64,000 nt of DNA from a candidate division WOR-3 bacterium. Lineage in GTDB: Bacteria > Hydrothermota > UBA3072. Below are positions 1 through 64,000 of this stretch, piece after piece (positions within the stretch are counted from its first letter, which is position 1; every line of letters begins with the position of its first letter). The DNA is taken from the NCBI GenBank assembly GCA_039804165.1, contig JBDRZZ010000009.1:4010-68009 (forward strand), read 5' to 3'. The position numbers and the translations under genes are program-made. Below the pieces are notes generated by a model, which did no database searches, was not told the origin of the DNA, and saw only the letters and a program-made list of their open reading frames with translations.

Positions 1-1
1 T

Positions 2-646
2 CAAGCAACTATGTCAACTGTTGATAATCCAAGAGAAATGGACAAATTAGACAAGAACATTCAAGAATATATCAGCAAAAATACGGATTCTTCTATTATA
101 ACTATTGAGGTGACAGGAATACCATTTATCTATCAACACATGGATAGGGCTATTATTCGAAGTCAGTTATTGAGTTTAATTATCGCTATTATTTTTGTAT
201 TTATATGTATGATTCTTTTGCAGCGGTCATTTGTGGAGGGATTTATCGGGATTATTCCAATCGTACTTACTCTTTTAATTCTATTTGGTTTTATGGGGTT
301 TTTACGAATCCCCTTGAACCTGGCAACAGTGCTTGTAGGTAGTATTTCCATTGGAATTGGAATTGATTACCCAATACACTTTACAAACCGCTTTCGCAAA
401 GAATTTTTTAAAAATAGAAATGAAGCTGAAGCATTGAATACCACCCTAAACACAGTAGGCAAGGCAATATTAATCAATGTGTTAACTGTAACGATGGGCT
501 TTTTAGTTTTAGTTATGAGTAATCTTGTCCCACTTCAACACCTTGGAATTCTTATAGCAATTACAATGCTAAGTTCTGGAACTGCTACTTTAACCATCTT
601 ACCAGCAATAATTCTTTTAACTAAAGAAAAATGGGTAAAATTATAA
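2..646 (+). CDS. MMPL/RND-family exporter, C-terminal part (5' truncated by window)
   Basis: This is the C-terminal portion of an RND-superfamily (MMPL-type) inner-membrane exporter. The frame is open to the window edge, so the first ATG at 11 is internal. A periplasmic stretch is followed by about five hydrophobic segments, including one with the GIGIDYPIHFTNRF signature that carries a TM4-like acidic residue in RND pumps. It is followed 15 bases later by a LolA-like protein and then a DUF1302-like barrel. That trio recurs in bacteria and suggests lipid or hydrophobic-compound traffic to the outer membrane. The substrate is unknown. Confidence 0.85.
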   Translation, partial: QATMSTVDNPREMDKLDKNIQEYISKNTDSSIITIEVTGIPFIYQHMDRAIIRSQLLSLIIAIIFVFICMILLQRSFVEGFIGIIPIVLTLLILFGFMGFLRIPLNLATVLVGSISIGIGIDYPIHFTNRFRKEFFKNRNEAEALNTTLNTVGKAILINVLTVTMGFLVLVMSNLVPLQHLGILIAITMLSSGTATLTILPAIILLTKEKWVKL

Positions 647-661
647 AAAGGGAGGTCAAAA

Positions 662-1408
662 ATGAAAAAAATATTCTCAGTAAATCTATGTGTTTTAATT
701 ATAATAAGTAGTCTACCAATTAAAGCACAAGAAGAAAAACTAACTGCCTCTCAAATACTTGAGAAAGTCGATAATGTTGTTAACGCTCCAGAGGACCAGA
801 GCTTAAAAGTAAAAATTATTCTTATTGACGAAAAGGGGATAGAAGAACGAGAAATAAGCATGCTTCAGAAAGGAAGTCACAAAAGATTAGTGAAATTTCT
901 ATCCCCCGCTTCTCAGAAGGGTATTGGTGTTCTTTCTCTTCCAAATGATATTATGTATTTATATCTACCAGCCTTCAAAAAAACAAGGCGAATTGCTTCC
1001 CATATAAAAAATACAAAATTCGCAGGGACTGATTTTACCTATGAAGATATGGAGGCGATAAGATATTCAGAAAAATACATACCAGAGCTACTTAAAAAAG
1101 AAGAAAATCATTTCATTCTTCAACTTAAACCTAAAGAAGGGGTCAAGACGGATTATTCGAAGTTGATTATGTGGGTGAGGTGCGATAACTTTTGCACAAG
1201 TAAAATTGAATATTATGATAAAGGAGAGAATCTCTATAAAGTTATGACAAATAAAAGAATTGAAACGGTAGGAAACTATTGGATATCCAGAGAATCCGAA
1301 ATGGAAGATTTAAAAGCAAGGCATAAGACAATAATGATTTTAGAAGAGATAAAATTCGATTCAAAACTATCCGACGAAATTTTCACAGAACGTTATTTAA
1401 GTAGATAA
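662..1408 (+). CDS. LolA-like outer-membrane lipoprotein-sorting protein
   Basis: 248-residue exported protein with an N-terminal signal peptide (hydrophobic residues about 7-22, ending near KAQ). The body is rich in beta strands and resembles the LolA-like family annotated as outer membrane lipoprotein-sorting protein, with the segment KRLVKFLSPASQKGIGVLSL and a YLPAFKKTRRI stretch typical of that family. These proteins are predicted periplasmic carriers of lipidated or hydrophobic cargo and usually sit beside an MMPL exporter, as here. GGGAGG lies just upstream of ATG 662. The family call is firm; the cargo is unknown, and it is not a canonical LolA. Confidence 0.8.
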   Translation: MKKIFSVNLCVLIIISSLPIKAQEEKLTASQILEKVDNVVNAPEDQSLKVKIILIDEKGIEEREISMLQKGSHKRLVKFLSPASQKGIGVLSLPNDIMYLYLPAFKKTRRIASHIKNTKFAGTDFTYEDMEAIRYSEKYIPELLKKEENHFILQLKPKEGVKTDYSKLIMWVRCDNFCTSKIEYYDKGENLYKVMTNKRIETVGNYWISRESEMEDLKARHKTIMILEEIKFDSKLSDEIFTERYLSR

Positions 1409-1425
1409 TAAAGGAGGTAAACAGA

Positions 1426-2787
1426 ATGGTCTTTCGTATATGTTTAATAATAGAATTACTACTCCTTTGTCTTTTTTATCCTCTTCCTGGCCAAGAGAGT
1501 ACATCACATAATGCTAAATGGAATGGCTATTTCCAAACCGATAACAGGATTCGTTTAAAAGGTAATAACGAATTTTCCTGGGAAGAATATAGGCTTAGTC
1601 TAAAAGGAGAGACTAATCCAGGAGAAAAAGCTCATTTTTACAGCGAAATCTGGCTCCGAACATTAGGTTTTTCAACACTGAAAAATAGTTCTGATTTGGG
1701 TAGTAAAGATAAAATTTCTCCTTTGAATTTAGAACTCCGGGAAGTATATATTGACTTTTACGGATTTCTTTTCAATAATCTTGATGTTCGGATTGGAAAG
1801 CAACGCATTGCATGGGGGGTAGCAGATAAGCTAAACCCAACCGATAATCTTAATCCAGATGATCTTGAAGATATCTGGGATTTCGGAAGACATTTGGGTT
1901 CTAATGGACTCAGATCTTCTTATTATCTTGGAGATTGGACATTTACAGGTGTTTATATTCCTCATTTTACGCCTAGTGTTTTACCACGAGGTAACTGGGC
2001 TTCTCTTTTCTCTTCTATTATACAATTACCTTCCGGGCTTGTTCTCAGAAATTCAACCGACACCATTATTATGCCAAAGAACAATCCTAAAGAAAGTTCT
2101 ATAATGGGAGGTAAAATATCAAAAAATCTTTTTGATTATGATTTTTCTTTAAGTTATGTATATGGTAGAGATGATTTACCTTTAGCAAGAAAAGTGACAT
2201 TTATCCCTACAGACACTCCAGGGGAAATAGATATTGCGACCGAACTAATCTATCCGAAAATCCAGATAGTAGGGATGGATTTTGCAGGAGCTTTGGGTAG
2301 TTTTGGAATTTGGGCTGAAGCGGCAGTATTTTTCCCTGAGAAAGTAAACCTAACGACAGATTTGTCCGCTCTAGGAATGGGTATACAAGAATCAATTGTT
2401 TTAGACGACAATCCTTATGTTAAATATGTTCTTGGGACAGATTACACTTTCAAAAATGGCATTTACATTAATATTCAGTATCTCCATGGCTTTATTCACG
2501 AAAGAGGAAAGGATAATCTGGAAGATTATTTTATGTTTGGAGTAGAAAGGAAGCTTTTAGATGATAAAATAAAAATAACTCCCTTAGCTGGGGGGATAGA
2601 AATAAAAGATTTAAAAGATATAAAAAACAACTACGCTCTTATTCTATCACCAGAAGCCACCTATTATCCTCTTGAGGATGCCGAAATTACTCTTGGAATC
2701 AGATGGATAGACGGTAAGAATACGACTAATTTTGGAAGAATAAAAGAAAATGATGAGCTATTTTTAAAAATTAAATATTATTTTTAA
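1426..2787 (+). CDS. DUF1302-like outer-membrane beta-barrel protein
   Basis: 453 residues with a signal peptide (about 1-22) and alternating-polarity strands ending in KIKYYF, a terminal aromatic typical of outer-membrane barrels. The stretch RIGKQRIAWGVADKLNPTDN (about residues 125-144) matches the shared core of DUF1302-like and related porin families. It follows the LolA-like gene by 17 bases with a clear AGGAGG, so the three genes 2-2787 are one operon. I infer that it is the outer-membrane partner of the MMPL pump. Its substrate cannot be read from sequence. Confidence 0.7.
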   Translation: MVFRICLIIELLLLCLFYPLPGQESTSHNAKWNGYFQTDNRIRLKGNNEFSWEEYRLSLKGETNPGEKAHFYSEIWLRTLGFSTLKNSSDLGSKDKISPLNLELREVYIDFYGFLFNNLDVRIGKQRIAWGVADKLNPTDNLNPDDLEDIWDFGRHLGSNGLRSSYYLGDWTFTGVYIPHFTPSVLPRGNWASLFSSIIQLPSGLVLRNSTDTIIMPKNNPKESSIMGGKISKNLFDYDFSLSYVYGRDDLPLARKVTFIPTDTPGEIDIATELIYPKIQIVGMDFAGALGSFGIWAEAAVFFPEKVNLTTDLSALGMGIQESIVLDDNPYVKYVLGTDYTFKNGIYINIQYLHGFIHERGKDNLEDYFMFGVERKLLDDKIKITPLAGGIEIKDLKDIKNNYALILSPEATYYPLEDAEITLGIRWIDGKNTTNFGRIKENDELFLKIKYYF

Positions 2788-2802
2788 ATATAAGGCTAAC
2801 TT

Positions 2803-3528
2803 TTAGGAAATTTTTGATTCCAAACCTAAAGAGCAATATTTTTTCACTATACACTCACCGCATTTTCTTCTTCGGCAAAAATCTTTTCCTTGGCGAACTA
2901 GAGCTGTCTCAAAATCTACAAATTCTTTATCTTTTATTTTATTTTCTCTCCAAAGAAGTTTTAGTTTTCCTAAGCCCGAGAAAACATCATCCTCCCTACT
3001 TATTAACTCTAAATTTATGGCCGACCTAAGAGCTAAAGGAGAAAGAGGAGGATCTGCTTTATCCCAAAGTCCTCGTAATTCTCTTAAGAAAATCCTTACA
3101 GTAACTTCTCCAATTCCTTTCCCCAAAGCTTTTATTTTATCTTCTAAATCCTTTGGATCTTTAGCTTCTTTTTGTAATTTGTTAAAATCTCCTCCATACA
3201 TCTCTTTAAAGTTCTTTATAACCTCTAAAAGTTTAGTAGCTGTTTTAAAATCATACCTCACATATCCACCATTATCTAAAATCCTTACTAGTCCATCCCA
3301 ACCAGTTTTCAATATCATATAAGGGGAAACTATTCTTTCTTTTTCAAACTCTTTATATGTATTTATAACAATAGTTTCAGAAATCCTCGCTCCAAAAAGA
3401 ATGGAAGCAATAAACCATTTAAAAATCTCTTCGTTTTTAATAGAAGAAAGATCTATTCTTAACCGGGAAGAAAACCTATCTCCTAAAAACTCAACCAATA
3501 TTTTGATTAATTCCCCTTTTTCATCCAT
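2803..3528 (-). CDS. HhH-GPD DNA glycosylase / endonuclease III-related protein with Fe-S cluster
   Basis: 241 residues. A helix-hairpin-helix region (about 128-150, with LGKGIGEVTVRIF) is followed by the acidic/proline region of HhH-GPD base-excision glycosylases. A C-terminal cluster of four cysteines (C218, C223, C226, C232) should bind a 4Fe-4S cluster. The spacing is Cx4Cx2Cx5C, whereas classical endonuclease III uses Cx6Cx2Cx5C, so this is a divergent branch. It likely removes damaged bases, but the lesion is not predictable. AAGGAAG sits 2 bases before ATG 3528. It follows the radical SAM gene on the same strand after 57 bases. Confidence 0.75.
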   Translation of the reverse strand: MDEKGELIKILVEFLGDRFSSRLRIDLSSIKNEEIFKWFIASILFGARISETIVINTYKEFEKERIVSPYMILKTGWDGLVRILDNGGYVRYDFKTATKLLEVIKNFKEMYGGDFNKLQKEAKDPKDLEDKIKALGKGIGEVTVRIFLRELRGLWDKADPPLSPLALRSAINLELISREDDVFSGLGKLKLLWRENKIKDKEFVDFETALVRQGKDFCRRRKCGECIVKKYCSLGLESKIS

Positions 3529-3585
3529 AACTTCCTTTTTCTTATATATGTAATAAGCCTTCTTTCATTAATTAAGTCTAATCCA

Positions 3586-4620
3586 CTAATAATTAGCATA
3601 TTCTATTCCTTTTATATTTATAGAAGTTCCACAAATAGGGCATCTTGAATCTTTAAGTTTTATACTTATTAATTTCATCCATTTTCTCTCTATTAAAAGT
3701 GTTCCGCATTCTGGACAGTAAGTATTTAACCTACTATCGTCAACATTACCAAGATAAACATATCTCATACCTTCATCCTTCGCTATTTTATATGCTTCAT
3801 TTAGTGTTTCAATCGGGGTAAATGGAAGATCTAAGACTTTATAATCAGGATAAAATCTTAAGAAGTGTAAAGGTGTTTCGGGTGAAAGATTATCCCTTAT
3901 CCAAATTGTAAGTTTTCTAATATCTTCTTTAGAATCCCCAACTTCAGGGAGAATTAAATCAGTTATCTCAATATGAATATTATTTCTTTTAAATTCCAGT
4001 AATGCATTGTAAATAGGTTCTATAGAAGGAACTCCAACGTATCTCTTCATAAAATCTAAATTTCCAGAACCCTTAAAATTTACAACAACAGCATCAAGAT
4101 AAGGAGAAATTTCCCTTATCGGCTCTGGACTTATAAATCCATTAGTCACATATGTAGTGTATAACCCTTCTTTCTTAGCGATCTTGGATGTTTCATAAGT
4201 TAATTCATAAAATATTATAGGTTCTGTAAAAGTGTAACTTATACCTTTTGAACCCGATTCTTTTGCTCTTTTCACAATTTCTTTTGGAGTAATTCCTTCT
4301 CCATATATTTCACCTTGACTTAACGCCCAATTTTGACAATATTTACATCTCCAGTTACAACCCTGAGTGCATATTGAGAATGCCTTAGTTCCAGGTGCAA
4401 AGTGATAAAGAGGTTTTCTTTCTATTTCGTGAACTACCATTGAACTTATCTTATCATATATAAGGGAGTAAAGTGTGCCATCAATATTTTTTCTTACCCT
4501 ACAAATACCTGTTTTATCTTTCTCTATTATACATCCAAAAGGAAGAATAGAATTCCAACCGCAAAGATGACACCTAACTTTTTTATTTTCAATTTTTTCA
4601 TAAAACATTGCTTCTTTCAT
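3586..4620 (-). CDS. amrS: AmmeMemoRadiSam-system radical SAM enzyme (AmrS-like)
   Basis: 344-residue radical SAM protein. The cluster motif C88-x3-C92-x2-C95 follows a SICTQG segment. N-terminal cysteines (C17, C20, C30, C40) and a C-terminal zinc-ribbon-like pair of CxxC (CPEC, CPIC) flank the TIM-barrel. This layout matches the AmrS/PflA-like proteins that co-occur with AMMECR1 and Memo domains. Neither partner is in the window. The reaction of the system is not established from sequence. The gene has no Shine-Dalgarno; a promoter whose -10 ends 8 bases before ATG predicts a leaderless mRNA. Confidence 0.85.
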   Translation of the reverse strand: MKEAMFYEKIENKKVRCHLCGWNSILPFGCIIEKDKTGICRVRKNIDGTLYSLIYDKISSMVVHEIERKPLYHFAPGTKAFSICTQGCNWRCKYCQNWALSQGEIYGEGITPKEIVKRAKESGSKGISYTFTEPIIFYELTYETSKIAKKEGLYTTYVTNGFISPEPIREISPYLDAVVVNFKGSGNLDFMKRYVGVPSIEPIYNALLEFKRNNIHIEITDLILPEVGDSKEDIRKLTIWIRDNLSPETPLHFLRFYPDYKVLDLPFTPIETLNEAYKIAKDEGMRYVYLGNVDDSRLNTYCPECGTLLIERKWMKLISIKLKDSRCPICGTSINIKGIEYANY

Positions 4621-4628
4621 ATATTAGA

Positions 4629-4656
4629 AAAATAAAAAATACATAATTTTAATCAA
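4629..4656 (-). promoter_or_regulatory. Promoter of the AmrS-like gene (leaderless)
   Basis: Reading the minus strand: -35 TTGATT (4651-4656), 16-bp spacer, -10 TATTTT (4629-4634), then 8 bases to ATG 4620. No Shine-Dalgarno fits between. It lies back to back with the xylanase promoter at 4660-4688. Confidence 0.55.
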
Positions 4657-4659
4657 GCC

Positions 4660-4688
4660 TTGACAAAATTCAAATTCAAAATTATTTT
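4660..4688 (+). promoter_or_regulatory. Promoter of the GH10 xylanase gene
   Basis: -35 TTGACA (4660-4665), 17-bp spacer, -10 TATTTT (4683-4688). A short leader with GGGAGG precedes ATG 4715. It is divergent from the AmrS-like promoter, and the two -35 elements are only 3 bp apart. Confidence 0.65.
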
Positions 4689-4714
4689 TATTTAAAGGAT
4701 TTAGGGAGGTTAGA

Positions 4715-6139
4715 ATGAAACGTATATTTATATTATTTTTAATATGTATCTCAGAAATCTACGCTTATAAGATACCCTCTGGCCCCAGGCTAAGAGAGAT
4801 TGTGGTAGAGAAATATCGAGATCCCGTATATGGCGATAGTATTATTATTGGTGGAACCACAGGAAGCCAACAAGCTTTGGGCGGAGAAGTGGGAAGAATT
4901 TTATGTTATGAATTTAACTATGTAACTCCTGAAAATGATTTTAAACAAGAATGGATTCATCCTGATAATTCAACTTGGAATTGGTCACAAGCTGATGCTT
5001 GGTTTACTTATATGAAAAAGTGCAAGAGTTACTATGGTCGTGAAATTGAAATACTTAGAATGCATTGCCCTATTGGTCCTCAATGTTCTCCTTGGGCACG
5101 AGACGATAGTAGAACCCCTACCGAACTTGATACAAATATGACTCAATTTCTAAGAGCTATTTGCCAGAAATATAATGATTCAACCCAAATTAAATATATG
5201 GACGTTGTAAATGAAACTGCTGTAGAAGGTTCTTGGCATAAGGATAAGCCTGGAATTCCCGATTGGGAATGCCCTTGGTATAAGATTGGTTTAGATACTT
5301 TCCAATTACCAGAAGGTAAATTAATTATACCTAAATACATAACAAAAGCCTTTCAGATTGCAAATGAATACGCTCCTGATATTAAGCTTATTTACAATCA
5401 CCACGAAGATCCAACGAACTCTTCTTGGACTTTAATAAAAAAAACAATAAGCCATCTTATAGATAATTTAGGGCTCCGTGTAGATGGAATAGGTTGGCAA
5501 GCCCATGTTGATGTAGGATGGGAAAAAAATAGTAATAATTTAACCGCCTTAAGAAATTTAATTGATTGGGCGCATAGCAAAGGTCTTGAGTTTCATATTA
5601 CAGAAGCAAGTGTTTGGATTAAAACTGGTGCGACCCCAGAGAATTTTGAAAAACAAGCTGTTACCTATCGCGCTATTTTAGATATTCTACTTGAAAAACG
5701 TTTTACAGGCAAAGTTGGCTGGAATACTTGGAATATACAAGATGATTTTGGATGGCATATTGAATGGTACCCCTCTCTCTTCAACGGAGCTGATTCTAAC
5801 TATTCTGCAAAACCAGCTTATTATGCAATTCAGTCAGCTCTTCTTGGGCAAGGAATTGAAGAACCTATAGAAAATATTAGCACTCTAAAATTGTATAATA
5901 GCCCAAATCCATTTAGTGGAAAGACTACAATCTTTTTTGATCTTCCTAAAAGAGGTTTTGTAAGCTTAAAGATTTATAATTTAGCTGGAGAAGAAATAAA
6001 GACTTTACTTTCCGGGAATATGGAAATTGGGAGCTATAAGATAGAATGGATTCCACAGGAAGTGCCACAAGGGATTTACTTAGTTTATCTTATCCAAGAA
6101 AATCTAATAGCAAAACAAAAACTGATTCTCGTGAAATAA
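4715..6139 (+). CDS. Secreted GH10 endo-1,4-beta-xylanase with type IX-like C-terminal sorting domain
   Basis: 474 residues: signal peptide 1-17, GH10 (beta/alpha)8 catalytic domain about 25-385, and a C-terminal Ig-like sorting domain about 390-474. The acid/base is E167 (in VVNETAVEG) and the nucleophile E297 (in HITEASVW). It should hydrolyse internal beta-1,4 linkages of xylan outside the cell. The tail starts SPNPFSGKTTI, contains YNLAGEEI and ends LILVK, the pattern of type IX secretion / FlgD-Ig-like C-terminal domains. It is monocistronic, with its own TTGACA promoter. Sorting by a type IX-like route is inferred; a PorV-like protein is encoded at 25838-26830. Confidence 0.92.
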   Translation: MKRIFILFLICISEIYAYKIPSGPRLREIVVEKYRDPVYGDSIIIGGTTGSQQALGGEVGRILCYEFNYVTPENDFKQEWIHPDNSTWNWSQADAWFTYMKKCKSYYGREIEILRMHCPIGPQCSPWARDDSRTPTELDTNMTQFLRAICQKYNDSTQIKYMDVVNETAVEGSWHKDKPGIPDWECPWYKIGLDTFQLPEGKLIIPKYITKAFQIANEYAPDIKLIYNHHEDPTNSSWTLIKKTISHLIDNLGLRVDGIGWQAHVDVGWEKNSNNLTALRNLIDWAHSKGLEFHITEASVWIKTGATPENFEKQAVTYRAILDILLEKRFTGKVGWNTWNIQDDFGWHIEWYPSLFNGADSNYSAKPAYYAIQSALLGQGIEEPIENISTLKLYNSPNPFSGKTTIFFDLPKRGFVSLKIYNLAGEEIKTLLSGNMEIGSYKIEWIPQEVPQGIYLVYLIQENLIAKQKLILVK

Positions 6140-6149
6140 AGAATATTTT

Positions 6150-6470
6150 TTATTTATCTCTTATGGTTTCCTTTTCAATCCAGGATAGATAAGGAATAAA
6201 GCCATTTTTAATCTCATAAGAAACAATCGCAGGAATTTCATATGGATGAATCTCTTTTAGCCTCTTTTCTAATTTCTTATATAGAGATTTTCTTGTCTTC
6301 ATAATAAGAATAAATTCCTTTTCTTCTACTAATTTTTCCTTCCATCTATAAATAGACTCAATTGGGAAAAAGTTAACACAGGCAACCAATTTTTCTTCCA
6401 CTAATATTCTACCTATCTTCTTTGCAATTAATTTATTGGGTAAGGTTGTATAAACAAAAACAAATTTCAA
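6150..6470 (-). CDS. cutA: CutA1-like divalent-cation tolerance protein
   Basis: 106 residues, a full-length CutA1 (small trimeric PII-like protein; the divalent-ion role is debated). It shows the YTTLPNKLIAKKIGRILVEE start, the LVACVNFFP strand, IESIYRWKEKL and the C-terminal HPYEIPAIVSYE motif. I chose TTG 6470 as start because the family begins there and an AGGGAG lies 5 bases upstream, overlapping the stop codon of the upstream beta-helix gene (6481-6483). A longer frame to 6536 would overlap that gene and add unrelated residues. Translational coupling with the upstream gene is likely. Confidence 0.85.
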   Translation of the reverse strand: MKFVFVYTTLPNKLIAKKIGRILVEEKLVACVNFFPIESIYRWKEKLVEEKEFILIMKTRKSLYKKLEKRLKEIHPYEIPAIVSYEIKNGFIPYLSWIEKETIRDK

Positions 6471-6480
6471 GAAAACTCCC

Positions 6481-8319
6481 TTATTGACCTGGAGGGTAAG
6501 CCCCAACAAAAGGACTCTCCCCAACGTTATCTCCAAGAAATTTCTTTACTTCTTCTGGTAAAATTGTCCCTGCATTTGGGAAATTTTTTAATAATTGATA
6601 ATTACCAAGTTCCCAGCTTCTAAATATAGGGTCTCTGTAATTAAGAAAATAAAGACTATGGGTAGAAAAATCTTTATAAATTTTACTCAAATCCTTTGGG
6701 GTCCTCAAAGGAATTTGACATTCTTCATTATTTTCAATTGGCCCCCACAGAATCAAAGGTTCAGATTTTTCTTCTTTTCTTATATAAACATTATAATCCA
6801 TTTTTTTCAATTGTGGTTTTTTTAGTTTTCTACATAAAGATGGTTCTTGCCAACTTATAAATAGAGGCCTATTAAAATTCTCATCTCCCACAAGAAGATT
6901 GTTAACAAAAATATGGCCTTCCCTTTTTTCTACATCTGGACCTGTAGCTGAATGCCAACCAAAAAGCCGATCAGTAGCAGGGGTTCTTCCTGTTCTTCCA
7001 ATATTAACAGTGCTATTTATAAATGTGTTTTGATAGATTTGAGCACCTGAACTATTGAGGATAAAAATTCCTTGTTCGCAATTAACAAATACATTTCCGG
7101 CACAAATCACCCCTTTTGAAATTTCAAAGAAAAATCCATTATTGGTTGGCCAATATCTTCTTGGTAATTCTTTTTGTAAAATCCCTACATTTTGAACCCA
7201 ATTGTTAACAAAAACACCATCAACATTTCCAACATCATACCAAATCCCATTAGAATATGGAAGATCTATAACAAGATTATCCCTACAGATAACTCTGTGG
7301 CATTGATTGAAAATTTTAACCGCTGCAGGATAATATCCTGTGATTCTCTCAATATTATTTTGAGTAAATATATTTCTTTCTAAAAGAACATCTGAAGAGG
7401 CAACGATGTAAAGACCTTCCGTGCTTGTATTACTAACTTTGCAATGACGAACCACAAGACTATCTCCTCTAAGTTTCGCACCTAACTCTCCACAGTTAGA
7501 AATTTCACAATTTTCTAAAATAGTTCCTATTACTTCTTTTCCATATTTTGACTCATGAGAAGGGCTCTCTGGCTCTACGCCTTCAATTTCTATTGCCCTA
7601 CTGGCATATTGAGTAAAAGTTATTCCCCTTATTATTGGACCCCTTTTATCCGAACTTTTCCCATGACATTCTCCAGTTGTTCTCATAATACCTATAGGGA
7701 AAGCAGTGATCTCTATTAAATGTTTTTTAGGATCCACCCCTATATATATCTCTTCCTTTACGTAATCAATAAAGAAAGTATTTTCGTTAACTTCTCCTTC
7801 CCATCCAACTGATTGTAAGAACTTTCCGTCCACAAAAACTACATCATTATTGAAACGATGAAGTGGTGTTTCTTTTCCGTGGAATTGCCTTTGCCACCAA
7901 TCTGCAGGCTCAGAAGGAAATAAATATTTCCACTTAGTTTTCCAAAGCCCGTTCCCCAAATTTTCCCAATCATTTGCTATATAGGTTCCTTTTAATATAG
8001 GCTGTTCATCTTTATAGGGTTGGATAATTATCCCCTGATTCAACATTAAATTTCCAGTCCGGTAAATTCCTCCTCGCATTATTATTGCATCTCCAGTTTT
8101 CACTCTCTCAATAGCTGCTTCTAAGGTCGTAGGGTCTTCAATAGATTCTCCCATAGAGCCAGATCTTCCATAAGGAGCAACATAATAAATCTTTCCTTTT
8201 ACCTCTGGCAATTCATAAGTTTGTCTTATTGGTCCATATGGTCCACCAGAAGGTTCCGCTTTTAGAAAAAGAGTGCCTATAATTATAGAGGAAAAAACTA
8301 ACTTATAAAAATTAATCAT
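6481..8319 (-). CDS. Secreted right-handed parallel beta-helix repeat protein
   Basis: 612 residues with an N-terminal signal peptide (about 1-21). An N-terminal segment resembling DUF1565/pectate-lyase-like starts (YYVAPYGRSGSMGESIEDPTTLEAAIERV) leads into many short beta-helix coils with N-rich turns (for example NIFTQNNIERI, DNLVIDL, NNWVQNVG, GNVFVNCEQGIFIL, QNTFINST). This fold is used by polysaccharide lyases, epimerases and NosD-like proteins. With the xylanase nearby, a role in carbohydrate degradation is plausible, but no catalytic set can be assigned. There is no type IX tail. The mRNA appears leaderless from the promoter at 8327-8354. Confidence 0.75.
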   Translation of the reverse strand: MINFYKLVFSSIIIGTLFLKAEPSGGPYGPIRQTYELPEVKGKIYYVAPYGRSGSMGESIEDPTTLEAAIERVKTGDAIIMRGGIYRTGNLMLNQGIIIQPYKDEQPILKGTYIANDWENLGNGLWKTKWKYLFPSEPADWWQRQFHGKETPLHRFNNDVVFVDGKFLQSVGWEGEVNENTFFIDYVKEEIYIGVDPKKHLIEITAFPIGIMRTTGECHGKSSDKRGPIIRGITFTQYASRAIEIEGVEPESPSHESKYGKEVIGTILENCEISNCGELGAKLRGDSLVVRHCKVSNTSTEGLYIVASSDVLLERNIFTQNNIERITGYYPAAVKIFNQCHRVICRDNLVIDLPYSNGIWYDVGNVDGVFVNNWVQNVGILQKELPRRYWPTNNGFFFEISKGVICAGNVFVNCEQGIFILNSSGAQIYQNTFINSTVNIGRTGRTPATDRLFGWHSATGPDVEKREGHIFVNNLLVGDENFNRPLFISWQEPSLCRKLKKPQLKKMDYNVYIRKEEKSEPLILWGPIENNEECQIPLRTPKDLSKIYKDFSTHSLYFLNYRDPIFRSWELGNYQLLKNFPNAGTILPEEVKKFLGDNVGESPFVGAYPPGQ

Positions 8320-8326
8320 TTTATAT

Positions 8327-8354
8327 AAAATAATCTAAAGAGCTTTTCTGTCAA
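8327..8354 (-). promoter_or_regulatory. Promoter of the beta-helix/cutA operon (leaderless)
   Basis: Minus strand: -35 TTGACA (8349-8354), 16-bp spacer, -10 TATTTT (8327-8332), then 7 bases to ATG 8319. There is no room for a Shine-Dalgarno. Confidence 0.65.
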
Positions 8355-8459
8355 TCCCAGAAATAAAAAAGAGTTTCTCAGCCTCTTTTTTCCATCATTT
8401 GAACCTCTTTACGTTATACACAAATTTATAAAAACAGAAAGAAAAAAGGTCCCTTTATT

Positions 8460-8715
8460 TATTATCAATTAAAAGACAAAAGAGCTCTCGATGCGTTTGG
8501 AATACTTAGTAATCGCTAAGCTCAGTAATTAAGATAAAAATTAAAATATGAAGCAAAGTAAGTAGATATCCGGAATTATAACACCAGAAATAAATTCAAT
8601 GTTTAAAGAATGGGTAATTAAGGTTAATAAAGAGATATTGAAATATTTAAAAATTCTGGAGGAAAGTGCTATATATTTCATTGCCAGACTCCCACAAAAT
8701 AAAAAATTGATTTAG
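8460..8715 (+). pseudogene. Possible remnant of an IS4-like transposase in a 440-base gene-free gap
   Basis: The gap 8320-8758 holds two promoters at its ends and otherwise no intact gene. Between about 8570 and 8715 a plus-strand frame stays open for about 49 codons and ends SAIYFIARLPQNKKLI before TAG. This resembles the strand before the catalytic glutamate region of IS4/IS1634-type DDE transposases (consensus like giYFI.Rlk.N). There is no start and no other motif, so this is a weak call. Confidence 0.25.
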
Positions 8716-8722
8716 TCAAGGG

Positions 8723-8750
8723 TTGCAAAAAAGTCAAACATAATTAAAAA
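8723..8750 (+). promoter_or_regulatory. Promoter of the D-2-hydroxyacid dehydrogenase gene (leaderless)
   Basis: -35 TTGCAA (8723-8728), 16-bp spacer, -10-like TAAAAA (8745-8750), then 8 bases to ATG 8759. There is no Shine-Dalgarno upstream of this ATG, which nevertheless encodes the expected family N-terminus. Confidence 0.45.
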
Positions 8751-8758
8751 TTGTTTTA

Positions 8759-9835
8759 ATGAATAAAAAATTTTCTGTTGCTTTTTTTGATACAAAGAGA
8801 TATGATAAAGAGTTTTTTGACTTAGTTAATAAAGATTATGGATTTCAGTTAAAATACTTCACTAGTCGCTTAAACAAGGATACTGCGAATCTTTCAAAAG
8901 GCTTTGATAGTGTTTGTGCTTTTGTTCACGACACAATTGATAGAGCCACTATAAAAATTCTAAAACAAAACGGGATAAACCTTATCGCTCTCCGTTGCGC
9001 AGGCTATAACAACGTAGATCTCCGCGCAGCTTTTGGGAACATCCACATTGTTAGAGTTCCTAGTTATTCGCCCCATAGTGTTGCCGAACACACAGTGGCT
9101 TTAATGCTTGCCCTCAACAGAAAAATACATCGCGCTTACTTTCGCTCAAGAGAGGGAAATTTTTCTATCGACGGTCTTTTAGGATTTGATATGTTTGGAA
9201 AAACTGTAGGTGTAATTGGAACGGGTAAAATCGGAAGAGTGGTAATAGAAATTCTAAAAGGTTTCGGAATGAATATTCTTGCAATGGATCCAAAGCCCGA
9301 TGAAGAATACGCTAAAAAAAACGGTTTTAGATATGTTGAATTAACAGAACTGTTAGAAAAATCTGATGTGATTACCCTTCACTGTCCTTTGACACCAGAA
9401 ACAAGATATATAATAAACGAAAAAAGTATAGCAAAAATGAAAGATGGTGTAATGATTATTAATACAGGTAGAGGAGAATTAATAAAAACAAAAGCTCTTA
9501 TAGAAGGTCTAAAAAAAGGCAAAATTGGTTATGCTGGACTTGACGTTTATGAAGAAGAAACCGAATATTTCTTTGAAGATTTTTCTTCTTCTACGATAAG
9601 TGATGATATTCTCGCAAGACTTCTAACATTCCAAAACGTTCTTATAACATCCCACCAGGGTTTCTTCACAAAGGAAGCGCTATATAATATCGCAAAAATA
9701 ACCCTTGAAAACATTAAAGAATATTTTGAAGGTGGCCACTTAAAAAATGAAATCTGTTATAAATGCGAGGAGAAAACTTGTAGAAAAAAGGAAGGGAAAC
9801 GATGCTTTCTTTTAGATTCAGAAAAAGACCCTTGA
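8759..9835 (+). CDS. D-2-hydroxyacid dehydrogenase (D-lactate dehydrogenase-like) with Cys-rich C-terminal tail
   Basis: 358 residues. It has substrate-binding lobes around a Rossmann NAD domain (GTGKIGRV, about 158-165). The catalytic Arg is in INTGRGELI, Glu in LDVYEEE and His in ITSHQGFFT. It probably interconverts pyruvate and D-lactate or a related 2-oxoacid in the cytosol. The last about 28 residues add four cysteines as CxxC-x4-C-x7-C, not part of the standard fold, possibly a metal or redox site. The start is fixed by the typical N-terminus (KKFSVAFFDTKRYDK). Expression looks leaderless. Confidence 0.9.
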   Translation: MNKKFSVAFFDTKRYDKEFFDLVNKDYGFQLKYFTSRLNKDTANLSKGFDSVCAFVHDTIDRATIKILKQNGINLIALRCAGYNNVDLRAAFGNIHIVRVPSYSPHSVAEHTVALMLALNRKIHRAYFRSREGNFSIDGLLGFDMFGKTVGVIGTGKIGRVVIEILKGFGMNILAMDPKPDEEYAKKNGFRYVELTELLEKSDVITLHCPLTPETRYIINEKSIAKMKDGVMIINTGRGELIKTKALIEGLKKGKIGYAGLDVYEEETEYFFEDFSSSTISDDILARLLTFQNVLITSHQGFFTKEALYNIAKITLENIKEYFEGGHLKNEICYKCEEKTCRKKEGKRCFLLDSEKDP

Positions 9836-9860
9836 CTTAAATATAGTATTTCTCTATTTT
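9832..9860 (+). promoter_or_regulatory. Promoter of the DUF5362 to sbcC gene run
   Basis: -35 TTGACT (9832-9837) overlaps the stop codon of the dehydrogenase gene; 17-bp spacer; -10 TATTTT (9855-9860). AAGGAGG follows before ATG 9879. The genes 9879-15143 overlap or abut and probably share this promoter. Confidence 0.6.
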
Positions 9861-9878
9861 CTCTATAAAGGAGGAAGA

Positions 9879-10247
9879 ATGAGAACAAAAAAAGAATTGG
9901 AGCAAAAATTGAGCACAAGTTGTAAGGAAATGAGTGGTTGGATAAAATTTCTTGCAATTTTTTGGATTGTCTCAGGTGGAGTTTATGCAATGACAATTGT
10001 AGGTGCAGTGATAGCCTGGATTCAAATATGGATTGGGATTATTCTCTTACGAATATCAAAGAGTTGTAAAGCTGTTACCGAGGGTGGTTTTGAATCTCTC
10101 GGAGATATGTTTTCCTCTCTCAAGACTTTTTTTGTTCTAAATGGGGTTTTTACAATAATAATCATTTTTTTGAGCATTTTATGGGCCATAATATTTGGAT
10201 TTACGATTATTGGAAGATTTCTTAGAGAAACAGGAGGGCTATATTAG
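9879..10247 (+). CDS. DUF5362-like small membrane protein
   Basis: 122 residues. A short charged N-terminus leads into SGWIKFLAIFWIVSGG and two or three hydrophobic helices (about 26-58 and 83-114), with a small soluble loop around 62-80. The MSGWIKFL...TIVGAVIAWIQIWIGI pattern matches small DUF5362-type inner-membrane proteins of unknown function. It opens an operon with Mut7-C, SpoIID-like and SbcD/C-like genes. A strong AAGGAGG supports the start. No function can be assigned. Confidence 0.6.
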   Translation: MRTKKELEQKLSTSCKEMSGWIKFLAIFWIVSGGVYAMTIVGAVIAWIQIWIGIILLRISKSCKAVTEGGFESLGDMFSSLKTFFVLNGVFTIIIIFLSILWAIIFGFTIIGRFLRETGGLY

Positions 10248-10692
10248 AGAATCTCCAAAATTCATCTGTGATTTTATGTTGGGACGGCTCGCAAAATGGC
10301 TTAGGCTTTTAGGTTTTGATACTTCATATTATAGAAACACGAATGGCAAAACAATAATACATCAAAGTAAAAATGAAAATCGTATTATTTTAACCAGATC
10401 CAAAGCCTTAAAAGAAAAATATGAGGACGCAATATTAATAGAATCAGAAAATCTTTTTGACCAGCTAAAACAAGTAATAAAATTCTTAAAAATAGAATCC
10501 CCTTTTTCCCGTTGTCCTGTTTGCAATGAATTAATAAAAAAAGTAAAAAAAGAAACCATTAAAGAAGAAGTCCCTCCCTACATTTTTGAAGTTCACCACG
10601 ATTTTAAAAAATGTCCTAAGTGTAATAGAGTATTCTGGAAAGGAACACATTATAAAGAGATAGAAAAAATAATAAATGAAATCAAAAGCTAA
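10243..10692 (+). CDS. Mut7-C RNase-domain protein with zinc ribbon; probable ATT start
   Basis: About 149 residues. The family start KFICDFMLGRLAKWLRLLGFD is clear, followed by RIILTRSKAL and a C-terminal four-cysteine zinc ribbon (RCPVCNEL and KCPKCNRVFWKG). Mut7-C belongs to the PIN-like nuclease fold and is a predicted RNase. The only upstream ATG/GTG/TTG is a TTG at 10195 with no Shine-Dalgarno, deep inside the preceding gene. A strong AGGAGGG (10233-10239) instead points to ATT at 10243, overlapping the preceding TAG. I therefore mark ATT as start, with uncertainty. It overlaps the next gene by 17 bases. Confidence 0.7.
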   Translation: MRESPKFICDFMLGRLAKWLRLLGFDTSYYRNTNGKTIIHQSKNENRIILTRSKALKEKYEDAILIESENLFDQLKQVIKFLKIESPFSRCPVCNELIKKVKKETIKEEVPPYIFEVHHDFKKCPKCNRVFWKGTHYKEIEKIINEIKS

Positions 10693-11848
10693 TTTTTTCT
10701 TTATCATTTTAACATTTGCAATTTCCTGTACCCCTTTTTTTGTCAGGAAATTAAAAGAAGAACCTACTGTAAGAATACTACTTCAAAAAAATCCTGAAAA
10801 ATTAGAACTTTCTTCCGATTCAAAAATAAAGCTTTCTATAGCAGAGAAAAATACGCTCATTTCAGGTAAGATTTCTATTTATTTTAATCCTTATTTAAGA
10901 ATTATAACGTCCGAAGGAACCATAGAAGATCCAACTCTCCCTATTACAGTTCACCCAATGAATAAACCCATTAAAATTGATGGAAAACTTTATCCAGGAA
11001 TAATAAAAATATTGAAAAGCTATGATATTTTAATAGTAAATGAGGTAAAGATAGAAGAATATTTAAAAGGGGTTGTGCCTTATGAAATTGGCAAACTTCA
11101 AGAGGATCAAATAGAAGCATTGAAAGCTCAAGCAGTAGCTGCAAGGTCTTATGCTATGGCGAATATAAAATCCGGAGAACCTTTTGATATTAGCCCTACC
11201 ATATGGCACCAAGTTTACGAAGGATTGGGTGAACCCAATCATCTAATAGAAAGGGCCATTGAGTCCACAAGAGGAATAGTTGCAACATACAAAGGAAAGG
11301 TAATAGACGCAAAATATTCTTCCACTTGTGGAGGAGTTACCGAAGACAACGAAAATGTCTGGATTGGAGAAAAAATTCCTTATCTTAGATCCGTTAAAGA
11401 TTCTAAAGGATCTGGAGAACCTTTCTGTGGAAAATCTCCTCACTATAGGTGGGAGAGAATTTATGATAAGAAAGAGTTCTTTGAAAATGTGAAAAAACAG
11501 ATTAAGGAACTTTTCGGAGAAGCCCCAGGTAAAATTGAGTGGATTAAAATAACAAAGAGAACAAAAACAAATAGAGTAAGAACTATAGAAATAAATACAG
11601 ATATTGGAAAATTTTATTTAGAAAAAGATGCGATAAGAAGACTTTTTAGCGATTATCGTGGTTCTTTAAAATCCCTTATGTTTCAAATAAAGGTTAAAGG
11701 TAATCAAATAATTGTCTCTGGAAAAGGTTATGGACACGGAGTTGGAATGTGTCAATATGGAGCAATGGAAATGGCAAAAGAAGGATACAATTACAAAAGT
11801 ATCTTAAATCATTATTATAAGGGAATTAAACTTGAAAAGCTATGGTAA
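10676..11848 (+). CDS. SpoIID/LytB-domain lipoprotein (amidase-enhancer-like)
   Basis: 390 residues with a lipoprotein-type signal (cysteine 18 in FAISC). The SpoIID domain covers about 115-385: EYLKGVVPYEIG, ALKAQAVAARSYA, YSSTCGGVTEDNENVW and a C-terminal GYGHGVGMCQYGA are all present. SpoIID proteins cleave or remodel denuded peptidoglycan glycan strands or stimulate amidases. In non-sporulating bacteria they act in cell-wall turnover. It overlaps the genes on both sides, so it is translationally coupled. The exact activity here is inferred from family only. Confidence 0.88.
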   Translation: MKSKANFFFIILTFAISCTPFFVRKLKEEPTVRILLQKNPEKLELSSDSKIKLSIAEKNTLISGKISIYFNPYLRIITSEGTIEDPTLPITVHPMNKPIKIDGKLYPGIIKILKSYDILIVNEVKIEEYLKGVVPYEIGKLQEDQIEALKAQAVAARSYAMANIKSGEPFDISPTIWHQVYEGLGEPNHLIERAIESTRGIVATYKGKVIDAKYSSTCGGVTEDNENVWIGEKIPYLRSVKDSKGSGEPFCGKSPHYRWERIYDKKEFFENVKKQIKELFGEAPGKIEWIKITKRTKTNRVRTIEINTDIGKFYLEKDAIRRLFSDYRGSLKSLMFQIKVKGNQIIVSGKGYGHGVGMCQYGAMEMAKEGYNYKSILNHYYKGIKLEKLW

Positions 11849-12888
11849 AAATTCTACATACATCTGATATCCACCTAAGAGAATACGAAGATAATTCTTG
11901 GAAAGCTTTTGTGCATTTAATTGATCTTGCAAACAAAGAAAAAGTAAAATTTTTTGTTATCTCAGGGGATCTTTTTGATGAGAAAGTAAGCTTCAATAAA
12001 CTATATCCTGAACTTCGACCTCTTTTGAATAATGTAGAATACGACTTTATAATCATTCCAGGGAATCACGATGAGAAAGTGTTTAATTCAGATTTTTTCC
12101 TCGGAGAAAAAATAAAAATAATAAGAAAATTAAATGAACCTCTTGAATATGAAAATGTAAGATTCTTTGGATACCCCTTTGAAAAAATTGGCGCAGAAGA
12201 GATACGAAATAATCTGAGAAAAATAAAAGAACTTGCAACCAAAGATAATAAGGTAAACATTCTTCTTTTCCATGGAGAACTTCTTAACCACTCATTCTCT
12301 GGCTCTGATTTTGGAGAAGAAGAAACCAATTATATGGGTGTTTGGCTCTCGGCCTTTGAAAATATTAACTTAAAATACGTTCTTGCGGGACACTTCCACA
12401 CTAATTTTCAGGTATACTCGCTTTCTCCGGACGGCTTTTTTGTATATCCTGGTTCCCCTATCTCAATCACAAGAAAAGAAATAGGGAAAAGATCGGTAAA
12501 TCTCTTTGAATTGGGTAAGCCGCCAAAGCAACATTTTATAAATACATTTTACTACCAAAAAATAAACCTCTCCATAAATCCAGAAGATAAAATTAAGATA
12601 AAAGAAGAAATAGAAAAAATATTAAAAGAAATTCCAAAAGAGGCAAAAGTTTTGTTAACCATTACAGGTTATATAGAAGAAAAAGAAGAAGAGTTCCAAA
12701 GAGAAATAAAAGAAATTGAATACAGGTTTGAGAATTTGGAAATTGAAAATAAAACAAGAGGAATAAAGCACTTAACCGAAGATGATCTCTTTAAAATTTT
12801 CGTAGAAAAATTGGAAAAATTTCCAACGAAAAGAAAAAGAGAAATTAAAACTTTATTTATAAGAAGTATTCTTGAAAGCGAAAAATGA
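11842..12888 (+). CDS. SbcD/YhaO-like DNA repair exonuclease (metallophosphoesterase)
   Basis: 348 residues. The calcineurin-like phosphoesterase motifs are in order: HTSDIHL, ISGDLFDE, IPGNHDE, LFHGEL and LAGHFHTNFQ, giving a two-metal centre. It pairs with the SMC-like ATPase that follows and overlaps it by 4 bases (ATGA), so the two should form a Mre11-Rad50-type (SbcCD or YhaO/YhaN) complex acting on DNA ends. The C-terminal half is a charged helical region, likely the ATPase-binding part. It is a typical length for the YhaO-like branch. Confidence 0.85.
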   Translation: MVKILHTSDIHLREYEDNSWKAFVHLIDLANKEKVKFFVISGDLFDEKVSFNKLYPELRPLLNNVEYDFIIIPGNHDEKVFNSDFFLGEKIKIIRKLNEPLEYENVRFFGYPFEKIGAEEIRNNLRKIKELATKDNKVNILLFHGELLNHSFSGSDFGEEETNYMGVWLSAFENINLKYVLAGHFHTNFQVYSLSPDGFFVYPGSPISITRKEIGKRSVNLFELGKPPKQHFINTFYYQKINLSINPEDKIKIKEEIEKILKEIPKEAKVLLTITGYIEEKEEEFQREIKEIEYRFENLEIENKTRGIKHLTEDDLFKIFVEKLEKFPTKRKREIKTLFIRSILESEK

Positions 12889-15143
12889 GAATAAAAGAAT
12901 TCAGGATAATTAATTATGGTCCTCTTTCCGATAAAGGGAAAATAACCCTTGATCTTTTTAACTTAATTTACGGAGTAAATGAAACAGGGAAAACCCTCAC
13001 TCTTGAAGCTCTAATAAAACTACTGCTTGGTAGAAACTCAAGATATTTTAAGAATATTGATAGAGTAGAAGAAGAACCTGAGGGATATGTTGTAATAGCA
13101 ACTGAAGAAGGAGAAAGGAAACTTAGCAAAAAGATTCATCTCGATGATCTTTTACCCATTTCTAAAGAAGAATGGAGAAATATCTTTATTATAAGAAACA
13201 GCGACTTATCAATTGATTCGGAACCCTCTCTCTATTCAGAAATTACAAATCGTTTAACAGGTCTTAAGACAAAAAGAATAAAACTCCTTAAGGAAAAAAT
13301 CTTGGAAATTACCCAATTGACACCGAGTTGTGAATTCTCTAACAAAAAAGAAGATGGGTTTTTAAAATCAAAAATAAAAAAATCTTTGGAGCTCTTAGAA
13401 GAAATAAAAGAGCTTAAAAATCAACTTAAAGAAGAAGGTCTTGAAGAGCTTGAAAAAAAGCTAATAGAAATTTCAGATACACTTATAGAAAAAGAAATAT
13501 TAAAAGAAAAGTTTGAAGAAGCAAGGAAAAGATTAACATATGAAAAAGCCTCTTCTGCATCTCGTATAATAAAAGAAAGCGAAGAAAAACTTAAAGATTT
13601 AGAGATATTTACAGAAGAGGATTACAATATCTGGAGAGAAGTAGAAAAAGAACTTAAAAGAATGGAAAGAGAAATAAAAGAGTCAAAAGAAGAATTAAGC
13701 AAAACCGAAGAAAAAATAGAAGTTAAAGGAAACGAACTAAATGAGATAAGAGGAGAGTTTAAAATAATAGAAAAGAAAAAAACAAATATAGATAAAGCAA
13801 ATTATGAGCTAACAAATTTAAAAGAAAAATTTATAGAAGTTTCTTCAAAAGCCTCTTCTTTAATTACAAATGTTCCTTTATTTGTTTTTTCTATGGTTAT
13901 GTTATTTATCTCTTTTTTAGGGTTTTTAAAAAAAGATCTATTTATATTTAAATTATTTACTTTATTTTTCACAATGCTTTCTCTTATCCTTCTATTTTTA
14001 CAAATCAAAATTAAACGAGTTAAGCTCTTATGGGAAAAAAACTTTTTAAAGTTAAAACTTTCTTTAGCAGAAAATGGAATAAAGGGTGAAGAATTTGAAG
14101 AAATTTTAGAAGAGATTGCAAGATTTACTTCCGATTTCGAAAAAAGAAAAGAAGAGATTAAAGAGATGGAAATCGAAATAGAAACTTTAAAAAATAAGAG
14201 AAGAGAAATCCTAAATAAAATTTCGAAACTTGAAAGAGAAATAGAAAAAGGGAAAGAAATAATCGAAAAGATAAAATCTAAAATTTTACTCAATAAAATA
14301 GAAGATTTTAAAGAAAAGCTCGAAAAGAAAAAAGAACTTCAAATGCGAATAAGAGAGGGGAAAAAGGTTTTAGAAAGCCTATTAGGAATAGAACCGAAAG
14401 AAAAACTTAAAGAGCTAGAACCATTTAAAGACAAAGCTCTTGATATCAATTTTGAAGAAAAAGAATACGAAAAATTAAATAGAGAAATTTCCAATCTAAA
14501 AGAAGAAAAAAGCAAATACGAGCAAAATTTTCTTAATTTAAGCAAAAGGTTTGAAGAAATAGAAAGGAAAGCAAATGAAATCCTACCTGAAGAAACCTTC
14601 CTTTGTAATGGATTAAGGGATCTGGAAAATATTTATATAAAAATAAAAAACTTTGTAAAAGAAAAAGAGGATATAAAAGAAGACGCTAAAATAGCCCTTA
14701 ATATTTTAAGGGAAATAGAAGAGGAAGAAAAAAACAAAATTGAGGAGCTTTTTGGAGAAGAAAGTTCTGTTTCTTTTCTTTTTTCTGAGATGACAAAGGG
14801 AGTTTATATAAACGTAGAGTTTGAAATAGAAACGGAAGAAATAAAAGTTACAAAAAAAGACGGAACAAGGCTTTCTCCCTGGCAACTTTCTGGAGGAGCT
14901 TACGATCAACTTTATTTTGCAATAAGACTTGCCCTTGGAGAAAAATTACTTTCAGACAAGAAAGGTTTTTTCATTCTTGATGATCCATTTATAAAAGCAA
15001 GCTCTGACCGACTCTTAGTTTTAGTAAATATGCTTAGAAATATTTGTTTAAAAGGATGGCAAATAATTTATTTCTCAGCAAAAGAAGAAATCCTAAAAAT
15101 TTTCTCTCAAGATAAAAAAGTGAAAATTATAAAGATGGAATAA
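12885..15143 (+). CDS. SbcC/YhaN-like SMC-type ATPase with an internal membrane hairpin
   Basis: 752 residues. Walker A is YGVNETGKTLT (about 29-39), then a long Lys/Glu-rich coiled coil, and a C-terminal ABC signature LSGGAYDQLYFA with Walker B GFFILDDPF. Between the coils (about 328-375) lie two strongly hydrophobic segments separated by KKDLF, a membrane hairpin as in Bacillus YhaN-type proteins rather than the zinc hook of SbcC. I infer a membrane-tethered SMC-like ATPase partner of the preceding nuclease. Codon use is extremely A-rich, as expected for Lys/Glu coils. Confidence 0.82.
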   Translation: MRIKEFRIINYGPLSDKGKITLDLFNLIYGVNETGKTLTLEALIKLLLGRNSRYFKNIDRVEEEPEGYVVIATEEGERKLSKKIHLDDLLPISKEEWRNIFIIRNSDLSIDSEPSLYSEITNRLTGLKTKRIKLLKEKILEITQLTPSCEFSNKKEDGFLKSKIKKSLELLEEIKELKNQLKEEGLEELEKKLIEISDTLIEKEILKEKFEEARKRLTYEKASSASRIIKESEEKLKDLEIFTEEDYNIWREVEKELKRMEREIKESKEELSKTEEKIEVKGNELNEIRGEFKIIEKKKTNIDKANYELTNLKEKFIEVSSKASSLITNVPLFVFSMVMLFISFLGFLKKDLFIFKLFTLFFTMLSLILLFLQIKIKRVKLLWEKNFLKLKLSLAENGIKGEEFEEILEEIARFTSDFEKRKEEIKEMEIEIETLKNKRREILNKISKLEREIEKGKEIIEKIKSKILLNKIEDFKEKLEKKKELQMRIREGKKVLESLLGIEPKEKLKELEPFKDKALDINFEEKEYEKLNREISNLKEEKSKYEQNFLNLSKRFEEIERKANEILPEETFLCNGLRDLENIYIKIKNFVKEKEDIKEDAKIALNILREIEEEEKNKIEELFGEESSVSFLFSEMTKGVYINVEFEIETEEIKVTKKDGTRLSPWQLSGGAYDQLYFAIRLALGEKLLSDKKGFFILDDPFIKASSDRLLVLVNMLRNICLKGWQIIYFSAKEEILKIFSQDKKVKIIKME

Positions 15144-15150
15144 AAAAGAG

Positions 15151-15178
15151 TTGACTTTTTGAGGAAATTGCATAAAAT
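15151..15178 (+). promoter_or_regulatory. Promoter of the aldose 1-epimerase gene
   Basis: -35 TTGACT (15151-15156), 16-bp spacer, -10 TAAAAT (15173-15178). AAGGAGG lies just before ATG 15208. Confidence 0.6.
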
Positions 15179-15207
15179 ATTTTTGTTTAAATAAGAAAGG
15201 AGGAAAA

Positions 15208-16344
15208 ATGAATTTTACTCTATGCAAAAGATTAATTCCATTTACTTCTTTTATCTTTTGTTTAAGTTGCACTGAAGGAACATTATCACCAGGAGTCCAA
15301 AAAGAAAATTTTGGAACTACACCAAAAGGGGATTCTATTACATTATATACACTAAGAAATACCAAAGGAATGGAAGTAAAGGTAATGGAATTTGGAGCTA
15401 CTTTAGTTTCTATTAAAGTTCCTGATAAAAAAGGAAAATTTGAAGACATTATTTTAGGTTTCGATAGTCTTATAGATTACATAAATGACCCAACTTATAT
15501 GGGGGTAACAGCTGGACGTTACGCAAATCGAATTGGAAAAGGCAAATTCACCCTTGAGGGAAAAGAATATATTCTTGCAAAAAACGACGGGGAAAACCAT
15601 CTTCATGGAGGAATAGAAGGGTTTGGGAAGAAAGTATGGGATGGAGAAGAGTTAAAAAAAGAAGAAGGAATCGGAGTAAAATTCACATATTTGAGTAAAG
15701 ATGGAGAAGAAGGCTACCCTGGAAATTTAAAAAGTGTAGTAAAGTACATTATTGATAAGGAAAAAAACGAACTAAAAATAGTCTTCGAAACGGAAACCGA
15801 TAAACCTACACCTGTAAATTTAACAAATCACGCTTATTTCAATCTTAAAGGAGAGGGAAAAGGTGACATTTTAGGACACAAGTTATTGTTAAACGCGAAA
15901 GAATTCACTCCTGTAGATGAAGGCTTAATTCCAACAGGAGAAATTAAAAGTGTTGTTGGAACCCCATTAGATTTTACCAAACCTGAATTAATAGGATCAA
16001 GAATAGACCAGTTAGAGGAAAAATTTCATGGAGGGTATGACCACAACTTCGTTATAACAAAGAGTGAAGATTCTCTTTCCCTTGTATGTAAAGTTATAGA
16101 ACCTGAAAGTGGTAGAGTAATGGAAATCTATACTACAAAGCCAGGGTTTCAGTTCTACACAGGAAACTTTCTCAATGGGCTTAAGGGAAAAGGAGGGAAA
16201 ATATATAACAAGCATTACGGATTCTGCATTGAACCTCAATACTACCCAGATTCTCCCAATAAACCTAATTTCCCTTCCTGTATTCTAAATCCTAACCAGA
16301 CGAGAAGAGAGATAATATTATATAAATTCTCTACCGAAGAATAA
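15208..16344 (+). CDS. galM: Aldose 1-epimerase (mutarotase), predicted lipoprotein
   Basis: 378 residues. An N-terminal signal ending LSCTEG suggests lipidation at cysteine about 21, so the enzyme should be extracytoplasmic. The mutarotase core is complete: TAGRYANRIGKG, NHLHGGIEGF (acid/base-side His), NLTNHAYFNL, DHNF and the catalytic-Glu segment CIEPQYYPDSPN. It interconverts alpha and beta anomers of aldoses. A periplasmic or outer-membrane location would suit sugars released from plant polysaccharides by secreted enzymes such as the xylanase, which is inference. It is monocistronic. Confidence 0.9.
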   Translation: MNFTLCKRLIPFTSFIFCLSCTEGTLSPGVQKENFGTTPKGDSITLYTLRNTKGMEVKVMEFGATLVSIKVPDKKGKFEDIILGFDSLIDYINDPTYMGVTAGRYANRIGKGKFTLEGKEYILAKNDGENHLHGGIEGFGKKVWDGEELKKEEGIGVKFTYLSKDGEEGYPGNLKSVVKYIIDKEKNELKIVFETETDKPTPVNLTNHAYFNLKGEGKGDILGHKLLLNAKEFTPVDEGLIPTGEIKSVVGTPLDFTKPELIGSRIDQLEEKFHGGYDHNFVITKSEDSLSLVCKVIEPESGRVMEIYTTKPGFQFYTGNFLNGLKGKGGKIYNKHYGFCIEPQYYPDSPNKPNFPSCILNPNQTRREIILYKFSTEE

Positions 16345-16350
16345 AAACCC

Positions 16351-16378
16351 TTGACAGATAAGAAAAAAAACCTAAAAT
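16351..16378 (+). promoter_or_regulatory. Promoter of the HU gene
   Basis: -35 TTGACA (16351-16356), 16-bp spacer, -10 TAAAAT (16373-16378), with AAGGAGG before ATG 16412. Confidence 0.65.
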
Positions 16379-16411
16379 CTTTTATTAAAATTATTAAAAG
16401 GAGGCTATTAA

Positions 16412-16687
16412 ATGAACAAGAAAGAATTAATTGATGCTATTGCAAAAGATGTAGGTTGTAAGAAAACAGAAGCTAAGGCAATGTTAGAAAGTCTCATAAA
16501 CAATATTGTAAAAGGACTCAAACAAGGAAAACGTATTGCAATTGTGGATTTCGGAACTTTTTATGTAAAAAAGAGAGAAGCAAGAGTTGCAAGGAACCCT
16601 CAGAAACCCGACCAAATTATTAAAGTTCCTGCTAGGAAAGTTCCTGTGTTTCGCCCTGGAAAAAGTTTAAAAGAGGCTGTGAAGTAA
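16412..16687 (+). CDS. HU/IHF-family nucleoid DNA-binding protein
   Basis: 91 residues, the usual HU length. The N-terminal helices (MNKKELIDAIAKDVG) are followed by the GTFYVKKREARVARNPQ arm region, with the DNA-intercalating proline environment RNPQKPDQ, and the C-terminal VPVFRPGKSLKEAV. It bends and compacts DNA as a dimer. It has its own promoter and Shine-Dalgarno and is followed closely by thiL, which may be co-transcribed. Sequence cannot separate HU from IHF-like subtypes. Confidence 0.93.
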   Translation: MNKKELIDAIAKDVGCKKTEAKAMLESLINNIVKGLKQGKRIAIVDFGTFYVKKREARVARNPQKPDQIIKVPARKVPVFRPGKSLKEAVK

Positions 16688-16697
16688 GGGAAAAACC

Positions 16698-17585
16698 ATA
16701 AAAGGTAAAGACTTAGAAAAAGAAATAATCCAAACTCTTCGGAAAAGGAGAAAGTGGATTGGAGATGATGTAGTTCAAATAAGTAAAACTGAGATTATTA
16801 GTGTAGATTCGTTTGTTGAGGGAGTGCATTTCACTCCCTCATATTTTTCTTATTACGATATAGGTTACAAAGCATTGGCTTCCGCTCTTTCTGATATAGC
16901 TGCCAGTGGGGGGGTTCCCAAATGGTTTCTATTAAATATTGGAATTAAGAAAAATCAAAGATTTGAAGAGTTTATGGAAATCCTTCGTGGAATTGAATTT
17001 TGGGAGAGAGAATATTCTATCCATCTATTAGGAGGAGACACTGTTAGATCTCCATTTTTGTTTTTATCTATAACAGTAGGAGGAACAACAAAAAATCCCG
17101 TTTCTCGGAGTGGAGCAAAAGAAGGAGACAAAATTTATCTTACAGGAAATATTGGAGGATCTGGAATGGGCCTTTTCGCTCTACAAAAAGGAATAAAATC
17201 TCCTCTTACAAAATATCACCTAAGACCAGAAATTAGATGTAAAGAGTCAATTAAACTTAAAAAGAAATACAAAATCACTTCTATGATTGACCTTTCAGAT
17301 GGATTCCTTATAGATTCTAATCATATTGCAGAAGAAAGTAAGGTCCAATTAAATATATATTTTGAAAAGATACCTGTGCCTTCCGAATGTAAAAAATTTG
17401 CCAAAGAACATTCTCTTGACTTTAAAGAAATGGTTCTAACTTCAGGAGAAGAGTTTGAATTGTTATTTACCTCTCCCTCTATAATAAAAGAAAATTTTGT
17501 AAGTTTAATTGGTTTTGTTTCAAAAGGAAAAGGAGTTTATATAGACGGAAAACTAACACCCCCAAGGGGATTTAGACATTTTTAA
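16698..17585 (+). CDS. thiL: Thiamine-monophosphate kinase ThiL with non-canonical start
   Basis: About 295 residues. ThiL phosphorylates thiamine monophosphate to the pyrophosphate with ATP. Motifs present: WIGDDVV, SVDSFVEGVHF, ALASALSDIAASGG, LLGGDTVRS, GDKIYLTGNIGGSGMG, MIDLSDGFLIDS and a C-terminal SGEEFELLFT. The frame is open from 16683, but no ATG, GTG or TTG occurs before GTG 16824, which lies after the GDD and VDSFVEGV motifs and would remove essential residues. ATA 16698, 7 bases after AAGGGA, is the best start candidate. A sequencing error or a decayed start is the alternative. Confidence 0.82.
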   Translation: MKGKDLEKEIIQTLRKRRKWIGDDVVQISKTEIISVDSFVEGVHFTPSYFSYYDIGYKALASALSDIAASGGVPKWFLLNIGIKKNQRFEEFMEILRGIEFWEREYSIHLLGGDTVRSPFLFLSITVGGTTKNPVSRSGAKEGDKIYLTGNIGGSGMGLFALQKGIKSPLTKYHLRPEIRCKESIKLKKKYKITSMIDLSDGFLIDSNHIAEESKVQLNIYFEKIPVPSECKKFAKEHSLDFKEMVLTSGEEFELLFTSPSIIKENFVSLIGFVSKGKGVYIDGKLTPPRGFRHF

Positions 17586-17586
17586 T

Positions 17587-18564
17587 TTAAAGGAACAGAT
17601 TTGGACTTACTTTCAAATCTAATTTTGAAGTTATTCCTCTTTTTAAAAGTTTATATCCAAGAAATCCTACCATAGCGCCGTTATCTATTGTAAACTCTTT
17701 CTTAGGAGCAATCCATTCTACATTTAATTCTCCTAATCTCTCTCTTAACAATTTGTTGGCCGAAACCCCTCCTGAGATTGCAAGTTTTTTAATACCTGTG
17801 AGCTTAACAGCTCTTTTTATCTTAATTATTAAAGATTCAATAGCCACTTTCTGAAAAGAAGCAGCAATATCAGGAATCCTATAAATTTTTTCCTCTTGAG
17901 GAAGACCAAGATAGGTATATAAAACACTCGTTTTTAGACCCGAATAAGAAAAGTCCAAACCAGGGGGATCTGGCAAAGGAAAAATAAATGCATCATCTTT
18001 CCCTTCCTTAGCCCACTTTTCAATTGCAGGCCCACCAGGATAACCAAGCCCTATCAACTTAGAAACTTTGTCAAAACTTTCACCACAAGCATCATCAAGA
18101 GTAGAACCAAGAATTTCGTAATTCCTAAAACCATTAACTTTTACTAGTAAAGTATGACCTCCTGAAACCAAAAGAGAAAGAAACGGATAGGGCCATTCCT
18201 TCTCATAAATAAAAGAAGAATAAATGTGAGCTTCAAGATGATTAACTCCAACAAGAGTAATTTTAGCCGAGTAGGATAAAGCTTTCGCAAAATTTACTCC
18301 AACCAAAAGAGAGCATACTAAACCAGGGCCATAAGTAACTGCAATCCCATCAATATCTTTTATAGTAACCCCATTTTTCTCTAAGACTTCCTTAGTCATT
18401 GGTAATAGCCTTTTAACGTGTTCTCGTGAAGCTATCTCAGGGACCACCCCTCCAAATTTACCGTGAATCTCTTGAGAATAAACCTTATTACAAAGAACTC
18501 TCTCGTCTTCTAAAAGAGCAACACCAGTCTCATCACAAGAAGTTTCTATTCCTAAAATTATCAC
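17587..18564 (-). CDS. tsaD: tRNA N6-adenosine threonylcarbamoyltransferase TsaD
   Basis: 325 residues of the Kae1/TsaD ASKHA family. It has the N-terminal GIETSCDETGVAL, the metal-binding HxxxH in GVNHLEAH, LLVSGGHTLL, and the C-terminal ISGGVSANKLLRERL and DNGAMVGFLG segments. It transfers the threonylcarbamoyl group to A37 of ANN-decoding tRNAs, with TsaB/TsaE elsewhere. The start is GTG 18564, overlapping the stop of the YbbR gene (GTGA), so the two are translationally coupled. It converges with thiL 2 bases away. Confidence 0.95.
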   Translation of the reverse strand: MIILGIETSCDETGVALLEDERVLCNKVYSQEIHGKFGGVVPEIASREHVKRLLPMTKEVLEKNGVTIKDIDGIAVTYGPGLVCSLLVGVNFAKALSYSAKITLVGVNHLEAHIYSSFIYEKEWPYPFLSLLVSGGHTLLVKVNGFRNYEILGSTLDDACGESFDKVSKLIGLGYPGGPAIEKWAKEGKDDAFIFPLPDPPGLDFSYSGLKTSVLYTYLGLPQEEKIYRIPDIAASFQKVAIESLIIKIKRAVKLTGIKKLAISGGVSANKLLRERLGELNVEWIAPKKEFTIDNGAMVGFLGYKLLKRGITSKLDLKVSPNLFL

Positions 18565-19157
18565 TTCTTAACCTTTTTTATCTTATTCGGATAAACCTTA
18601 ATTAGAGGATTTTCTATAGTGATTGTAGTAATAAAACCTTTAGGGATAGAATCTGGAGAAAGATATTCTATATTAGAAATTAAACTCTTAGGACCAATTA
18701 TAGTAACCTTTTGTGGTAAAAAAACCATTTCTCTTACAGGAGTTAAATTAACTTTTTTCTCAATTAAAGAATCTATCTCAATTTTTATAGAATCTGGGGC
18801 TTTAACAATAAAATCCTCAATTCCTAACCAGGATGGAAAAGTCATATTTCTTTCTTCTAACTTAATTTTGAATATACCTGGTTTGTCAAAAGGTAAAATC
18901 AATATAGGAGAAATCTTCTTTGTCCTGATAAGATCAAATTGTCTTTTCTTTGCTCTAATCTTTATTTCTACAGAGTCCACTGAAGAATTTTTTACAATTA
19001 AATATTGCTTCACTTTCATTTGTAATTTTAGTTTTTTTTCAATTGAAATTATTTCATTAGTTTTTGCAAAATACCAGCTAATTGTTGCAATAAATAAAGA
19101 AATTAAAAAAGTAAATATATTACTAATTTTTTTATTACTTAAAAACTCAAATGCCAT
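18561..19157 (-). CDS. YbbR-domain membrane-anchored protein (CdaR-like)
   Basis: 198 residues: one N-terminal transmembrane helix (about 12-30, FTFLISLFIATISWYFAK) and a periplasmic region with YbbR-like beta repeats, ending in a VTIIGPKSLI motif typical of YbbR repeats. In Firmicutes YbbR/CdaR regulates the diadenylate cyclase encoded next to it; no cyclase is visible here. The gene overlaps purM by 11 bases and tsaD by 4, so it belongs to the purM-ybbR-tsaD operon. The function is unassigned. Confidence 0.7.
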   Translation of the reverse strand: MAFEFLSNKKISNIFTFLISLFIATISWYFAKTNEIISIEKKLKLQMKVKQYLIVKNSSVDSVEIKIRAKKRQFDLIRTKKISPILILPFDKPGIFKIKLEERNMTFPSWLGIEDFIVKAPDSIKIEIDSLIEKKVNLTPVREMVFLPQKVTIIGPKSLISNIEYLSPDSIPKGFITTITIENPLIKVYPNKIKKVKK

Positions 19158-20127
19158 AAATCTCTACAGGATTCTTACCTCTCCTAATTTCCCCAATCTC
19201 TATTCCAAGACCAATATCTTCCTCAGAAATCACTATCATTCCAATACCCATATTGAAAACATTAAACATTTCTTTATTCGGAATATTTCCTTTTTCCTGA
19301 ATAAATCTGAAAATTGGAGGAATTTCAAAATCAGATAAATCTATATAGCAGCTAAGATTTTTAGGCAAAATTCTTGGAATATTACCATAGAATCCTCCTC
19401 CAGTAATATGAGAAAGTCCTTTTATCTTCTTAAGTAATGGAGAAATTTCTTTATAATAAGACTTATGAGGAATAAGCAATAAATCTCCAAGAATACCTCC
19501 TAATTCTTTTATATAATCTCGCAAAGAAATTCCTGCTTTCTTCAATACTTTTCTTATAAGAGAATAACCATTAGTATGAAAACCAGATGAAGGAAGGCCA
19601 AAAACCTTATCTCCCTCTTTGATCTTACTCCCATCTATTATCTCATCTTCCTCAACAATACCAGTAATCTGAGCCGCAAGGTCAAATATATTTTCTCCAT
19701 ACATACCTGGCATCTCGGCGGTTTCTCCTCCAATAAGAGAACAATCATTCTCTTTACAAGCAGAAGCTATCCCTTTTATCACTTCAAAAAAAATTTCCTC
19801 TTTGAGTTTTCCTGTAGCGAAATAATCCAAAATATATAAGGGTTTTGCTCCCAGAACAAGAATATCATTTACACAATGATTTACGATATCATAACCTAAA
19901 CCTTCATAATAACCATATTCAATCGCAATAAGAACCTTTGTCCCTACACCATCAATTGAAGAAACAAGCACAGGTTTTTTATACCCATCTGGTATTCTAT
20001 ATGTTGCGCCAAAATGACCAGGAGAAATTAAAACCTTATCTGTTAACGTCTTTTTAATAAATGGCTTAACCTTTAAGAAAGCATTTTCTGCTTTGTGGAT
20101 GTCAACCCCTGCTTCTTTATAAAGCAT
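19147..20127 (-). CDS. purM: Phosphoribosylformylglycinamidine cyclo-ligase PurM (AIR synthetase)
   Basis: 326 residues, typical length. It cyclises FGAM to AIR with ATP in de novo purine synthesis. The AIR-synthase motifs are present: SPGHFGATY, VSSIDGVGTKVLIA, VNHCVNDILVLGAKPLYILDY, IGGETAEMPGMY, LPSSGFHTNGYSLIRKV, THITGGG-like ITGGGFYGNIPRI and FNMGIGMIVI. The ATG overlaps the stop of the upstream barrel/TPR gene (TAATG). No other purine gene lies nearby. Confidence 0.95.
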   Translation of the reverse strand: MLYKEAGVDIHKAENAFLKVKPFIKKTLTDKVLISPGHFGATYRIPDGYKKPVLVSSIDGVGTKVLIAIEYGYYEGLGYDIVNHCVNDILVLGAKPLYILDYFATGKLKEEIFFEVIKGIASACKENDCSLIGGETAEMPGMYGENIFDLAAQITGIVEEDEIIDGSKIKEGDKVFGLPSSGFHTNGYSLIRKVLKKAGISLRDYIKELGGILGDLLLIPHKSYYKEISPLLKKIKGLSHITGGGFYGNIPRILPKNLSCYIDLSDFEIPPIFRFIQEKGNIPNKEMFNVFNMGIGMIVISEEDIGLGIEIGEIRRGKNPVEIYGI

Positions 20128-21737
20128 TAATGTTTTTTCGCTTCTGCGAGATACCGTTTAGCCTGCGCGTGATTTGGATCTGCGCGTAGAACCTGTTCAA
20201 AATATTTTATAGCTTCTTTATAATTTCCATCAAAATATGCACTCAGACCTTTAGCATAAAGATCTGCAATTTCTTGCTTAGAAAGAGAAGGGCCGGAAGG
20301 AGCAGTTGCTTTCGGAGGTGGTGGAGGTGTAGAAGGTTTAGAAGGAGAAGTCACAGGGGTTGCTTTTTTCTCTAACCTACTTCTTAGAGAATTAATATGA
20401 GCTCTGATCTGATAAGATTCCTCCTCACCTTTTAGGGAAAGAATTTCTTCCCACAGGGCAATTGCATCCCTTATATTTCCAGAATTCTCTAAAGACTTAG
20501 CACTAACTTCTAAGGATGCAATCTTATCTGCAATTGCTTTATTTACAAGAGATAAACCTTCTTTTGCCTTCTCATTATTCGGATATAAAACAATTGCTTG
20601 TTCAAGTTTTTCTTTAGCTTCTTTAAGTTTTCCATTTTTATAATCCAAAGAAGCCTCTTTGGTCAAATTCATTGATTTTTCAACAGCAGGACTTACAACT
20701 TTAGATAAAGAAATCTCGAAATTAAGTTCTTTCCCAGACTTAACTGGAACTTGCGCTGTTTTTGTTTTATAACCCGGAGAGAAAACAGAAACCGTATAAA
20801 CCCCAGGCTCTAATTCAAGGGTAGCCTTCTGACTCGCTGAAACATTAAAAGTCTTTTCTTCTCCCCCTTTTGAAACCACAACTTTTCCTCCAATTAAACT
20901 TCCACTACTCTCATCTTTAAGAGTAATCTTGAGAATCCCTATCCTTGGACCCAAAACCTCTCCTTGCCCTCCAGGATTAAAAGATAAAGTTAAATTTAAT
21001 CTTGGACTATTATTTGAATTTTCCTCTTCCACTAGAAAATGTTCTATTTTATTTAAACTCAAAGTGCCTTTAAATAATTTCCTCTCAAACTGTAATCCTG
21101 CATTAGCATCTCTACCATTAACTTCGGCAATTAAGGAAAGACCAAAAGGCGTCTTATATCTCACTCCACCAAAAAGTCCTACAACAAACTTCTCATGCTT
21201 CTCTTCAGAAAAAACATCAAAGTTTATATACTTACTCCTGGGTCCATAACCCACAAACCTACCTCTTCCTAAACCTAAAGAAAATTCAAACCCTCCTCCA
21301 ACCTCAGTGGTTCCAACCAGATACGCTGAAGCAACTTCAGGAGGACGTGGAGTATAAGAATAATCAAAAGAACTCTCTTCTTTTAAGGGAGATACATATT
21401 TCTCAGTCGTAATATTCTCAACACCTATTGAAAAGCTAGGTAAAAAACCTCTTTGTTTATTAATCTGATAGGCCAAATCAAGGCAAAATGTTTTTTCTGA
21501 AAGAATCTTTAATCCCAAAGCAAATCCGGCATATCCATATTCTATTGAACCATTTATATCGAATTTCTCTTCTACTTCCCTAATAGCATAATTCCCATTT
21601 AAATTAACAAAAACTCCATTAGAATAAATAGAAACAGGAATATCTATATAACTTCTCCAACTACAATTTTGAGCATTTAAACTCAGAGAAAACACATATA
21701 TTACGATTACAAATAAGAATTTTATAATTTTCTTCAT
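20127..21737 (-). CDS. Outer-membrane barrel-like protein fused to PEGA-like and TPR domains
   Basis: 536 residues with a signal peptide (1-22). Residues about 25-260 are beta-rich with YSGG/F patterns like an outer-membrane or surface barrel. Residues about 268-347 form a carboxypeptidase-regulatory/PEGA-like domain (SGSLIGGKVVVSK, LEPGVYTVSVFSPGYKTKT). TPR-type helices occupy about 364-440, then a Ser/Pro/Thr linker, and a final TPR (about 491-536, YFDGNYKEAIKYFEQVLRADP). The layout recalls the PorE/OmpA-like scaffolds of gliding and type IX systems, but no OmpA peptidoglycan-binding domain is seen. It has its own promoter and leads the purM operon. Confidence 0.6.
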   Translation of the reverse strand: MKKIIKFLFVIVIYVFSLSLNAQNCSWRSYIDIPVSIYSNGVFVNLNGNYAIREVEEKFDINGSIEYGYAGFALGLKILSEKTFCLDLAYQINKQRGFLPSFSIGVENITTEKYVSPLKEESSFDYSYTPRPPEVASAYLVGTTEVGGGFEFSLGLGRGRFVGYGPRSKYINFDVFSEEKHEKFVVGLFGGVRYKTPFGLSLIAEVNGRDANAGLQFERKLFKGTLSLNKIEHFLVEEENSNNSPRLNLTLSFNPGGQGEVLGPRIGILKITLKDESSGSLIGGKVVVSKGGEEKTFNVSASQKATLELEPGVYTVSVFSPGYKTKTAQVPVKSGKELNFEISLSKVVSPAVEKSMNLTKEASLDYKNGKLKEAKEKLEQAIVLYPNNEKAKEGLSLVNKAIADKIASLEVSAKSLENSGNIRDAIALWEEILSLKGEEESYQIRAHINSLRSRLEKKATPVTSPSKPSTPPPPPKATAPSGPSLSKQEIADLYAKGLSAYFDGNYKEAIKYFEQVLRADPNHAQAKRYLAEAKKH

Positions 21738-21745
21738 TTATTATA

Positions 21746-21773
21746 ATAATACTCTTTTTTTTAAAACTGTCAA
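21746..21773 (-). promoter_or_regulatory. Promoter of the barrel/TPR-purM-ybbR-tsaD operon
   Basis: Minus strand: -35 TTGACA (21768-21773), 16-bp spacer, -10 TATTAT (21746-21751). The -10 ends only 8 bases before ATG 21737, and there is no obvious Shine-Dalgarno, so this mRNA too may be nearly leaderless. Confidence 0.6.
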
Positions 21774-21884
21774 GGGGTTTTTAAAAAAGAAACCAAAATA
21801 AATCTTGCTTCAAAAAGAATCATTTTAACCCTAAAATTTTCATTAACCTTTTATAAACAATTAGAAATCATAGACTTAAATCTC

Positions 21885-21912
21885 TTGACTATTTAGAATT
21901 TCTTTATATATT
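21885..21912 (+). promoter_or_regulatory. Promoter of recF-dciA-gyrB (leaderless)
   Basis: -35 TTGACT (21885-21890), 16-bp spacer, -10 TATATT (21907-21912), then 7 bases to ATG 21920, with no Shine-Dalgarno between. Confidence 0.6.
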
Positions 21913-22952
21913 TTATAAAATGTTCCTTGAAATTTTACGTTGTAAGAACTTTCGGAATTTTAGAGAGATAGAGTTAGTTCTTCCGCCAGGAAGGATTTTA
22001 ATTGTAGGAAATAACGGAGTAGGAAAGACCAATCTAATAGAGATGGTTTATTTCCTCTCTGTGTTTAGTTCTTTTAGAACTTCAAATATAGAAAATCTTC
22101 TTTGTTTTGGAAAACCCTATTTTGTTGTATCCGGTATCTATGGAGATACCGAGATAAAAATTAGCTATTCTAAGAAAAGGGAGATTTTTATAAATGACCT
22201 ACCTCAAAAGAGTTTAAAAGAATCCTTTGGTAAAATACCTGTAGTTGCCTTAACAAATAAGGATTTAGTCATAATAGATGAAGAACCATCCAAAAGACGC
22301 CATTTAATAGATTTAAGCATATCTTTATATAATAGAAATTATCTTAATTACTTATATGAGTATAGAAGAGTAAAGAAACAAAGGAATTCTCTCCTCTTAG
22401 AAGCAAAAAATGGGAAAGAAATGAAAACTCTTGAAATATGGAATAAACAGTTAATAAAATTTATTTATCCAATAATTGAGGAAAGAAAAATTTTTTTGGA
22501 AAAACTTTCTGATTATACAGAGAAATTCTTTGAATACCTTTGTGGAGAGAAAGTAAAAATTAAATACATCCCAGGAGGAGATTATAGCGATATTGAAAAT
22601 CAACTCAAAAAAAATATAAAAAAAGAAATAGAGATGGGTTACACCTTATTTGGGCCTCATAGAGATGATATTGAAATCAAAATTAATAATAAAGATGCAA
22701 AAGGAGTCCTTTCCTTTGGAATGAAAAAATTACTTATAAGCTCTCTAAAATTTGCTATTTCTTATATCCTAAAGGAAACTAGGAAACAAGAACCTATCTT
22801 GGTTATAGATGAAATGTTAGACGGATTAGACAGAAAAAATGCTGATTCCTTATGGGAAATTTTAAGTGAATTCAACCAAGTTTTTATTACAACCACAGAA
22901 AACACTTTTAAAAAAGAAGGAAATTATAATTTATATAAAATAGAGGAAAAAG

Positions 22953-25770
<2,818 letters not shown>

Positions 25771-25780
25771 TTATCTAAAT

Positions 25781-25823
25781 AAAAAGAGAAGACGATAAGT
25801 CTTTCTTATCGCCTTCTCTTTTT
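25781..25823 (-). terminator. Rho-independent terminator after the PorV-like gene
   Basis: The arms 25781-25799 and 25805-25823 form a stem of about 18 pairs with one mismatch around a 5-base loop (25800-25804). On the minus strand it ends in a T-run (from the AAAAA at 25781), 15 bases after the PorV-like stop. It also has a U-run on the plus strand but no plus-strand gene ends here. Confidence 0.8.
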
Positions 25824-25837
25824 AACTTCCCTATTTT

Positions 25838-26830
25838 TCAGAATGAAAATCCTAATGTTACCCTATTTACAAAATCCTCGTTAAACTGTCCAAACTCACT
25901 ATAAGCAAAATCTAACTTAATGTTACCCGTATTAATTCCAATTCCACCCGACCAACTTTCTTCATCATATCCAAACTTATAACCTGCTCTTAACTTAAAA
26001 ATTCTCGTTACACTAAGTTCTCCTCCAAGATGAAAACGCCTTCCATGATCACGAGCATGAATAAGGTCAAACTCTACCAATAAAGAATAATCTGGATGCT
26101 CTCCAAGAAAATCAAGGACATCCATTACAACTCCCAAATTGAACTTTAAAGGCAACCAGAATCCAGTAGTTCTCAAATCTTTAAATTCATATTTAACAGC
26201 AGGAGAAAAATTCAGAATGCTCATTCCAAAACCAAAACTTTTAAATCCAGGATAAAAAATAGTTCCAATATCATAAACAAGCGTACTGGCTTCGTTGTCT
26301 TTCCACACAGTATCACCTTCAGTTCCTTCAAAAGGACTTGCCCCTAAATGATTATAAGCGTATCTAAGGTTTCCACCAATCATAAACTTTTCCGTCAACC
26401 TTCTTGCGTATGAAATCCCAGTTGCATAAGCTCCAAGCTCTAATTCTCCTATTTCTTTATATCCTAAGGAATCTGTAGAAACAATTGTTCCAATCACTTT
26501 CCCATAGTCAGGAGTAAAGAAACTGAAACCTACACAACCAAAATTCCCCAGATTCGCAACAAATCCAACAGCATTTAACTCACTCTCAGCGATCCAGCTA
26601 ACCTTAGAAAACATAAAATCAATCTTTTTCTCAAGCTTCGCAATTCCAGCAGGATTTTGAAAAATGGCATTTGCATCATCTCCAACCAACGTAGAAGCTC
26701 CTCCCATACCAGCTGATCTTGCACTGAGCTGAACATCCATAAATTTAAACCCTGCTTGCCCTAATTTCTTCATCTCTCCCGCAGATAAACCCAGAGAAGC
26801 CAAGAGGATCAGAATTAAAAACTTTCTCAT
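25838..26830 (-). CDS. PorV/PorQ-family outer-membrane protein
   Basis: 330 residues with a signal peptide (about 1-18). The family start is characteristic: GQAGFKFMDVQLSARSAGMGGASTL, then DDANAIFQNPAGIA, followed by about 14 amphipathic strands ending in VTLGFSF with a terminal Phe. PorV-type barrels act in type IX secretion as shuttles for cargo with C-terminal sorting domains. It is the last gene of the TonB receptor / secreted protein operon and 11 bases after the secreted protein, whose C-terminal domain it may handle. AGGAGG supports the start. Confidence 0.82.
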   Translation of the reverse strand: MRKFLILILLASLGLSAGEMKKLGQAGFKFMDVQLSARSAGMGGASTLVGDDANAIFQNPAGIAKLEKKIDFMFSKVSWIAESELNAVGFVANLGNFGCVGFSFFTPDYGKVIGTIVSTDSLGYKEIGELELGAYATGISYARRLTEKFMIGGNLRYAYNHLGASPFEGTEGDTVWKDNEASTLVYDIGTIFYPGFKSFGFGMSILNFSPAVKYEFKDLRTTGFWLPLKFNLGVVMDVLDFLGEHPDYSLLVEFDLIHARDHGRRFHLGGELSVTRIFKLRAGYKFGYDEESWSGGIGINTGNIKLDFAYSEFGQFNEDFVNRVTLGFSF

Positions 26831-26841
26831 TTTTTCCTCCT

Positions 26842-29280
26842 CTACCTTATTATGACAAACTTAACGTTTACGGTCTCGCCAGTCTTATTATCAACAATAT
26901 TGGCAATATAGATATCACTCGCTAAATGCTGTCCTTCTTCGGTAACTTGATATATTTCTTTAGTTGGATTAACCCAAGCCTCATCTCCAGAACCCTTATG
27001 ATTGATTGTCTTTATTAGGTCTCCCGTAAAGGTATAAATCCTAATTGTGCAGTCCTCTGTTAATCCAAAGAAATTAATCTTATCACTTCCCTCTCCATAT
27101 CTACCAAGAACTGTGGCTGCATTAAATGGATTTGGAACCACCCTAACATTGGATAAGTCAGATGCAGCTTCTCTTTGTAATGAAGCAGCTCCAATTACAC
27201 CAAAAGTATAGTTCTGCCATCTTCCACTTTCAAGAGGTTCAGGAGATCCTTTAACATCTCCAGGATAAGGAGTTTCTGGATGAGTCCCATCATCAAATGC
27301 AGCAACATAGTAATAGTAATTTTCTCCCCTAATAACATTTTGATCTTTATACTCATAAACAATATCTGAAGTCCAATCAACACCGCCACCAGGATTTGAA
27401 CCGCCGCATTGGAAAACTAACTCCCACTTACCAGCCACACCTTCATTTGTGAGAAGAGGACCTGCTCTTCCACGAGAACGATAAACTTTAAAACCAGCAA
27501 GATCAGAGGGTTTATCAGCTTCTTCCTCATACCACCATTTAATATAAATATAATTAGGCATTGAGGTCACTTCAATTGAAGGAGGTGGAGGTGGAACCGG
27601 AGCTAAATAATCGTGGTCAAAGTTCCATTGAGCATTTATGGCGTGTCTTATTGCTGAATCCACTGTTGTATATACCCACATATCCTTAATTAAATTGGCA
27701 CGATCGCATTGATGCCCAGGATCTTGCCAGACAGGAAAATGCCTATAAACAGGAGGGATATGAATCGTATCTTTTGGATTAGGAACATGAGGAAATGTAT
27801 AACTTATATCATTTATATCAATAGTATCTCCACTCTTAGTAACAAACGTAATAGAACTATCTTTCCAAGCTTTTCCAACTCTCCAAGCAGTCTCCTCAGA
27901 AAGACGACCTCCACAATTAGCCCAGACAATGCGGAGAGAATCTCCATATTCCAAATGGAAAGGTCCCATACTTGACCAACCAACAATATGCCAGAAAACT
28001 TGAGCATCCGGCTCTAAATCATTCCATCTCCATACCCCTCTTTTATCAGTGGGCTTTGGATGGTAAGTACTTGGATAGGTCCCTTCCATATATTCTACAT
28101 ATGGATCATATGTAGGATCTCCTTTCTCTCCATAAATCATTGCATTATAAACGACTTCCCACTCATCTGGGGGTCTTTCAATAGAATGATGTTTATATTT
28201 AAGATCATCAGGACCATGGAATCCATGAGCTCTTGGCTGTGTTACATCATCATTCTCAGGGTAATTTTCTGGTTTTCCACTACTAGCATTTGGTCCTGGA
28301 CCTATTGGTTTTATTGGTTTATGATTTGCATCTGTTTTTGGAGCAAATAGTGTAACTTCGCAACCCGAAGCACAATCATCTAAATAATCATATTCCATAA
28401 AAGATCCATAAGCATCACCCCAAGTAGAATAACCATATCTATCATATTCAAGAGCCGCATAAGAAATAAGACACCGCACAGAATCCCACCAAGTCCAATT
28501 TGGAGATTCTGGAGGATAAACTCCACTCCAAGTATACCACTCAGACTTTCTCTCATCTTCAGAATTTACAGTCATTTCAAGCTCTCTCATAAAGTATAAA
28601 CTATCCAAAGCTTCCCCTTCTCGTTCAATCTCTGGATCTAAGTCAACATTACCTGTGTTTACAACAGTCCAATCATATATAACATATTGATTGTGGTTTT
28701 TAGAAACCCAAACAAGAACTCTCTGATAAATATCAAGGCCAAGCCAGGTTCTTGAATGAGTCTCTACCATAACATCAGCAGTCCCCCAAACTTTATTAGG
28801 AGCATAAAAATCACCAATTCCAAAGGCTCTCTGAATAGGGATCCCATTTACAATAATCTTTGGAGGACGATATCTGTAATATCTACAAATAGATAAACCA
28901 CCCTCCAAATCCGGGACGGGAAATTGAATTTTAGTCGGCTCTGATTTACCATAATTTGCTCCCCCTAACTTAACAGGATATATAGTCCCAGTCTCAGGAT
29001 CTTTCCAATTTCTACACCCCCAAACCGAACCAGAATTTCTTAGCCAGCTTCGCACCCATCCATCATCAGGTTGACCACTCCTTGGATCTTTTGCTCCATC
29101 GAAGTACCATGTTGACTGGAAATTCCCAAAAACCGCTTCACTTTGATCCGCAGCAGCACTAATTCTTGGATGAATCTCAGATTCTTGGATCCACTTCTCA
29201 GAGATACCTAAAATAGGAAGTGGAATTAGTGAAGTAGTTAGAATAAAAACCAAAGCAAAACAATAGAATTTCTCTCTCAT
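26842..29280 (-). CDS. Large secreted protein with fibronectin-like region and type IX-like C-terminal domain
   Basis: 812 residues from ATG 29280, chosen because AGGAGG lies 6 bases upstream and a signal peptide follows at once; a 13-residue longer frame would begin inside the spacer. The central region (about 50-560) is Trp/Tyr/Asp/Gly-rich with no family I recognise. About 575-680 resembles a fibronectin type III module (IKWWYEEEADKPSDLAGFKVYRS). The C-terminus (about 715-812) has VRVVPNPFNAA, CTIRIYTFTGDLIKTI and ends VKFVIIR, a type IX/FlgD-Ig-like sorting domain. It sits between the TonB receptor and the PorV-like protein and is probably surface-exposed. Confidence 0.72.
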   Translation of the reverse strand: MREKFYCFALVFILTTSLIPLPILGISEKWIQESEIHPRISAAADQSEAVFGNFQSTWYFDGAKDPRSGQPDDGWVRSWLRNSGSVWGCRNWKDPETGTIYPVKLGGANYGKSEPTKIQFPVPDLEGGLSICRYYRYRPPKIIVNGIPIQRAFGIGDFYAPNKVWGTADVMVETHSRTWLGLDIYQRVLVWVSKNHNQYVIYDWTVVNTGNVDLDPEIEREGEALDSLYFMRELEMTVNSEDERKSEWYTWSGVYPPESPNWTWWDSVRCLISYAALEYDRYGYSTWGDAYGSFMEYDYLDDCASGCEVTLFAPKTDANHKPIKPIGPGPNASSGKPENYPENDDVTQPRAHGFHGPDDLKYKHHSIERPPDEWEVVYNAMIYGEKGDPTYDPYVEYMEGTYPSTYHPKPTDKRGVWRWNDLEPDAQVFWHIVGWSSMGPFHLEYGDSLRIVWANCGGRLSEETAWRVGKAWKDSSITFVTKSGDTIDINDISYTFPHVPNPKDTIHIPPVYRHFPVWQDPGHQCDRANLIKDMWVYTTVDSAIRHAINAQWNFDHDYLAPVPPPPPSIEVTSMPNYIYIKWWYEEEADKPSDLAGFKVYRSRGRAGPLLTNEGVAGKWELVFQCGGSNPGGGVDWTSDIVYEYKDQNVIRGENYYYYVAAFDDGTHPETPYPGDVKGSPEPLESGRWQNYTFGVIGAASLQREAASDLSNVRVVPNPFNAATVLGRYGEGSDKINFFGLTEDCTIRIYTFTGDLIKTINHKGSGDEAWVNPTKEIYQVTEEGQHLASDIYIANIVDNKTGETVNVKFVIIR

Positions 29281-29308
29281 TTCTTCCTCCTTAGCTCTTT
29301 GTTTAGCA

Positions 29309-32300
29309 TTAAAAATCAACCCTCACACCAAAAACGAAATAGCGAGGATTGTGGAAGGCAAGATGTGGTAGATTTGGGTCATTAATATAAGGTTTCTCAT
29401 CACTGCTAAAGTCTCCTGGTCGATCATTCCCTTTTTCTCCAAAGACCTCATAACCTTCTTCTCCATAAAGAGGCAATTTCAAGGATTTAAAATAATCATC
29501 TCTATCTTTCATATTAACAAAACAACCTGACCCTGCATCCAGATACTTCCAATTAAATAAATTATCAACCTCTCCAAATAGAGAGAGATTTACACCGGCA
29601 AAACTCAAATCTTTCGTAAGTCTTGCTTGAACATTCTGATAAGGCTTCCATTGCAAATTTAAAATCTTGCACTTTGGATCCCATGCTTCGTGGAGTGGAT
29701 CAAAAGTTTCCCAAGCTCCCGCTTCCCAGGTATAGCTAAAGCTTAAAGAAATTCCTCCTAAAATTACTCCCAAATTCTTAGGTGTAAGGAATTGAATATT
29801 CGCATTCAGGATTGGCTGAGGACGAGTTATAACCTCTAATGTGTCCCAAGCTCCAAGTTGTGCATTATCAACTGGCTCATAGTAATGAGCCTTTCTACCA
29901 ACTCTACCATAACTTCTAACCCTATAATCATAGTTCAACCAACCTCTAACCCAATCTCCAAATTCTCTACTAATCCTAAAGTCTATCCCACGAATGTCCT
30001 CAAAATTCAGATTTTCAGGAACCCTATAAGCAGGATTTGTCCTACCTTCTCCAAGATACCAAACTCCTTCAAGTTGATTCCTAATGTCTTTATAATAACC
30101 TGCAAGGTGAATCATAAATAAATTCCCAATACCCCAGTCTGTTCCAAGCTCATAAGCCCTTGTTAATGGCCATTCAAGCTCAGGATCTCCAACATACAAA
30201 ACACTCAATCTATCAGGCCCCCAAGAGATCTGGTACATATCTTGAGAAGATGGTAGAGAATAAAAATCTCCATAACTAAAATACAACTTAACATTTTCTG
30301 CTATTGGATGGGAAACACTCACACGAGGTGATAAGTAAAAATGCCCTTTTGCAGGATGCATCTCTGCAGAAACTGTTTTATCCATCAAACCCTTCTTATA
30401 ATCACTCGTGAATAAAGGCTCATAATTACGCAAGTTACTAAACCACTCGCAATTTGGATCATTCCAATCGGCCCTAACACCCACTGTTGCGATAAAACCT
30501 TCAAATTCAATCTTATCTTGAATGTATGCGCCTCCTCTAATCGGGCTAGCATCCCACTTCGTTACCCAGTTCTCATGATCAGCTTCCCATCTGTTTTTCT
30601 CGTAATAAGTGTGCATATCGTCATATTCATACTCAAAACCAACCTTTATTTCATTATTTGAATTAATCTGGGTCGTGAGATCAGCCTTAAAGGTCCAGGT
30701 CACAGAATGCGAAGAATCAACAGCTCCAGCACAAGATGCACCCATATCAATTCCATCCGGTTGAACAAGGGTGGAACCTATGAAATACCCATATGGAATC
30801 TCTGTGACTTTTATTCCGCTTGGTAAAGTATACTTTGTAACAGTATCTCTTGGCTCAAATGACTCATATGCGCTACACTCTCTTCTATTACCCAACCGAG
30901 TAATCCTCAAAGAATAAAAAGTCTTTTCACTTAACACATGGTCAAAAGAAATCCCTTGCATATCATAATAAACATTGTAAGGAGGTATAAAAGCAGGATA
31001 ATAAGCCGCCATATTGGTTACTAAAAGACTTCTAAAAGCATCATCTGCACTTGTTAGATAAATTCCCCCAACTCCACTAGGTCTATTTCCAGCAGGACCT
31101 TCCTTATAACCTCTACCTTGAACGAATTCAATAACTTGATCTCCAAGAGTTCCTCTACTTAAATCCAAATAAGGTGGAGTTCCTTCTCCACCAAACTCTC
31201 CATTTGAATTATGAGATAAAGAGTTCCTTTCTCCATACATTAAATCAAGGGATACTTTCATTGATTTTGTAAGACGAGAAACCAACTTAAGACAACCATT
31301 ATGCTCTGTAAAATACTCCCTGCTTGAAGGAAGAGGAAAAGCCTCTTTATTTAGCCTATAGGCTCCATAAAAACTCAAATCCCCCAAAAATTTACCAACT
31401 ACAGGAACAGGACCTCCAAACCCAGCATCCACACTCCAGTCTGGTTTATCTCCGTATTTCCCTACCCTTGGAGGACCATCATAATCAGGAGGAACTAATT
31501 CTTCCGCACCCTGGAGTCTATGAGACCAAATAAAAGACTCCCTCAACTTCCTTGCACTATCAGGATTATTCTTAGCTAAAACAAGCCATCCATTTGTAAA
31601 TTCTTTATACTTTTCCATTAAAGCTTTATAATATTCAGATGCAACAGTGTCACCTGCTTTCAAAGCGTTGTTGGACTTCTTTAAAAGACCTCTCTTCCCT
31701 AACCAACAAAGACTGTCTACATAATCTACCACAGTATCTTTCCCTTTTACCATTATTCTCATTGCAGGTGCCTCTGTTAAAACATAAGCTCCAACCCAAT
31801 AATTTGTTGTATCAAATAGTGAAGGGCCAAGATGCTTCATATGGGGAGGGCTATACCTAAATGTAGCTGTCCCTTCATAACTAACAGAAGGTTCTCTTGT
31901 TACAATATTTATTAAACCAGCGCGAAGATTCCCATACTCTGGAGCAAAACCACCTTTTACCACACTCACTTCCTTTACCATACTTAAAGGTGGTCTTAAA
32001 GCAGGAGAATTCGTCCTACCATCTACTAAATTCAAACCATCTCTTGTAAAACTAACCTGATCCAAAGTTCCGCCTCGCACTAATAAATCTCGAACCCCAG
32101 CCTGCTTATTAATATAATCTCCAATATCATTAACAAAAGGAACCGCTTCTATATTTTCCCTTTTTGCAGAAATAGCTGAAGAGGCGAGGTCTAATTTTAT
32201 AAGGTCTATTTTCGCCTTTACCGTAACTCCTTCTCCAGGAACCACAGTTCGCTTTAGTTCAAATTTAAGACGAGTAGTAAGATCTGAAACAACCTCTACA

Positions 32301-32602
32301 CCTCTAAGAGTCATACTCTCATAACCTATTAACCTCGCTTGAACATTGTAAATATCGGGGGGAACATTCAAAATAAAGAAAAACCCATTCTCATCTGTAG
32401 CTGCTCCCATAGCGGTTCCTTCAATAATCACATTTGCACCAATTAGAGGTTCACCAGTTTGCGCATCTACAACAGTTCCAGCAATTTTTCCTGTAATACC
32501 CGCCTCAACATTCGGGCTATAGAAGAAGAAAGAAAAAACAAGAAGTGCTACAATTATAATCCTCCTGGGTGACAAAAAATTCTCCTTTCCCATCCTTTTC
32601 AT
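29309..32602 (-). CDS. TonB-dependent outer-membrane receptor with carboxypeptidase-regulatory-like N-terminal domain
   Basis: 1097 residues: signal peptide about 15-35, CarboxypepD_reg-like domain 38-115 (GKIAGTVVDAQTGEPLIGANV), plug domain about 125-235 (NIEAVPFVNDIGDYI, LLVRGGTLDQVSFTRDGLNLVDG, GFAPEYGNLRAGLINIVT), then a 22-strand-type barrel ending YFVFGVRVDF. The length and N-terminal domain match the SusC/large-receptor class. The ligand is unknown. It heads an operon with a secreted protein and a PorV-like protein, has its own strong promoter and a leader of about 190 bases, and lies downstream of nikR and a TonB-domain protein. AAGGAGG precedes ATG 32602. Confidence 0.88.
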   Translation of the reverse strand: MKRMGKENFLSPRRIIIVALLVFSFFFYSPNVEAGITGKIAGTVVDAQTGEPLIGANVIIEGTAMGAATDENGFFFILNVPPDIYNVQARLIGYESMTLRGVEVVSDLTTRLKFELKRTVVPGEGVTVKAKIDLIKLDLASSAISAKRENIEAVPFVNDIGDYINKQAGVRDLLVRGGTLDQVSFTRDGLNLVDGRTNSPALRPPLSMVKEVSVVKGGFAPEYGNLRAGLINIVTREPSVSYEGTATFRYSPPHMKHLGPSLFDTTNYWVGAYVLTEAPAMRIMVKGKDTVVDYVDSLCWLGKRGLLKKSNNALKAGDTVASEYYKALMEKYKEFTNGWLVLAKNNPDSARKLRESFIWSHRLQGAEELVPPDYDGPPRVGKYGDKPDWSVDAGFGGPVPVVGKFLGDLSFYGAYRLNKEAFPLPSSREYFTEHNGCLKLVSRLTKSMKVSLDLMYGERNSLSHNSNGEFGGEGTPPYLDLSRGTLGDQVIEFVQGRGYKEGPAGNRPSGVGGIYLTSADDAFRSLLVTNMAAYYPAFIPPYNVYYDMQGISFDHVLSEKTFYSLRITRLGNRRECSAYESFEPRDTVTKYTLPSGIKVTEIPYGYFIGSTLVQPDGIDMGASCAGAVDSSHSVTWTFKADLTTQINSNNEIKVGFEYEYDDMHTYYEKNRWEADHENWVTKWDASPIRGGAYIQDKIEFEGFIATVGVRADWNDPNCEWFSNLRNYEPLFTSDYKKGLMDKTVSAEMHPAKGHFYLSPRVSVSHPIAENVKLYFSYGDFYSLPSSQDMYQISWGPDRLSVLYVGDPELEWPLTRAYELGTDWGIGNLFMIHLAGYYKDIRNQLEGVWYLGEGRTNPAYRVPENLNFEDIRGIDFRISREFGDWVRGWLNYDYRVRSYGRVGRKAHYYEPVDNAQLGAWDTLEVITRPQPILNANIQFLTPKNLGVILGGISLSFSYTWEAGAWETFDPLHEAWDPKCKILNLQWKPYQNVQARLTKDLSFAGVNLSLFGEVDNLFNWKYLDAGSGCFVNMKDRDDYFKSLKLPLYGEEGYEVFGEKGNDRPGDFSSDEKPYINDPNLPHLAFHNPRYFVFGVRVDF

Positions 32603-32752
32603 CAGGACCTCCTTTCCTTAAGATTTAAAAAATGGGATAAGAACAAAAACCTTCGAAGAAAAGATTCAAGATAATAATTCCTTCTTTTTTGAATTTCTCT
32701 TTTATAAGTACTCAATTCTTATTGCACCTCTATAATTTAAAGTTATAAATCC

Positions 32753-32787
32753 TCCTTATCCTTATTAAATACTAATCCTTATCCTTA
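32753..32787 (-). repeat. Perfect 12-bp direct repeat in the TonB-receptor leader (possible operator)
   Basis: TAAGGATAAGGA (minus-strand sense) occurs at 32776-32787 and again at 32753-32764, 23 bp apart, just downstream of the receptor promoter. The first copy is also flanked by a short inverted repeat ACTAA/TTAGT. An AAGGAGG at 32751-32757 overlaps the second copy. It could bind a regulator such as NikR or form an RNA element. Confidence 0.5.
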
Positions 32788-32799
32788 GTTTTGTGGTAA

Positions 32800-32827
32800 A
32801 TTATAACAAAAAAAATTATCTTGTCAA
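32800..32827 (-). promoter_or_regulatory. Consensus promoter of the TonB-receptor operon
   Basis: Minus strand: -35 TTGACA (32822-32827), 16-bp spacer, -10 TATAAT (32800-32805), both perfect consensus. It lies immediately after the nikR stop. The predicted leader of about 190 bases to ATG 32602 has no intact ATG-started gene. Confidence 0.75.
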
Positions 32828-32838
32828 GGGGAAAAATT

Positions 32839-33252
32839 TTAAAATTTCTTTCCTATACTTGCTTTTATAATGTCGCACTGTTTTACTCCTGTAGTAGATC
32901 TTAACTTATTATAAAACTTATAAATTTCCTTTACTTTTCCCCTAACACTAATTATTTCCATACAATTATCATAATCCATATGAATATGCTGGGTAGAAAC
33001 AATAACCTTATGGAAATCGTGCTGTATATCTGTTATTTTCTCTGGAAGGCCACCTTTATGATGATTATAAACGACCAAAATACCACCACAAACTTCTCCT
33101 TCCTCTTCCCACTCTTTTTTCACTAATCTTTCCCTAATTAAATCTCTAATAGCTTCTGAGCGATTTTTATAACCCTCTTTTTTTATCAAATTATCAAACC
33201 TTTTAAGGAGATCCTCTCCCATAGAAATTCCAAATCTTATAACCTTCTCCAT
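32839..33252 (-). CDS. nikR: NikR-type nickel-responsive ribbon-helix-helix regulator
   Basis: 137 residues. An N-terminal ribbon-helix-helix (RFGISMGEDLLKRFDNLI, then YKNRSEAIRDLIRERL) is joined to an ACT-like metal-binding domain. The four nickel ligands are conserved with exact E. coli spacing: H78, H89, H91, C97. NikR represses nickel-uptake genes when nickel is abundant. It is 12 bases downstream of the SBP-TonB fusion gene, in the same transcript, and upstream of the TonB-receptor operon, so both are candidate targets. It has no clear Shine-Dalgarno, suggesting coupling to the preceding gene. Confidence 0.92.
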   Translation of the reverse strand: MEKVIRFGISMGEDLLKRFDNLIKKEGYKNRSEAIRDLIRERLVKKEWEEEGEVCGGILVVYNHHKGGLPEKITDIQHDFHKVIVSTQHIHMDYDNCMEIISVRGKVKEIYKFYNKLRSTTGVKQCDIIKASIGKKF

Positions 33253-33264
33253 AAGGAAGCTATT

Positions 33265-35310
33265 TTACTCTACAAATCGCACAGGGAAAGAATACCAAAT
33301 TGCTACAGGTCTATTACCCTGCATTGCTGGAGAAAACTTTAAATTCTTAGCGTTCTCTATCGCAACTTTATCCAAAATGGGATGGGCAGATTTTGCAAGA
33401 ACCACTTTCGTAACATTCCCCTCCTCGGTTATCCACAAATTTAAGTAGACAGTGCCAGTAATTCCTAACCTTCTCGCAGCCTCAGGATACGGAAAGGAAA
33501 CCTTATCAAGATTAAGAGGCTTTGGAGGAACTTCGTAAGGGATGAACTTTGGAGCTTCTTCTTCTTCCTCTAAAGCAGTATCAGCTGGTTTTTCGGGCTC
33601 CACTTTAGTAGGAGTTGTTAAAGTGGGTCTCCTCTCAGGAACTTGAGTGGGTGCAGAAGCTTGAAGAACTTCTTCTGCTACCGGGTTAGCTCTTGGTGGC
33701 CTCACAAGTTCTGGCCTAGATACCTCTTCTTCTTTCTTATAACTTTCCCCTAAAGAAGCAAGATCTACACTCACTTCAGGAATCCTCTCAAACCATAATT
33801 CATCAACATAAGATAAAATTGGTCTTCTGTCCTCCTCTGTTATACCTTGGATTCCTTTTTTAAGAAGGGTTATTTTACGGGGAGTATATAGAAAAGTATA
33901 TGGAAGATCATCCCTAATTATTCTTTGGAACTCATATAAAGCTTCCTTTGCTTTTTCTCTATCAAGAGACAAAAGAGCTTCCCCAATTAGGCTATCTACT
34001 TTCCTGTTTTTATACCCAACAAAATTATAAACTCCATCAGAGCTCCAAATTGGGAATGGATTAAATTCCTTCTCAACATTCCATCCAAGGATATAAGCAT
34101 CAAAATCTCCTTCAAATAATCTCTTAATCAACTCTACTCCAGAAACAGGCACAACATTTGCTTGAACCCCAATACCTCTAAGATTAGAAGCCACTATCTC
34201 TCCAACTCTTTTTCTGATCTCATTTTCTTGCTCAACCAAAATATTTACACTAAGTCCTTTATAATATGCCTCCTTTTTAGATTTCGAATAACCAAGACCT
34301 TCTATTATTTTTCTTGCAGTTTCCTTATCCTCATTCAATGTCCTTAACTCTGGATTATAAGCCCAATGTTCTGGAGTGATAGGTCCATCCACAACTTGAC
34401 CATAGTTCTTTAAAACCTCAGAAATTATCCTTTTCCTATCTATAGCCATACTAAGAGCTTTCCTCAGTTCCTTATTTGGGAAACGTTTGAGATTCCATCC
34501 TATATATGTATACGATCTCCCTGGAGAAAGAACTTTCACATAAGAAGTAAGAGTATCATAATCTCCTGGAGGTAAATCATATGCAAGATCAACACTCCCT
34601 CTACCAAGCTCACTCATAAGTTCCTCTATAGAAGATGGGGTATAAAAAACTATCCTATTTAAAGGAGGAATCCCTTTAAAATATCCCTCATTTGCGACAA
34701 GCTCAATCCATTTCCCCTTATTCCATTCTTTCAGTTTAAAAGGTCCTGAACCAATTGGGTTTAAATTAAAATCAGCATTAATCAGATTTTCTTCCTTTTC
34801 CAAAATATGTTTTGGGATAGGGCGAATATTCGTAACCTGAAGTTCCCCTGCAAAAACTCTATTCAAATTGAAACGAACCTCTCTTGGAGAAAGCGCCTCA
34901 ACACTCTCTACATAATTCAGTTTTTGAGCAAGTGGGGATTTATTTTCTTTTTTTAATATTTGATTAACTGTAAAAACTACATCTTCCGCTGTTATTGGTT
35001 TTCCATCATGCCAAGTTGCCCCTTTCGCAATGGTATAGGTAATGGACTTTAAATCTTCAGAATAAACCCAAGATTCGGCAAGAGCGGGTCTAACTTTACC
35101 ATCTGGTCTTTCGGAAATTAAAGGAGCAAATATTTGTTCAGTTACAGGTGAAAGCCCTGAAATAGAAGGATAGATTGGATTTAAACTTGATGGCTCTTCA
35201 AATAATGCTATTATTAGCATACCTCCTCTTTTATCAGAATAATGAAACTCTTCCATCCTCTGGCAACTTAATAAAATAATAAATAAAAGAGTTACAATAA
35301 ACTTTTTCAT
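33265..35310 (-). CDS. SBP_5-family (peptide/nickel) binding lipoprotein fused to a TonB C-terminal domain
   Basis: 681 residues. A lipoprotein signal (LLSCQ, cysteine 16) precedes a complete family-5 extracellular solute-binding domain (about 20-513): EEPSSLNPIY, LAESWVYSEDLKSITYTI, ATWHDGKPITAEDVVFT, YTYIGWNLKRFPNKELRKALS and AYILGWNVEK. A linker of about 83 residues rich in Pro and Glu follows (514-596). The last 85 residues (597-681) are a TonB C-terminal domain: SFPYPEAARRLGITGTVYLN, TEEGNVTKVVLAKSAHPILD, NLKFSPAMQGNRPV and a final strand. I do not know this fusion as a standard architecture. With nikR downstream, nickel or a chelate is a plausible ligand, but peptides are equally typical of the family. 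Confidence 0.85.
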   Translation of the reverse strand: MKKFIVTLLFIILLSCQRMEEFHYSDKRGGMLIIALFEEPSSLNPIYPSISGLSPVTEQIFAPLISERPDGKVRPALAESWVYSEDLKSITYTIAKGATWHDGKPITAEDVVFTVNQILKKENKSPLAQKLNYVESVEALSPREVRFNLNRVFAGELQVTNIRPIPKHILEKEENLINADFNLNPIGSGPFKLKEWNKGKWIELVANEGYFKGIPPLNRIVFYTPSSIEELMSELGRGSVDLAYDLPPGDYDTLTSYVKVLSPGRSYTYIGWNLKRFPNKELRKALSMAIDRKRIISEVLKNYGQVVDGPITPEHWAYNPELRTLNEDKETARKIIEGLGYSKSKKEAYYKGLSVNILVEQENEIRKRVGEIVASNLRGIGVQANVVPVSGVELIKRLFEGDFDAYILGWNVEKEFNPFPIWSSDGVYNFVGYKNRKVDSLIGEALLSLDREKAKEALYEFQRIIRDDLPYTFLYTPRKITLLKKGIQGITEEDRRPILSYVDELWFERIPEVSVDLASLGESYKKEEEVSRPELVRPPRANPVAEEVLQASAPTQVPERRPTLTTPTKVEPEKPADTALEEEEEAPKFIPYEVPPKPLNLDKVSFPYPEAARRLGITGTVYLNLWITEEGNVTKVVLAKSAHPILDKVAIENAKNLKFSPAMQGNRPVAIWYSFPVRFVE

Positions 35311-35330
35311 TCTCTCCTCCTTTTAATATA

Positions 35331-35358
35331 ATCTTAAGGAAAATATTTAATTAGTCAA
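35331..35358 (-). promoter_or_regulatory. Promoter of the SBP-TonB/nikR operon
   Basis: Minus strand: -35 TTGACT (35353-35358), 16-bp spacer, -10 TAAGAT (35331-35336), AGGAGGAG before ATG 35310. The -35 lies 29 bases from the shared sequence of the decayed insertion element, the same distance as for the promoter at 62783-62811. Confidence 0.6.
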
Positions 35359-35381
35359 GGGGATAGAATAGCATAATAGTT

Positions 35382-36395
35382 AACCCCAAAGCAGATGATT
35401 TACGCTTCAGAGAGGTCTCTCACAAAAAGAGATGAGATTTACAAAATTACGAGGTTATAAAAATATGCAACCCTTTGATAACTCAAAAAACGATTTGATA
35501 TGGTAAGATATGCTAAAAAGAATCCATAGCCAAGGCAACTCGGATATTCAAAACAGAAAGATCCACTTTTTGCAAATAGCTTAAGAGACATGGCACACAG
35601 AAGATTTATAATCGTCCGAGAGCTTCAAAGAAAGTTTACAAAACTTCGGGATGTATAGAGGTTTTAATAGTGAAGAAACGCATTAGGTAAAATATCCACC
35701 AAAACATTAACGAGAGATTTTGGTATTCCAGTATATCATAAAACCGGAGGGAGAATTCTTCTCCAGAGAAAAGAGAATTTAGACGAAAATATACCAGAAA
35801 AGAAATAGCTTTTATAAAACAGAAATGGAACTCTTTTACTCAGATAGATATAAGATACCAATCATCTAGACAAGATTTTCATTTTATTTTTCTTTTATGA
35901 AAGCCCTGGGATTACCGAAATAAAGCATAGTACAAGATGTATAATCAAATGGGTTATATTTTACTCCTTACTCACAAAATATAAGTTTAGTTCATTCCTG
36001 TATATTTGGAAGGCTTTTATGTGAGTTCTTAAGCAGAGATAGGATAGGAGAATGATCTCGGAATGAGATGTAGAAACTCTTCATGCTATAATAGAAATAG
36101 AATTCTTTGATATAGAAGTTTTTAATTCGAAAGGACATTTTTCATAAAATCAATAATTATCTGTTCTTTTCAATACAATAGAAAGAGCCTAAAACAAGAA
36201 AGTAAAAACTCCATCGGATATACTGATTGAAAAATCTTGAAATTCTCCACTAGTTTTATTTTAGATCTTGATAACCTCTTGGAAAAGAAGATGGGGTTAT
36301 CTTTAGATAGAAAGAGGACGTTGTGAATTACATCTTAAAATGTAAAACACTTGTCTTGGAATGTGTAAAATTAAACTTGGGGAAAGCATAAAATG
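35382..36395 (+). mobile_element. Decayed insertion element, copy A (IS481-like transposase remnant)
   Basis: The gap 35311-36496 contains no intact gene. It is colinear with 62832-63530: both share AAAGCAGATG, CACAAAAAGA, ACGAGGTTATAAAAA, TTTGATNT, ATGCAAC, TTTTACTCA and TTTTATGTGAGTT in the same order. Plus-strand frames, broken by stops and frameshifts, give DFGIPVYHKT...RIL near 35720, QIDIRY near 35845 and EGFYVS near 36010. These resemble the HTH, first-Asp and EFY regions of IS481-like DDE transposases. Terminal repeats were not found. The duplication is well supported; the family is tentative. Confidence 0.6.
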
Positions 36396-36496
36396 AGTGA
36401 TAAGAGAGTGCATAATAAAATTTAAAAGAATTTGGTAAAATAATCCCTTCATTAGAATTTATGTATACTCTGAGAGAAAACCATTCCCTGTTTCCT

Positions 36497-37612
36497 TCAA
36501 CTAAGATATTCTAAAGTTATATTAAGCATTCTCCTTATTGGTTCTGCTGCTCCCCAAAGAAGTTGATCCCCTACTGTAAATCCTGCTAAATATTTAGGTC
36601 CTATATTCATTTTCCTAAGACGTCCAACAGGAACGGTTAACTTCCCTGAAACAGCTGCGGGAGTTAATTCTTTAATTGTATCCTCATAAGTATTTGGGAC
36701 AAGTTTAACCCACTGGTGTGCTTCTCTAATCATATCCTCTATCTCAGATAGAGGAATATCTTTCTTTAACTTAATAGTGAATCCTTGAGAATGACATCTC
36801 ATAGCTCCAATCCTAACACAAATTCCATCTACGGGAATAGGCTCTTTAGTTTTCAATATTTTGTTTGTCTCAGCCATTCCCTTCCACTCTTCCCTTGTCT
36901 GCCCATTTGCCATTGGAGAATCTATCCATGGGATTAGACTTGTAGCAAGCGGAACCTTGAATTCCTCTAAAGGAAGAGTGCCGTCTCTCAACTTTTGGGT
37001 TATAATGAAGTCCAACTCAAGGGCTGCAACTTGTGGTTTATCCAATAATTCCTTCACAGACTCACTAAGAGTAACCATCTGCTTTACAAGTTCTATCATA
37101 TTCTTAGCTCCAGCCCCAGAAGCTGCTTGATAAGTCATAGAAGAAATCCATTCTACACAGTTATTCTTAAAAAGACCGCAAAGAGCCATAAGCATTAAAC
37201 TTACAGTGCAATTCCCTCCAATATAGGAACGAATCCCGGTAGCAATGGACTCTTCTATTACTTCTTTATTAACAGGATCAAGAACAATAACAGAATCCTC
37301 CTCCATTCTTAGCTTAGAGGAAGAATCTATCCAAAAGCCTTTCCAACCATTTTTTCTTAATTCTGGATAAACCCTTCCGGTATAATCACTACCCTGACAA
37401 CTAACAATAACATCCATCTTAGATAGAAGCTCAGTATTAAAAGCATCTTGAAGTTCTGGAACATCTATTCCAATTGAAGGGCCTTTTGCTCCAACCTGAG
37501 AGGTTGAAAAAAATAAAGGCTCAAAACCTTTAAAATCCCCTTCAGCCTTCATTCTCTCTAATAAAACTGAGCCTACCATTCCCCTCCAACCAACAAAACC
37601 TACCTTCACCAT
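36497..37612 (-). CDS. asd: Aspartate-semialdehyde dehydrogenase
   Basis: 371 residues from ATG 37612, chosen because GGAG sits 6 bases upstream; an ATG two codons earlier (37618) overlaps that site. It is the proteobacterial-length Asd form: [21 protein letters not shown]-binding start, SCQGSDYT, catalytic Cys in [42 protein letters not shown] and [14 protein letters not shown] with the active His. It reduces aspartyl phosphate to the semialdehyde for lysine, threonine and methionine synthesis. It stands alone, facing away from the riboflavin operon. Confidence 0.95.
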
Positions 37613-37690
37613 ATTCATCTCCTATTCCAAAGAAAAGTATTAAATTTGTCCATTTTGTCAAGAACTCTGCCAATTCTTGTAAAAATCTCC

Positions 37691-37722
37691 TTGACAAACT
37701 TTTAAAATAAATTAATTATAAA
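37691..37722 (+). promoter_or_regulatory. Promoter of the riboflavin operon
   Basis: -35 TTGACA (37691-37696). The -10 is either AATTAT (37714-37719, 17-bp spacer) or TATAAA (37717-37722, 20-bp spacer). It lies directly before the FMN riboswitch. Confidence 0.55.
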
Positions 37723-37725
37723 TCT

Positions 37726-37838
37726 ATCTCTTCGGGGTTGGGTGAAATTCCCGACCGGCGGTAAAAGCCCGCGAGGAGAAAATCCCGATTCGGTGAAATT
37801 CCGAAGCCGACGGTTAAAGTCCGGATGGGAGAAGAGAT
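37726..37838 (+). ncRNA. FMN riboswitch (RFN element)
   Basis: The conserved RFN segments are all present: GGGTGAAATTCCCGACCGGC, GGTAAAAGCCCGCGA, ATTCGGTGAAATTCCGAAGC and CGACGGTTAAAGTCCGGATG. The closing P1 stem pairs 37726-37733 with 37831-37838. It senses FMN and controls ribD-ribE-ribBA-ribH. A terminator hairpin follows 6 bases later, so FMN binding should favour termination. Confidence 0.97.
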
Positions 37839-37843
37839 TGGTT

Positions 37844-37867
37844 AAGCCCCCGAAGAGGGGGTTTTTT
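37844..37867 (+). terminator. Riboswitch-controlled terminator / possible Shine-Dalgarno sequestor
   Basis: A GCCCCC arm (37846-37851) pairs with GGGGGT (37857-37862) around GAAGA, followed by six T (37862-37867). The 3' arm AGGGGG (37856-37861) is 8 bases from ribD ATG 37870 and is the only Shine-Dalgarno-like sequence there. Confidence 0.85.
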
Positions 37868-37869
37868 AT

Positions 37870-38916
37870 ATGAATAAATTGGATGAGTATTTTTTAAGAA
37901 AAACTTTTGAAATTGCAAAAAAGGGGGAAGGATTGGTCTCACCAAACCCTCTTGTAGGAGCTTGCGTTGTAAAAGAAGGAATTCTTGTTGGAGAAGGTTA
38001 TCATCGTGGTCCAGGAACCCCTCATGCAGAAGTAGAAGCAATAAAAAAAGCAGGGGATAAAGCAAAAGGCGCAACTCTTTATGTTTCTCTTGAACCTTGC
38101 TCTCATTACGGAAATACCCCTCCTTGTGTTGAATTAATTGAAAAAAGCGGAATAAAAAGAGTTGTGGCTCCCATAAAAGATCCAAACCCTATTGTAAATG
38201 GAAAAGGCTTTAAGTTCTTGAAGAGAAAGGGGATCCAAATCACAACGGGACTTCTTGAAGAAGAAGCGAAAAAATTAAACCCTTTTTATTTGAAATATAT
38301 AAAAACAGGAATACCCTATGTTATTCTTAAAGCTGCTCTTTCTCTTGATGGAAAGATTGGGAATCCTGAAAAAGGAATTTTCAAAATAACCTCTAAAGAT
38401 TCTCTGAAAGAGGTGCATTACTATAGAAAAAAAGTAGATGCATTATTAATTGGTGTTAACACTGTCCTAATAGACAATCCCGAACTAACAGTTAGGTTTA
38501 CAAAAGCAAAAAAACAACCCTTAAAAATAATAATAGATCCATATCTAAAATGCCCCAAAAATGCAAAAATTTTTAAAATTGGAGGAAAAGTAATAATTGT
38601 CACAACAATTAAAGAAGCAAAACAAAAATATCCTGAAGCTAAAGTATGGGTCTTTAAAGAAAAAAGGGGAGTAATAGATATAAGAGAAATTCTTAAGAAA
38701 GCTGGAGAAGAAAAAATAACTTCTATTATGGTGGAAGGAGGAAGCGAAACCTTCACTCACTTCATTAATTCTGGAGTGGTGGACAAATACCTTCTTTTCT
38801 ACTCTCCTTCTCTTATAGGGGAAGGAATCCCTTTCGTCAAAAGCGTAAAAAAGAGAATCTTCTTGGATTTAAATACAAAAAAAATTGGAAGAGATATTCT
38901 TTTGGAGTCAGAATAA
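37870..38916 (+). CDS. ribD: Bifunctional diaminohydroxyphosphoribosylaminopyrimidine deaminase / reductase RibD
   Basis: 348 residues. The N-terminal deaminase has zinc motifs HAEVEAI and EPCSHYGNTPPC (about 55-88). The C-terminal reductase (about 150-348) has KAALSLDGKIG, VDALLIGVNTVLIDNPELTVR and VEGGSETFTHFI. It carries out the second and third steps of riboflavin synthesis from GTP. It is first in the FMN-riboswitch-controlled operon, starting only 3 bases after the terminator T-run. The next gene overlaps its stop by one base. Confidence 0.96.
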   Translation: MNKLDEYFLRKTFEIAKKGEGLVSPNPLVGACVVKEGILVGEGYHRGPGTPHAEVEAIKKAGDKAKGATLYVSLEPCSHYGNTPPCVELIEKSGIKRVVAPIKDPNPIVNGKGFKFLKRKGIQITTGLLEEEAKKLNPFYLKYIKTGIPYVILKAALSLDGKIGNPEKGIFKITSKDSLKEVHYYRKKVDALLIGVNTVLIDNPELTVRFTKAKKQPLKIIIDPYLKCPKNAKIFKIGGKVIIVTTIKEAKQKYPEAKVWVFKEKRGVIDIREILKKAGEEKITSIMVEGGSETFTHFINSGVVDKYLLFYSPSLIGEGIPFVKSVKKRIFLDLNTKKIGRDILLESE

Positions 38917-39497
38917 TGTTTACGGGTCTAATCAAAAATCTAATAAAGCTTGATAGAATAGAAAAAGAAAACGGATTTATATCTCTTTATTTAAAATTAC
39001 CATTTCCAGCTGCAATTGGAGATAGTGTCGCAATTAACGGAGTTTGCCTTAGTATTTCAAAAATAATAGGGAAAACATCAATCTTTCAGGCTACAGAAGA
39101 AACGATCTCCCGAAGTAATATCTCAAGACTTTCTTCGGGAGAATGGGTAAACATAGAACCTTCTATGAAAATGGAAGATTTATTCCATGGACATCTTGTT
39201 TATGGACATATTGATGGTGTTGGAAAAATTATTAATATAAGGAAAAAACCTTCATCCTATATCTTCACAATTGAATATCCCAAAGAACTCTCCCCTTTTA
39301 TAGCAGAAAAGGGAAGTATTGCACTTGATGGAGTATCCCTTACGGTTTCAAAAGTTGAAAAAGAAACTTTTGAAGTTGTTATTATCCCCCATACTTTACA
39401 AAAAACAAACTTCCAGTATAAAAGAATTGGAGATTATCTCAATATTGAAATTGACCCAATAGCGCGTTATTTAAGTAAAATAATGGAGAAAAAATGA
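38916..39497 (+). CDS. ribE: Riboflavin synthase alpha subunit
   Basis: 193 residues made of two homologous lumazine-binding halves: MFTGLIKN...[14 protein letters not shown], and from about 98, [14 protein letters not shown]...[14 protein letters not shown]. It dismutates two 6,7-dimethyl-8-ribityllumazine to riboflavin. The start overlaps the ribD stop (TAATG), and the end overlaps ribBA by 4 bases. Slightly shorter than the usual 200-215 residues but with both halves intact. Confidence 0.95.
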
Positions 39498-40699
39498 AAA
39501 AGTTAAGTTCAATAGAAGAAATACTTGACGATGTAAAAAAAGGTAAGCCCATAATTCTTGTTGACGACGAAGATAGAGAAAATGAAGGAGATTTTGTTGT
39601 AGCTTCCGAAAAAGTAACGCCAGAGATAATAAACTTTATGGCAAAAGAAGGAAGGGGGCTAATTTGTGTTTCTTTACCTGAGAAAAGATTATTAGAACTT
39701 GAACTTCCTTTAATGACAACTAATATAACAGCTCGTCATGGAACTGCTTTTGCAATATCCGTGGATGCTAAAGAAGGAACAACCACTGGAATAAGTGCCT
39801 TTGATAGAGCCCTTACAATTAAGAAACTAATAGATCCTAAAACAAAACCTTCGGATCTATCAAGACCAGGGCATGTCTTTCCAATAATGGCGAGGGAAGG
39901 AGGCTCTTTAAGAAGAGCAGGACATACTGAAGCAGGAGCTGATATTGCAAAAATTGCGGGATTTTATCCTTCCGCTGTAATATGTGAAATAATGGACGAA
40001 AATGGAGAAATGGCAAGACTTCCAAGGCTTTTAGAAATTGCAAAAAAACACGATCTTAAAATAACAACGGTAAAGAGTGTTATAGAGTATAGACAAAAGA
40101 GAGAAAAACTTGTTATAAGAGAGTTAGAAGTTGATTTCCCAACTCTTTATGGAAGATTTAAATTAATACCCTATACAACCAAAATAGATGACAAGGTTCA
40201 TCTAGCCCTCGTAAAAGGTGATGTTGCAGGGAAAAAGAATGTTGTTGTTCGTGTTCACTCAGAATGTTTAACTGGTGATACTTTGCGTTCTTTACGTTGT
40301 GACTGTGGAGGACAACTAGTAAATGCCCTCAAAATAATCGGAAAAGAAGAAAGAGGTGTTTTTTTGTATATGAGACAGGAAGGAAGAGGCATCGGATTAC
40401 TTAATAAATTAAAAGCTTATAAACTTCAAGATGAAGGCTACGACACAGTAGAAGCAAACATAGAGTTAGGATTTAAAACAGACCTCCGGGATTATGGGAT
40501 AGGAGCTCAAATTCTTAAAGATCTTGGGCTTTCATCTATTAGACTCTTGACAAACAACCCAAGAAAAATAGTAGGTCTTGAAGGATATGGGCTTAAAGTG
40601 GTAGAAAGAATCCCGTTAGAAGTCGAACCAACCGAAGAAAACATTAAATATCTAAAAACAAAGAAACAAAAACTTGGTCACACTCTTAAGAATGTATAA
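39494..40699 (+). CDS. ribBA: Bifunctional 3,4-dihydroxy-2-butanone 4-phosphate synthase / GTP cyclohydrolase II
   Basis: 401 residues. The DHBP synthase domain (about 1-200) has [43 protein letters not shown] and [12 protein letters not shown]...GHTEA. The GTP cyclohydrolase II domain (about 205-401) has [22 protein letters not shown], with its zinc cysteines, and [17 protein letters not shown]. It supplies both branches entering riboflavin synthesis. It is the third gene of the operon, coupled to ribE by ATGA. Confidence 0.97.
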
Positions 40700-40709
40700 A
40701 GGAGGAGAA

Positions 40710-41174
40710 ATGGAGTATAAAGGATTAATAAAAGGAAAAGGAGTAAAAATAGCAATTGTGATCTCAAGGTTCAATTCAAGAGTGACAAATCTTTTAAAAG
40801 AAGGAGCTCTTGATTGCCTTATTAGACATGAGGTTAAAGAAGAAGATATTGACATTTACTGGGTCCCAGGTTCTTTTGAGCTCCCAATGTTTCTTTCTAA
40901 ACTTACAAAGATAGAAAAATATGATGGTTTTATTGTTCTTGGAGCTTTAATTAGAGGAGAAACCCCACACTTTGATTTCTTGGCAAATGAAACAACAAAA
41001 GGGATTGCAAAATTGGCTCTGGAAATACAAAAGCCTATTGGGTATGGTGTTATAACTGCCGATACTGAAGAACAAGCTTTAAGTAGAGCTGGGCTAAAAA
41101 GTGGAAATAAAGGATGGGATGCAGCTCTTTCAACTCTTGAAATGATAGATCTTTATAAAAACATTAAAAAATGA
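40710..41174 (+). CDS. ribH: 6,7-dimethyl-8-ribityllumazine synthase
   Basis: 154 residues from ATG 40710, which has AAGGAGG 5 bases upstream and begins with the family-typical start; a longer in-frame reading from 40674 overlaps ribBA and adds unrelated residues. Motifs: IVISRFNSRVTNLL, VPGSFELPMFLSKL, ALIRGETPHFDFLANET, and GVITADTEEQALSRAG with the catalytic-side region. It condenses the RibBA and RibD products. The end overlaps nusB (ATGA). Confidence 0.96.
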   Translation: MEYKGLIKGKGVKIAIVISRFNSRVTNLLKEGALDCLIRHEVKEEDIDIYWVPGSFELPMFLSKLTKIEKYDGFIVLGALIRGETPHFDFLANETTKGIAKLALEIQKPIGYGVITADTEEQALSRAGLKSGNKGWDAALSTLEMIDLYKNIKK

Positions 41175-41593
41175 AACCGGGAAGTAGAAGACTTGGAAGA
41201 ATCCTTGCTGTCCAAGCTCTTTATCCTGCAAGAATAGATCTTAAATTCTCATCTGATAATCTCGAGAAAGTTCTCAGCTTAAACAACGAAAAATACAGTG
41301 AAGAAGCTGTAAATTTTGCAAAGACATTACTAAAACTTGCAGAGGAACATTTAGATGAAGCAGATACATTAATAAAATCTGTGCTTGAAAACTGGGAATG
41401 GGATCGTCTATGTGCAATTGATAGAACAATTCTTGGAATTGCAGTTTTGGAACTTCTCTATTTACCTGATGTTCCACCCAAGGTCGTTATAAATGAAGCA
41501 ATTGAAATTGCGAAAGAATACTCAACAGAGAAATCCGGAATATTTGTAAATGGAATTTTGGATTCTATAGCAAGAAAGAAAAATCTTTTATAA
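41171..41593 (+). CDS. nusB: Transcription antitermination factor NusB
   Basis: 140 residues, all-helical. It starts SRRLGRILAVQALY, and has the typical ending NWEWDRLCAIDRTILGIAVLELLYLP, VVINEAIEIAKEYSTEKSGIFVNGILD. NusB with NusE binds boxA RNA in rRNA antitermination. It is coupled to ribH; the ribH-nusB order is common in bacteria. Confidence 0.94.
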   Translation: MKPGSRRLGRILAVQALYPARIDLKFSSDNLEKVLSLNNEKYSEEAVNFAKTLLKLAEEHLDEADTLIKSVLENWEWDRLCAIDRTILGIAVLELLYLPDVPPKVVINEAIEIAKEYSTEKSGIFVNGILDSIARKKNLL

Positions 41594-41595
41594 AA

Positions 41596-42321
41596 ATGAT
41601 ATATGGCATAATTTCTGATATCCACGGAAACTTAGAAGCTCTTCTCTCTGTCCAAAAATACCTTGAATCTCATAGAGTTGAAAAGGTAATTTGCCTTGGA
41701 GACATCGTGGGTTATGGAGCAAATCCGAGAGAATGCATAAAAGTTGTAAAAAAGATTTCCCAAATTATCCTCGCTGGCAATCATGATTTTGCAGTTTGTG
41801 GGAAAACTCTAATAGAAGATTTTAATCCCTATGCAAAGGAAGCAGTTCTATGGAGTAGGGAAGTTTTAAACGAAGAAGAATTAATTTTTCTTGGAAATCT
41901 TCCATTTAAATATGAAGAAGATGATACAATTTTTGTGCATTCTTCCCTCCACCGTCCAGAAGCATGGAGATATCTTTTTGATCCAGTTGATACATATAAA
42001 GACTTTCAAATTATGGAAAAAAACACTCTTTTTGTAGGACATACTCATGTTCCAATAATTTTCGAGGATGATGGGATAAAAGTAAAAATGCTGAATTCTC
42101 CAGATTTATACTTATCACCAAACAATAAATATATTATAAATCCTGGAAGTGTAGGGCAACCAAGAGACAGAGATCCAAGAGCTTCCTTTATAATTTACAA
42201 TTCAAAAGAAAGAAATATCAAAAGGATTAGAGTCGAATATAACATAAAAGAAGCTCAAAGAAAAATTAGAGAAGCTGGACTGCCAGAAATTCTTGCGACT
42301 CGTTTAGAATATGGAGGATAA
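41596..42321 (+). CDS. YfcE/MJ0936-like metallophosphoesterase
   Basis: 241 residues. Calcineurin-like motifs: GIISDIHGNLEAL, CLGDIVGYGANP, LAGNHDFAV, FVHSSLHRPEAW and FVGHTHVPI. This class covers diadenosine polyphosphatases, 2',3'-cyclic nucleotide phosphodiesterases and protein phosphatases; the substrate cannot be chosen from sequence. It follows nusB by 2 bases and closes the riboflavin/nusB operon. Confidence 0.85.
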   Translation: MIYGIISDIHGNLEALLSVQKYLESHRVEKVICLGDIVGYGANPRECIKVVKKISQIILAGNHDFAVCGKTLIEDFNPYAKEAVLWSREVLNEEELIFLGNLPFKYEEDDTIFVHSSLHRPEAWRYLFDPVDTYKDFQIMEKNTLFVGHTHVPIIFEDDGIKVKMLNSPDLYLSPNNKYIINPGSVGQPRDRDPRASFIIYNSKERNIKRIRVEYNIKEAQRKIREAGLPEILATRLEYGG

Positions 42322-42341
42322 CTTAAATTATCTTATCCCTC

Positions 42342-42369
42342 TTGACATAATTAATTTATTAATTATTCT
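42342..42369 (+). promoter_or_regulatory. Promoter of the pseudopilin-like/DUF58/BatA operon
   Basis: -35 TTGACA (42342-42347), 16-bp spacer, -10 TATTCT (42364-42369). AAGGAGG precedes ATG 42394. Confidence 0.55.
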
Positions 42370-42393
42370 TAAGGGAAAAGGAGGCTGGATTAA

Positions 42394-42903
42394 ATGAATA
42401 GAACTATACTAAGAATTCTGGATATTTTAATTATTGTCTCTTTTTTTGTTTTACTATATATCTTAATTGAACCGCAGTATCAAAACGCAAAAATAACAAC
42501 AAAAAAGAGGAAACTACAGTCAAATATGTTCGTAGTAAAGGCAGCCATTGAAAGATATAGAGCTTTCCATAGCGGGGTTATACCTTCAAGAATAGAAGAT
42601 ATTTATGAAAATATGAAAACATTTGGGATCCCAACAAATCCCTATACGAATCAAAATTTGAGTTTATCTGATTTTAATAAATTTACTTATATTTCCATAT
42701 CTCAAATAGAAGAAGTAGATACAAATAGCTTTCATGCAGAACAAAGAGGTAAACCTGGTGGCATAGGAATTGGCTTCTATTTCCCTCCGGTTCAAACCGA
42801 TTCTCTTCCTCTAGGATACGGAATAATAGGTTTTGATTCGGAAGGAAAACCTCTTACTATAAAGGAAGGAGAAAAAGTCAGAGTCTTTGTCCTTACCGAA
42901 TAA
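42394..42903 (+). CDS. Membrane-anchored pseudopilin-like protein of unknown function
   Basis: 169 residues: one N-terminal transmembrane helix (about 8-26, ILDILIIVSFFVLLYILI), then a segment resembling the alpha-spine of type II pseudopilins (KRKLQSNMFVVKAAIERYRAFHSGVIP) and a PTNPYT turn, followed by a beta-rich C-terminus. There is no prepilin peptidase glycine-phenylalanine site, so it is probably not a processed pilin. It precedes DUF58 and BatA-like genes. Function unknown. Confidence 0.5.
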   Translation: MNRTILRILDILIIVSFFVLLYILIEPQYQNAKITTKKRKLQSNMFVVKAAIERYRAFHSGVIPSRIEDIYENMKTFGIPTNPYTNQNLSLSDFNKFTYISISQIEEVDTNSFHAEQRGKPGGIGIGFYFPPVQTDSLPLGYGIIGFDSEGKPLTIKEGEKVRVFVLTE

Positions 42904-42916
42904 TTCTTAAAAATCT

Positions 42917-43795
42917 TTGGAACTTTTAAGACCTGAAATCTTAGAAAAAATAAAAGCTCTTGACTTAAGAGCAAAAATAATTGTAAAAGGATTTCTTTCT
43001 GGTTTACATGAAAGCCCATACCACGGTTTTTCCTTAGAATTTAAAGAACATAGACCCTATTACAAGGGAGATCCTATAAACAAAATTGATTGGAAATTAT
43101 ATGGAAGAACAGAAAGATTTTTTCTGAAGAAATATGAAGCAGAAACAAACCTATCTGCCTTTCTCTTAGTAGATAAGAGCAACTCAATGAATTTCGGGGA
43201 AGAGATTTCCAAATTTCAATATACAAGAACTCTTGCCGCTTCTCTTGCTTATCTTTTGCTTCGACAAAACGACTCCGTTGGTCTTGTCTTATTTAGTGCA
43301 AAAATAGAATCTTTTATTCCTCCAAGAAGCCAGATGAATCATCTTACACATTTACTCTCTTCTTTAAGTAGAAACGAACCTTCTGGGAAAACTTCTCTTT
43401 GTGATGTAATTTTTGAGCTTTTATCTTTGGTAAAAAAAAGAGCTCTCTTCATTATATTTTCTGACCTTTTAGAAACTCCTTCAAACGTAACAAAAACTAT
43501 CAATATAATGAGAGCGAAAAAACACGAAATTATTATTTTCCATATTCTTGACAGAAAAGAATTGGAGTTCCCATTTAGAAAAGAAGCCATCTTTAGGGAT
43601 ATGGAGGATCTTAAAACTTTATCCACTGATCCCAAAAGCATAAACTTGATGTATAAAGACAGATTTAAAAAATTCCTTGAAGCTTACAAATCAGGCTTTG
43701 CGCCCAAAAAAATTGATTATTCTCAGATTACAACTGACACTCCTTATGATTATGCTCTTGTTACATATCTCAAGAAAAGGAAGAGATTACTATGA
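42917..43795 (+). CDS. DUF58 protein with VWA-like MIDAS motif
   Basis: 292 residues. It shows the DUF58 core LELRARxIV-like LDLRAKIIVKGFLSGLHESP, HRPYYKGDPINKIDWKLYGRTERFFLKKYE, and a MIDAS DxSxS (VDKSNSMNF). In most bacteria DUF58 genes sit with MoxR ATPases and Bat proteins in stress or periplasmic maturation operons; no MoxR gene is visible here. The start appears to be TTG 42917, since the family N-terminus begins there and no ATG is available. It overlaps the next gene by 4 bases. Confidence 0.85.
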   Translation: MELLRPEILEKIKALDLRAKIIVKGFLSGLHESPYHGFSLEFKEHRPYYKGDPINKIDWKLYGRTERFFLKKYEAETNLSAFLLVDKSNSMNFGEEISKFQYTRTLAASLAYLLLRQNDSVGLVLFSAKIESFIPPRSQMNHLTHLLSSLSRNEPSGKTSLCDVIFELLSLVKKRALFIIFSDLLETPSNVTKTINIMRAKKHEIIIFHILDRKELEFPFRKEAIFRDMEDLKTLSTDPKSINLMYKDRFKKFLEAYKSGFAPKKIDYSQITTDTPYDYALVTYLKKRKRLL

Positions 43796-45399
43796 TTTTC
43801 CCTAATTTTCTTATTCTACTCCCTATAATAGCAATCCCAATAATAATTCACCTTTTAGGGAGAAAAAAATTAAAGAGAATAGATTTTCCAACTTTACTCT
43901 TTATTATAAAAAGTGAGGTAAAACTTATTAGGTGGATTCAATTAAAAAATCTTCTTTTACTTTTTCTACGGATAATTATCCTCGTATTTATTATCTTATC
44001 TGCAGGAGGAGTTAAGATACCTTTTTCTATTTTTGGTCCAGGAGAAATATTTCTCATAGATAAATCACCTTCTATGGAAAGGTTCACTTCACCGAAGAAA
44101 AATTCAATAATTATTCCTACAAATTTAGGGATTCCTCTTTTTCAAGAATACTTTAAAAAATACCCATTTGGTGTTTTAATAACTGATGCTCAGAGAAATG
44201 GATTTACAAAAATATTACAAGAAAGAACTAAATATCCAGGAATAAAAATAAAAAAGATTCCTTTACCAGAAGGAAATCTTGGAATAATAGAAGCCAAGAC
44301 TGGGGCAAGTTTTGAAGAGGAAGAAACCCCTATATTCTTTAAAATACTTAACGAATATAAAGATGAAAGGAAAACAAAAGTTTTATTAAAATTGGATGGA
44401 AAGTTAATAAAAGAAGAACATAAATTTTTAAAAAGGGGAGAAAACGAATTCCTATTAACTTTCTCCACAAAAAGAGGTCTCCACGAATTAGTTCTTGAAA
44501 TAGAAGACGAAGAAGGACTGAAATTTGACAATAAGTATTATCTTGCTCTAAGAACACAAAGTAAAAAGAAAATTTCTATTGTTTCTCTTAACTATCCTGA
44601 AAGACTAATAGCAGCTCTTTCTTTCCCCTATTTTGAAACGAAATGGATAAAAAAAACTTCGGAAATAAAAGAAGACTTTTTTATTGCTTCTTCTTATTCA
44701 GAAGAAGATTTATCTTCTTTACTTCTTAATCCAACTCCTGGAATTATTTCCTTAAGTGGAGAAAAAAACACTGTAATCTCTAATAAAATTCCCTGGAGAA
44801 TCTCAACTATCGCAGAAACTCCTTTTGGAGAAATTCCAAAAATAAAATTTTTAGATGAAATTCCAATTAAATATAATTGTTTCATTAAAGCTGGGGAACC
44901 TTTATTTTATTTCAAAAACGGAGATCCCTTCATAACCAAGTTAAAAAATCATTTAATTCTTCCTTTTTCTTTAGAGGAAAATGACCTATCGTTACATCCA
45001 GTATTTATTCCTTTTCTTTTTAACCTAATTGGTTCACTTTCTGATGAAGTTTTTTATAAAAATATCTTTTTGGATGAACCAATTTTAATAAAAAGCTCCT
45101 TCCCCCTGGAAATTGTAACTCCTGACGGGAAAAGATATAGAATGCTTCAAAAAAGTGAGAACATTTACATTTTTAAAGAAACAAAAATATGTGGAATTTA
45201 TAAGTTGAGCGATGGTTTCATGACAAAAGGATTAATAGCGGTAAACACCCATCCTTCTGAATCCAAAATTGAAACTCTCAAAGACGAAGAAATCAAATCC
45301 ATCTTTGGAATAAGCAATCTTACAAATGGCTCTTTTTTATTTCTGGTTTTTGCTCTACTCTGTTTTATTCTCACTCTTTTTGTCGAAAAAAGAGATTAA
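43792..45399 (+). CDS. BatA-domain membrane protein
   Basis: 535 residues. The N-terminal BatA domain (FLILLPIIAIPIIIHLLGRKKLKRIDFPTLLFI) contains one helix, followed by another at about 57-75 (LLLFLRIIILVFIILSAGG). A DKSPS motif near 92 keeps a partial MIDAS. The remainder is a long extracytoplasmic beta-rich region, and a last helix lies at about 512-530 before a short EKRD tail. BatA-N proteins pair with DUF58 proteins, as here. The role is unproven; stress or envelope function is the usual inference. Confidence 0.75.
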   Translation: MIFPNFLILLPIIAIPIIIHLLGRKKLKRIDFPTLLFIIKSEVKLIRWIQLKNLLLLFLRIIILVFIILSAGGVKIPFSIFGPGEIFLIDKSPSMERFTSPKKNSIIIPTNLGIPLFQEYFKKYPFGVLITDAQRNGFTKILQERTKYPGIKIKKIPLPEGNLGIIEAKTGASFEEEETPIFFKILNEYKDERKTKVLLKLDGKLIKEEHKFLKRGENEFLLTFSTKRGLHELVLEIEDEEGLKFDNKYYLALRTQSKKKISIVSLNYPERLIAALSFPYFETKWIKKTSEIKEDFFIASSYSEEDLSSLLLNPTPGIISLSGEKNTVISNKIPWRISTIAETPFGEIPKIKFLDEIPIKYNCFIKAGEPLFYFKNGDPFITKLKNHLILPFSLEENDLSLHPVFIPFLFNLIGSLSDEVFYKNIFLDEPILIKSSFPLEIVTPDGKRYRMLQKSENIYIFKETKICGIYKLSDGFMTKGLIAVNTHPSESKIETLKDEEIKSIFGISNLTNGSFLFLVFALLCFILTLFVEKRD

Positions 45400-45416
45400 T
45401 TAAGAAAATTTTGTTT

Positions 45417-45995
45417 TTAAAAAATTGGCTTCTCTTTACCTTTAATAAGCCTTAAAATGTTCTCCCTGTGTGTAAAAAAAACCAAGATGGTAATAAAAAT
45501 AGAGACAAAAAAAAGAGAAAGATGGAAAGGGCTTGCAAAAAAGAAATAAAAAAATGGAAAGCAAAATGCAGAACCAAGAGAACCAACAGAAACTCTCCTT
45601 GAGAAAACAAGAAGCAAAATCCAAACTCCAAAAGCCAAAAGAGCAGGAATAGGCATAAGAGCAACAACACCGCCAAATCCTGTAGCAACTCCTTTTCCTC
45701 CTTTAAAACGAAGAAAAGGTGTGGTCATATGGCCAAGAATTGAACCGAGAAGGGCAAGAAGACCTAAAAAAATAGAAATATTTGAAAAATAAACCACAGG
45801 TATAAAACCTTTTAAAAAATCAAGAACAAAAACAAAAATCCCTTCTTTTTTTCCTACAACTCTAAAAACATTGGTAGAACCTATGTTTCCACTACCAACT
45901 TTCCTTAAATCATACCCCTTAACCCTTCCCACAATATAACCAAAAGGAATACTTCCAAGAAAATAAGAAGAAAAAAAAGCAAAAATTTTCCACAT
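45417..45995 (-). CDS. plsY: Glycerol-3-phosphate acyltransferase PlsY
   Basis: 192 residues, multi-spanning. It has the three PlsY motifs: SIPFGYIVGRVKGYDLRKVGSGNIGSTN, HMTTPFLRFKGGKGVATGFG and the later FTHRENILRL. It transfers acyl groups from acyl phosphate to glycerol-3-phosphate, the first step of phospholipid synthesis. It is directly downstream of der with one base between the genes; AAGGAGG precedes the ATG. The converging BatA gene ends 17 bases away. Confidence 0.94.
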   Translation of the reverse strand: MWKIFAFFSSYFLGSIPFGYIVGRVKGYDLRKVGSGNIGSTNVFRVVGKKEGIFVFVLDFLKGFIPVVYFSNISIFLGLLALLGSILGHMTTPFLRFKGGKGVATGFGGVVALMPIPALLAFGVWILLLVFSRRVSVGSLGSAFCFPFFYFFFASPFHLSLFFVSIFITILVFFTHRENILRLIKGKEKPIF

Positions 45996-45996
45996 A

Positions 45997-47259
45997 TTAC
46001 CTCCTTTTAAGTTTTATTGAAATTGGTATTCCTTCAAAGTCAATTTCTTTTCTTATTCTATTTATAAGATACTTTTTGTATTGATCATCAAAATCACCCT
46101 TATAATTCGTTTCCAAAACAATATTCCCACCCTTCTCTTTCACAGAATATAACTTAATTTTCTTAAAAATATTTGGTGGAGGATAATAACTAATGGCTTC
46201 TTCGATAACCCTCTTTAGTTCCGGATGTTTCTTTTTTAGCTTATCAGTAATAGAAAGGGCCAATGATAAAGACTTATCCACTCCTTCCATTGTTATAGAA
46301 GAAATACAAACTTTTGGAATCCAATTAAATACTGAAAGCTCCTTTTCATAATAAAGAATAACTTCTTTTCTTTTCTCCATTGGGACAAGATCAAATTTGG
46401 AAAGAAGGATCACAATGGGTCTCTCTCTCTCAATAGCCCACTTTATTATATTTTTATCCTGTTTTGAAACTTTAGAAGTAGAATCTATCAGAATAAGGAC
46501 AACATCAGATTCTTCTATTGCCCTAATAGCTCTAAGAAAAGAATAATATTCTATCCCTTTCAACTTTGACTTTTTCTTTAATCCAGCGGTATCTACAAGA
46601 ACTATGGGTCTACCTTTATATTCCAAGTAAGAATTTATACTATCTCTCGTTGTTCCTGGCTCTTCAGCTGTAATCACCTTCTGGTATCCCATTATCGCGT
46701 TTACATAAGTTGACTTTCCCGTGTTCGGTTTTCCTATAATACCTATTGTTGTCCCCCGAATTACCTCTCCTTCCTCACAATTCAAAAGAACCCATCTTAA
46801 AAGCTCATCAACTCCTTTACCATTTAAAGCAGAAATCCTAAAAGTTTCATCAAGAACCAACTCTCCAAATTCGGGAATCACATTAAGCCCTTCCCCTTTA
46901 TCTATTTTGTTAACAACAAGAGCCTTCTTACCAGGAAATTTTCTCACATAACCTGCAATTTCTCTATCAAGGAATGAAATTCCTTCTTTTGCATCCACTA
47001 ATAAAAGAATGATATCTGCCTCTTCCAAAGCAAAATTCACTTGCTCTCTCACTTGAGCCTCAAGAGGATCAGAAGAAAACTGAAGACCTCCTGTATCAAT
47101 TAAAATTAAAGGTTTCCCCTCTTTTTCTACCACTCCATAAACTCTATCTCTAGTAACACCAGGCTGTTCATCCACTATTGAACGTTTCTCATTTAAAAGA
47201 CGATTAAAAAGGGTAGACTTGCCAACATTTGGTTTTCCAATAATAGCGATAGTATTCAT
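45997..47259 (-). CDS. der: Ribosome-assembly GTPase Der (EngA)
   Basis: 420 residues with two tandem GTPase domains. First: GKPNVGKSTLFN, DTGG and NKID. Second: GKPNTGKSTYVN, DTAGLKKKSK and SKFD. A C-terminal KH-like domain follows. Der acts in 50S subunit maturation. It overlaps the DUF512 gene by 4 bases and precedes plsY, a conserved order (DUF512-der-plsY) in many bacteria. Confidence 0.97.
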   Translation of the reverse strand: MNTIAIIGKPNVGKSTLFNRLLNEKRSIVDEQPGVTRDRVYGVVEKEGKPLILIDTGGLQFSSDPLEAQVREQVNFALEEADIILLLVDAKEGISFLDREIAGYVRKFPGKKALVVNKIDKGEGLNVIPEFGELVLDETFRISALNGKGVDELLRWVLLNCEEGEVIRGTTIGIIGKPNTGKSTYVNAIMGYQKVITAEEPGTTRDSINSYLEYKGRPIVLVDTAGLKKKSKLKGIEYYSFLRAIRAIEESDVVLILIDSTSKVSKQDKNIIKWAIERERPIVILLSKFDLVPMEKRKEVILYYEKELSVFNWIPKVCISSITMEGVDKSLSLALSITDKLKKKHPELKRVIEEAISYYPPPNIFKKIKLYSVKEKGGNIVLETNYKGDFDDQYKKYLINRIRKEIDFEGIPISIKLKRR

Positions 47260-48509
47260 CTCAAATTTCCAAGTTGCACAACATCATAAGGAGCTACAAT
47301 TATTTTCTTTTTGAGATTATTCTCTAAAATTGAAAGAGAACACCCATCTATAAATAATCCTTCATCATTCACTATATCTGGTGGTAAAATTACAAATTCA
47401 GCTTGATAGTTATAAAGAAGTCCAAGGAGGTCCCATCCTCCAAGTAAAGGAGCTACCTCCACAGTCTCTCCAAAATATCTATTTTTAAAAGAAACTACCT
47501 CTGCCTTCACCCCAGCTTCCTTAAATCTAAACTCAAGTTTTTGAACACTCTCATAAGCAAGAATCCCTGTAACAAGTAAAACTTCCCCATCAAAAAGAGG
47601 AACATCTAATAACTCTAAACCATCCAAAAATTTTCTTGTTAACCCGATTCCATTTTCCAATTGAGGAAAATCATCATAAAAGGAAAGAGGAGGTATAGGA
47701 TTATTCGTTTTTATATAAAACTCATCTGCTAAATATATAATCCTTTTTTTCTTTTTCCTTACTAATTCTTCTTGATAAGGCTCCACTAATCTTATAACTC
47801 CCTCCATCCATTTCGGAGTAGGATTTTTAATCTCCGGAAGATTACTGCGAAAGCTTGTCAACCCTACAGGAACAATACCTATAGATTCTAACAAATCTAA
47901 AGATAAAAGATCCTCTAAGGTTTCATTCAAGATTTCTCCATCATTTACCCCAGGGAGAAGAACAATCTGAGTATGAAGTTTTATTCCACCATCACAAAGC
48001 CTTTTTAGCTGTGCCATTATCTCCCCTGCTTTTTTATTTCTCATCATTTCAATCCTTTTTCTTGGATTGGTTGTATGAACTGAGATATAAAGAGGGCTAA
48101 GCTTCATTTCTATTATTCTTTTGAAATCCTCTTCTTTGAAATTTGTAAGAGAGAGGTAATTACCATAAAGGAAAGACATCCTATAATCATCGTCTTTTAT
48201 GAGCAAAGATTCTCTTGCAAGAGGGGGATTTTGGTCAACAAAACAAAAAATACAATTATTTTCACATAACCTTATCTCAAATTCCTTAGATTCAATACCT
48301 ATGGGTTCCTCCTCCCCCTTTTTAATATCATAAATATGAGTTTCCTTTTTGTCTAAGATTTTAATTCTTATTGATTCCCCAATTTCAAAAAATTTTAAAT
48401 CAAGAGGGTCATTTATTTCTTTATCATCTATAGAAATTAGATGCATCCCTTTTTTCAATCCTATTTTATCTGCAATTGAACGTTTTTTTACTTTATCTAT
48501 TCTAATCAT
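47256..48509 (-). CDS. DUF512 protein with PDZ-like and radical SAM-like domains
   Basis: About 417 residues from ATG 48509. An N-terminal PDZ-like domain (IADKIGLKKGMHLISIDDKEINDPLDLKF) is followed by a radical-SAM-like CENNCIFCFVDQNP cluster (C-x3-C-x2-C), the SLTNFKEEDFKRIIEMKLSPLYISVHTTNP barrel segment, and GVNDGE. DUF512 proteins commonly precede der, as here. The function is unknown. A TTG start at 48536 is an alternative and would add nine residues; neither has an ideal Shine-Dalgarno. Confidence 0.85.
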   Translation of the reverse strand: MIRIDKVKKRSIADKIGLKKGMHLISIDDKEINDPLDLKFFEIGESIRIKILDKKETHIYDIKKGEEEPIGIESKEFEIRLCENNCIFCFVDQNPPLARESLLIKDDDYRMSFLYGNYLSLTNFKEEDFKRIIEMKLSPLYISVHTTNPRKRIEMMRNKKAGEIMAQLKRLCDGGIKLHTQIVLLPGVNDGEILNETLEDLLSLDLLESIGIVPVGLTSFRSNLPEIKNPTPKWMEGVIRLVEPYQEELVRKKKKRIIYLADEFYIKTNNPIPPLSFYDDFPQLENGIGLTRKFLDGLELLDVPLFDGEVLLVTGILAYESVQKLEFRFKEAGVKAEVVSFKNRYFGETVEVAPLLGGWDLLGLLYNYQAEFVILPPDIVNDEGLFIDGCSLSILENNLKKKIIVAPYDVVQLGNLR

Positions 48510-48545
48510 ATTGGAAAATAGACTCCTCTTCAACAAAATTGTTAA

Positions 48546-49154
48546 TTAAAACTCAATTTTTATTTCACCTTTATTTAAGGAAGCTATTTTAGAAAGTGCT
48601 TTTTCTCCCTCCAAATCAGCAATCTTACTCTTTTTTATCTTTCCTCCTTTAATCTCAACAATACCATCACCAAAAGGCGAACTAATTAAAAGTCTGCAAT
48701 CAACTTTCTGTTCTTTTAAGGTATTAATGAACTCCACAATAAAAATTTTATCAATTTCAACCTCACTCCTTTTCCTATCAACAATCTCCTTCATCAATCT
48801 ACTCGCCTCAAGTCTCTTTTTTACTTTCTTTACCAAAAGAGCACCATTAAAAGGCTTGGTTATATAATCTGTTGCTCCAAGTTCATATCCCTTTGAATAT
48901 TCATCAATCTCTGACTTTACTGTTAAGAAGATAAACGGGATAATTGGAAATTTTTCTCTCACTTTTTTTATAAACTCAAATCCATCCATCTCAGGCATCA
49001 CCACATCTGAAATTATCAATTCGGGAGTCTCTTCATTCAACACTTTTAATCCCTCCTCTCCATTCTCAGCAACTCTGACCTCATAACCAGCCCTCTGGAG
49101 TGCCTTTTTCAAAATCATTCGTAATGCTTTATTATCCTCCACAACTAAAATCAT
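48546..49154 (-). CDS. Response regulator: receiver domain plus DUF4388/PATAN-like domain
   Basis: 202 residues. The receiver (1-118) has VVEDNKALR, phospho-acceptor Asp in LIISDVVMPEMDGFEF, the T in FLTVKS and K in ITKPFNG. The C-terminal half (about 130-202) ends in SSPFGDGIVEIKGGKIKKSKIADLEGEKALSKI, the pattern of DUF4388/PATAN domains, so output is probably protein-protein interaction rather than DNA binding. It overlaps the histidine kinase by 4 bases, its likely partner. Confidence 0.83.
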   Translation of the reverse strand: MILVVEDNKALRMILKKALQRAGYEVRVAENGEEGLKVLNEETPELIISDVVMPEMDGFEFIKKVREKFPIIPFIFLTVKSEIDEYSKGYELGATDYITKPFNGALLVKKVKKRLEASRLMKEIVDRKRSEVEIDKIFIVEFINTLKEQKVDCRLLISSPFGDGIVEIKGGKIKKSKIADLEGEKALSKIASLNKGEIKIEF

Positions 49155-49861
49155 CCATCCTCCTTCCTTCTACCTTTAATTTGACGCCTCTCTTTACCTG
49201 AACGTCTATCAACAAAGTGAAAATCTCTGGGCATTTCTATAATGAACTTCGTCCCTTTTCCATAAATACTTTCCACGTTAATCTTTCCAAAATGCTCATA
49301 AACTATCTTTCTCACCAAATACAAACCTATCCCAATTCCTCCCTTTTTCCTTGATTTAAACTTCTTAAAAATTGAGTTTACATCTCCTTTAATTCCCTTC
49401 CCATTATCTTTTACCCAAAACTCAACCATATTCCCTTCCTTCTTCCTTCCTCCTACTTCAATTTTTCCTTCTTCTCCTACTTCTTCATAGGCATTATTTA
49501 TAAGATTTATCAAAACAGATTTAATAAGATTCTTATCACAAAGAACCTGAGGAAAATCCTCACTAAAATTAAAAAAAACATGATTATTATTTCCTATTAC
49601 TATTCTTGCGCTTTCTCTTGCTAACTTCTCAATATCAACCTCTTCAAGTTTTAGGTCAAATTGTCCACTTAAGCTAAGAAAATCTAATGTAATATCTCGA
49701 AGATATTCTAATTCTTCTAAAAGTGCCTCGCTAATTTCTTTAACCTCTTTATCCTTTGATTCGGAAAGCATCCCAAGCCCCATTTTAAGTCCAGAAAGAG
49801 AATTCTTTATCTCGTGAACTATTAAAGTTAATCCCTCTCTTTCGCTTAATTCACCTTTCAT
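49151..49861 (-). CDS. Cytosolic sensor histidine kinase
   Basis: 236 residues. The HisKA H-box is LTLIVHEIKNSLSGLKMGLGML (phospho-acceptor His about 15). The HATPase_c domain has N-box LINLINNAYEEVGE, G1 VKDNGKGI and G2 GGIGIGLYLVRKIV. There is no membrane segment or sensor domain, so input must come through a partner. The C-terminus is a very basic tail (RRSGKERRQIKGRRKEDG), which is unusual and could contact nucleic acid or membrane. It is followed by its response regulator. Confidence 0.87.
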   Translation of the reverse strand: MKGELSEREGLTLIVHEIKNSLSGLKMGLGMLSESKDKEVKEISEALLEELEYLRDITLDFLSLSGQFDLKLEEVDIEKLARESARIVIGNNNHVFFNFSEDFPQVLCDKNLIKSVLINLINNAYEEVGEEGKIEVGGRKKEGNMVEFWVKDNGKGIKGDVNSIFKKFKSRKKGGIGIGLYLVRKIVYEHFGKINVESIYGKGTKFIIEMPRDFHFVDRRSGKERRQIKGRRKEDG

Positions 49862-49873
49862 TTGATTTAAATT

Positions 49874-50437
49874 TTAATTTTTTATTTCTCCCTTGTCAAC
49901 CCTCCCAGTAGAACACATAAAAACATCACCACCAAGATGATAAATAAGTTCCGCTTTCAAAGGATCCCATATCTCATTCTTGAATAGAACCTTCACAGCT
50001 TCTACATATAGAACTTCGCCAAAAAATACAATATGATCTCCAAGCTCCTTATAATCTATTAAGGTGCACTCAATAGCACCAATACATTCTCCAATTTTCG
50101 GTGTATTTGATAATCTTAAAGGTTTCTGTTGTGTAAGCTTCGCCTTCTCAAATTTGTCAACATCTCTACCAGAATGGGTTCCACAATATAAGACTTTATC
50201 TAATAGATTCCAAGTGGGAATATTTACTATAAATTCTTTTCCTTTTTTTATTAATTCTGCAGAATACCTAGACGTTCCAATAGAAACACCAATTATAGGT
50301 GGTTTAATAGAAACTGGCATATGCCAAGCAACTGTAATAATATTGGATTTACCTTTATAACTGGATGTAACAAGTATTAAATTCCCCGAATTTATTAATC
50401 TATTTGCCTTAGAAATAGGAACTTTAATCTTTTCCAT
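49874..50437 (-). CDS. Flavin reductase-like FMN-binding protein
   Basis: 187 residues of the flavin-reductase-like (split-barrel FMN) family: NLILVTSSYKGKSNIITVAWHMPVSIKPPIIGVSIG at the start, KEFIVNIPTW and KLTQQKPLRLSNTPKIGECIGAIEC in the middle. These proteins bind FMN and reduce flavins or metals, or act as oxidoreductases. It overlaps tatD by 14 bases and is followed by the histidine kinase, so expression is linked. A redox-sensing link to the kinase is conceivable but unsupported. Confidence 0.8.
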   Translation of the reverse strand: MEKIKVPISKANRLINSGNLILVTSSYKGKSNIITVAWHMPVSIKPPIIGVSIGTSRYSAELIKKGKEFIVNIPTWNLLDKVLYCGTHSGRDVDKFEKAKLTQQKPLRLSNTPKIGECIGAIECTLIDYKELGDHIVFFGEVLYVEAVKVLFKNEIWDPLKAELIYHLGGDVFMCSTGRVDKGEIKN

Positions 50438-51212
50438 TAGAGCCCCCTTTAGTGGAATTATTTATTCCAAACAAATTTACTGTATTATCATATATTCTAT
50501 TTGAAACTTCCTCAAAACTTTTATTCTTTATCTCTGTGATTTTTTTTACCACATAAATTGTGTAAGCAGGTTCATTTCTTTTCCCTCTTTTTGGATGCGG
50601 AGTAAGATAAGGAGCATCTGTTTCTACCAGAACATTATCAAGAGAAATTTCTTTCAAGACCTTAGCAATTTTAGCATTCGGATATGTAATAACACCTCCC
50701 ACACCGAGATAAAAACTCATCTCAATAACCCTCTCAGCTACATCCTCTGAACCGTTAAAAGCATGAAATACTCCTTTACAAGAAAATTCTTTAACTATTT
50801 TAATCACATCTTCAATTGAATCTCTTGTATGAATAATTACAGGAAGGTTATTCTCCTCTGCAATTTTAAGTTGCCTTTTAAAAACATCTATTTGAATCTC
50901 TTTTGGTGAAATGTTCCTGTAATAATCAAGCCCAATCTCTCCAATTGCAACAACTTTCTTGTTTTTTACAAGTTTCCTTATTTCTTCTTCAACAACATCG
51001 TCATAAAATTTTGCATCGTGAGGATGCACTCCACAAGCTGCATAAACATTTTCAAATTTCCAAGCAAGTTCAACTGCCTCTTTACTTGAAAGTAAATCCC
51101 AACCAGGAATGATTATTTTCTCTACTCCTACTTTTTTTGCCTCCTGGATGAGTTTTTCTATTTCACCTCTAAATCTCTTATCCTGGAGATGGCAATGAGA
51201 ATCACATATCAT
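50424..51212 (-). CDS. tatD: TatD-family DNase/metal hydrolase
   Basis: 262 residues. TIM-barrel hydrolase with metal motifs CDSHCHLQD, IIPGWD, AIGEIGLDYYRNISP, VIIHTRDS, GVFHAFNGS and VETDAPYLTPHPKRGKRNEP. TatD proteins are 3'-5' exonucleases or deoxyribonucleases involved in DNA quality control. It lies 11 bases downstream of tatA, so a shared transcript is likely, though TatD has no role in Tat export itself. Confidence 0.94.
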   Translation of the reverse strand: MICDSHCHLQDKRFRGEIEKLIQEAKKVGVEKIIIPGWDLLSSKEAVELAWKFENVYAACGVHPHDAKFYDDVVEEEIRKLVKNKKVVAIGEIGLDYYRNISPKEIQIDVFKRQLKIAEENNLPVIIHTRDSIEDVIKIVKEFSCKGVFHAFNGSEDVAERVIEMSFYLGVGGVITYPNAKIAKVLKEISLDNVLVETDAPYLTPHPKRGKRNEPAYTIYVVKKITEIKNKSFEEVSNRIYDNTVNLFGINNSTKGGSNGKD

Positions 51213-51223
51213 TAAGCGAAAAC

Positions 51224-51421
51224 CTACTTATCTTTTTCTTCGGAAGCTTCGTTCCCTTCCTCTTCGTCCAGTTCATTAGAAGTTTCTCTTAAAGATTTTT
51301 TAAATTCTCTTATTGCTTTGCCCATAGACTTACCTATTTCTGGTAGTCTCTTTGCTCCAAATAAAAGAAGCGCTATGAGTAAAATGAGAATTATTTCAGG
51401 CCATCCAATTGGTCCAAACAT
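51224..51421 (-). CDS. tatA: Twin-arginine translocase subunit TatA/TatE
   Basis: 65 residues from ATG 51421, which has AGGAGG 4 bases upstream and starts with the canonical FGPIGWPEIILILLIALLLFG helix, then the amphipathic KRLPEIGKSMGKAIREFKKSL and an acidic tail ending EKDK. A 13-residue extension to 51460 is not supported. TatA forms the pore-like part of the Tat system, exporting folded proteins. tatC is not in the window. Confidence 0.94.
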   Translation of the reverse strand: MFGPIGWPEIILILLIALLLFGAKRLPEIGKSMGKAIREFKKSLRETSNELDEEEGNEASEEKDK

Positions 51422-51476
51422 CTTCTTCCTCCTTTTTAAATAGTATAAAGAAAAATACAAAAAGTCAAGATAAAAC

Positions 51477-51989
51477 TTATTTGTTCAAAAGAGAATTAAT
51501 CCGATCCATAATTTTATTTGAAATTTCTGGAATATCAAAAGTTTTCGAGGCAGAAGTGATCATTTCTACATTAAATCCTTCCGGCTTCCATGAACCAACT
51601 CCAGATGTAATCACAAGAATTACCTCATTAGGATTTTTCACTCTACCAAGAAATTCTCTAACTGGTTCAGGAACTCTCCAAGCCTCTGTCGTATGAATCA
51701 AAATCTCAAAATCCCATTCCTCTTGATGTATCTCTTTTAAAGAAGAAATATCTATCACTTTAACATAAAAATTCTTATTTCTAAGCCTTGTAGTAAGAGT
51801 ATCCACCAAGAGATTCTTATATTCACTTCCTTGAGAAGCAATAAGAATCTTTGTTTCTGCTTCTTGGCTTCCTAACTCAAAAGGTTTGGCAACATCTTGA
51901 ATATTGCATAATAAATAAATCCCAAAAACCACACCAGCCAATAAAACAATAGAGCCAAACAAAATTAAAACTATCTTCATTATCTTCAT
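51477..51989 (-). CDS. Membrane-anchored protein with flavodoxin-like fold, unknown function
   Basis: 170 residues. One N-terminal transmembrane helix (about 6-28) is followed by an alternating alpha/beta region (TKILIASQGSEYKNLLVDTLTTRL, YVKVIDISSL, WDFEILIHTTEAW, NEVILVITSGVG), which looks like a flavodoxin-like or Rossmannoid fold exposed on one side of the membrane. I do not recognise a specific family. It is between the M48 protease and tatA, with GAGG before its ATG, so it is part of that operon. Confidence 0.6.
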   Translation of the reverse strand: MKIMKIVLILFGSIVLLAGVVFGIYLLCNIQDVAKPFELGSQEAETKILIASQGSEYKNLLVDTLTTRLRNKNFYVKVIDISSLKEIHQEEWDFEILIHTTEAWRVPEPVREFLGRVKNPNEVILVITSGVGSWKPEGFNVEMITSASKTFDIPEISNKIMDRINSLLNK

Positions 51990-51990
51990 T

Positions 51991-53127
51991 TTACCTCCCT
52001 TTTTGGAATTCCTCAGCCATTTCCAATCTTTCTCCTATTGGAGGATGAGTGTAATAAATTAACTTAACCAAAAAACCTGGGTACGCGTTGGAAAGATTCC
52101 TGTTAGCAAGTCCGGCCATTGCTCTTTTAAATGCTTCTGGATCCTCAGTAAGATTAAGAGCTTCCTTATCTGCTTGGATCTCAAAAAGACGCAAAAGAAA
52201 ATTTTGAAGGATTTTTAAGAAAACAAGATCTATAAGACTAAGAAACAACAAAAACATAGGAAGTAATGCAATATTATCTCTAAAGCCTTTTAAGAAAGTA
52301 GGAAAAAAATAACTAAAAGTTAAATGTAAAATATAAAAAGAGAATAGATTAAAGAAAAGACCTGTAAAGATTATCTTTGGAATATGGGCTCTTTTATAAT
52401 GACCCACCTCATGGGCAAGAACCGCTTTTATTTCATCTATCTTCATATTATTAATTAAATTGTCTGTTAAAATAACCCTCTTTGTCTTCCCTAATCCTGC
52501 GAGCATTGCATTCTCTTTTGTCGTTTTTCTACTCGTATCTTCTTTAAAAAAACCTCTAAATTTTAACCCACCTTTTTCAAGAATTTCTTTTAGAGATTTT
52601 TTTAATTCTTCATCTTCTATAAGCTCATATTTATGGAAAATAGGCATAATCCAAATAGGAAAGACGATCGAAACAGCAATAGAAAAAAGGAGCATAAAGC
52701 TGGAAGCCACTAACCACCAAAGTGACTCAAACTTTTCAAAGATAATAAGAAGTGCACCAAAGATAAGAATACTAAAAATTAGAGAAATCAAAAAACTTTT
52801 CAGGTGATCCTTTAACCATTCCTTTTTACTCTGTTTCAAAAAACCAAATTTCTTTTCAATAATAAATCCTGAAATATAGGAAAGAGGAAATGTTATTAAA
52901 TCTTGAGTTATTCCATAAATAAGAAGGTAAATAACAAATAAGATGAAAACAGAAGAAAATACCTTTGAATGAGCAATTTTCCCAGATAAACCTGAGAAAT
53001 AAAAAAACAAATTAAAGAAAGAAGAAATTATACTCCCCCATAAAGAGATTTTTCTCCTCTCTTTTTCGTATGCCTTTGCTTTCTCCTGAAGCCTTTCATC
53101 AAGAAGTGGATGAATCCTTTTTTCCAT
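51991..53127 (-). CDS. M48-family (Ste24-like) membrane metalloprotease
   Basis: About 378 residues from ATG 53127. Several N-terminal transmembrane helices precede the zinc site HEVGHYKRAH (HExxH), with the third ligand Glu in LRLFEIQADKEAL. An NNMKIDEIKAVLAHEVGH context and GLGKTKRVILTD upstream are typical of Ste24/CAAX-type proteases. It may act in membrane-protein quality control. A TTG start at 53166 would add 13 residues; neither start has a Shine-Dalgarno. It is divergent from the GH63-like gene. Confidence 0.88.
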   Translation of the reverse strand: MEKRIHPLLDERLQEKAKAYEKERRKISLWGSIISSFFNLFFYFSGLSGKIAHSKVFSSVFILFVIYLLIYGITQDLITFPLSYISGFIIEKKFGFLKQSKKEWLKDHLKSFLISLIFSILIFGALLIIFEKFESLWWLVASSFMLLFSIAVSIVFPIWIMPIFHKYELIEDEELKKSLKEILEKGGLKFRGFFKEDTSRKTTKENAMLAGLGKTKRVILTDNLINNMKIDEIKAVLAHEVGHYKRAHIPKIIFTGLFFNLFSFYILHLTFSYFFPTFLKGFRDNIALLPMFLLFLSLIDLVFLKILQNFLLRLFEIQADKEALNLTEDPEAFKRAMAGLANRNLSNAYPGFLVKLIYYTHPPIGERLEMAEEFQKGR

Positions 53128-53180
53128 TTTCAATAAAGAAGATGTGCTTTTCTCAAAAATTTGCAAGGGGTATTTTGAAC

Positions 53181-53208
53181 TTGTATTTAAAAAATTTTAT
53201 CTTATTTT
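53181..53208 (+). promoter_or_regulatory. Promoter of the GH63-like gene (leaderless)
   Basis: -35 TTGTAT (53181-53186), 16-bp spacer, -10 TATTTT (53203-53208), then 7 bases to ATG 53216. No Shine-Dalgarno is present. Confidence 0.5.
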
Positions 53209-53215
53209 TATAAAA

Positions 53216-54460
53216 ATGGAAAAATTAAAGGGAAAAGCCCTTTTTCTTCTCAAAAATAACATAAATAAAGGTTACAGCAAGAATCTAAATAGAGAGTACT
53301 TTTACATCTCTCCAGACAAAATCCACTTCCACCAATGGTTTTGGGACTCCTGTTTTCATACAATAGTCACTTCAAAGTTAGAACCAGAATTGGCAAAGAA
53401 AGAATTTGAAACCTTACTCTCTGTTCAAAAAGAAGATGGTTTCTTGCCTCATATTATTTTCTGGAAATTAAGATTTAAAGACCATTTAAAAAGATGGTGG
53501 CTAGAAGAAGTAAACAGGAAAGAAACCATCTTCTTTTCTGCCGAAATTCAACCTCCTGTGATTGGAATTTCTCTTCTTGAGATCTATAAAAATACAAAAG
53601 ACATTTCTTTTGTTAAAAGAAATATAGAGAAAGTCGAAAAATATTACTCCTATCTAAGGGATAAAAGAGATCCTGATAAAGATGCTCTTGTCTCAATAAT
53701 AACTCCTATGGAATCAGGGATGGACCTTTCCCCTCAGTATGATGTTGTCTTCGGAAATTATATTCATAATCCTATAATAACAAGAAAAAAAATTAAAGAA
53801 TTACTAAAAAACTACAAAAAATGGAATTGGGATCTTGAAAAAATCTTCAAAATTTCACTTTTTGATGTTGAGGATGTCTCTTTCAACACAATTTATTGCC
53901 TTGGTTTATTCGCTCTTTGCGAATTGTATAGTCTTTTCAATAAAAGTAAAGAAAAAGAACTAAAAGAATGGAGCTCTCTCGTAAAGAAATCCATTATAGA
54001 AAAATTTTGGGATAAAAAAGAAAAGCTCTATTTTAGCTTATTTCATAAAGAAGGGAAAGAATTCCCAATGAAAGTTAAAACCATTTCTTCTCTCTTTCCT
54101 CTAACACTCCCAATTCCCAAAAATCACATCAATCATTTAATACAACATTTAAAAAGCGAAAAAGAATTCTGGAGTAAATACCCAATCCCCTCCGTTGCAA
54201 GAGACGAACCATCTTTTGGCCCTTTAACTGATACTCGGTTCCTATGGAGAGGGACAACATGGATTAACACAAACTGGTTTATTATAAAAGGACTACAGAA
54301 ACACGGATATAAAAAGCTATCCCTAGAGATCTCAAAAAAAACAATTGAACTTATAAAAAAATTTGATTTTTGCGAATTTTACGACCCTTTAGATGGACAT
54401 CCTGGAAAAGCAATGAAGAATTTTAGCTGGTCTACTCTTGTAATAGAACTATTAAATTAA
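53216..54460 (+). CDS. GH63-like (MGH1/trehalase-type) glycoside hydrolase
   Basis: 414 residues from ATG 53216; the frame extends 24 codons upstream but that part is not protein-like and overlaps the divergent gene. It has an (alpha/alpha)6-barrel pattern: HFHQWFWDSCFHTIV, QKEDGFLPHIIFW, SIITPMESGMDLSPQYD, a PSVARDEPSFGP segment and LWRGTTWINTNWFIIKGLQKHG near the C-terminus. These fit mannosylglycerate-hydrolase/glucosidase-like GH63 or trehalase-like enzymes. The substrate is unclear; the compatible solute mannosylglycerate is one candidate for a thermophile. It has no signal peptide. Confidence 0.8.
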   Translation: MEKLKGKALFLLKNNINKGYSKNLNREYFYISPDKIHFHQWFWDSCFHTIVTSKLEPELAKKEFETLLSVQKEDGFLPHIIFWKLRFKDHLKRWWLEEVNRKETIFFSAEIQPPVIGISLLEIYKNTKDISFVKRNIEKVEKYYSYLRDKRDPDKDALVSIITPMESGMDLSPQYDVVFGNYIHNPIITRKKIKELLKNYKKWNWDLEKIFKISLFDVEDVSFNTIYCLGLFALCELYSLFNKSKEKELKEWSSLVKKSIIEKFWDKKEKLYFSLFHKEGKEFPMKVKTISSLFPLTLPIPKNHINHLIQHLKSEKEFWSKYPIPSVARDEPSFGPLTDTRFLWRGTTWINTNWFIIKGLQKHGYKKLSLEISKKTIELIKKFDFCEFYDPLDGHPGKAMKNFSWSTLVIELLN

Positions 54461-55539
54461 AACTCTCCAGGGAAAAAACACTTTACAAAATGCCCTTTTT
54501 TCACCTCAAAGAAAGGAGGCTCCTCATCTCCTTCACAAATCTTTCTTGCAATAGGGCATCTCGGATTAAAATAGCATCCAGAGGGTTTCTCAAGAAGAGA
54601 AGGGACCTCTCCCTTTAAATCAATCTTCTCTTTCTTCTTTTTAGGATTAGGTTCGGGAACTGCTGAAAGTAAAACTTTCGAGTAAGGGTGAAGGGGATTT
54701 TTATAAATCTCTTCTGAAGAACCAACTTCCATCAATTTACCAAGATACATTATTCCTATCTCATGAGCTATATGCTTAACTAAAGATAGATCATGAGAGA
54801 TAAAAATATATGTTATCCGAAACTCTTTCTGCAAATCTTGCATTAAATTTATTACCTGTGCCCGAATAGAAACATCAAGAGAAGAAACAGGCTCATCAGC
54901 AATAATTAACTCAGGATTTGTAGAAAGAGCTCTTGCAATTCCTATCCTTTGTCTTTGCCCTCCTGAAAATTCATGAGGATATCTATAAAGACAATCTTCG
55001 CTTAATCCCACTTTTCTTATTAATTTCTTTACAATCTCTTTGTTCTCTTTTCTTTTCCCAAACATCACAATAAGAGGTTCTTCTATTATTTCTTCCACAG
55101 TAAACCTTGGATTGAGAGAAGAAAATGGGTCTTGAAAAATCATTTGAATTTTTTGGCGATAATATCTTAATTCTTTTCTGTTTAACTTCGGAAGATCAAT
55201 TTTTACTCTTTGTTTTCTCCCATCTTCTAACTCCTCCTCATCATAGTAAAAAATATCTCCTTCTTTTGGATGCACGAGTCTAACTATTGTTTTTCCAATT
55301 GTAGACTTTCCGCAACCTGTTTCTCCGACAAGACCAAAAACTTTCCCTCTTTTCAATGTAAAACTAACTCCATCTACAGCTTTAACAAAACCCACAACCC
55401 TTCTAAAAACTCCTCCAAAAATAGGAAAATATGTTTTCAAATCTCTTACCTCAAGCAAAATCTCTTTTTTATTATCATTAATCCTAATCAATTTTCCTTT
55501 TCTTTCCATATTATTTAACCACTTTTTCTTAAAGTCCAT
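54457..55539 (-). CDS. Oligopeptide ABC transporter ATPase (OppF/DppF-like)
   Basis: 360 residues from ATG 55539, which overlaps the OppD-like stop (ATGA); the TTG one codon earlier is less likely. Walker A GETGCGKSTIGKTIV, Q-loop IQMIFQDPFSSLNPRFTV, signature FSGGQRQRIGIARAL and Walker B LIIADEPVSSLD are all intact. The C-terminus has the oligopeptide-type Cys cluster (CYFNPRCPIARKICEG...CFFPGEF), which can bind Fe-S. It pairs with the OppD-like ATPase for peptide uptake energised at the inner membrane. It is the last gene of the five-gene transporter set. Confidence 0.93.
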   Translation of the reverse strand: MDFKKKWLNNMERKGKLIRINDNKKEILLEVRDLKTYFPIFGGVFRRVVGFVKAVDGVSFTLKRGKVFGLVGETGCGKSTIGKTIVRLVHPKEGDIFYYDEEELEDGRKQRVKIDLPKLNRKELRYYRQKIQMIFQDPFSSLNPRFTVEEIIEEPLIVMFGKRKENKEIVKKLIRKVGLSEDCLYRYPHEFSGGQRQRIGIARALSTNPELIIADEPVSSLDVSIRAQVINLMQDLQKEFRITYIFISHDLSLVKHIAHEIGIMYLGKLMEVGSSEEIYKNPLHPYSKVLLSAVPEPNPKKKKEKIDLKGEVPSLLEKPSGCYFNPRCPIARKICEGDEEPPFFEVKKGHFVKCFFPGEF

Positions 55540-56522
55540 CAATCAATTCTCCTTCTTTCATACAAATGGCAACGAACAGAGTGCTCTTTCTCCACTTTAA
55601 TTAATTCTGGAACAACTCTCTCACAAATAGGCATCTTGTATTTACAGCGAGGATGAAAAGGACAACCAGGGGGTATCTCTATAATATTTGGAACATTTCC
55701 AGGTATTACTTTTAATCTATTTTTCCTTTCTTCCAATCTTGGAAGAGATTCCAATAAACCCTTTGTATAAGGATGCAAAGGGTTTTCAAAAAGAGTAATT
55801 GTCCTTGCTATTTCTTGAATCTTCCCGCAATAAATAACTGCTACCCTAACGCAGGTCTCTGCAACAACGCCCAAATCATGGGTTATTAGGAGAATTGCAG
55901 ATTCTTTCTTCTTATTTTTTATCTCGGAAATAAGCCTAAGAATTTGAGCTTGAACTGTTACATCAAGGGCTGTGGTAGGTTCATCAGCTATCAAGAACTC
56001 AGGCTCACAACTAAGAGCAATCGCTATCATAACTCTCTGTCTCATCCCTCCAGAAAGTCTATGAGGATATTCATTTATTCTAAGTTCCGGAGAAGGAATT
56101 CCAACCTTCCTTAGTAAAGAAATAGCAACCTCCTTAGCTTCTTTCTTATTCATATTCTTATGGACAATCAAAGGCTCCATTATCTGATAACCTACTGTAA
56201 AAAGAGGATTTAGAGAGGTCATAGGCTCCTGAAAAATCATAGAAATCTTGTTCCCTCGGATTTTTCTCATCTCTTCCCAACTAAGTTCTAACAAATTCCT
56301 CTCCTTAAAAATTATCCTCCCACAAATTTTTCCTGGAGGATCCGGAATTAACCTCAAGATAGATAACGCTGTGACAGATTTACCAGAACCAGATTCTCCA
56401 ACCAATCCTAAAAACTCCCCTTCATAAATACTAATATCTAAGCCGTCCACAGCTTTAGCTTTCGCACCGTTTATTTCAAAATGAACATTTAGATTTTCAA
56501 TTCTTAATAACTCTTTACTCAT
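55539..56522 (-). CDS. Oligopeptide ABC transporter ATPase (OppD/DppD-like)
   Basis: 327 residues. Walker A GESGSGKSVTALSIL, Q-loop ISMIFQEPMTSLNPLFTV, signature LSGGMRQRVMIAIAL and Walker B FLIADEPTTALD are intact. A C-terminal Cys-containing oligo_HPY-like tail (GCPFHPRCKYKMPICERV) matches peptide transporters. It is 6 bases downstream of the permease gene and overlaps its partner ATPase. Confidence 0.93.
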   Translation of the reverse strand: MSKELLRIENLNVHFEINGAKAKAVDGLDISIYEGEFLGLVGESGSGKSVTALSILRLIPDPPGKICGRIIFKERNLLELSWEEMRKIRGNKISMIFQEPMTSLNPLFTVGYQIMEPLIVHKNMNKKEAKEVAISLLRKVGIPSPELRINEYPHRLSGGMRQRVMIAIALSCEPEFLIADEPTTALDVTVQAQILRLISEIKNKKKESAILLITHDLGVVAETCVRVAVIYCGKIQEIARTITLFENPLHPYTKGLLESLPRLEERKNRLKVIPGNVPNIIEIPPGCPFHPRCKYKMPICERVVPELIKVEKEHSVRCHLYERRRID

Positions 56523-56528
56523 AGCTTT

Positions 56529-57698
56529 TTATCTCATTCTTGTATAAACTCTTGGATCAAGAGCTTCCCTAATAGCCTCGCCGATAAACGCAATAAGCAA
56601 GAGAGTCAAAAACATCGCAACCATTGGAGAAAGAGTAAGCCACCAGGAATTTAAATTCGCCACACCTTGAGATAAAAGTTGTCCCCAACTTGGAGTTGGC
56701 TCTGGCAAACCAAATCCTAAAAAATCCAGAGAAGCAAGCACAGAAATTCCAGAAATTATACTAAAAGGCAAAAAAGAAATTACTGGCGTTAAAGAATTTG
56801 GTAAAATGTGAGAAAAAATTATTTTCCAATCACTCACTCCAATTGCTATAGCAGCCTGAACATAATCCTTCGCCTTTTCCCTTAGGAATTCAGCCCTTAT
56901 ATATCTTGCTGTTGAGATCCAAGCGAAAAGAGAAATAACTATAATCAAAATTGCAAAATTTGGTATCATTATTGAAGAAATAACCATTACAGTGAATAGA
57001 AAGGGAATTGATGCCCATATTTCAATAAAACGCAATCCAAGAAAATCGACTTTTCCTCCAAAGTAGCCCAAGAGAGCTCCAAAAAGAATCCCAATTCCAT
57101 ATTCTGCTAAGGTTAGAAGTAGAGAAAAACTCATATAAATTCTAAAACCATAGACAAGCCTTGCAAGAACATCCCTACCCCTATCATCTGTCCCAAGAAA
57201 ATGTTTTCTATCTGGGGGGGTTGGTGGATTTCTATTGCCAAGTTCTCCCAAAAGGCTCTCATTAGGGCCATAAGGATAAGGAGCAAGAACAACAAAATCT
57301 CCTCTTTTTTCTTCTTCAAATATTCTTTTAAGTTCTCGATGATTGTCAAAGCTTCTTTTTATCTTCTCATATCTTTTATATTTTTCTCTTGAATAAATAA
57401 ACTCTTTTCTGTTTTCCGGAGAAAGAGTATCTTCTTTATTCATCCAAAGTAGATATTCTTCTTTCGCCTCAATCTCTTTTTTAAAAATATCCTTTTTAAA
57501 AGAAACATCACTATAAGGGGTAAAATATATTTTATTATCAAACTTAATAAGAATTGCATTCTCGTTTATCAAAAATTCGGAGAAGAAAGATAAAAAGTAA
57601 AGAATTCCTATAATCAAAAGAGAATAATAACCTCTCTTAAAACTCTTAAATTTTTTTATTTTCTTCACTAAGATGGGTGAAATAAAAGCCTTTTGCAT
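56529..57698 (-). CDS. Peptide ABC transporter permease (YejE/OppC-like)
   Basis: 389 residues from ATG 57698, where AGGAGAG lies just upstream; a longer frame to 57743 would overlap the other permease. The long cytoplasmic/periplasmic N-terminus with FKRGYYSLLIIGILYFLSFFS and the insertion region about 65-150 resemble YejE of the Yej (microcin C/peptide) transporter. The core has GTDDRGRDVLARLVYGFRIYM and the EAA-like loop (about 260-300), with FLREKAKDYVQAAIAIG. It belongs to a five-gene SBP-permease-permease-ATPase-ATPase set. Confidence 0.9.
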   Translation of the reverse strand: MQKAFISPILVKKIKKFKSFKRGYYSLLIIGILYFLSFFSEFLINENAILIKFDNKIYFTPYSDVSFKKDIFKKEIEAKEEYLLWMNKEDTLSPENRKEFIYSREKYKRYEKIKRSFDNHRELKRIFEEEKRGDFVVLAPYPYGPNESLLGELGNRNPPTPPDRKHFLGTDDRGRDVLARLVYGFRIYMSFSLLLTLAEYGIGILFGALLGYFGGKVDFLGLRFIEIWASIPFLFTVMVISSIMIPNFAILIIVISLFAWISTARYIRAEFLREKAKDYVQAAIAIGVSDWKIIFSHILPNSLTPVISFLPFSIISGISVLASLDFLGFGLPEPTPSWGQLLSQGVANLNSWWLTLSPMVAMFLTLLLIAFIGEAIREALDPRVYTRMR

Positions 57699-57709
57699 CT
57701 CTCCTAAAT

Positions 57710-58738
57710 TTAGTCCAGCCTTATCCTTGGATCTATTATACAATAAAGAAAGTCAGAAAAGATATTCCCAATCATATAAAGAACTGAAGAAAAGACCAAA
57801 ATTCCAAGCATCACAGGGTAATCTCTATCTAAGATTGAATTATACCCTAACATCCCAAAACCATGAATATTAAAAACTTTCTCTATTAAGAAAGAACCTG
57901 ATAAAATTATAGAGAATACTCCTCCAAGACCTGTTGCAATTGGAATTAAAGAATTTCTTAAAACATGTTTCAAAATAACAGTTCTTTCAGATAAACCCTT
58001 TGCAAAAGCTGTTCGCACATAATCTTGAGCAAGATTTTCTATTAAAGAATTTTTCATCAAAATTGTAAGAGTTGCAAAAGACCCAAGAGTATAACAAAAA
58101 ACAGGTAAAATCATATGGTGAATGTTATCCCAAATTTTCCCTATTAAAGTTAAATTTTCATAATCTAAAGAATGTATTCCACCTAAAGGGAATATGTTTA
58201 AAAAAGAACCTCCCCCAAATAGAACAAGAAGCACAATCCCTGCGACCCATCCTGGAATTGCATATCCTATAAAAACTATTGCGGAACTTATAAAATCAAA
58301 GAAAGACTTATGCTTAATTGCTTTTAATATCCCAAGCGGAATGCAAACAAGATATGAAAGCAAAAAACCTGTAATCCCAAACCTTAAAGAAATTGGGAAT
58401 CTTTCTCTAATTACATCCCAAACAGGTCTTGAATAGGTATAAGATTCTCCCAGGTCAAAACGAACCACTTTCCAAAGCCATAATAAATATGAAATATAAA
58501 AAGGTTTATCAAATCCATAAATTCTTTTCAGTTTTTCTACCATCTCCTCAGATATAGCTGTCCCTCCACTACCAATAGTGCTACCCCCCTCACTTTGAAA
58601 TTGCATTTGCCTATATTTCAAAATCGCCATTTCAACAGGTCCTCCAGGAGCAAATCTTGTAATTGTAAAGACAATAAAAGTAACTCCTATAAAAGTTGGT
58701 ATCACCATTAAAAGACGCCTAATAAAATAGTTTATCAT
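57710..58738 (-). CDS. Peptide ABC transporter permease (YejB/OppB-like)
   Basis: 342 residues, six helices. It starts YFIRRLLMVIPTFIGVTFIVFTITRFAPGGP, has a YejB-like segment around residues 45-80 (MQFQSEGG...MVEKLKRIYGFDKP), and a C-terminal EAA loop (LAQDYVRTAFAKGLSERTVILKHVLRNSL). The start overlaps the SBP stop by 4 bases. It forms the channel with the YejE-like partner. Confidence 0.93.
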   Translation of the reverse strand: MINYFIRRLLMVIPTFIGVTFIVFTITRFAPGGPVEMAILKYRQMQFQSEGGSTIGSGGTAISEEMVEKLKRIYGFDKPFYISYLLWLWKVVRFDLGESYTYSRPVWDVIRERFPISLRFGITGFLLSYLVCIPLGILKAIKHKSFFDFISSAIVFIGYAIPGWVAGIVLLVLFGGGSFLNIFPLGGIHSLDYENLTLIGKIWDNIHHMILPVFCYTLGSFATLTILMKNSLIENLAQDYVRTAFAKGLSERTVILKHVLRNSLIPIATGLGGVFSIILSGSFLIEKVFNIHGFGMLGYNSILDRDYPVMLGILVFSSVLYMIGNIFSDFLYCIIDPRIRLD

Positions 58739-60678
58739 TTCTTATATTCCTCCTTAAACTCCTCCCAACTTTTAAGTTTTACCTTACTTCGAAGCATAAT
58801 TTCTTTATCTTTTGCTCTCTCTAATTCTTGAGAAAGTTCCTCATCTATCCACCAAAATGCAATTATTGGCCAATATGGTTTATAATTTATAAGTCCATTA
58901 TAATCAGTTTGAGAAACTCCAAACTCAGGCATTCCAAATTTATTCCAGTATAATAACTTCATATTATCCTCATACCAAAGAAGGGCTGTCATATATTTAT
59001 TTACTAAAATAGAATCAAGCTCTTTTAACAAATTTATCCTTTTTTCTAAATTATATTCCTTATAATATAAATCAAGTAATTTATCAACATTTTTATCTTT
59101 AATCCCCCAAATATTAAATGAGCCTTTTTTATCGGCAAATTTTGAGTGATAGCAAAGCTCAGGGTTCGGGAAAATTTCAATTGTAAATCGCAAACCTATC
59201 ATTTTAAAATTAAATTCCTCAAGATCCTTCATATTCTTAGCCCAAGTCACTCTCTTCAGGTTCAGCTTGATTCCAACTTTTTTGAGTTCTTCTTGAAGAA
59301 GTGTTTCCACCCTTGTATCATCTACCCTATAGACATTAAGCGTAATCTCAAAAACCTTACCATCTTTCATTATATAACCATCTTTATTTAAATTTTTTTG
59401 AGAAAAGCCAACTTCTTCTAAAAGTCTTATTGCTTCTTCCTTGTTGTATTCAATTTCTGGATTTTTTTCATTTTCATAAGGGAGCCCAGCAAAATAAGAA
59501 TTCATAATTTTAAATTCGTTATAATAAAATTTCTCAAGAATTAAACTCCTATTTATAAGAAGAATTATCGCCTTTCTTACCCTCTCATCATTAAAAGGTT
59601 CTTCTCTCAAGTTAAAATAAAAACCATTCACATAAGGCATATTAATATAAAATCTTTGTTTTATAATGTGATTGTTTCTTATTTCTTTATTTTTTGAAGG
59701 AATATATTCTTCTGCCCAATCCTTAAGAAGCGGTCTTTCTATTTGCAAAATGTCTATCTCTCCTTTTTTAAATTTTTCCCCTATTATTGTCTCCTCAGGA
59801 TAAAAAATAAAGCGAATATAATCAAAATTAAAAAGGTTTTTGTTCATCTTATAAAAATAACCCCACCAAGAAGGATTTCTCTTTAAAATTATGCATTCAT
59901 TTGGAATTGCCCTTTCAAAAAGATAGGGTCCTGAACCTAATATCATCTCATTATTATATTTCTTCATATAAAGAGAAGGAGTCATTCTCCCTATTATATG
60001 TTCTGGGAGAATAAAGAATTCTTCTGTGCTTATATTAAAAAAAGCTCTCCAGGAAGGTTCTTTTGACTCAATCATTAGAACATCCTTAGAAAGAGCAACA
60101 GGTCTTTTAAATTTCAAAAACATTTCCTGCCACATAGGTTCCTTCAAATCATCACTTGTAACAAGATCCCAGGTGGCAACTGCATCAAAAGCTGTTACAG
60201 GCTTACCATCAGCCCACTTTGCTTTTGGATTTATATGATAAAAATAAATTTTTTTATCTTCGCTTATAAACCACTTATCTGCAAGAGAAGGTATATATTC
60301 AAAAGTAATAAGATCTACTTTAAGAAGGGTCTCATATAAAAGAGATCGGAGAATTGCATTTAGAAGATAAGAAGCACTCTGTCCATATATTCTTAAAGTT
60401 GCAGGATAACCAAAACACCCAAAAGTAATATAACCACCCTTTCTCGCCCTATCATCCCATAAAATAGAAGGATTATCATTTGTAACCCATTTAATTGAAT
60501 TAATGAGGCTATCAATTTCTCTTTTTGTTAAATCTTTTGGGCCATATTTTTTAAATAGTTCTTCTTCTGAGACCAAAAGCTCTTTTTCTTCTAATTTTTC
60601 TTCTTTTTTACAGGAAACAGAAAACAGTAAAACCAAAGAGAACAAAATTTTTATTATTGAAAAATCTCTAAACCTCAT
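58735..60678 (-). CDS. Extracellular solute-binding lipoprotein family 5 (peptide transporter)
   Basis: 647 residues with a lipoprotein signal (LLFSVSCKKEEK, Cys about 22). The SBP_5 core is present: LADKWFISEDKKIYFYHINPKAKWADGKPVTAFDAV, GSGPYLFERAIPNECIILKRNPSW, NGFYFNLREEPFNDERVRKAIILLINR. It is longer than many and fits the YejA-like subgroup. It delivers peptides to the YejB/E-type permeases that follow. A hypothetical membrane protein 27 bases upstream probably shares the transcript. Confidence 0.92.
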   Translation of the reverse strand: MRFRDFSIIKILFSLVLLFSVSCKKEEKLEEKELLVSEEELFKKYGPKDLTKREIDSLINSIKWVTNDNPSILWDDRARKGGYITFGCFGYPATLRIYGQSASYLLNAILRSLLYETLLKVDLITFEYIPSLADKWFISEDKKIYFYHINPKAKWADGKPVTAFDAVATWDLVTSDDLKEPMWQEMFLKFKRPVALSKDVLMIESKEPSWRAFFNISTEEFFILPEHIIGRMTPSLYMKKYNNEMILGSGPYLFERAIPNECIILKRNPSWWGYFYKMNKNLFNFDYIRFIFYPEETIIGEKFKKGEIDILQIERPLLKDWAEEYIPSKNKEIRNNHIIKQRFYINMPYVNGFYFNLREEPFNDERVRKAIILLINRSLILEKFYYNEFKIMNSYFAGLPYENEKNPEIEYNKEEAIRLLEEVGFSQKNLNKDGYIMKDGKVFEITLNVYRVDDTRVETLLQEELKKVGIKLNLKRVTWAKNMKDLEEFNFKMIGLRFTIEIFPNPELCYHSKFADKKGSFNIWGIKDKNVDKLLDLYYKEYNLEKRINLLKELDSILVNKYMTALLWYEDNMKLLYWNKFGMPEFGVSQTDYNGLINYKPYWPIIAFWWIDEELSQELERAKDKEIMLRSKVKLKSWEEFKEEYKK

Positions 60679-60705
60679 AAGAGTTGAGCCATTAAAGAAT
60701 AGTTC

Positions 60706-61338
60706 TTAATCCTCTTTAATTACAAAACTATCATTAGTAATATAAACTGTAAACCTTTTATTTTCTTTTGCATCCTTAAAAGAAGAATTTCCATAAACTG
60801 CGTCTATCCCCGGAATCTTTTCTCCATAGCGCATTAACCATCTCCAAAATAAAGTCTCTTCTCCCAATTCATATACAGTTCTTTCTTTACTTTTTTCATC
60901 CTCAATTGAAATATAACGCCCAGAAAGCCTCGTAATCTTATACAAAGGCTTCATCCCAAGAGACACCAAGAAATTCTCCCATTTAATTATTTGTCCATCA
61001 ATCACAAACTGTTGCCCTTTAAGGTGATAAAATTTAGTTTCTTTTTTAGAATCCTTAGGAACAATTTTGACCGCAAACCAATCTTTCTCCTTAATAGGAC
61101 ATTCAATATAGAAAATAGGTTCATTATAAGCAAAATTTTCATAACCTTTTAAGCTAACATATAGAAGCAAAAAACAAATAGAGATAAGAGCAAAAATAAT
61201 AACAAAAAGAAAATGAATCACTAGTCCAAGAATATTTTTTCTCTTTGCTTTTATTCTTTTAAAGAAAAGAATAAAAAGTAAAAAAGAAATAACTCCTGCG
61301 CCAATTCCACATAGAGGAATAAAACTAAATAGTTTCAT
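60706..61338 (-). CDS. Membrane protein of unknown function upstream of the peptide transporter
   Basis: 210 residues. Two hydrophobic helices (about 10-27 and 36-63) are followed by an extracytoplasmic beta-rich domain (YIECPIKEKDWFAVKIVPKD, YHLKGQQFVIDGQIIKWENF, ETLFWRWLMRYGEKIPGIDAVYGNSS). The latter segments resemble proteins annotated only as cytoplasmic-membrane 'multidrug transporter'-like or DUF in this phylum; I cannot name the family. It leads the five transporter genes. The promoter (61346-61373) predicts a leaderless message. Confidence 0.6.
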   Translation of the reverse strand: MKLFSFIPLCGIGAGVISFLLFILFFKRIKAKRKNILGLVIHFLFVIIFALISICFLLLYVSLKGYENFAYNEPIFYIECPIKEKDWFAVKIVPKDSKKETKFYHLKGQQFVIDGQIIKWENFLVSLGMKPLYKITRLSGRYISIEDEKSKERTVYELGEETLFWRWLMRYGEKIPGIDAVYGNSSFKDAKENKRFTVYITNDSFVIKED

Positions 61339-61345
61339 AAAATAA

Positions 61346-61373
61346 ATATTAATAGACTATAAAGAAAAATCAA
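61346..61373 (-). promoter_or_regulatory. Promoter of the peptide-transporter operon (leaderless)
   Basis: Minus strand: -35 TTGATT (61368-61373), 16-bp spacer, -10 TAATAT (61346-61351), then 7 bases to ATG 61338. Confidence 0.5.
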
Positions 61374-61447
61374 GATAGAATTTTTAAATTTGTTTTAGAA
61401 AACTAAGCTCTTTTACCTTGAAGTCTATTATTTCCTAAAAACTGGTA

Positions 61448-61475
61448 TTGACATTATTAAACTTCTATATATAAT
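61448..61475 (+). promoter_or_regulatory. Consensus promoter of tRNA-Phe
   Basis: -35 TTGACA (61448-61453), 16-bp spacer, -10 TATAAT (61470-61475), 10 bases before the tRNA 5' end. Both hexamers are perfect consensus. Confidence 0.8.
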
Positions 61476-61485
61476 TATTGTTAAA

Positions 61486-61558
61486 GGTGAGATAGCTCAG
61501 TTGGTAGAGCACAGGACTGAAAATCCTGGTGTCGGTGGTTCGATTCCACCTCTCACCA
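61486..61558 (+). tRNA. tRNA-Phe (GAA anticodon)
   Basis: 73 bases without an encoded CCA. Acceptor stem GGTGAGA pairs with TCTCACC (61551-61557), discriminator A 61558. The D-arm (AGCTCAGTTGGTAGAGC), anticodon arm with loop CTGAAAA (anticodon GAA), and T-arm with GGTTCGATTCC are all complete. It is followed 12 bases later by a small lipoprotein gene on the same strand. Confidence 0.97.
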
Positions 61559-61570
61559 AAATTTCAAAAA

Positions 61571-61885
61571 ATGAAAAACTTTTTGATATTTCTTTTTTCA
61601 ATATTTATTGTAGTAGAAAGTGGGTGTAAGAAAGCAAAAGAGCCACTCCAAGAGACAAAAACAATAATAAAAGAGTATGCAAGGGGTATAGTTAAGCTTC
61701 CAGATAAGACAAAAACAATTACCGAACTAACTACTATTCGCCAAGCTCTGGAAATTTACAAAGCGGAAAAAGGGGAATATCCTCAAACACTTTCTGAGTT
61801 ACAAATAAATGTGGAAAACCTTAGTGCTTACGAATATGATCCTGAAAAGGGTAAAGTAAAAAGTAAATATTATCCAAATCTTTAA
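61571..61885 (+). CDS. Small predicted lipoprotein with pseudopilin-like segment
   Basis: 104 residues from ATG 61571; an upstream reading frame start lies inside the tRNA and is not used. The signal FLFSIFIVVESGC predicts lipidation at cysteine 19. The mature part contains TTIRQALEIYKAEKGEYPQTLSELQ, similar to the conserved segment of type II pseudopilins, without a pilin N-terminus. It lies 12 bases after tRNA-Phe, with no promoter or Shine-Dalgarno between, so it is likely co-transcribed. Function unknown. Confidence 0.6.
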   Translation: MKNFLIFLFSIFIVVESGCKKAKEPLQETKTIIKEYARGIVKLPDKTKTITELTTIRQALEIYKAEKGEYPQTLSELQINVENLSAYEYDPEKGKVKSKYYPNL

Positions 61886-61888
61886 ATT

Positions 61889-62506
61889 CTAATTTTTTAA
61901 ACTTCTTACAACCCCTACTAATTTCCCGATGATTGCAATCTCAGATTGGTGATAAATTTGAATATCGTATTCAGGATTAGATGGAATCAAAATGACCGTG
62001 CCCCCTATCTTTTCTACCTTCTTAAAAGTAATTTCTCCTTTCTCATCGTGACTATGGAAGATTGCTACCGCATATATATTTTTTATATGAATTTCTTTAA
62101 TAGATGTATCTACAACAGCCCAATCTCCTTTTAAAATGCCCAAATTCTTCATACTATCGCTTTCTACTCTAAAAAGCGCAAAATCAGGACCTACGGGTAA
62201 AATCTCTTTCATATTAATATTTTTAACAACATTCTCGGGAGCAAGAATAGCTGTTTCCGGGAAAATCCCTTCCACATAAGGATAAGCTAATTCATCGGGT
62301 TTTTCCTCAAACAATTGATTAGGGGAAATCCCAAAAAGTTCACAAACCTTAAAAACTCTGGTTGTAGGAACACTATACTTACCCTTTTCCCAGGCTTGAA
62401 TTGTAGTCCAATGGACCCCAAGCATTTGCCCCAACTCTTTAAGAGTCCATCCTTTATTTTTTCTAAACCTTCTTAACCTATTTCCTATTCTCTCTTTTGG
62501 TTCCAT
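61889..62506 (-). CDS. XRE-type transcriptional regulator with S24 peptidase-like domain
   Basis: 205 residues. An N-terminal helix-turn-helix (about 8-62, TLKELGQMLGVHWTTIQAWEKGKYSVP) is joined to an S24 LexA/CI-like domain with the nucleophile S118 (VESDSM) and the Lys near 162-163 (ITFKKV). No Ala-Gly cleavage dipeptide occurs in the linker, so RecA-dependent self-cleavage is doubtful. It resembles phage-type or stress repressors. AAGGAAGG precedes the ATG, and a TTGCGA/TATAAT promoter lies at 62533-62560. It converges with the small lipoprotein gene. Confidence 0.87.
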   Translation of the reverse strand: MEPKERIGNRLRRFRKNKGWTLKELGQMLGVHWTTIQAWEKGKYSVPTTRVFKVCELFGISPNQLFEEKPDELAYPYVEGIFPETAILAPENVVKNINMKEILPVGPDFALFRVESDSMKNLGILKGDWAVVDTSIKEIHIKNIYAVAIFHSHDEKGEITFKKVEKIGGTVILIPSNPEYDIQIYHQSEIAIIGKLVGVVRSLKN

Positions 62507-62532
62507 TTTTACCTTCCTTATATTTTATAAAA

Positions 62533-62560
62533 ATTATAATAAAAAATTAAAAATTCGCAA
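62533..62560 (-). promoter_or_regulatory. Promoter of the S24-domain regulator
   Basis: Minus strand: -35 TTGCGA (62555-62560), 16-bp spacer, -10 TATAAT (62533-62538). Confidence 0.6.
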
Positions 62561-62650
62561 CCTTTTGAACTTTATTTTCCAAAATCTCTCTTTTACGACT
62601 TTTGCCGTTTTATAATTTTTCTCTAGTAGGATCTTATTAAAGGTGAAAAT

Positions 62651-62746
62651 TTATCTATGTTTTTTCTTGTGTCTATTGGCCCTTCTTCTTTTTTTTCTCT
62701 TATGTGTTTTTATTTTTTTTAACTTTCTTTTTCTACCGCATGGCAT
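62651..62746 (-). CDS. 31-residue AURKAIP1/COX24-domain (bS22/mS38-like) small ribosomal protein
   Basis: A 31-codon gene, ATG 62746 to TAA 62651. The product starts MPCGRKRKLKKIKTHKRKKR and continues with an Arg/Lys/His-rich tail ending HKKKHR. This is the signature of the AURKAIP1/COX24-domain proteins found in Bacteroidetes and relatives (consensus MPxGKKRKRHK...THKRKKR...NRHKKK), related to mitochondrial mS38 and mycobacterial bS22 on the small ribosomal subunit. AGAGGG sits 5 bases upstream and a TTGACA promoter lies before it. It is far below usual gene-length cut-offs. Confidence 0.85.
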   Translation of the reverse strand: MPCGRKRKLKKIKTHKRKKRRRANRHKKKHR

Positions 62747-62782
62747 AATTTCCCTCTATTTTCCTCCTTCTTAACTTAAAGA

Positions 62783-62811
62783 AAGATAAAATAAAAATGC
62801 TTTCCTGTCAA
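62783..62811 (-). promoter_or_regulatory. Promoter of the bS22-like gene
   Basis: Minus strand: -35 TTGACA (62806-62811), 17-bp spacer, -10 TATCTT (62783-62788). AAGGAGG and AGAGGG follow before ATG 62746. The -35 is 29 bases from the shared sequence of insertion element copy B. Confidence 0.6.
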
Positions 62812-62831
62812 GGTTTTTATTTAAATGTAAT

Positions 62832-63530
62832 GTTAAATACAAAGCAGATGGGATACTTTGAAGAAGTTTCGCACAAAAAGATTTATAGAATTACTACGAG
62901 GTTATAAAAAATATGCAACTCTTTGATATTTAAAAATCCGATTTGATCTCGTAAAATATACCAAAAAAGAGTCTATAAACCGAAGCCATATAGAGGTAGT
63001 ATCAGAGAATGAAAAGAAACGGGCAAAATATCCATAAAAGTATTAATGAGCGATTCCAGAGTTCCTGTATCCCATAAAAACCAATATAAGGATTTTAGAA
63101 AAAGGAGATGAGCCAAAAGAATTGAAGAGTAAAAAATGATGGATCTTATAAAACAAAAATCGGTATGTTTTACTCAAACAAAATACCGATCTAAATGACA
63201 TTCCGTTTTATTAAAGCTTTATGATTGCCGAATTAGAGTATAGGGCCAGATATGTATCAACTGACACATATTTTACCGCCTATTCTGAGAAGATTAGTAT
63301 TGCTCATTTCTTCATATCTGTCATACTTTTATGTGAGTTATAAGAGAATATTAAGGAGGATACCTATTAAAGACAAAAACTAAGCTTGTTCACTGATTAT
63401 TCTAAATCTTGACAAAACTTTTAGGAAAGAAGAAGGTTTTATCCCTAGATAGGTAAGCGGACCTTGTGAATTAACTCAAAGTGTAAACCTCGACACACTG
63501 TGGCAAATTTAAAACTAAGTTGAGCGATTT
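62832..63530 (+). mobile_element. Decayed insertion element, copy B (IS481-like transposase remnant)
   Basis: Homologous and colinear with copy A (35382-36395) but shorter, lacking roughly 300 bases of it. Shared blocks include AAAGCAGATG, ACGAGGTTATAAAAA, the TTTTACTCA region near 63170 and TTTTATGTGAGTT near 63330. Frames are broken; GQNIHKSINERF near 63030 corresponds to GKISTKTLTRDFG of copy A. No intact transposase or clear terminal repeats remain. Confidence 0.6.
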
Positions 63531-63888
63531 TTAAGTTTCAAAACCAAGAAAATATCCTTTTAATCTAGTGATGGGAAGGATTATAGCAATTAAATAAGAA
63601 GTTTTCTTTACAGAATTATATCATAGATGCTGTTTTTCGTGGAGGAGAGGTAAACATAGCCCCTTCTTTGCCCGATAGAGGATATTTTATACAAATTTAG
63701 AAAAGTTGATGAAAAACTCCAAGAGAGCTTTAAAAAAACGGGAAAGGAATAATATTTTGAAGTAAAGACCATATCTTATCAAAAGTATAAAGTGTGGAAA
63801 TATGTAAAAAAGATGGAAGAGGAAGGTTGGAAATTAGTCTGGACCAGAGAATGAGAAACATTATCTATAAATGTATTGGGGGAATAAA
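63531..63888. other. Gene-free stretch with a broken short reading frame
   Basis: No intact gene is seen. A plus-strand frame from about 63680 reads DILYKFRKVDEKLQESFKKT, meets one TAA at about 63750, and continues EVKTISYQKYKVWKYVKKME up to TGA at 63854. The amphipathic, Lys-rich composition is protein-like, so this may be a small gene inactivated by a nonsense mutation. Confidence 0.3.
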
Positions 63889-64000
63889 ATGGAAGTTTTG
63901 ATTGAAATTGTCTTTGGAAATGCAATCGCAGAATATGGGGTGCTTAAATCAGAGAAAAATAAAGTTATAATTTTAGGACCAAGGTTAATTCAAATTATGG
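63889..64000 (+). CDS. Start of an unidentified gene running off the window
   Basis: ATG 63889 with GGGGG 5 bases upstream opens a frame of 37 codons still open at the window end (MEVLIEIVFGNAIAEYGVLK, then a second strand-like segment with VIILGPRLIQIM). The piece is too short to identify; beta-strand-like residues are visible. Not assignable. Confidence 0.4.
   Translation, partial: MEVLIEIVFGNAIAEYGVLKSEKNKVIILGPRLIQIM

Follow-up and report, generated by a model that had tools for sequence, protein, structure and literature searches.

How a ligand released by a TonB-dependent receptor reaches a periplasmic binding protein (SBP) is not settled. In E. coli, TonB has been reported to contact two such proteins, FhuD and BtuF (as cited in PMC3813593), and these contacts involve separate proteins. 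This binding is the precedent closest in logic to the protein described here, in which an SBP_5 domain is hard-wired to a TonB tip. Such a protein, present in a dozen families and mostly importer-less, would be a natural test case. No paper on an SBP_5–TonB_C fusion was found in a literature search restricted to open-access articles, which is weak evidence of absence.

The fusion is encoded in the window, the whole 64,000-nucleotide stretch of DNA analyzed here, from a candidate division WOR-3 bacterium. Its gene starts with ATG and forms a single unbroken ORF with the following parts.

33265–35310, minus strand: coding sequence of the SBP_5–linker–TonB_C fusion lipoprotein, 681 aa (ORF and Pfam; kept in 52 of 147 genomes of the phylum)
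35263–35310, minus strand: lipoprotein signal peptide and lipobox (LLSC, Cys16), from the sequence, with the Cys kept in homologues with intact N-termini
33772–35232, minus strand: SBP_bac_5 domain, residues ~27–513, nearest to AppA, CtaP and NikZ (Pfam, homology and fold)
33523–33771, minus strand: Pro/Glu-rich disordered linker, residues 514–596 (pLDDT; its kind is conserved across the alignment)
33655–33678, minus strand: short conserved helix within the linker, residues 545–552 (AlphaFold2 and alignment)
33268–33522, minus strand: TonB C-terminal domain, residues 597–681, Pfam core 607–679 (Pfam and fold)

The N-terminus, MKKFIVTLLFIILLSC, was recognized by eye as a lipoprotein signal, and every examined homologue with an intact N-terminus has a Cys at the lipobox position. 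This signal, ending at Cys16, is the only hydrophobic N-terminal stretch of the protein. An N-terminal inner-membrane helix for ExbB/ExbD is absent, unlike in the canonical TonBs that these genomes encode, which possess one. The SBP_bac_5 model (PF00496) matches residues 72–413 with 262 bits (cut-off 32.4, E 1e-77), and the homology to AppA extends to residue ~506–513, so the SBP of the fusion is complete. TonB_C (PF03544) matches residues 607–679 with 66 bits (cut-off 24.6, E 3e-18). The full-length AlphaFold2 model, for which 24 family members were used, reaches a mean pLDDT of 83.6 and predicts a confident SBP, a disordered linker with one short helix, and a folded C-terminal domain. The pLDDT falls below 50 at residues 532–540 and 555–591. 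The linker is conserved in kind, with 80–123 residues between identical columns of the homologue alignment, and the helix at 545–552 coincides with a conserved motif in which Leu549 is invariant. The initial annotation had read the gene in one frame as a complete SBP_5 domain to about residue 513, a Pro/Glu-rich linker and a TonB_C domain in residues 597–681. Each part of this reading is borne out by the profile matches and the model, and a frameshift separating the domains is contradicted by the single ORFs of 23 of the 24 fusion carriers among 59 other genomes of the phylum.

The best structure match of the SBP half is AppA of B. subtilis (1xoc, Foldseek E 1.8e-43), and NikZ of C. jejuni is among the best fold matches. 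In sequence the SBP half scores 352 bits against AppA versus at most 176 bits against NikA. The NCBIfam NikA models fall far short of their cut-offs on the fusion (112.6 bits vs 393 and 113.4 bits vs 600).

The pairing of SBP_5 with TonB_C recurs across genomes, as the initial annotation had proposed to check. Our first search found the fusion in 25 of 60 genomes of the phylum (the window's own included), in 24 of them as one ORF; the copy in G030 is split by contig ends. The extended search found it in 52 of 147 genomes, again counting the window's own, with 46 copies at full length and 12 of 37 families represented. A sample of 390 genomes, ~240 of them outside the phylum, yielded two further full-length fusions, G275 and G248; each combines SBP_bac_5 and TonB_C with an N-terminus resembling a lipobox. 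That the two domains were joined by chance or in assembly is ruled out by the 46 full-length homologues and by the fact that the assemblies of several hosts consist of a single contig, where a mis-join is excluded. One contig scan returned only distant SBPs of Planctomycetota. Of 13 stand-alone relatives outside the phylum, four adjoin OppB and OppC; thus the SBP lineage has importer-linked members. The absence of an operon partner conserved across families would fit a non-functional remnant, but full-length copies in 46 genomes of 12 families, and the conservation of SBP signature residues, lipobox, linker motif and TonB_C in the copies examined, leave this explanation with hardly any probability.

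No ABC permease adjoins the fusion gene, as had been noted from the sequence. The question of a distant importer was addressed with the OppB of the window as the query, because OppC_N (PF12911) misses the window's own OppC and is unreliable as a permease marker. This query finds homologues down to 27% identity. An OppB-type permease was detected in nine of the 147 genomes of the phylum and in three of the 52 fusion genomes (G000, G001 and G004); it was not detected in the other 49. A handoff to OppBCDF as the general function is ruled out by these 49 genomes. The initial annotation had pictured a lipoprotein that engages a receptor and captures the ligand it releases, as a handoff module that may borrow a distant ABC permease. 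The genuine TonB-type domain and the genuine SBP in this picture stand, while delivery to an ABC importer does not hold as a general mechanism. One importer lies within the window, 19 kb from the fusion gene.

54457–60678, minus strand: Opp/Yej-like ABC importer, SBP included, with the only OppB-type permease found in this genome

This cluster, from which the fusion had been suggested to borrow its permease, is a possible but unlikely partner. It encodes a 647-aa SBP of its own, which counts against its serving the fusion.

An inspection of the surroundings of the fusion gene gave the following features.

32839–33252, minus strand: nikR, nickel-responsive regulator with the complete H78-H89-H91-C97 nickel-site pattern, 12 bp downstream of the fusion gene (ORF and profile search)
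35331–35358, minus strand: weak sigma-70-like promoter preceding the fusion gene (TTGACT-16-TAAGAT, 9 of 12; promoter scoring)
32800–32827, minus strand: promoter of the receptor gene, perfect sigma-70 consensus (12 of 12, with TG; promoter scoring)
32753–32787, plus strand: two exact 12-nt direct repeats, TCCTTATCCTTA, at 32753–32764 and 32776–32787, a candidate regulator operator just downstream of the receptor promoter
29309–32602, minus strand: TonB-dependent receptor, candidate docking partner (ORF and Pfam)

The ORF at 32839–33252, overlooked in the initial annotation, encodes NikR. NikR adjoins the fusion in both genomes of the window's genus and is absent from this position in all other genera examined. 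The promoter stretch of the fusion gene, CCTTGACTAATTA, is common to the window and the sister species. The receptor contains a possible TonB box, VPGEGVTVKA, at residues 121–130 (by eye); its gene adjoins in the window but not in the sister species. The repeats are spaced 23 nt apart next to nikR in an operator-like layout. As an NikR operator shared with the sister species they were rejected: the best sites in the sister locus have two mismatches, and matches of this quality occur there at chance level.

These features raise the alternative that the fusion is a nickel-uptake component of this genus only, passing a nickel chelate from the receptor at 29309–32602 to the Yej-like importer. In its favor, nikR immediately follows the fusion gene in the two genomes of the genus, the nickel site of the window's NikR is intact, and the receptor gene just past it has a strong promoter together with tandem repeats. 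The NikZ-like SBP fold and the Opp-type permease in both genomes also speak for it. However, NikR is linked to the fusion in no other genus examined, the receptor does not adjoin in the sister species, and the importer has its own SBP. The scores given above also go against it, with the NikA models at 113 bits against cut-offs of 393 and 600 and AppA ahead of NikA. We consider this alternative distinctly unlikely. At the level of the genus nickel is a possibility as the ligand; as a ligand across the phylum it is not backed by the neighbors of the fusion.

A comparison of 39 fusion neighborhoods revealed no common transporter partner. The neighbors are pyrR-pyrB-pyrC in f1/f2, and MscS, UDP-glucuronate and glycosyltransferase genes in f11/f36. 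Peptidase genes adjoin the fusion in f18/f24 (M42 and M23) and in G275 (M19). In family f11, a gene for a PorX-type (T9SS) response regulator (L105:6365-7873) is convergent with the fusion gene. Elsewhere in the window, an FMN riboswitch at 37724–37840 (Rfam RF00050, 123 bits) lies upstream of riboflavin genes starting at 37870.

Modeled alone, the TonB_C domain (residues 593–681) has a mean pLDDT of 96 and matches solved TonB C-terminal domains with Z scores of 12.4–10.9. The matches include receptor-bound TonB in the complexes FoxA–TonB (6i97, Z 12.2), TbpA–TonB (9dc4, Z 12.2) and BtuB–TonB (2gsk, Z 10.9). Against TolA chains Z is at most 7.1, compared with 12.4 for TonB. Residues 2–82 of the MxcH model NF038079 also match the TonB_C of the fusion. 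A related genome encodes a 352-aa, apparently secreted protein with a terminal TonB_C (L097:447-1505); TonB tips are therefore joined to other exported proteins in the phylum too.

In the two genomes of the window's genus, G000 and G001, the TonB_C of the fusion is about 50–68% identical to the canonical TonBs of the family and 35–42% identical to the corresponding domain of sister fusions. Two trees place it within the canonical TonBs. In the tree of the SBP half, the six members of family f1 fall together with 100/100 support. One clade for the fusion TonB_C domains of family f1 was rejected (p-AU 0.014). For all fusion TonB_C domains, rejection of one clade was not reached (p-AU 0.127 and 0.114), so the case for a replacement rests on the family-level test, the branch supports and the identities. 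From these sequence comparisons, it appears well supported but not certain that a canonical TonB C-terminus has displaced the fusion's own TonB_C in the window's genus. The putative junction was placed by tail comparison, identities and trees.

33520–33558, minus strand: approximate junction from sister-fusion-like to canonical-TonB-like sequence, residues 585–597

In the sister species G001 (L038:8003-11488), TonB, fusion and NikR genes are consecutive on one strand with TonB directly upstream of the fusion, and this canonical TonB gene is a plausible donor. In the window, the ~1.2 kb between the fusion gene and a semialdehyde dehydrogenase gene (35311–36496) contains no ORF of at least 100 aa, and a search of this gap for a remnant of a TonB gene gave no match. 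The TonB_C domains of the fusion and of real TonB are probably interchangeable. The apparent replacement argues that the fusion TonB_C binds what TonB binds; the domain swap, if right, suggests the same kind of partner, that is, the TonB box.

The same evidence bears on another explanation, in which TonB_C binds peptidoglycan, a TolB-like protein or another envelope partner and merely anchors the SBP in the periplasm. TonB C-termini bind peptidoglycan, a second protein of the phylum also ends in TonB_C (the 352-aa secreted protein above), and cell-envelope genes are often neighbors, as in f11/f36. Yet the fold matches TonB better than TolA, and the apparent exchange with canonical TonB in the window's genus is at odds with a different partner. 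On balance this explanation seems unlikely.

The genome of the window also encodes, on contig C2, a 1056-aa protein with MCP signaling segments and a C-terminal SBP_5 domain (L065:4854-8024). Neither a signal peptide nor a membrane helix was seen by eye, and this chemoreceptor is apparently cytoplasmic. Its cluster contains genes for CheW, a receiver-domain protein, CheA and CheC, followed by TPR, DUF4388 and Roadblock-type genes, and its SBP is nearer to AgaA/DppA than to AppA. Among the 147 genomes, 41 have both fusion and chemoreceptor, 11 the fusion only, five the chemoreceptor only and 90 neither, a count that takes in three chemoreceptor copies recognized by length and position only. Four of the five chemoreceptor-only genomes are at most 77% complete. 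The co-occurrence has a Fisher p of 1e-20, a descriptive value that ignores shared ancestry. Two-compartment sensing, in which the fusion would take the receptor ligand and the cytoplasmic SBP_5–MCP with CheA/CheW/CheY/CheC would read the same ligand class, is an improbable scheme. The co-occurrence leaves some room for the more general suggestion of the initial annotation, that the fusion may act as a ligand sensor.

Taken together, our best explanation, held tentatively and with chances somewhat short of even, is an outer-membrane-tethered lipoprotein that docks on TonB boxes and captures or buffers the ligand as it emerges, no dedicated ABC importer being involved; its location, docking, ligand class and capture are what we infer. 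The lipoprotein would most likely be anchored in the outer membrane on its periplasmic side, and the flexible linker would let TonB_C bind TonB boxes that TonB-dependent receptors expose. Plug domains of such receptors were found in all 60 genomes searched, 25 fusion carriers included. Against the model, the fusion has no receptor gene as a constant neighbor. Docking would keep the SBP_5 domain at the periplasmic exit of the receptor, where released ligand may be captured or buffered. The ligand of this AppA/NikZ-type domain would most likely be an oligopeptide or a small-molecule or metal chelate, which might then be handed on to peptidases in the periplasm or to other carriers, or be used as a signal. 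The peptidase genes next to the fusion in f18/f24 and G275 speak for this model. As a TonB box has room for one TonB C-terminus at a time, the fusion would have to alternate with TonB or compete against it. The fusion is no ordinary energy transducer, because it has no transmembrane helix for ExbB/ExbD, and in most hosts it feeds no Opp/Dpp/Nik ABC importer, because none was found in the genome. If this explanation is true, SBPs would be shown to have a role of their own at the outer membrane.

Competition for the TonB box could instead be the function itself. The SBP would sense a ligand while TonB_C occupies TonB boxes, damping or licensing receptors. The lack of a link to the membrane motor, the missing ABC importer in most hosts, a TonB_C apparently still interchangeable with that of real TonB, and the co-occurrence with the SBP_5 chemoreceptor system are consistent with such a ligand-gated competitor, as are SBPs known as signal inputs (PMC9602780). 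The long disordered linker, however, offers no obvious allosteric route between the two domains, and we regard this possibility as rather unlikely.

The docking and capture model can be compared with several known systems. The AppA and Opp4A-type oligopeptide-binding lipoproteins share domain, fold and lipoprotein export with the SBP of the fusion. AppA, however, works with an ABC importer and lacks a TonB_C domain, whereas the importer of the fusion is usually missing from the genome. The nickel-binding proteins NikZ and NikA belong to the same superfamily, and the fold is close to that of C. jejuni NikZ. Unlike NikA, the fusion scores under the equivalog cut-offs, is linked to NikR in one genus only and has no permease alongside. 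TonB, whose C-terminal domain is bound to FoxA, TbpA, BtuB and FhuA, has the C-terminal fold and the Pro-rich linker in common with the fusion, and in the window's genus the TonB_C of the fusion is apparently of the canonical TonB lineage. Where TonB has an N-terminal transmembrane helix for ExbB/ExbD, the fusion has a lipid anchor and a ligand-binding domain. MxcH (NF038079, the myxochelin receptor model) likewise carries TonB_C on a partner other than an inner-membrane helix, but at the N-terminus of a TonB-dependent receptor rather than on an SBP. In the TonB–FhuD and TonB–BtuF pairs of E. coli, a periplasmic binding protein meets a TonB C-terminus, as in the fusion. Those are separate proteins, and each binding protein has its own ABC importer, whereas the fusion combines both in one chain that is mostly importer-less.
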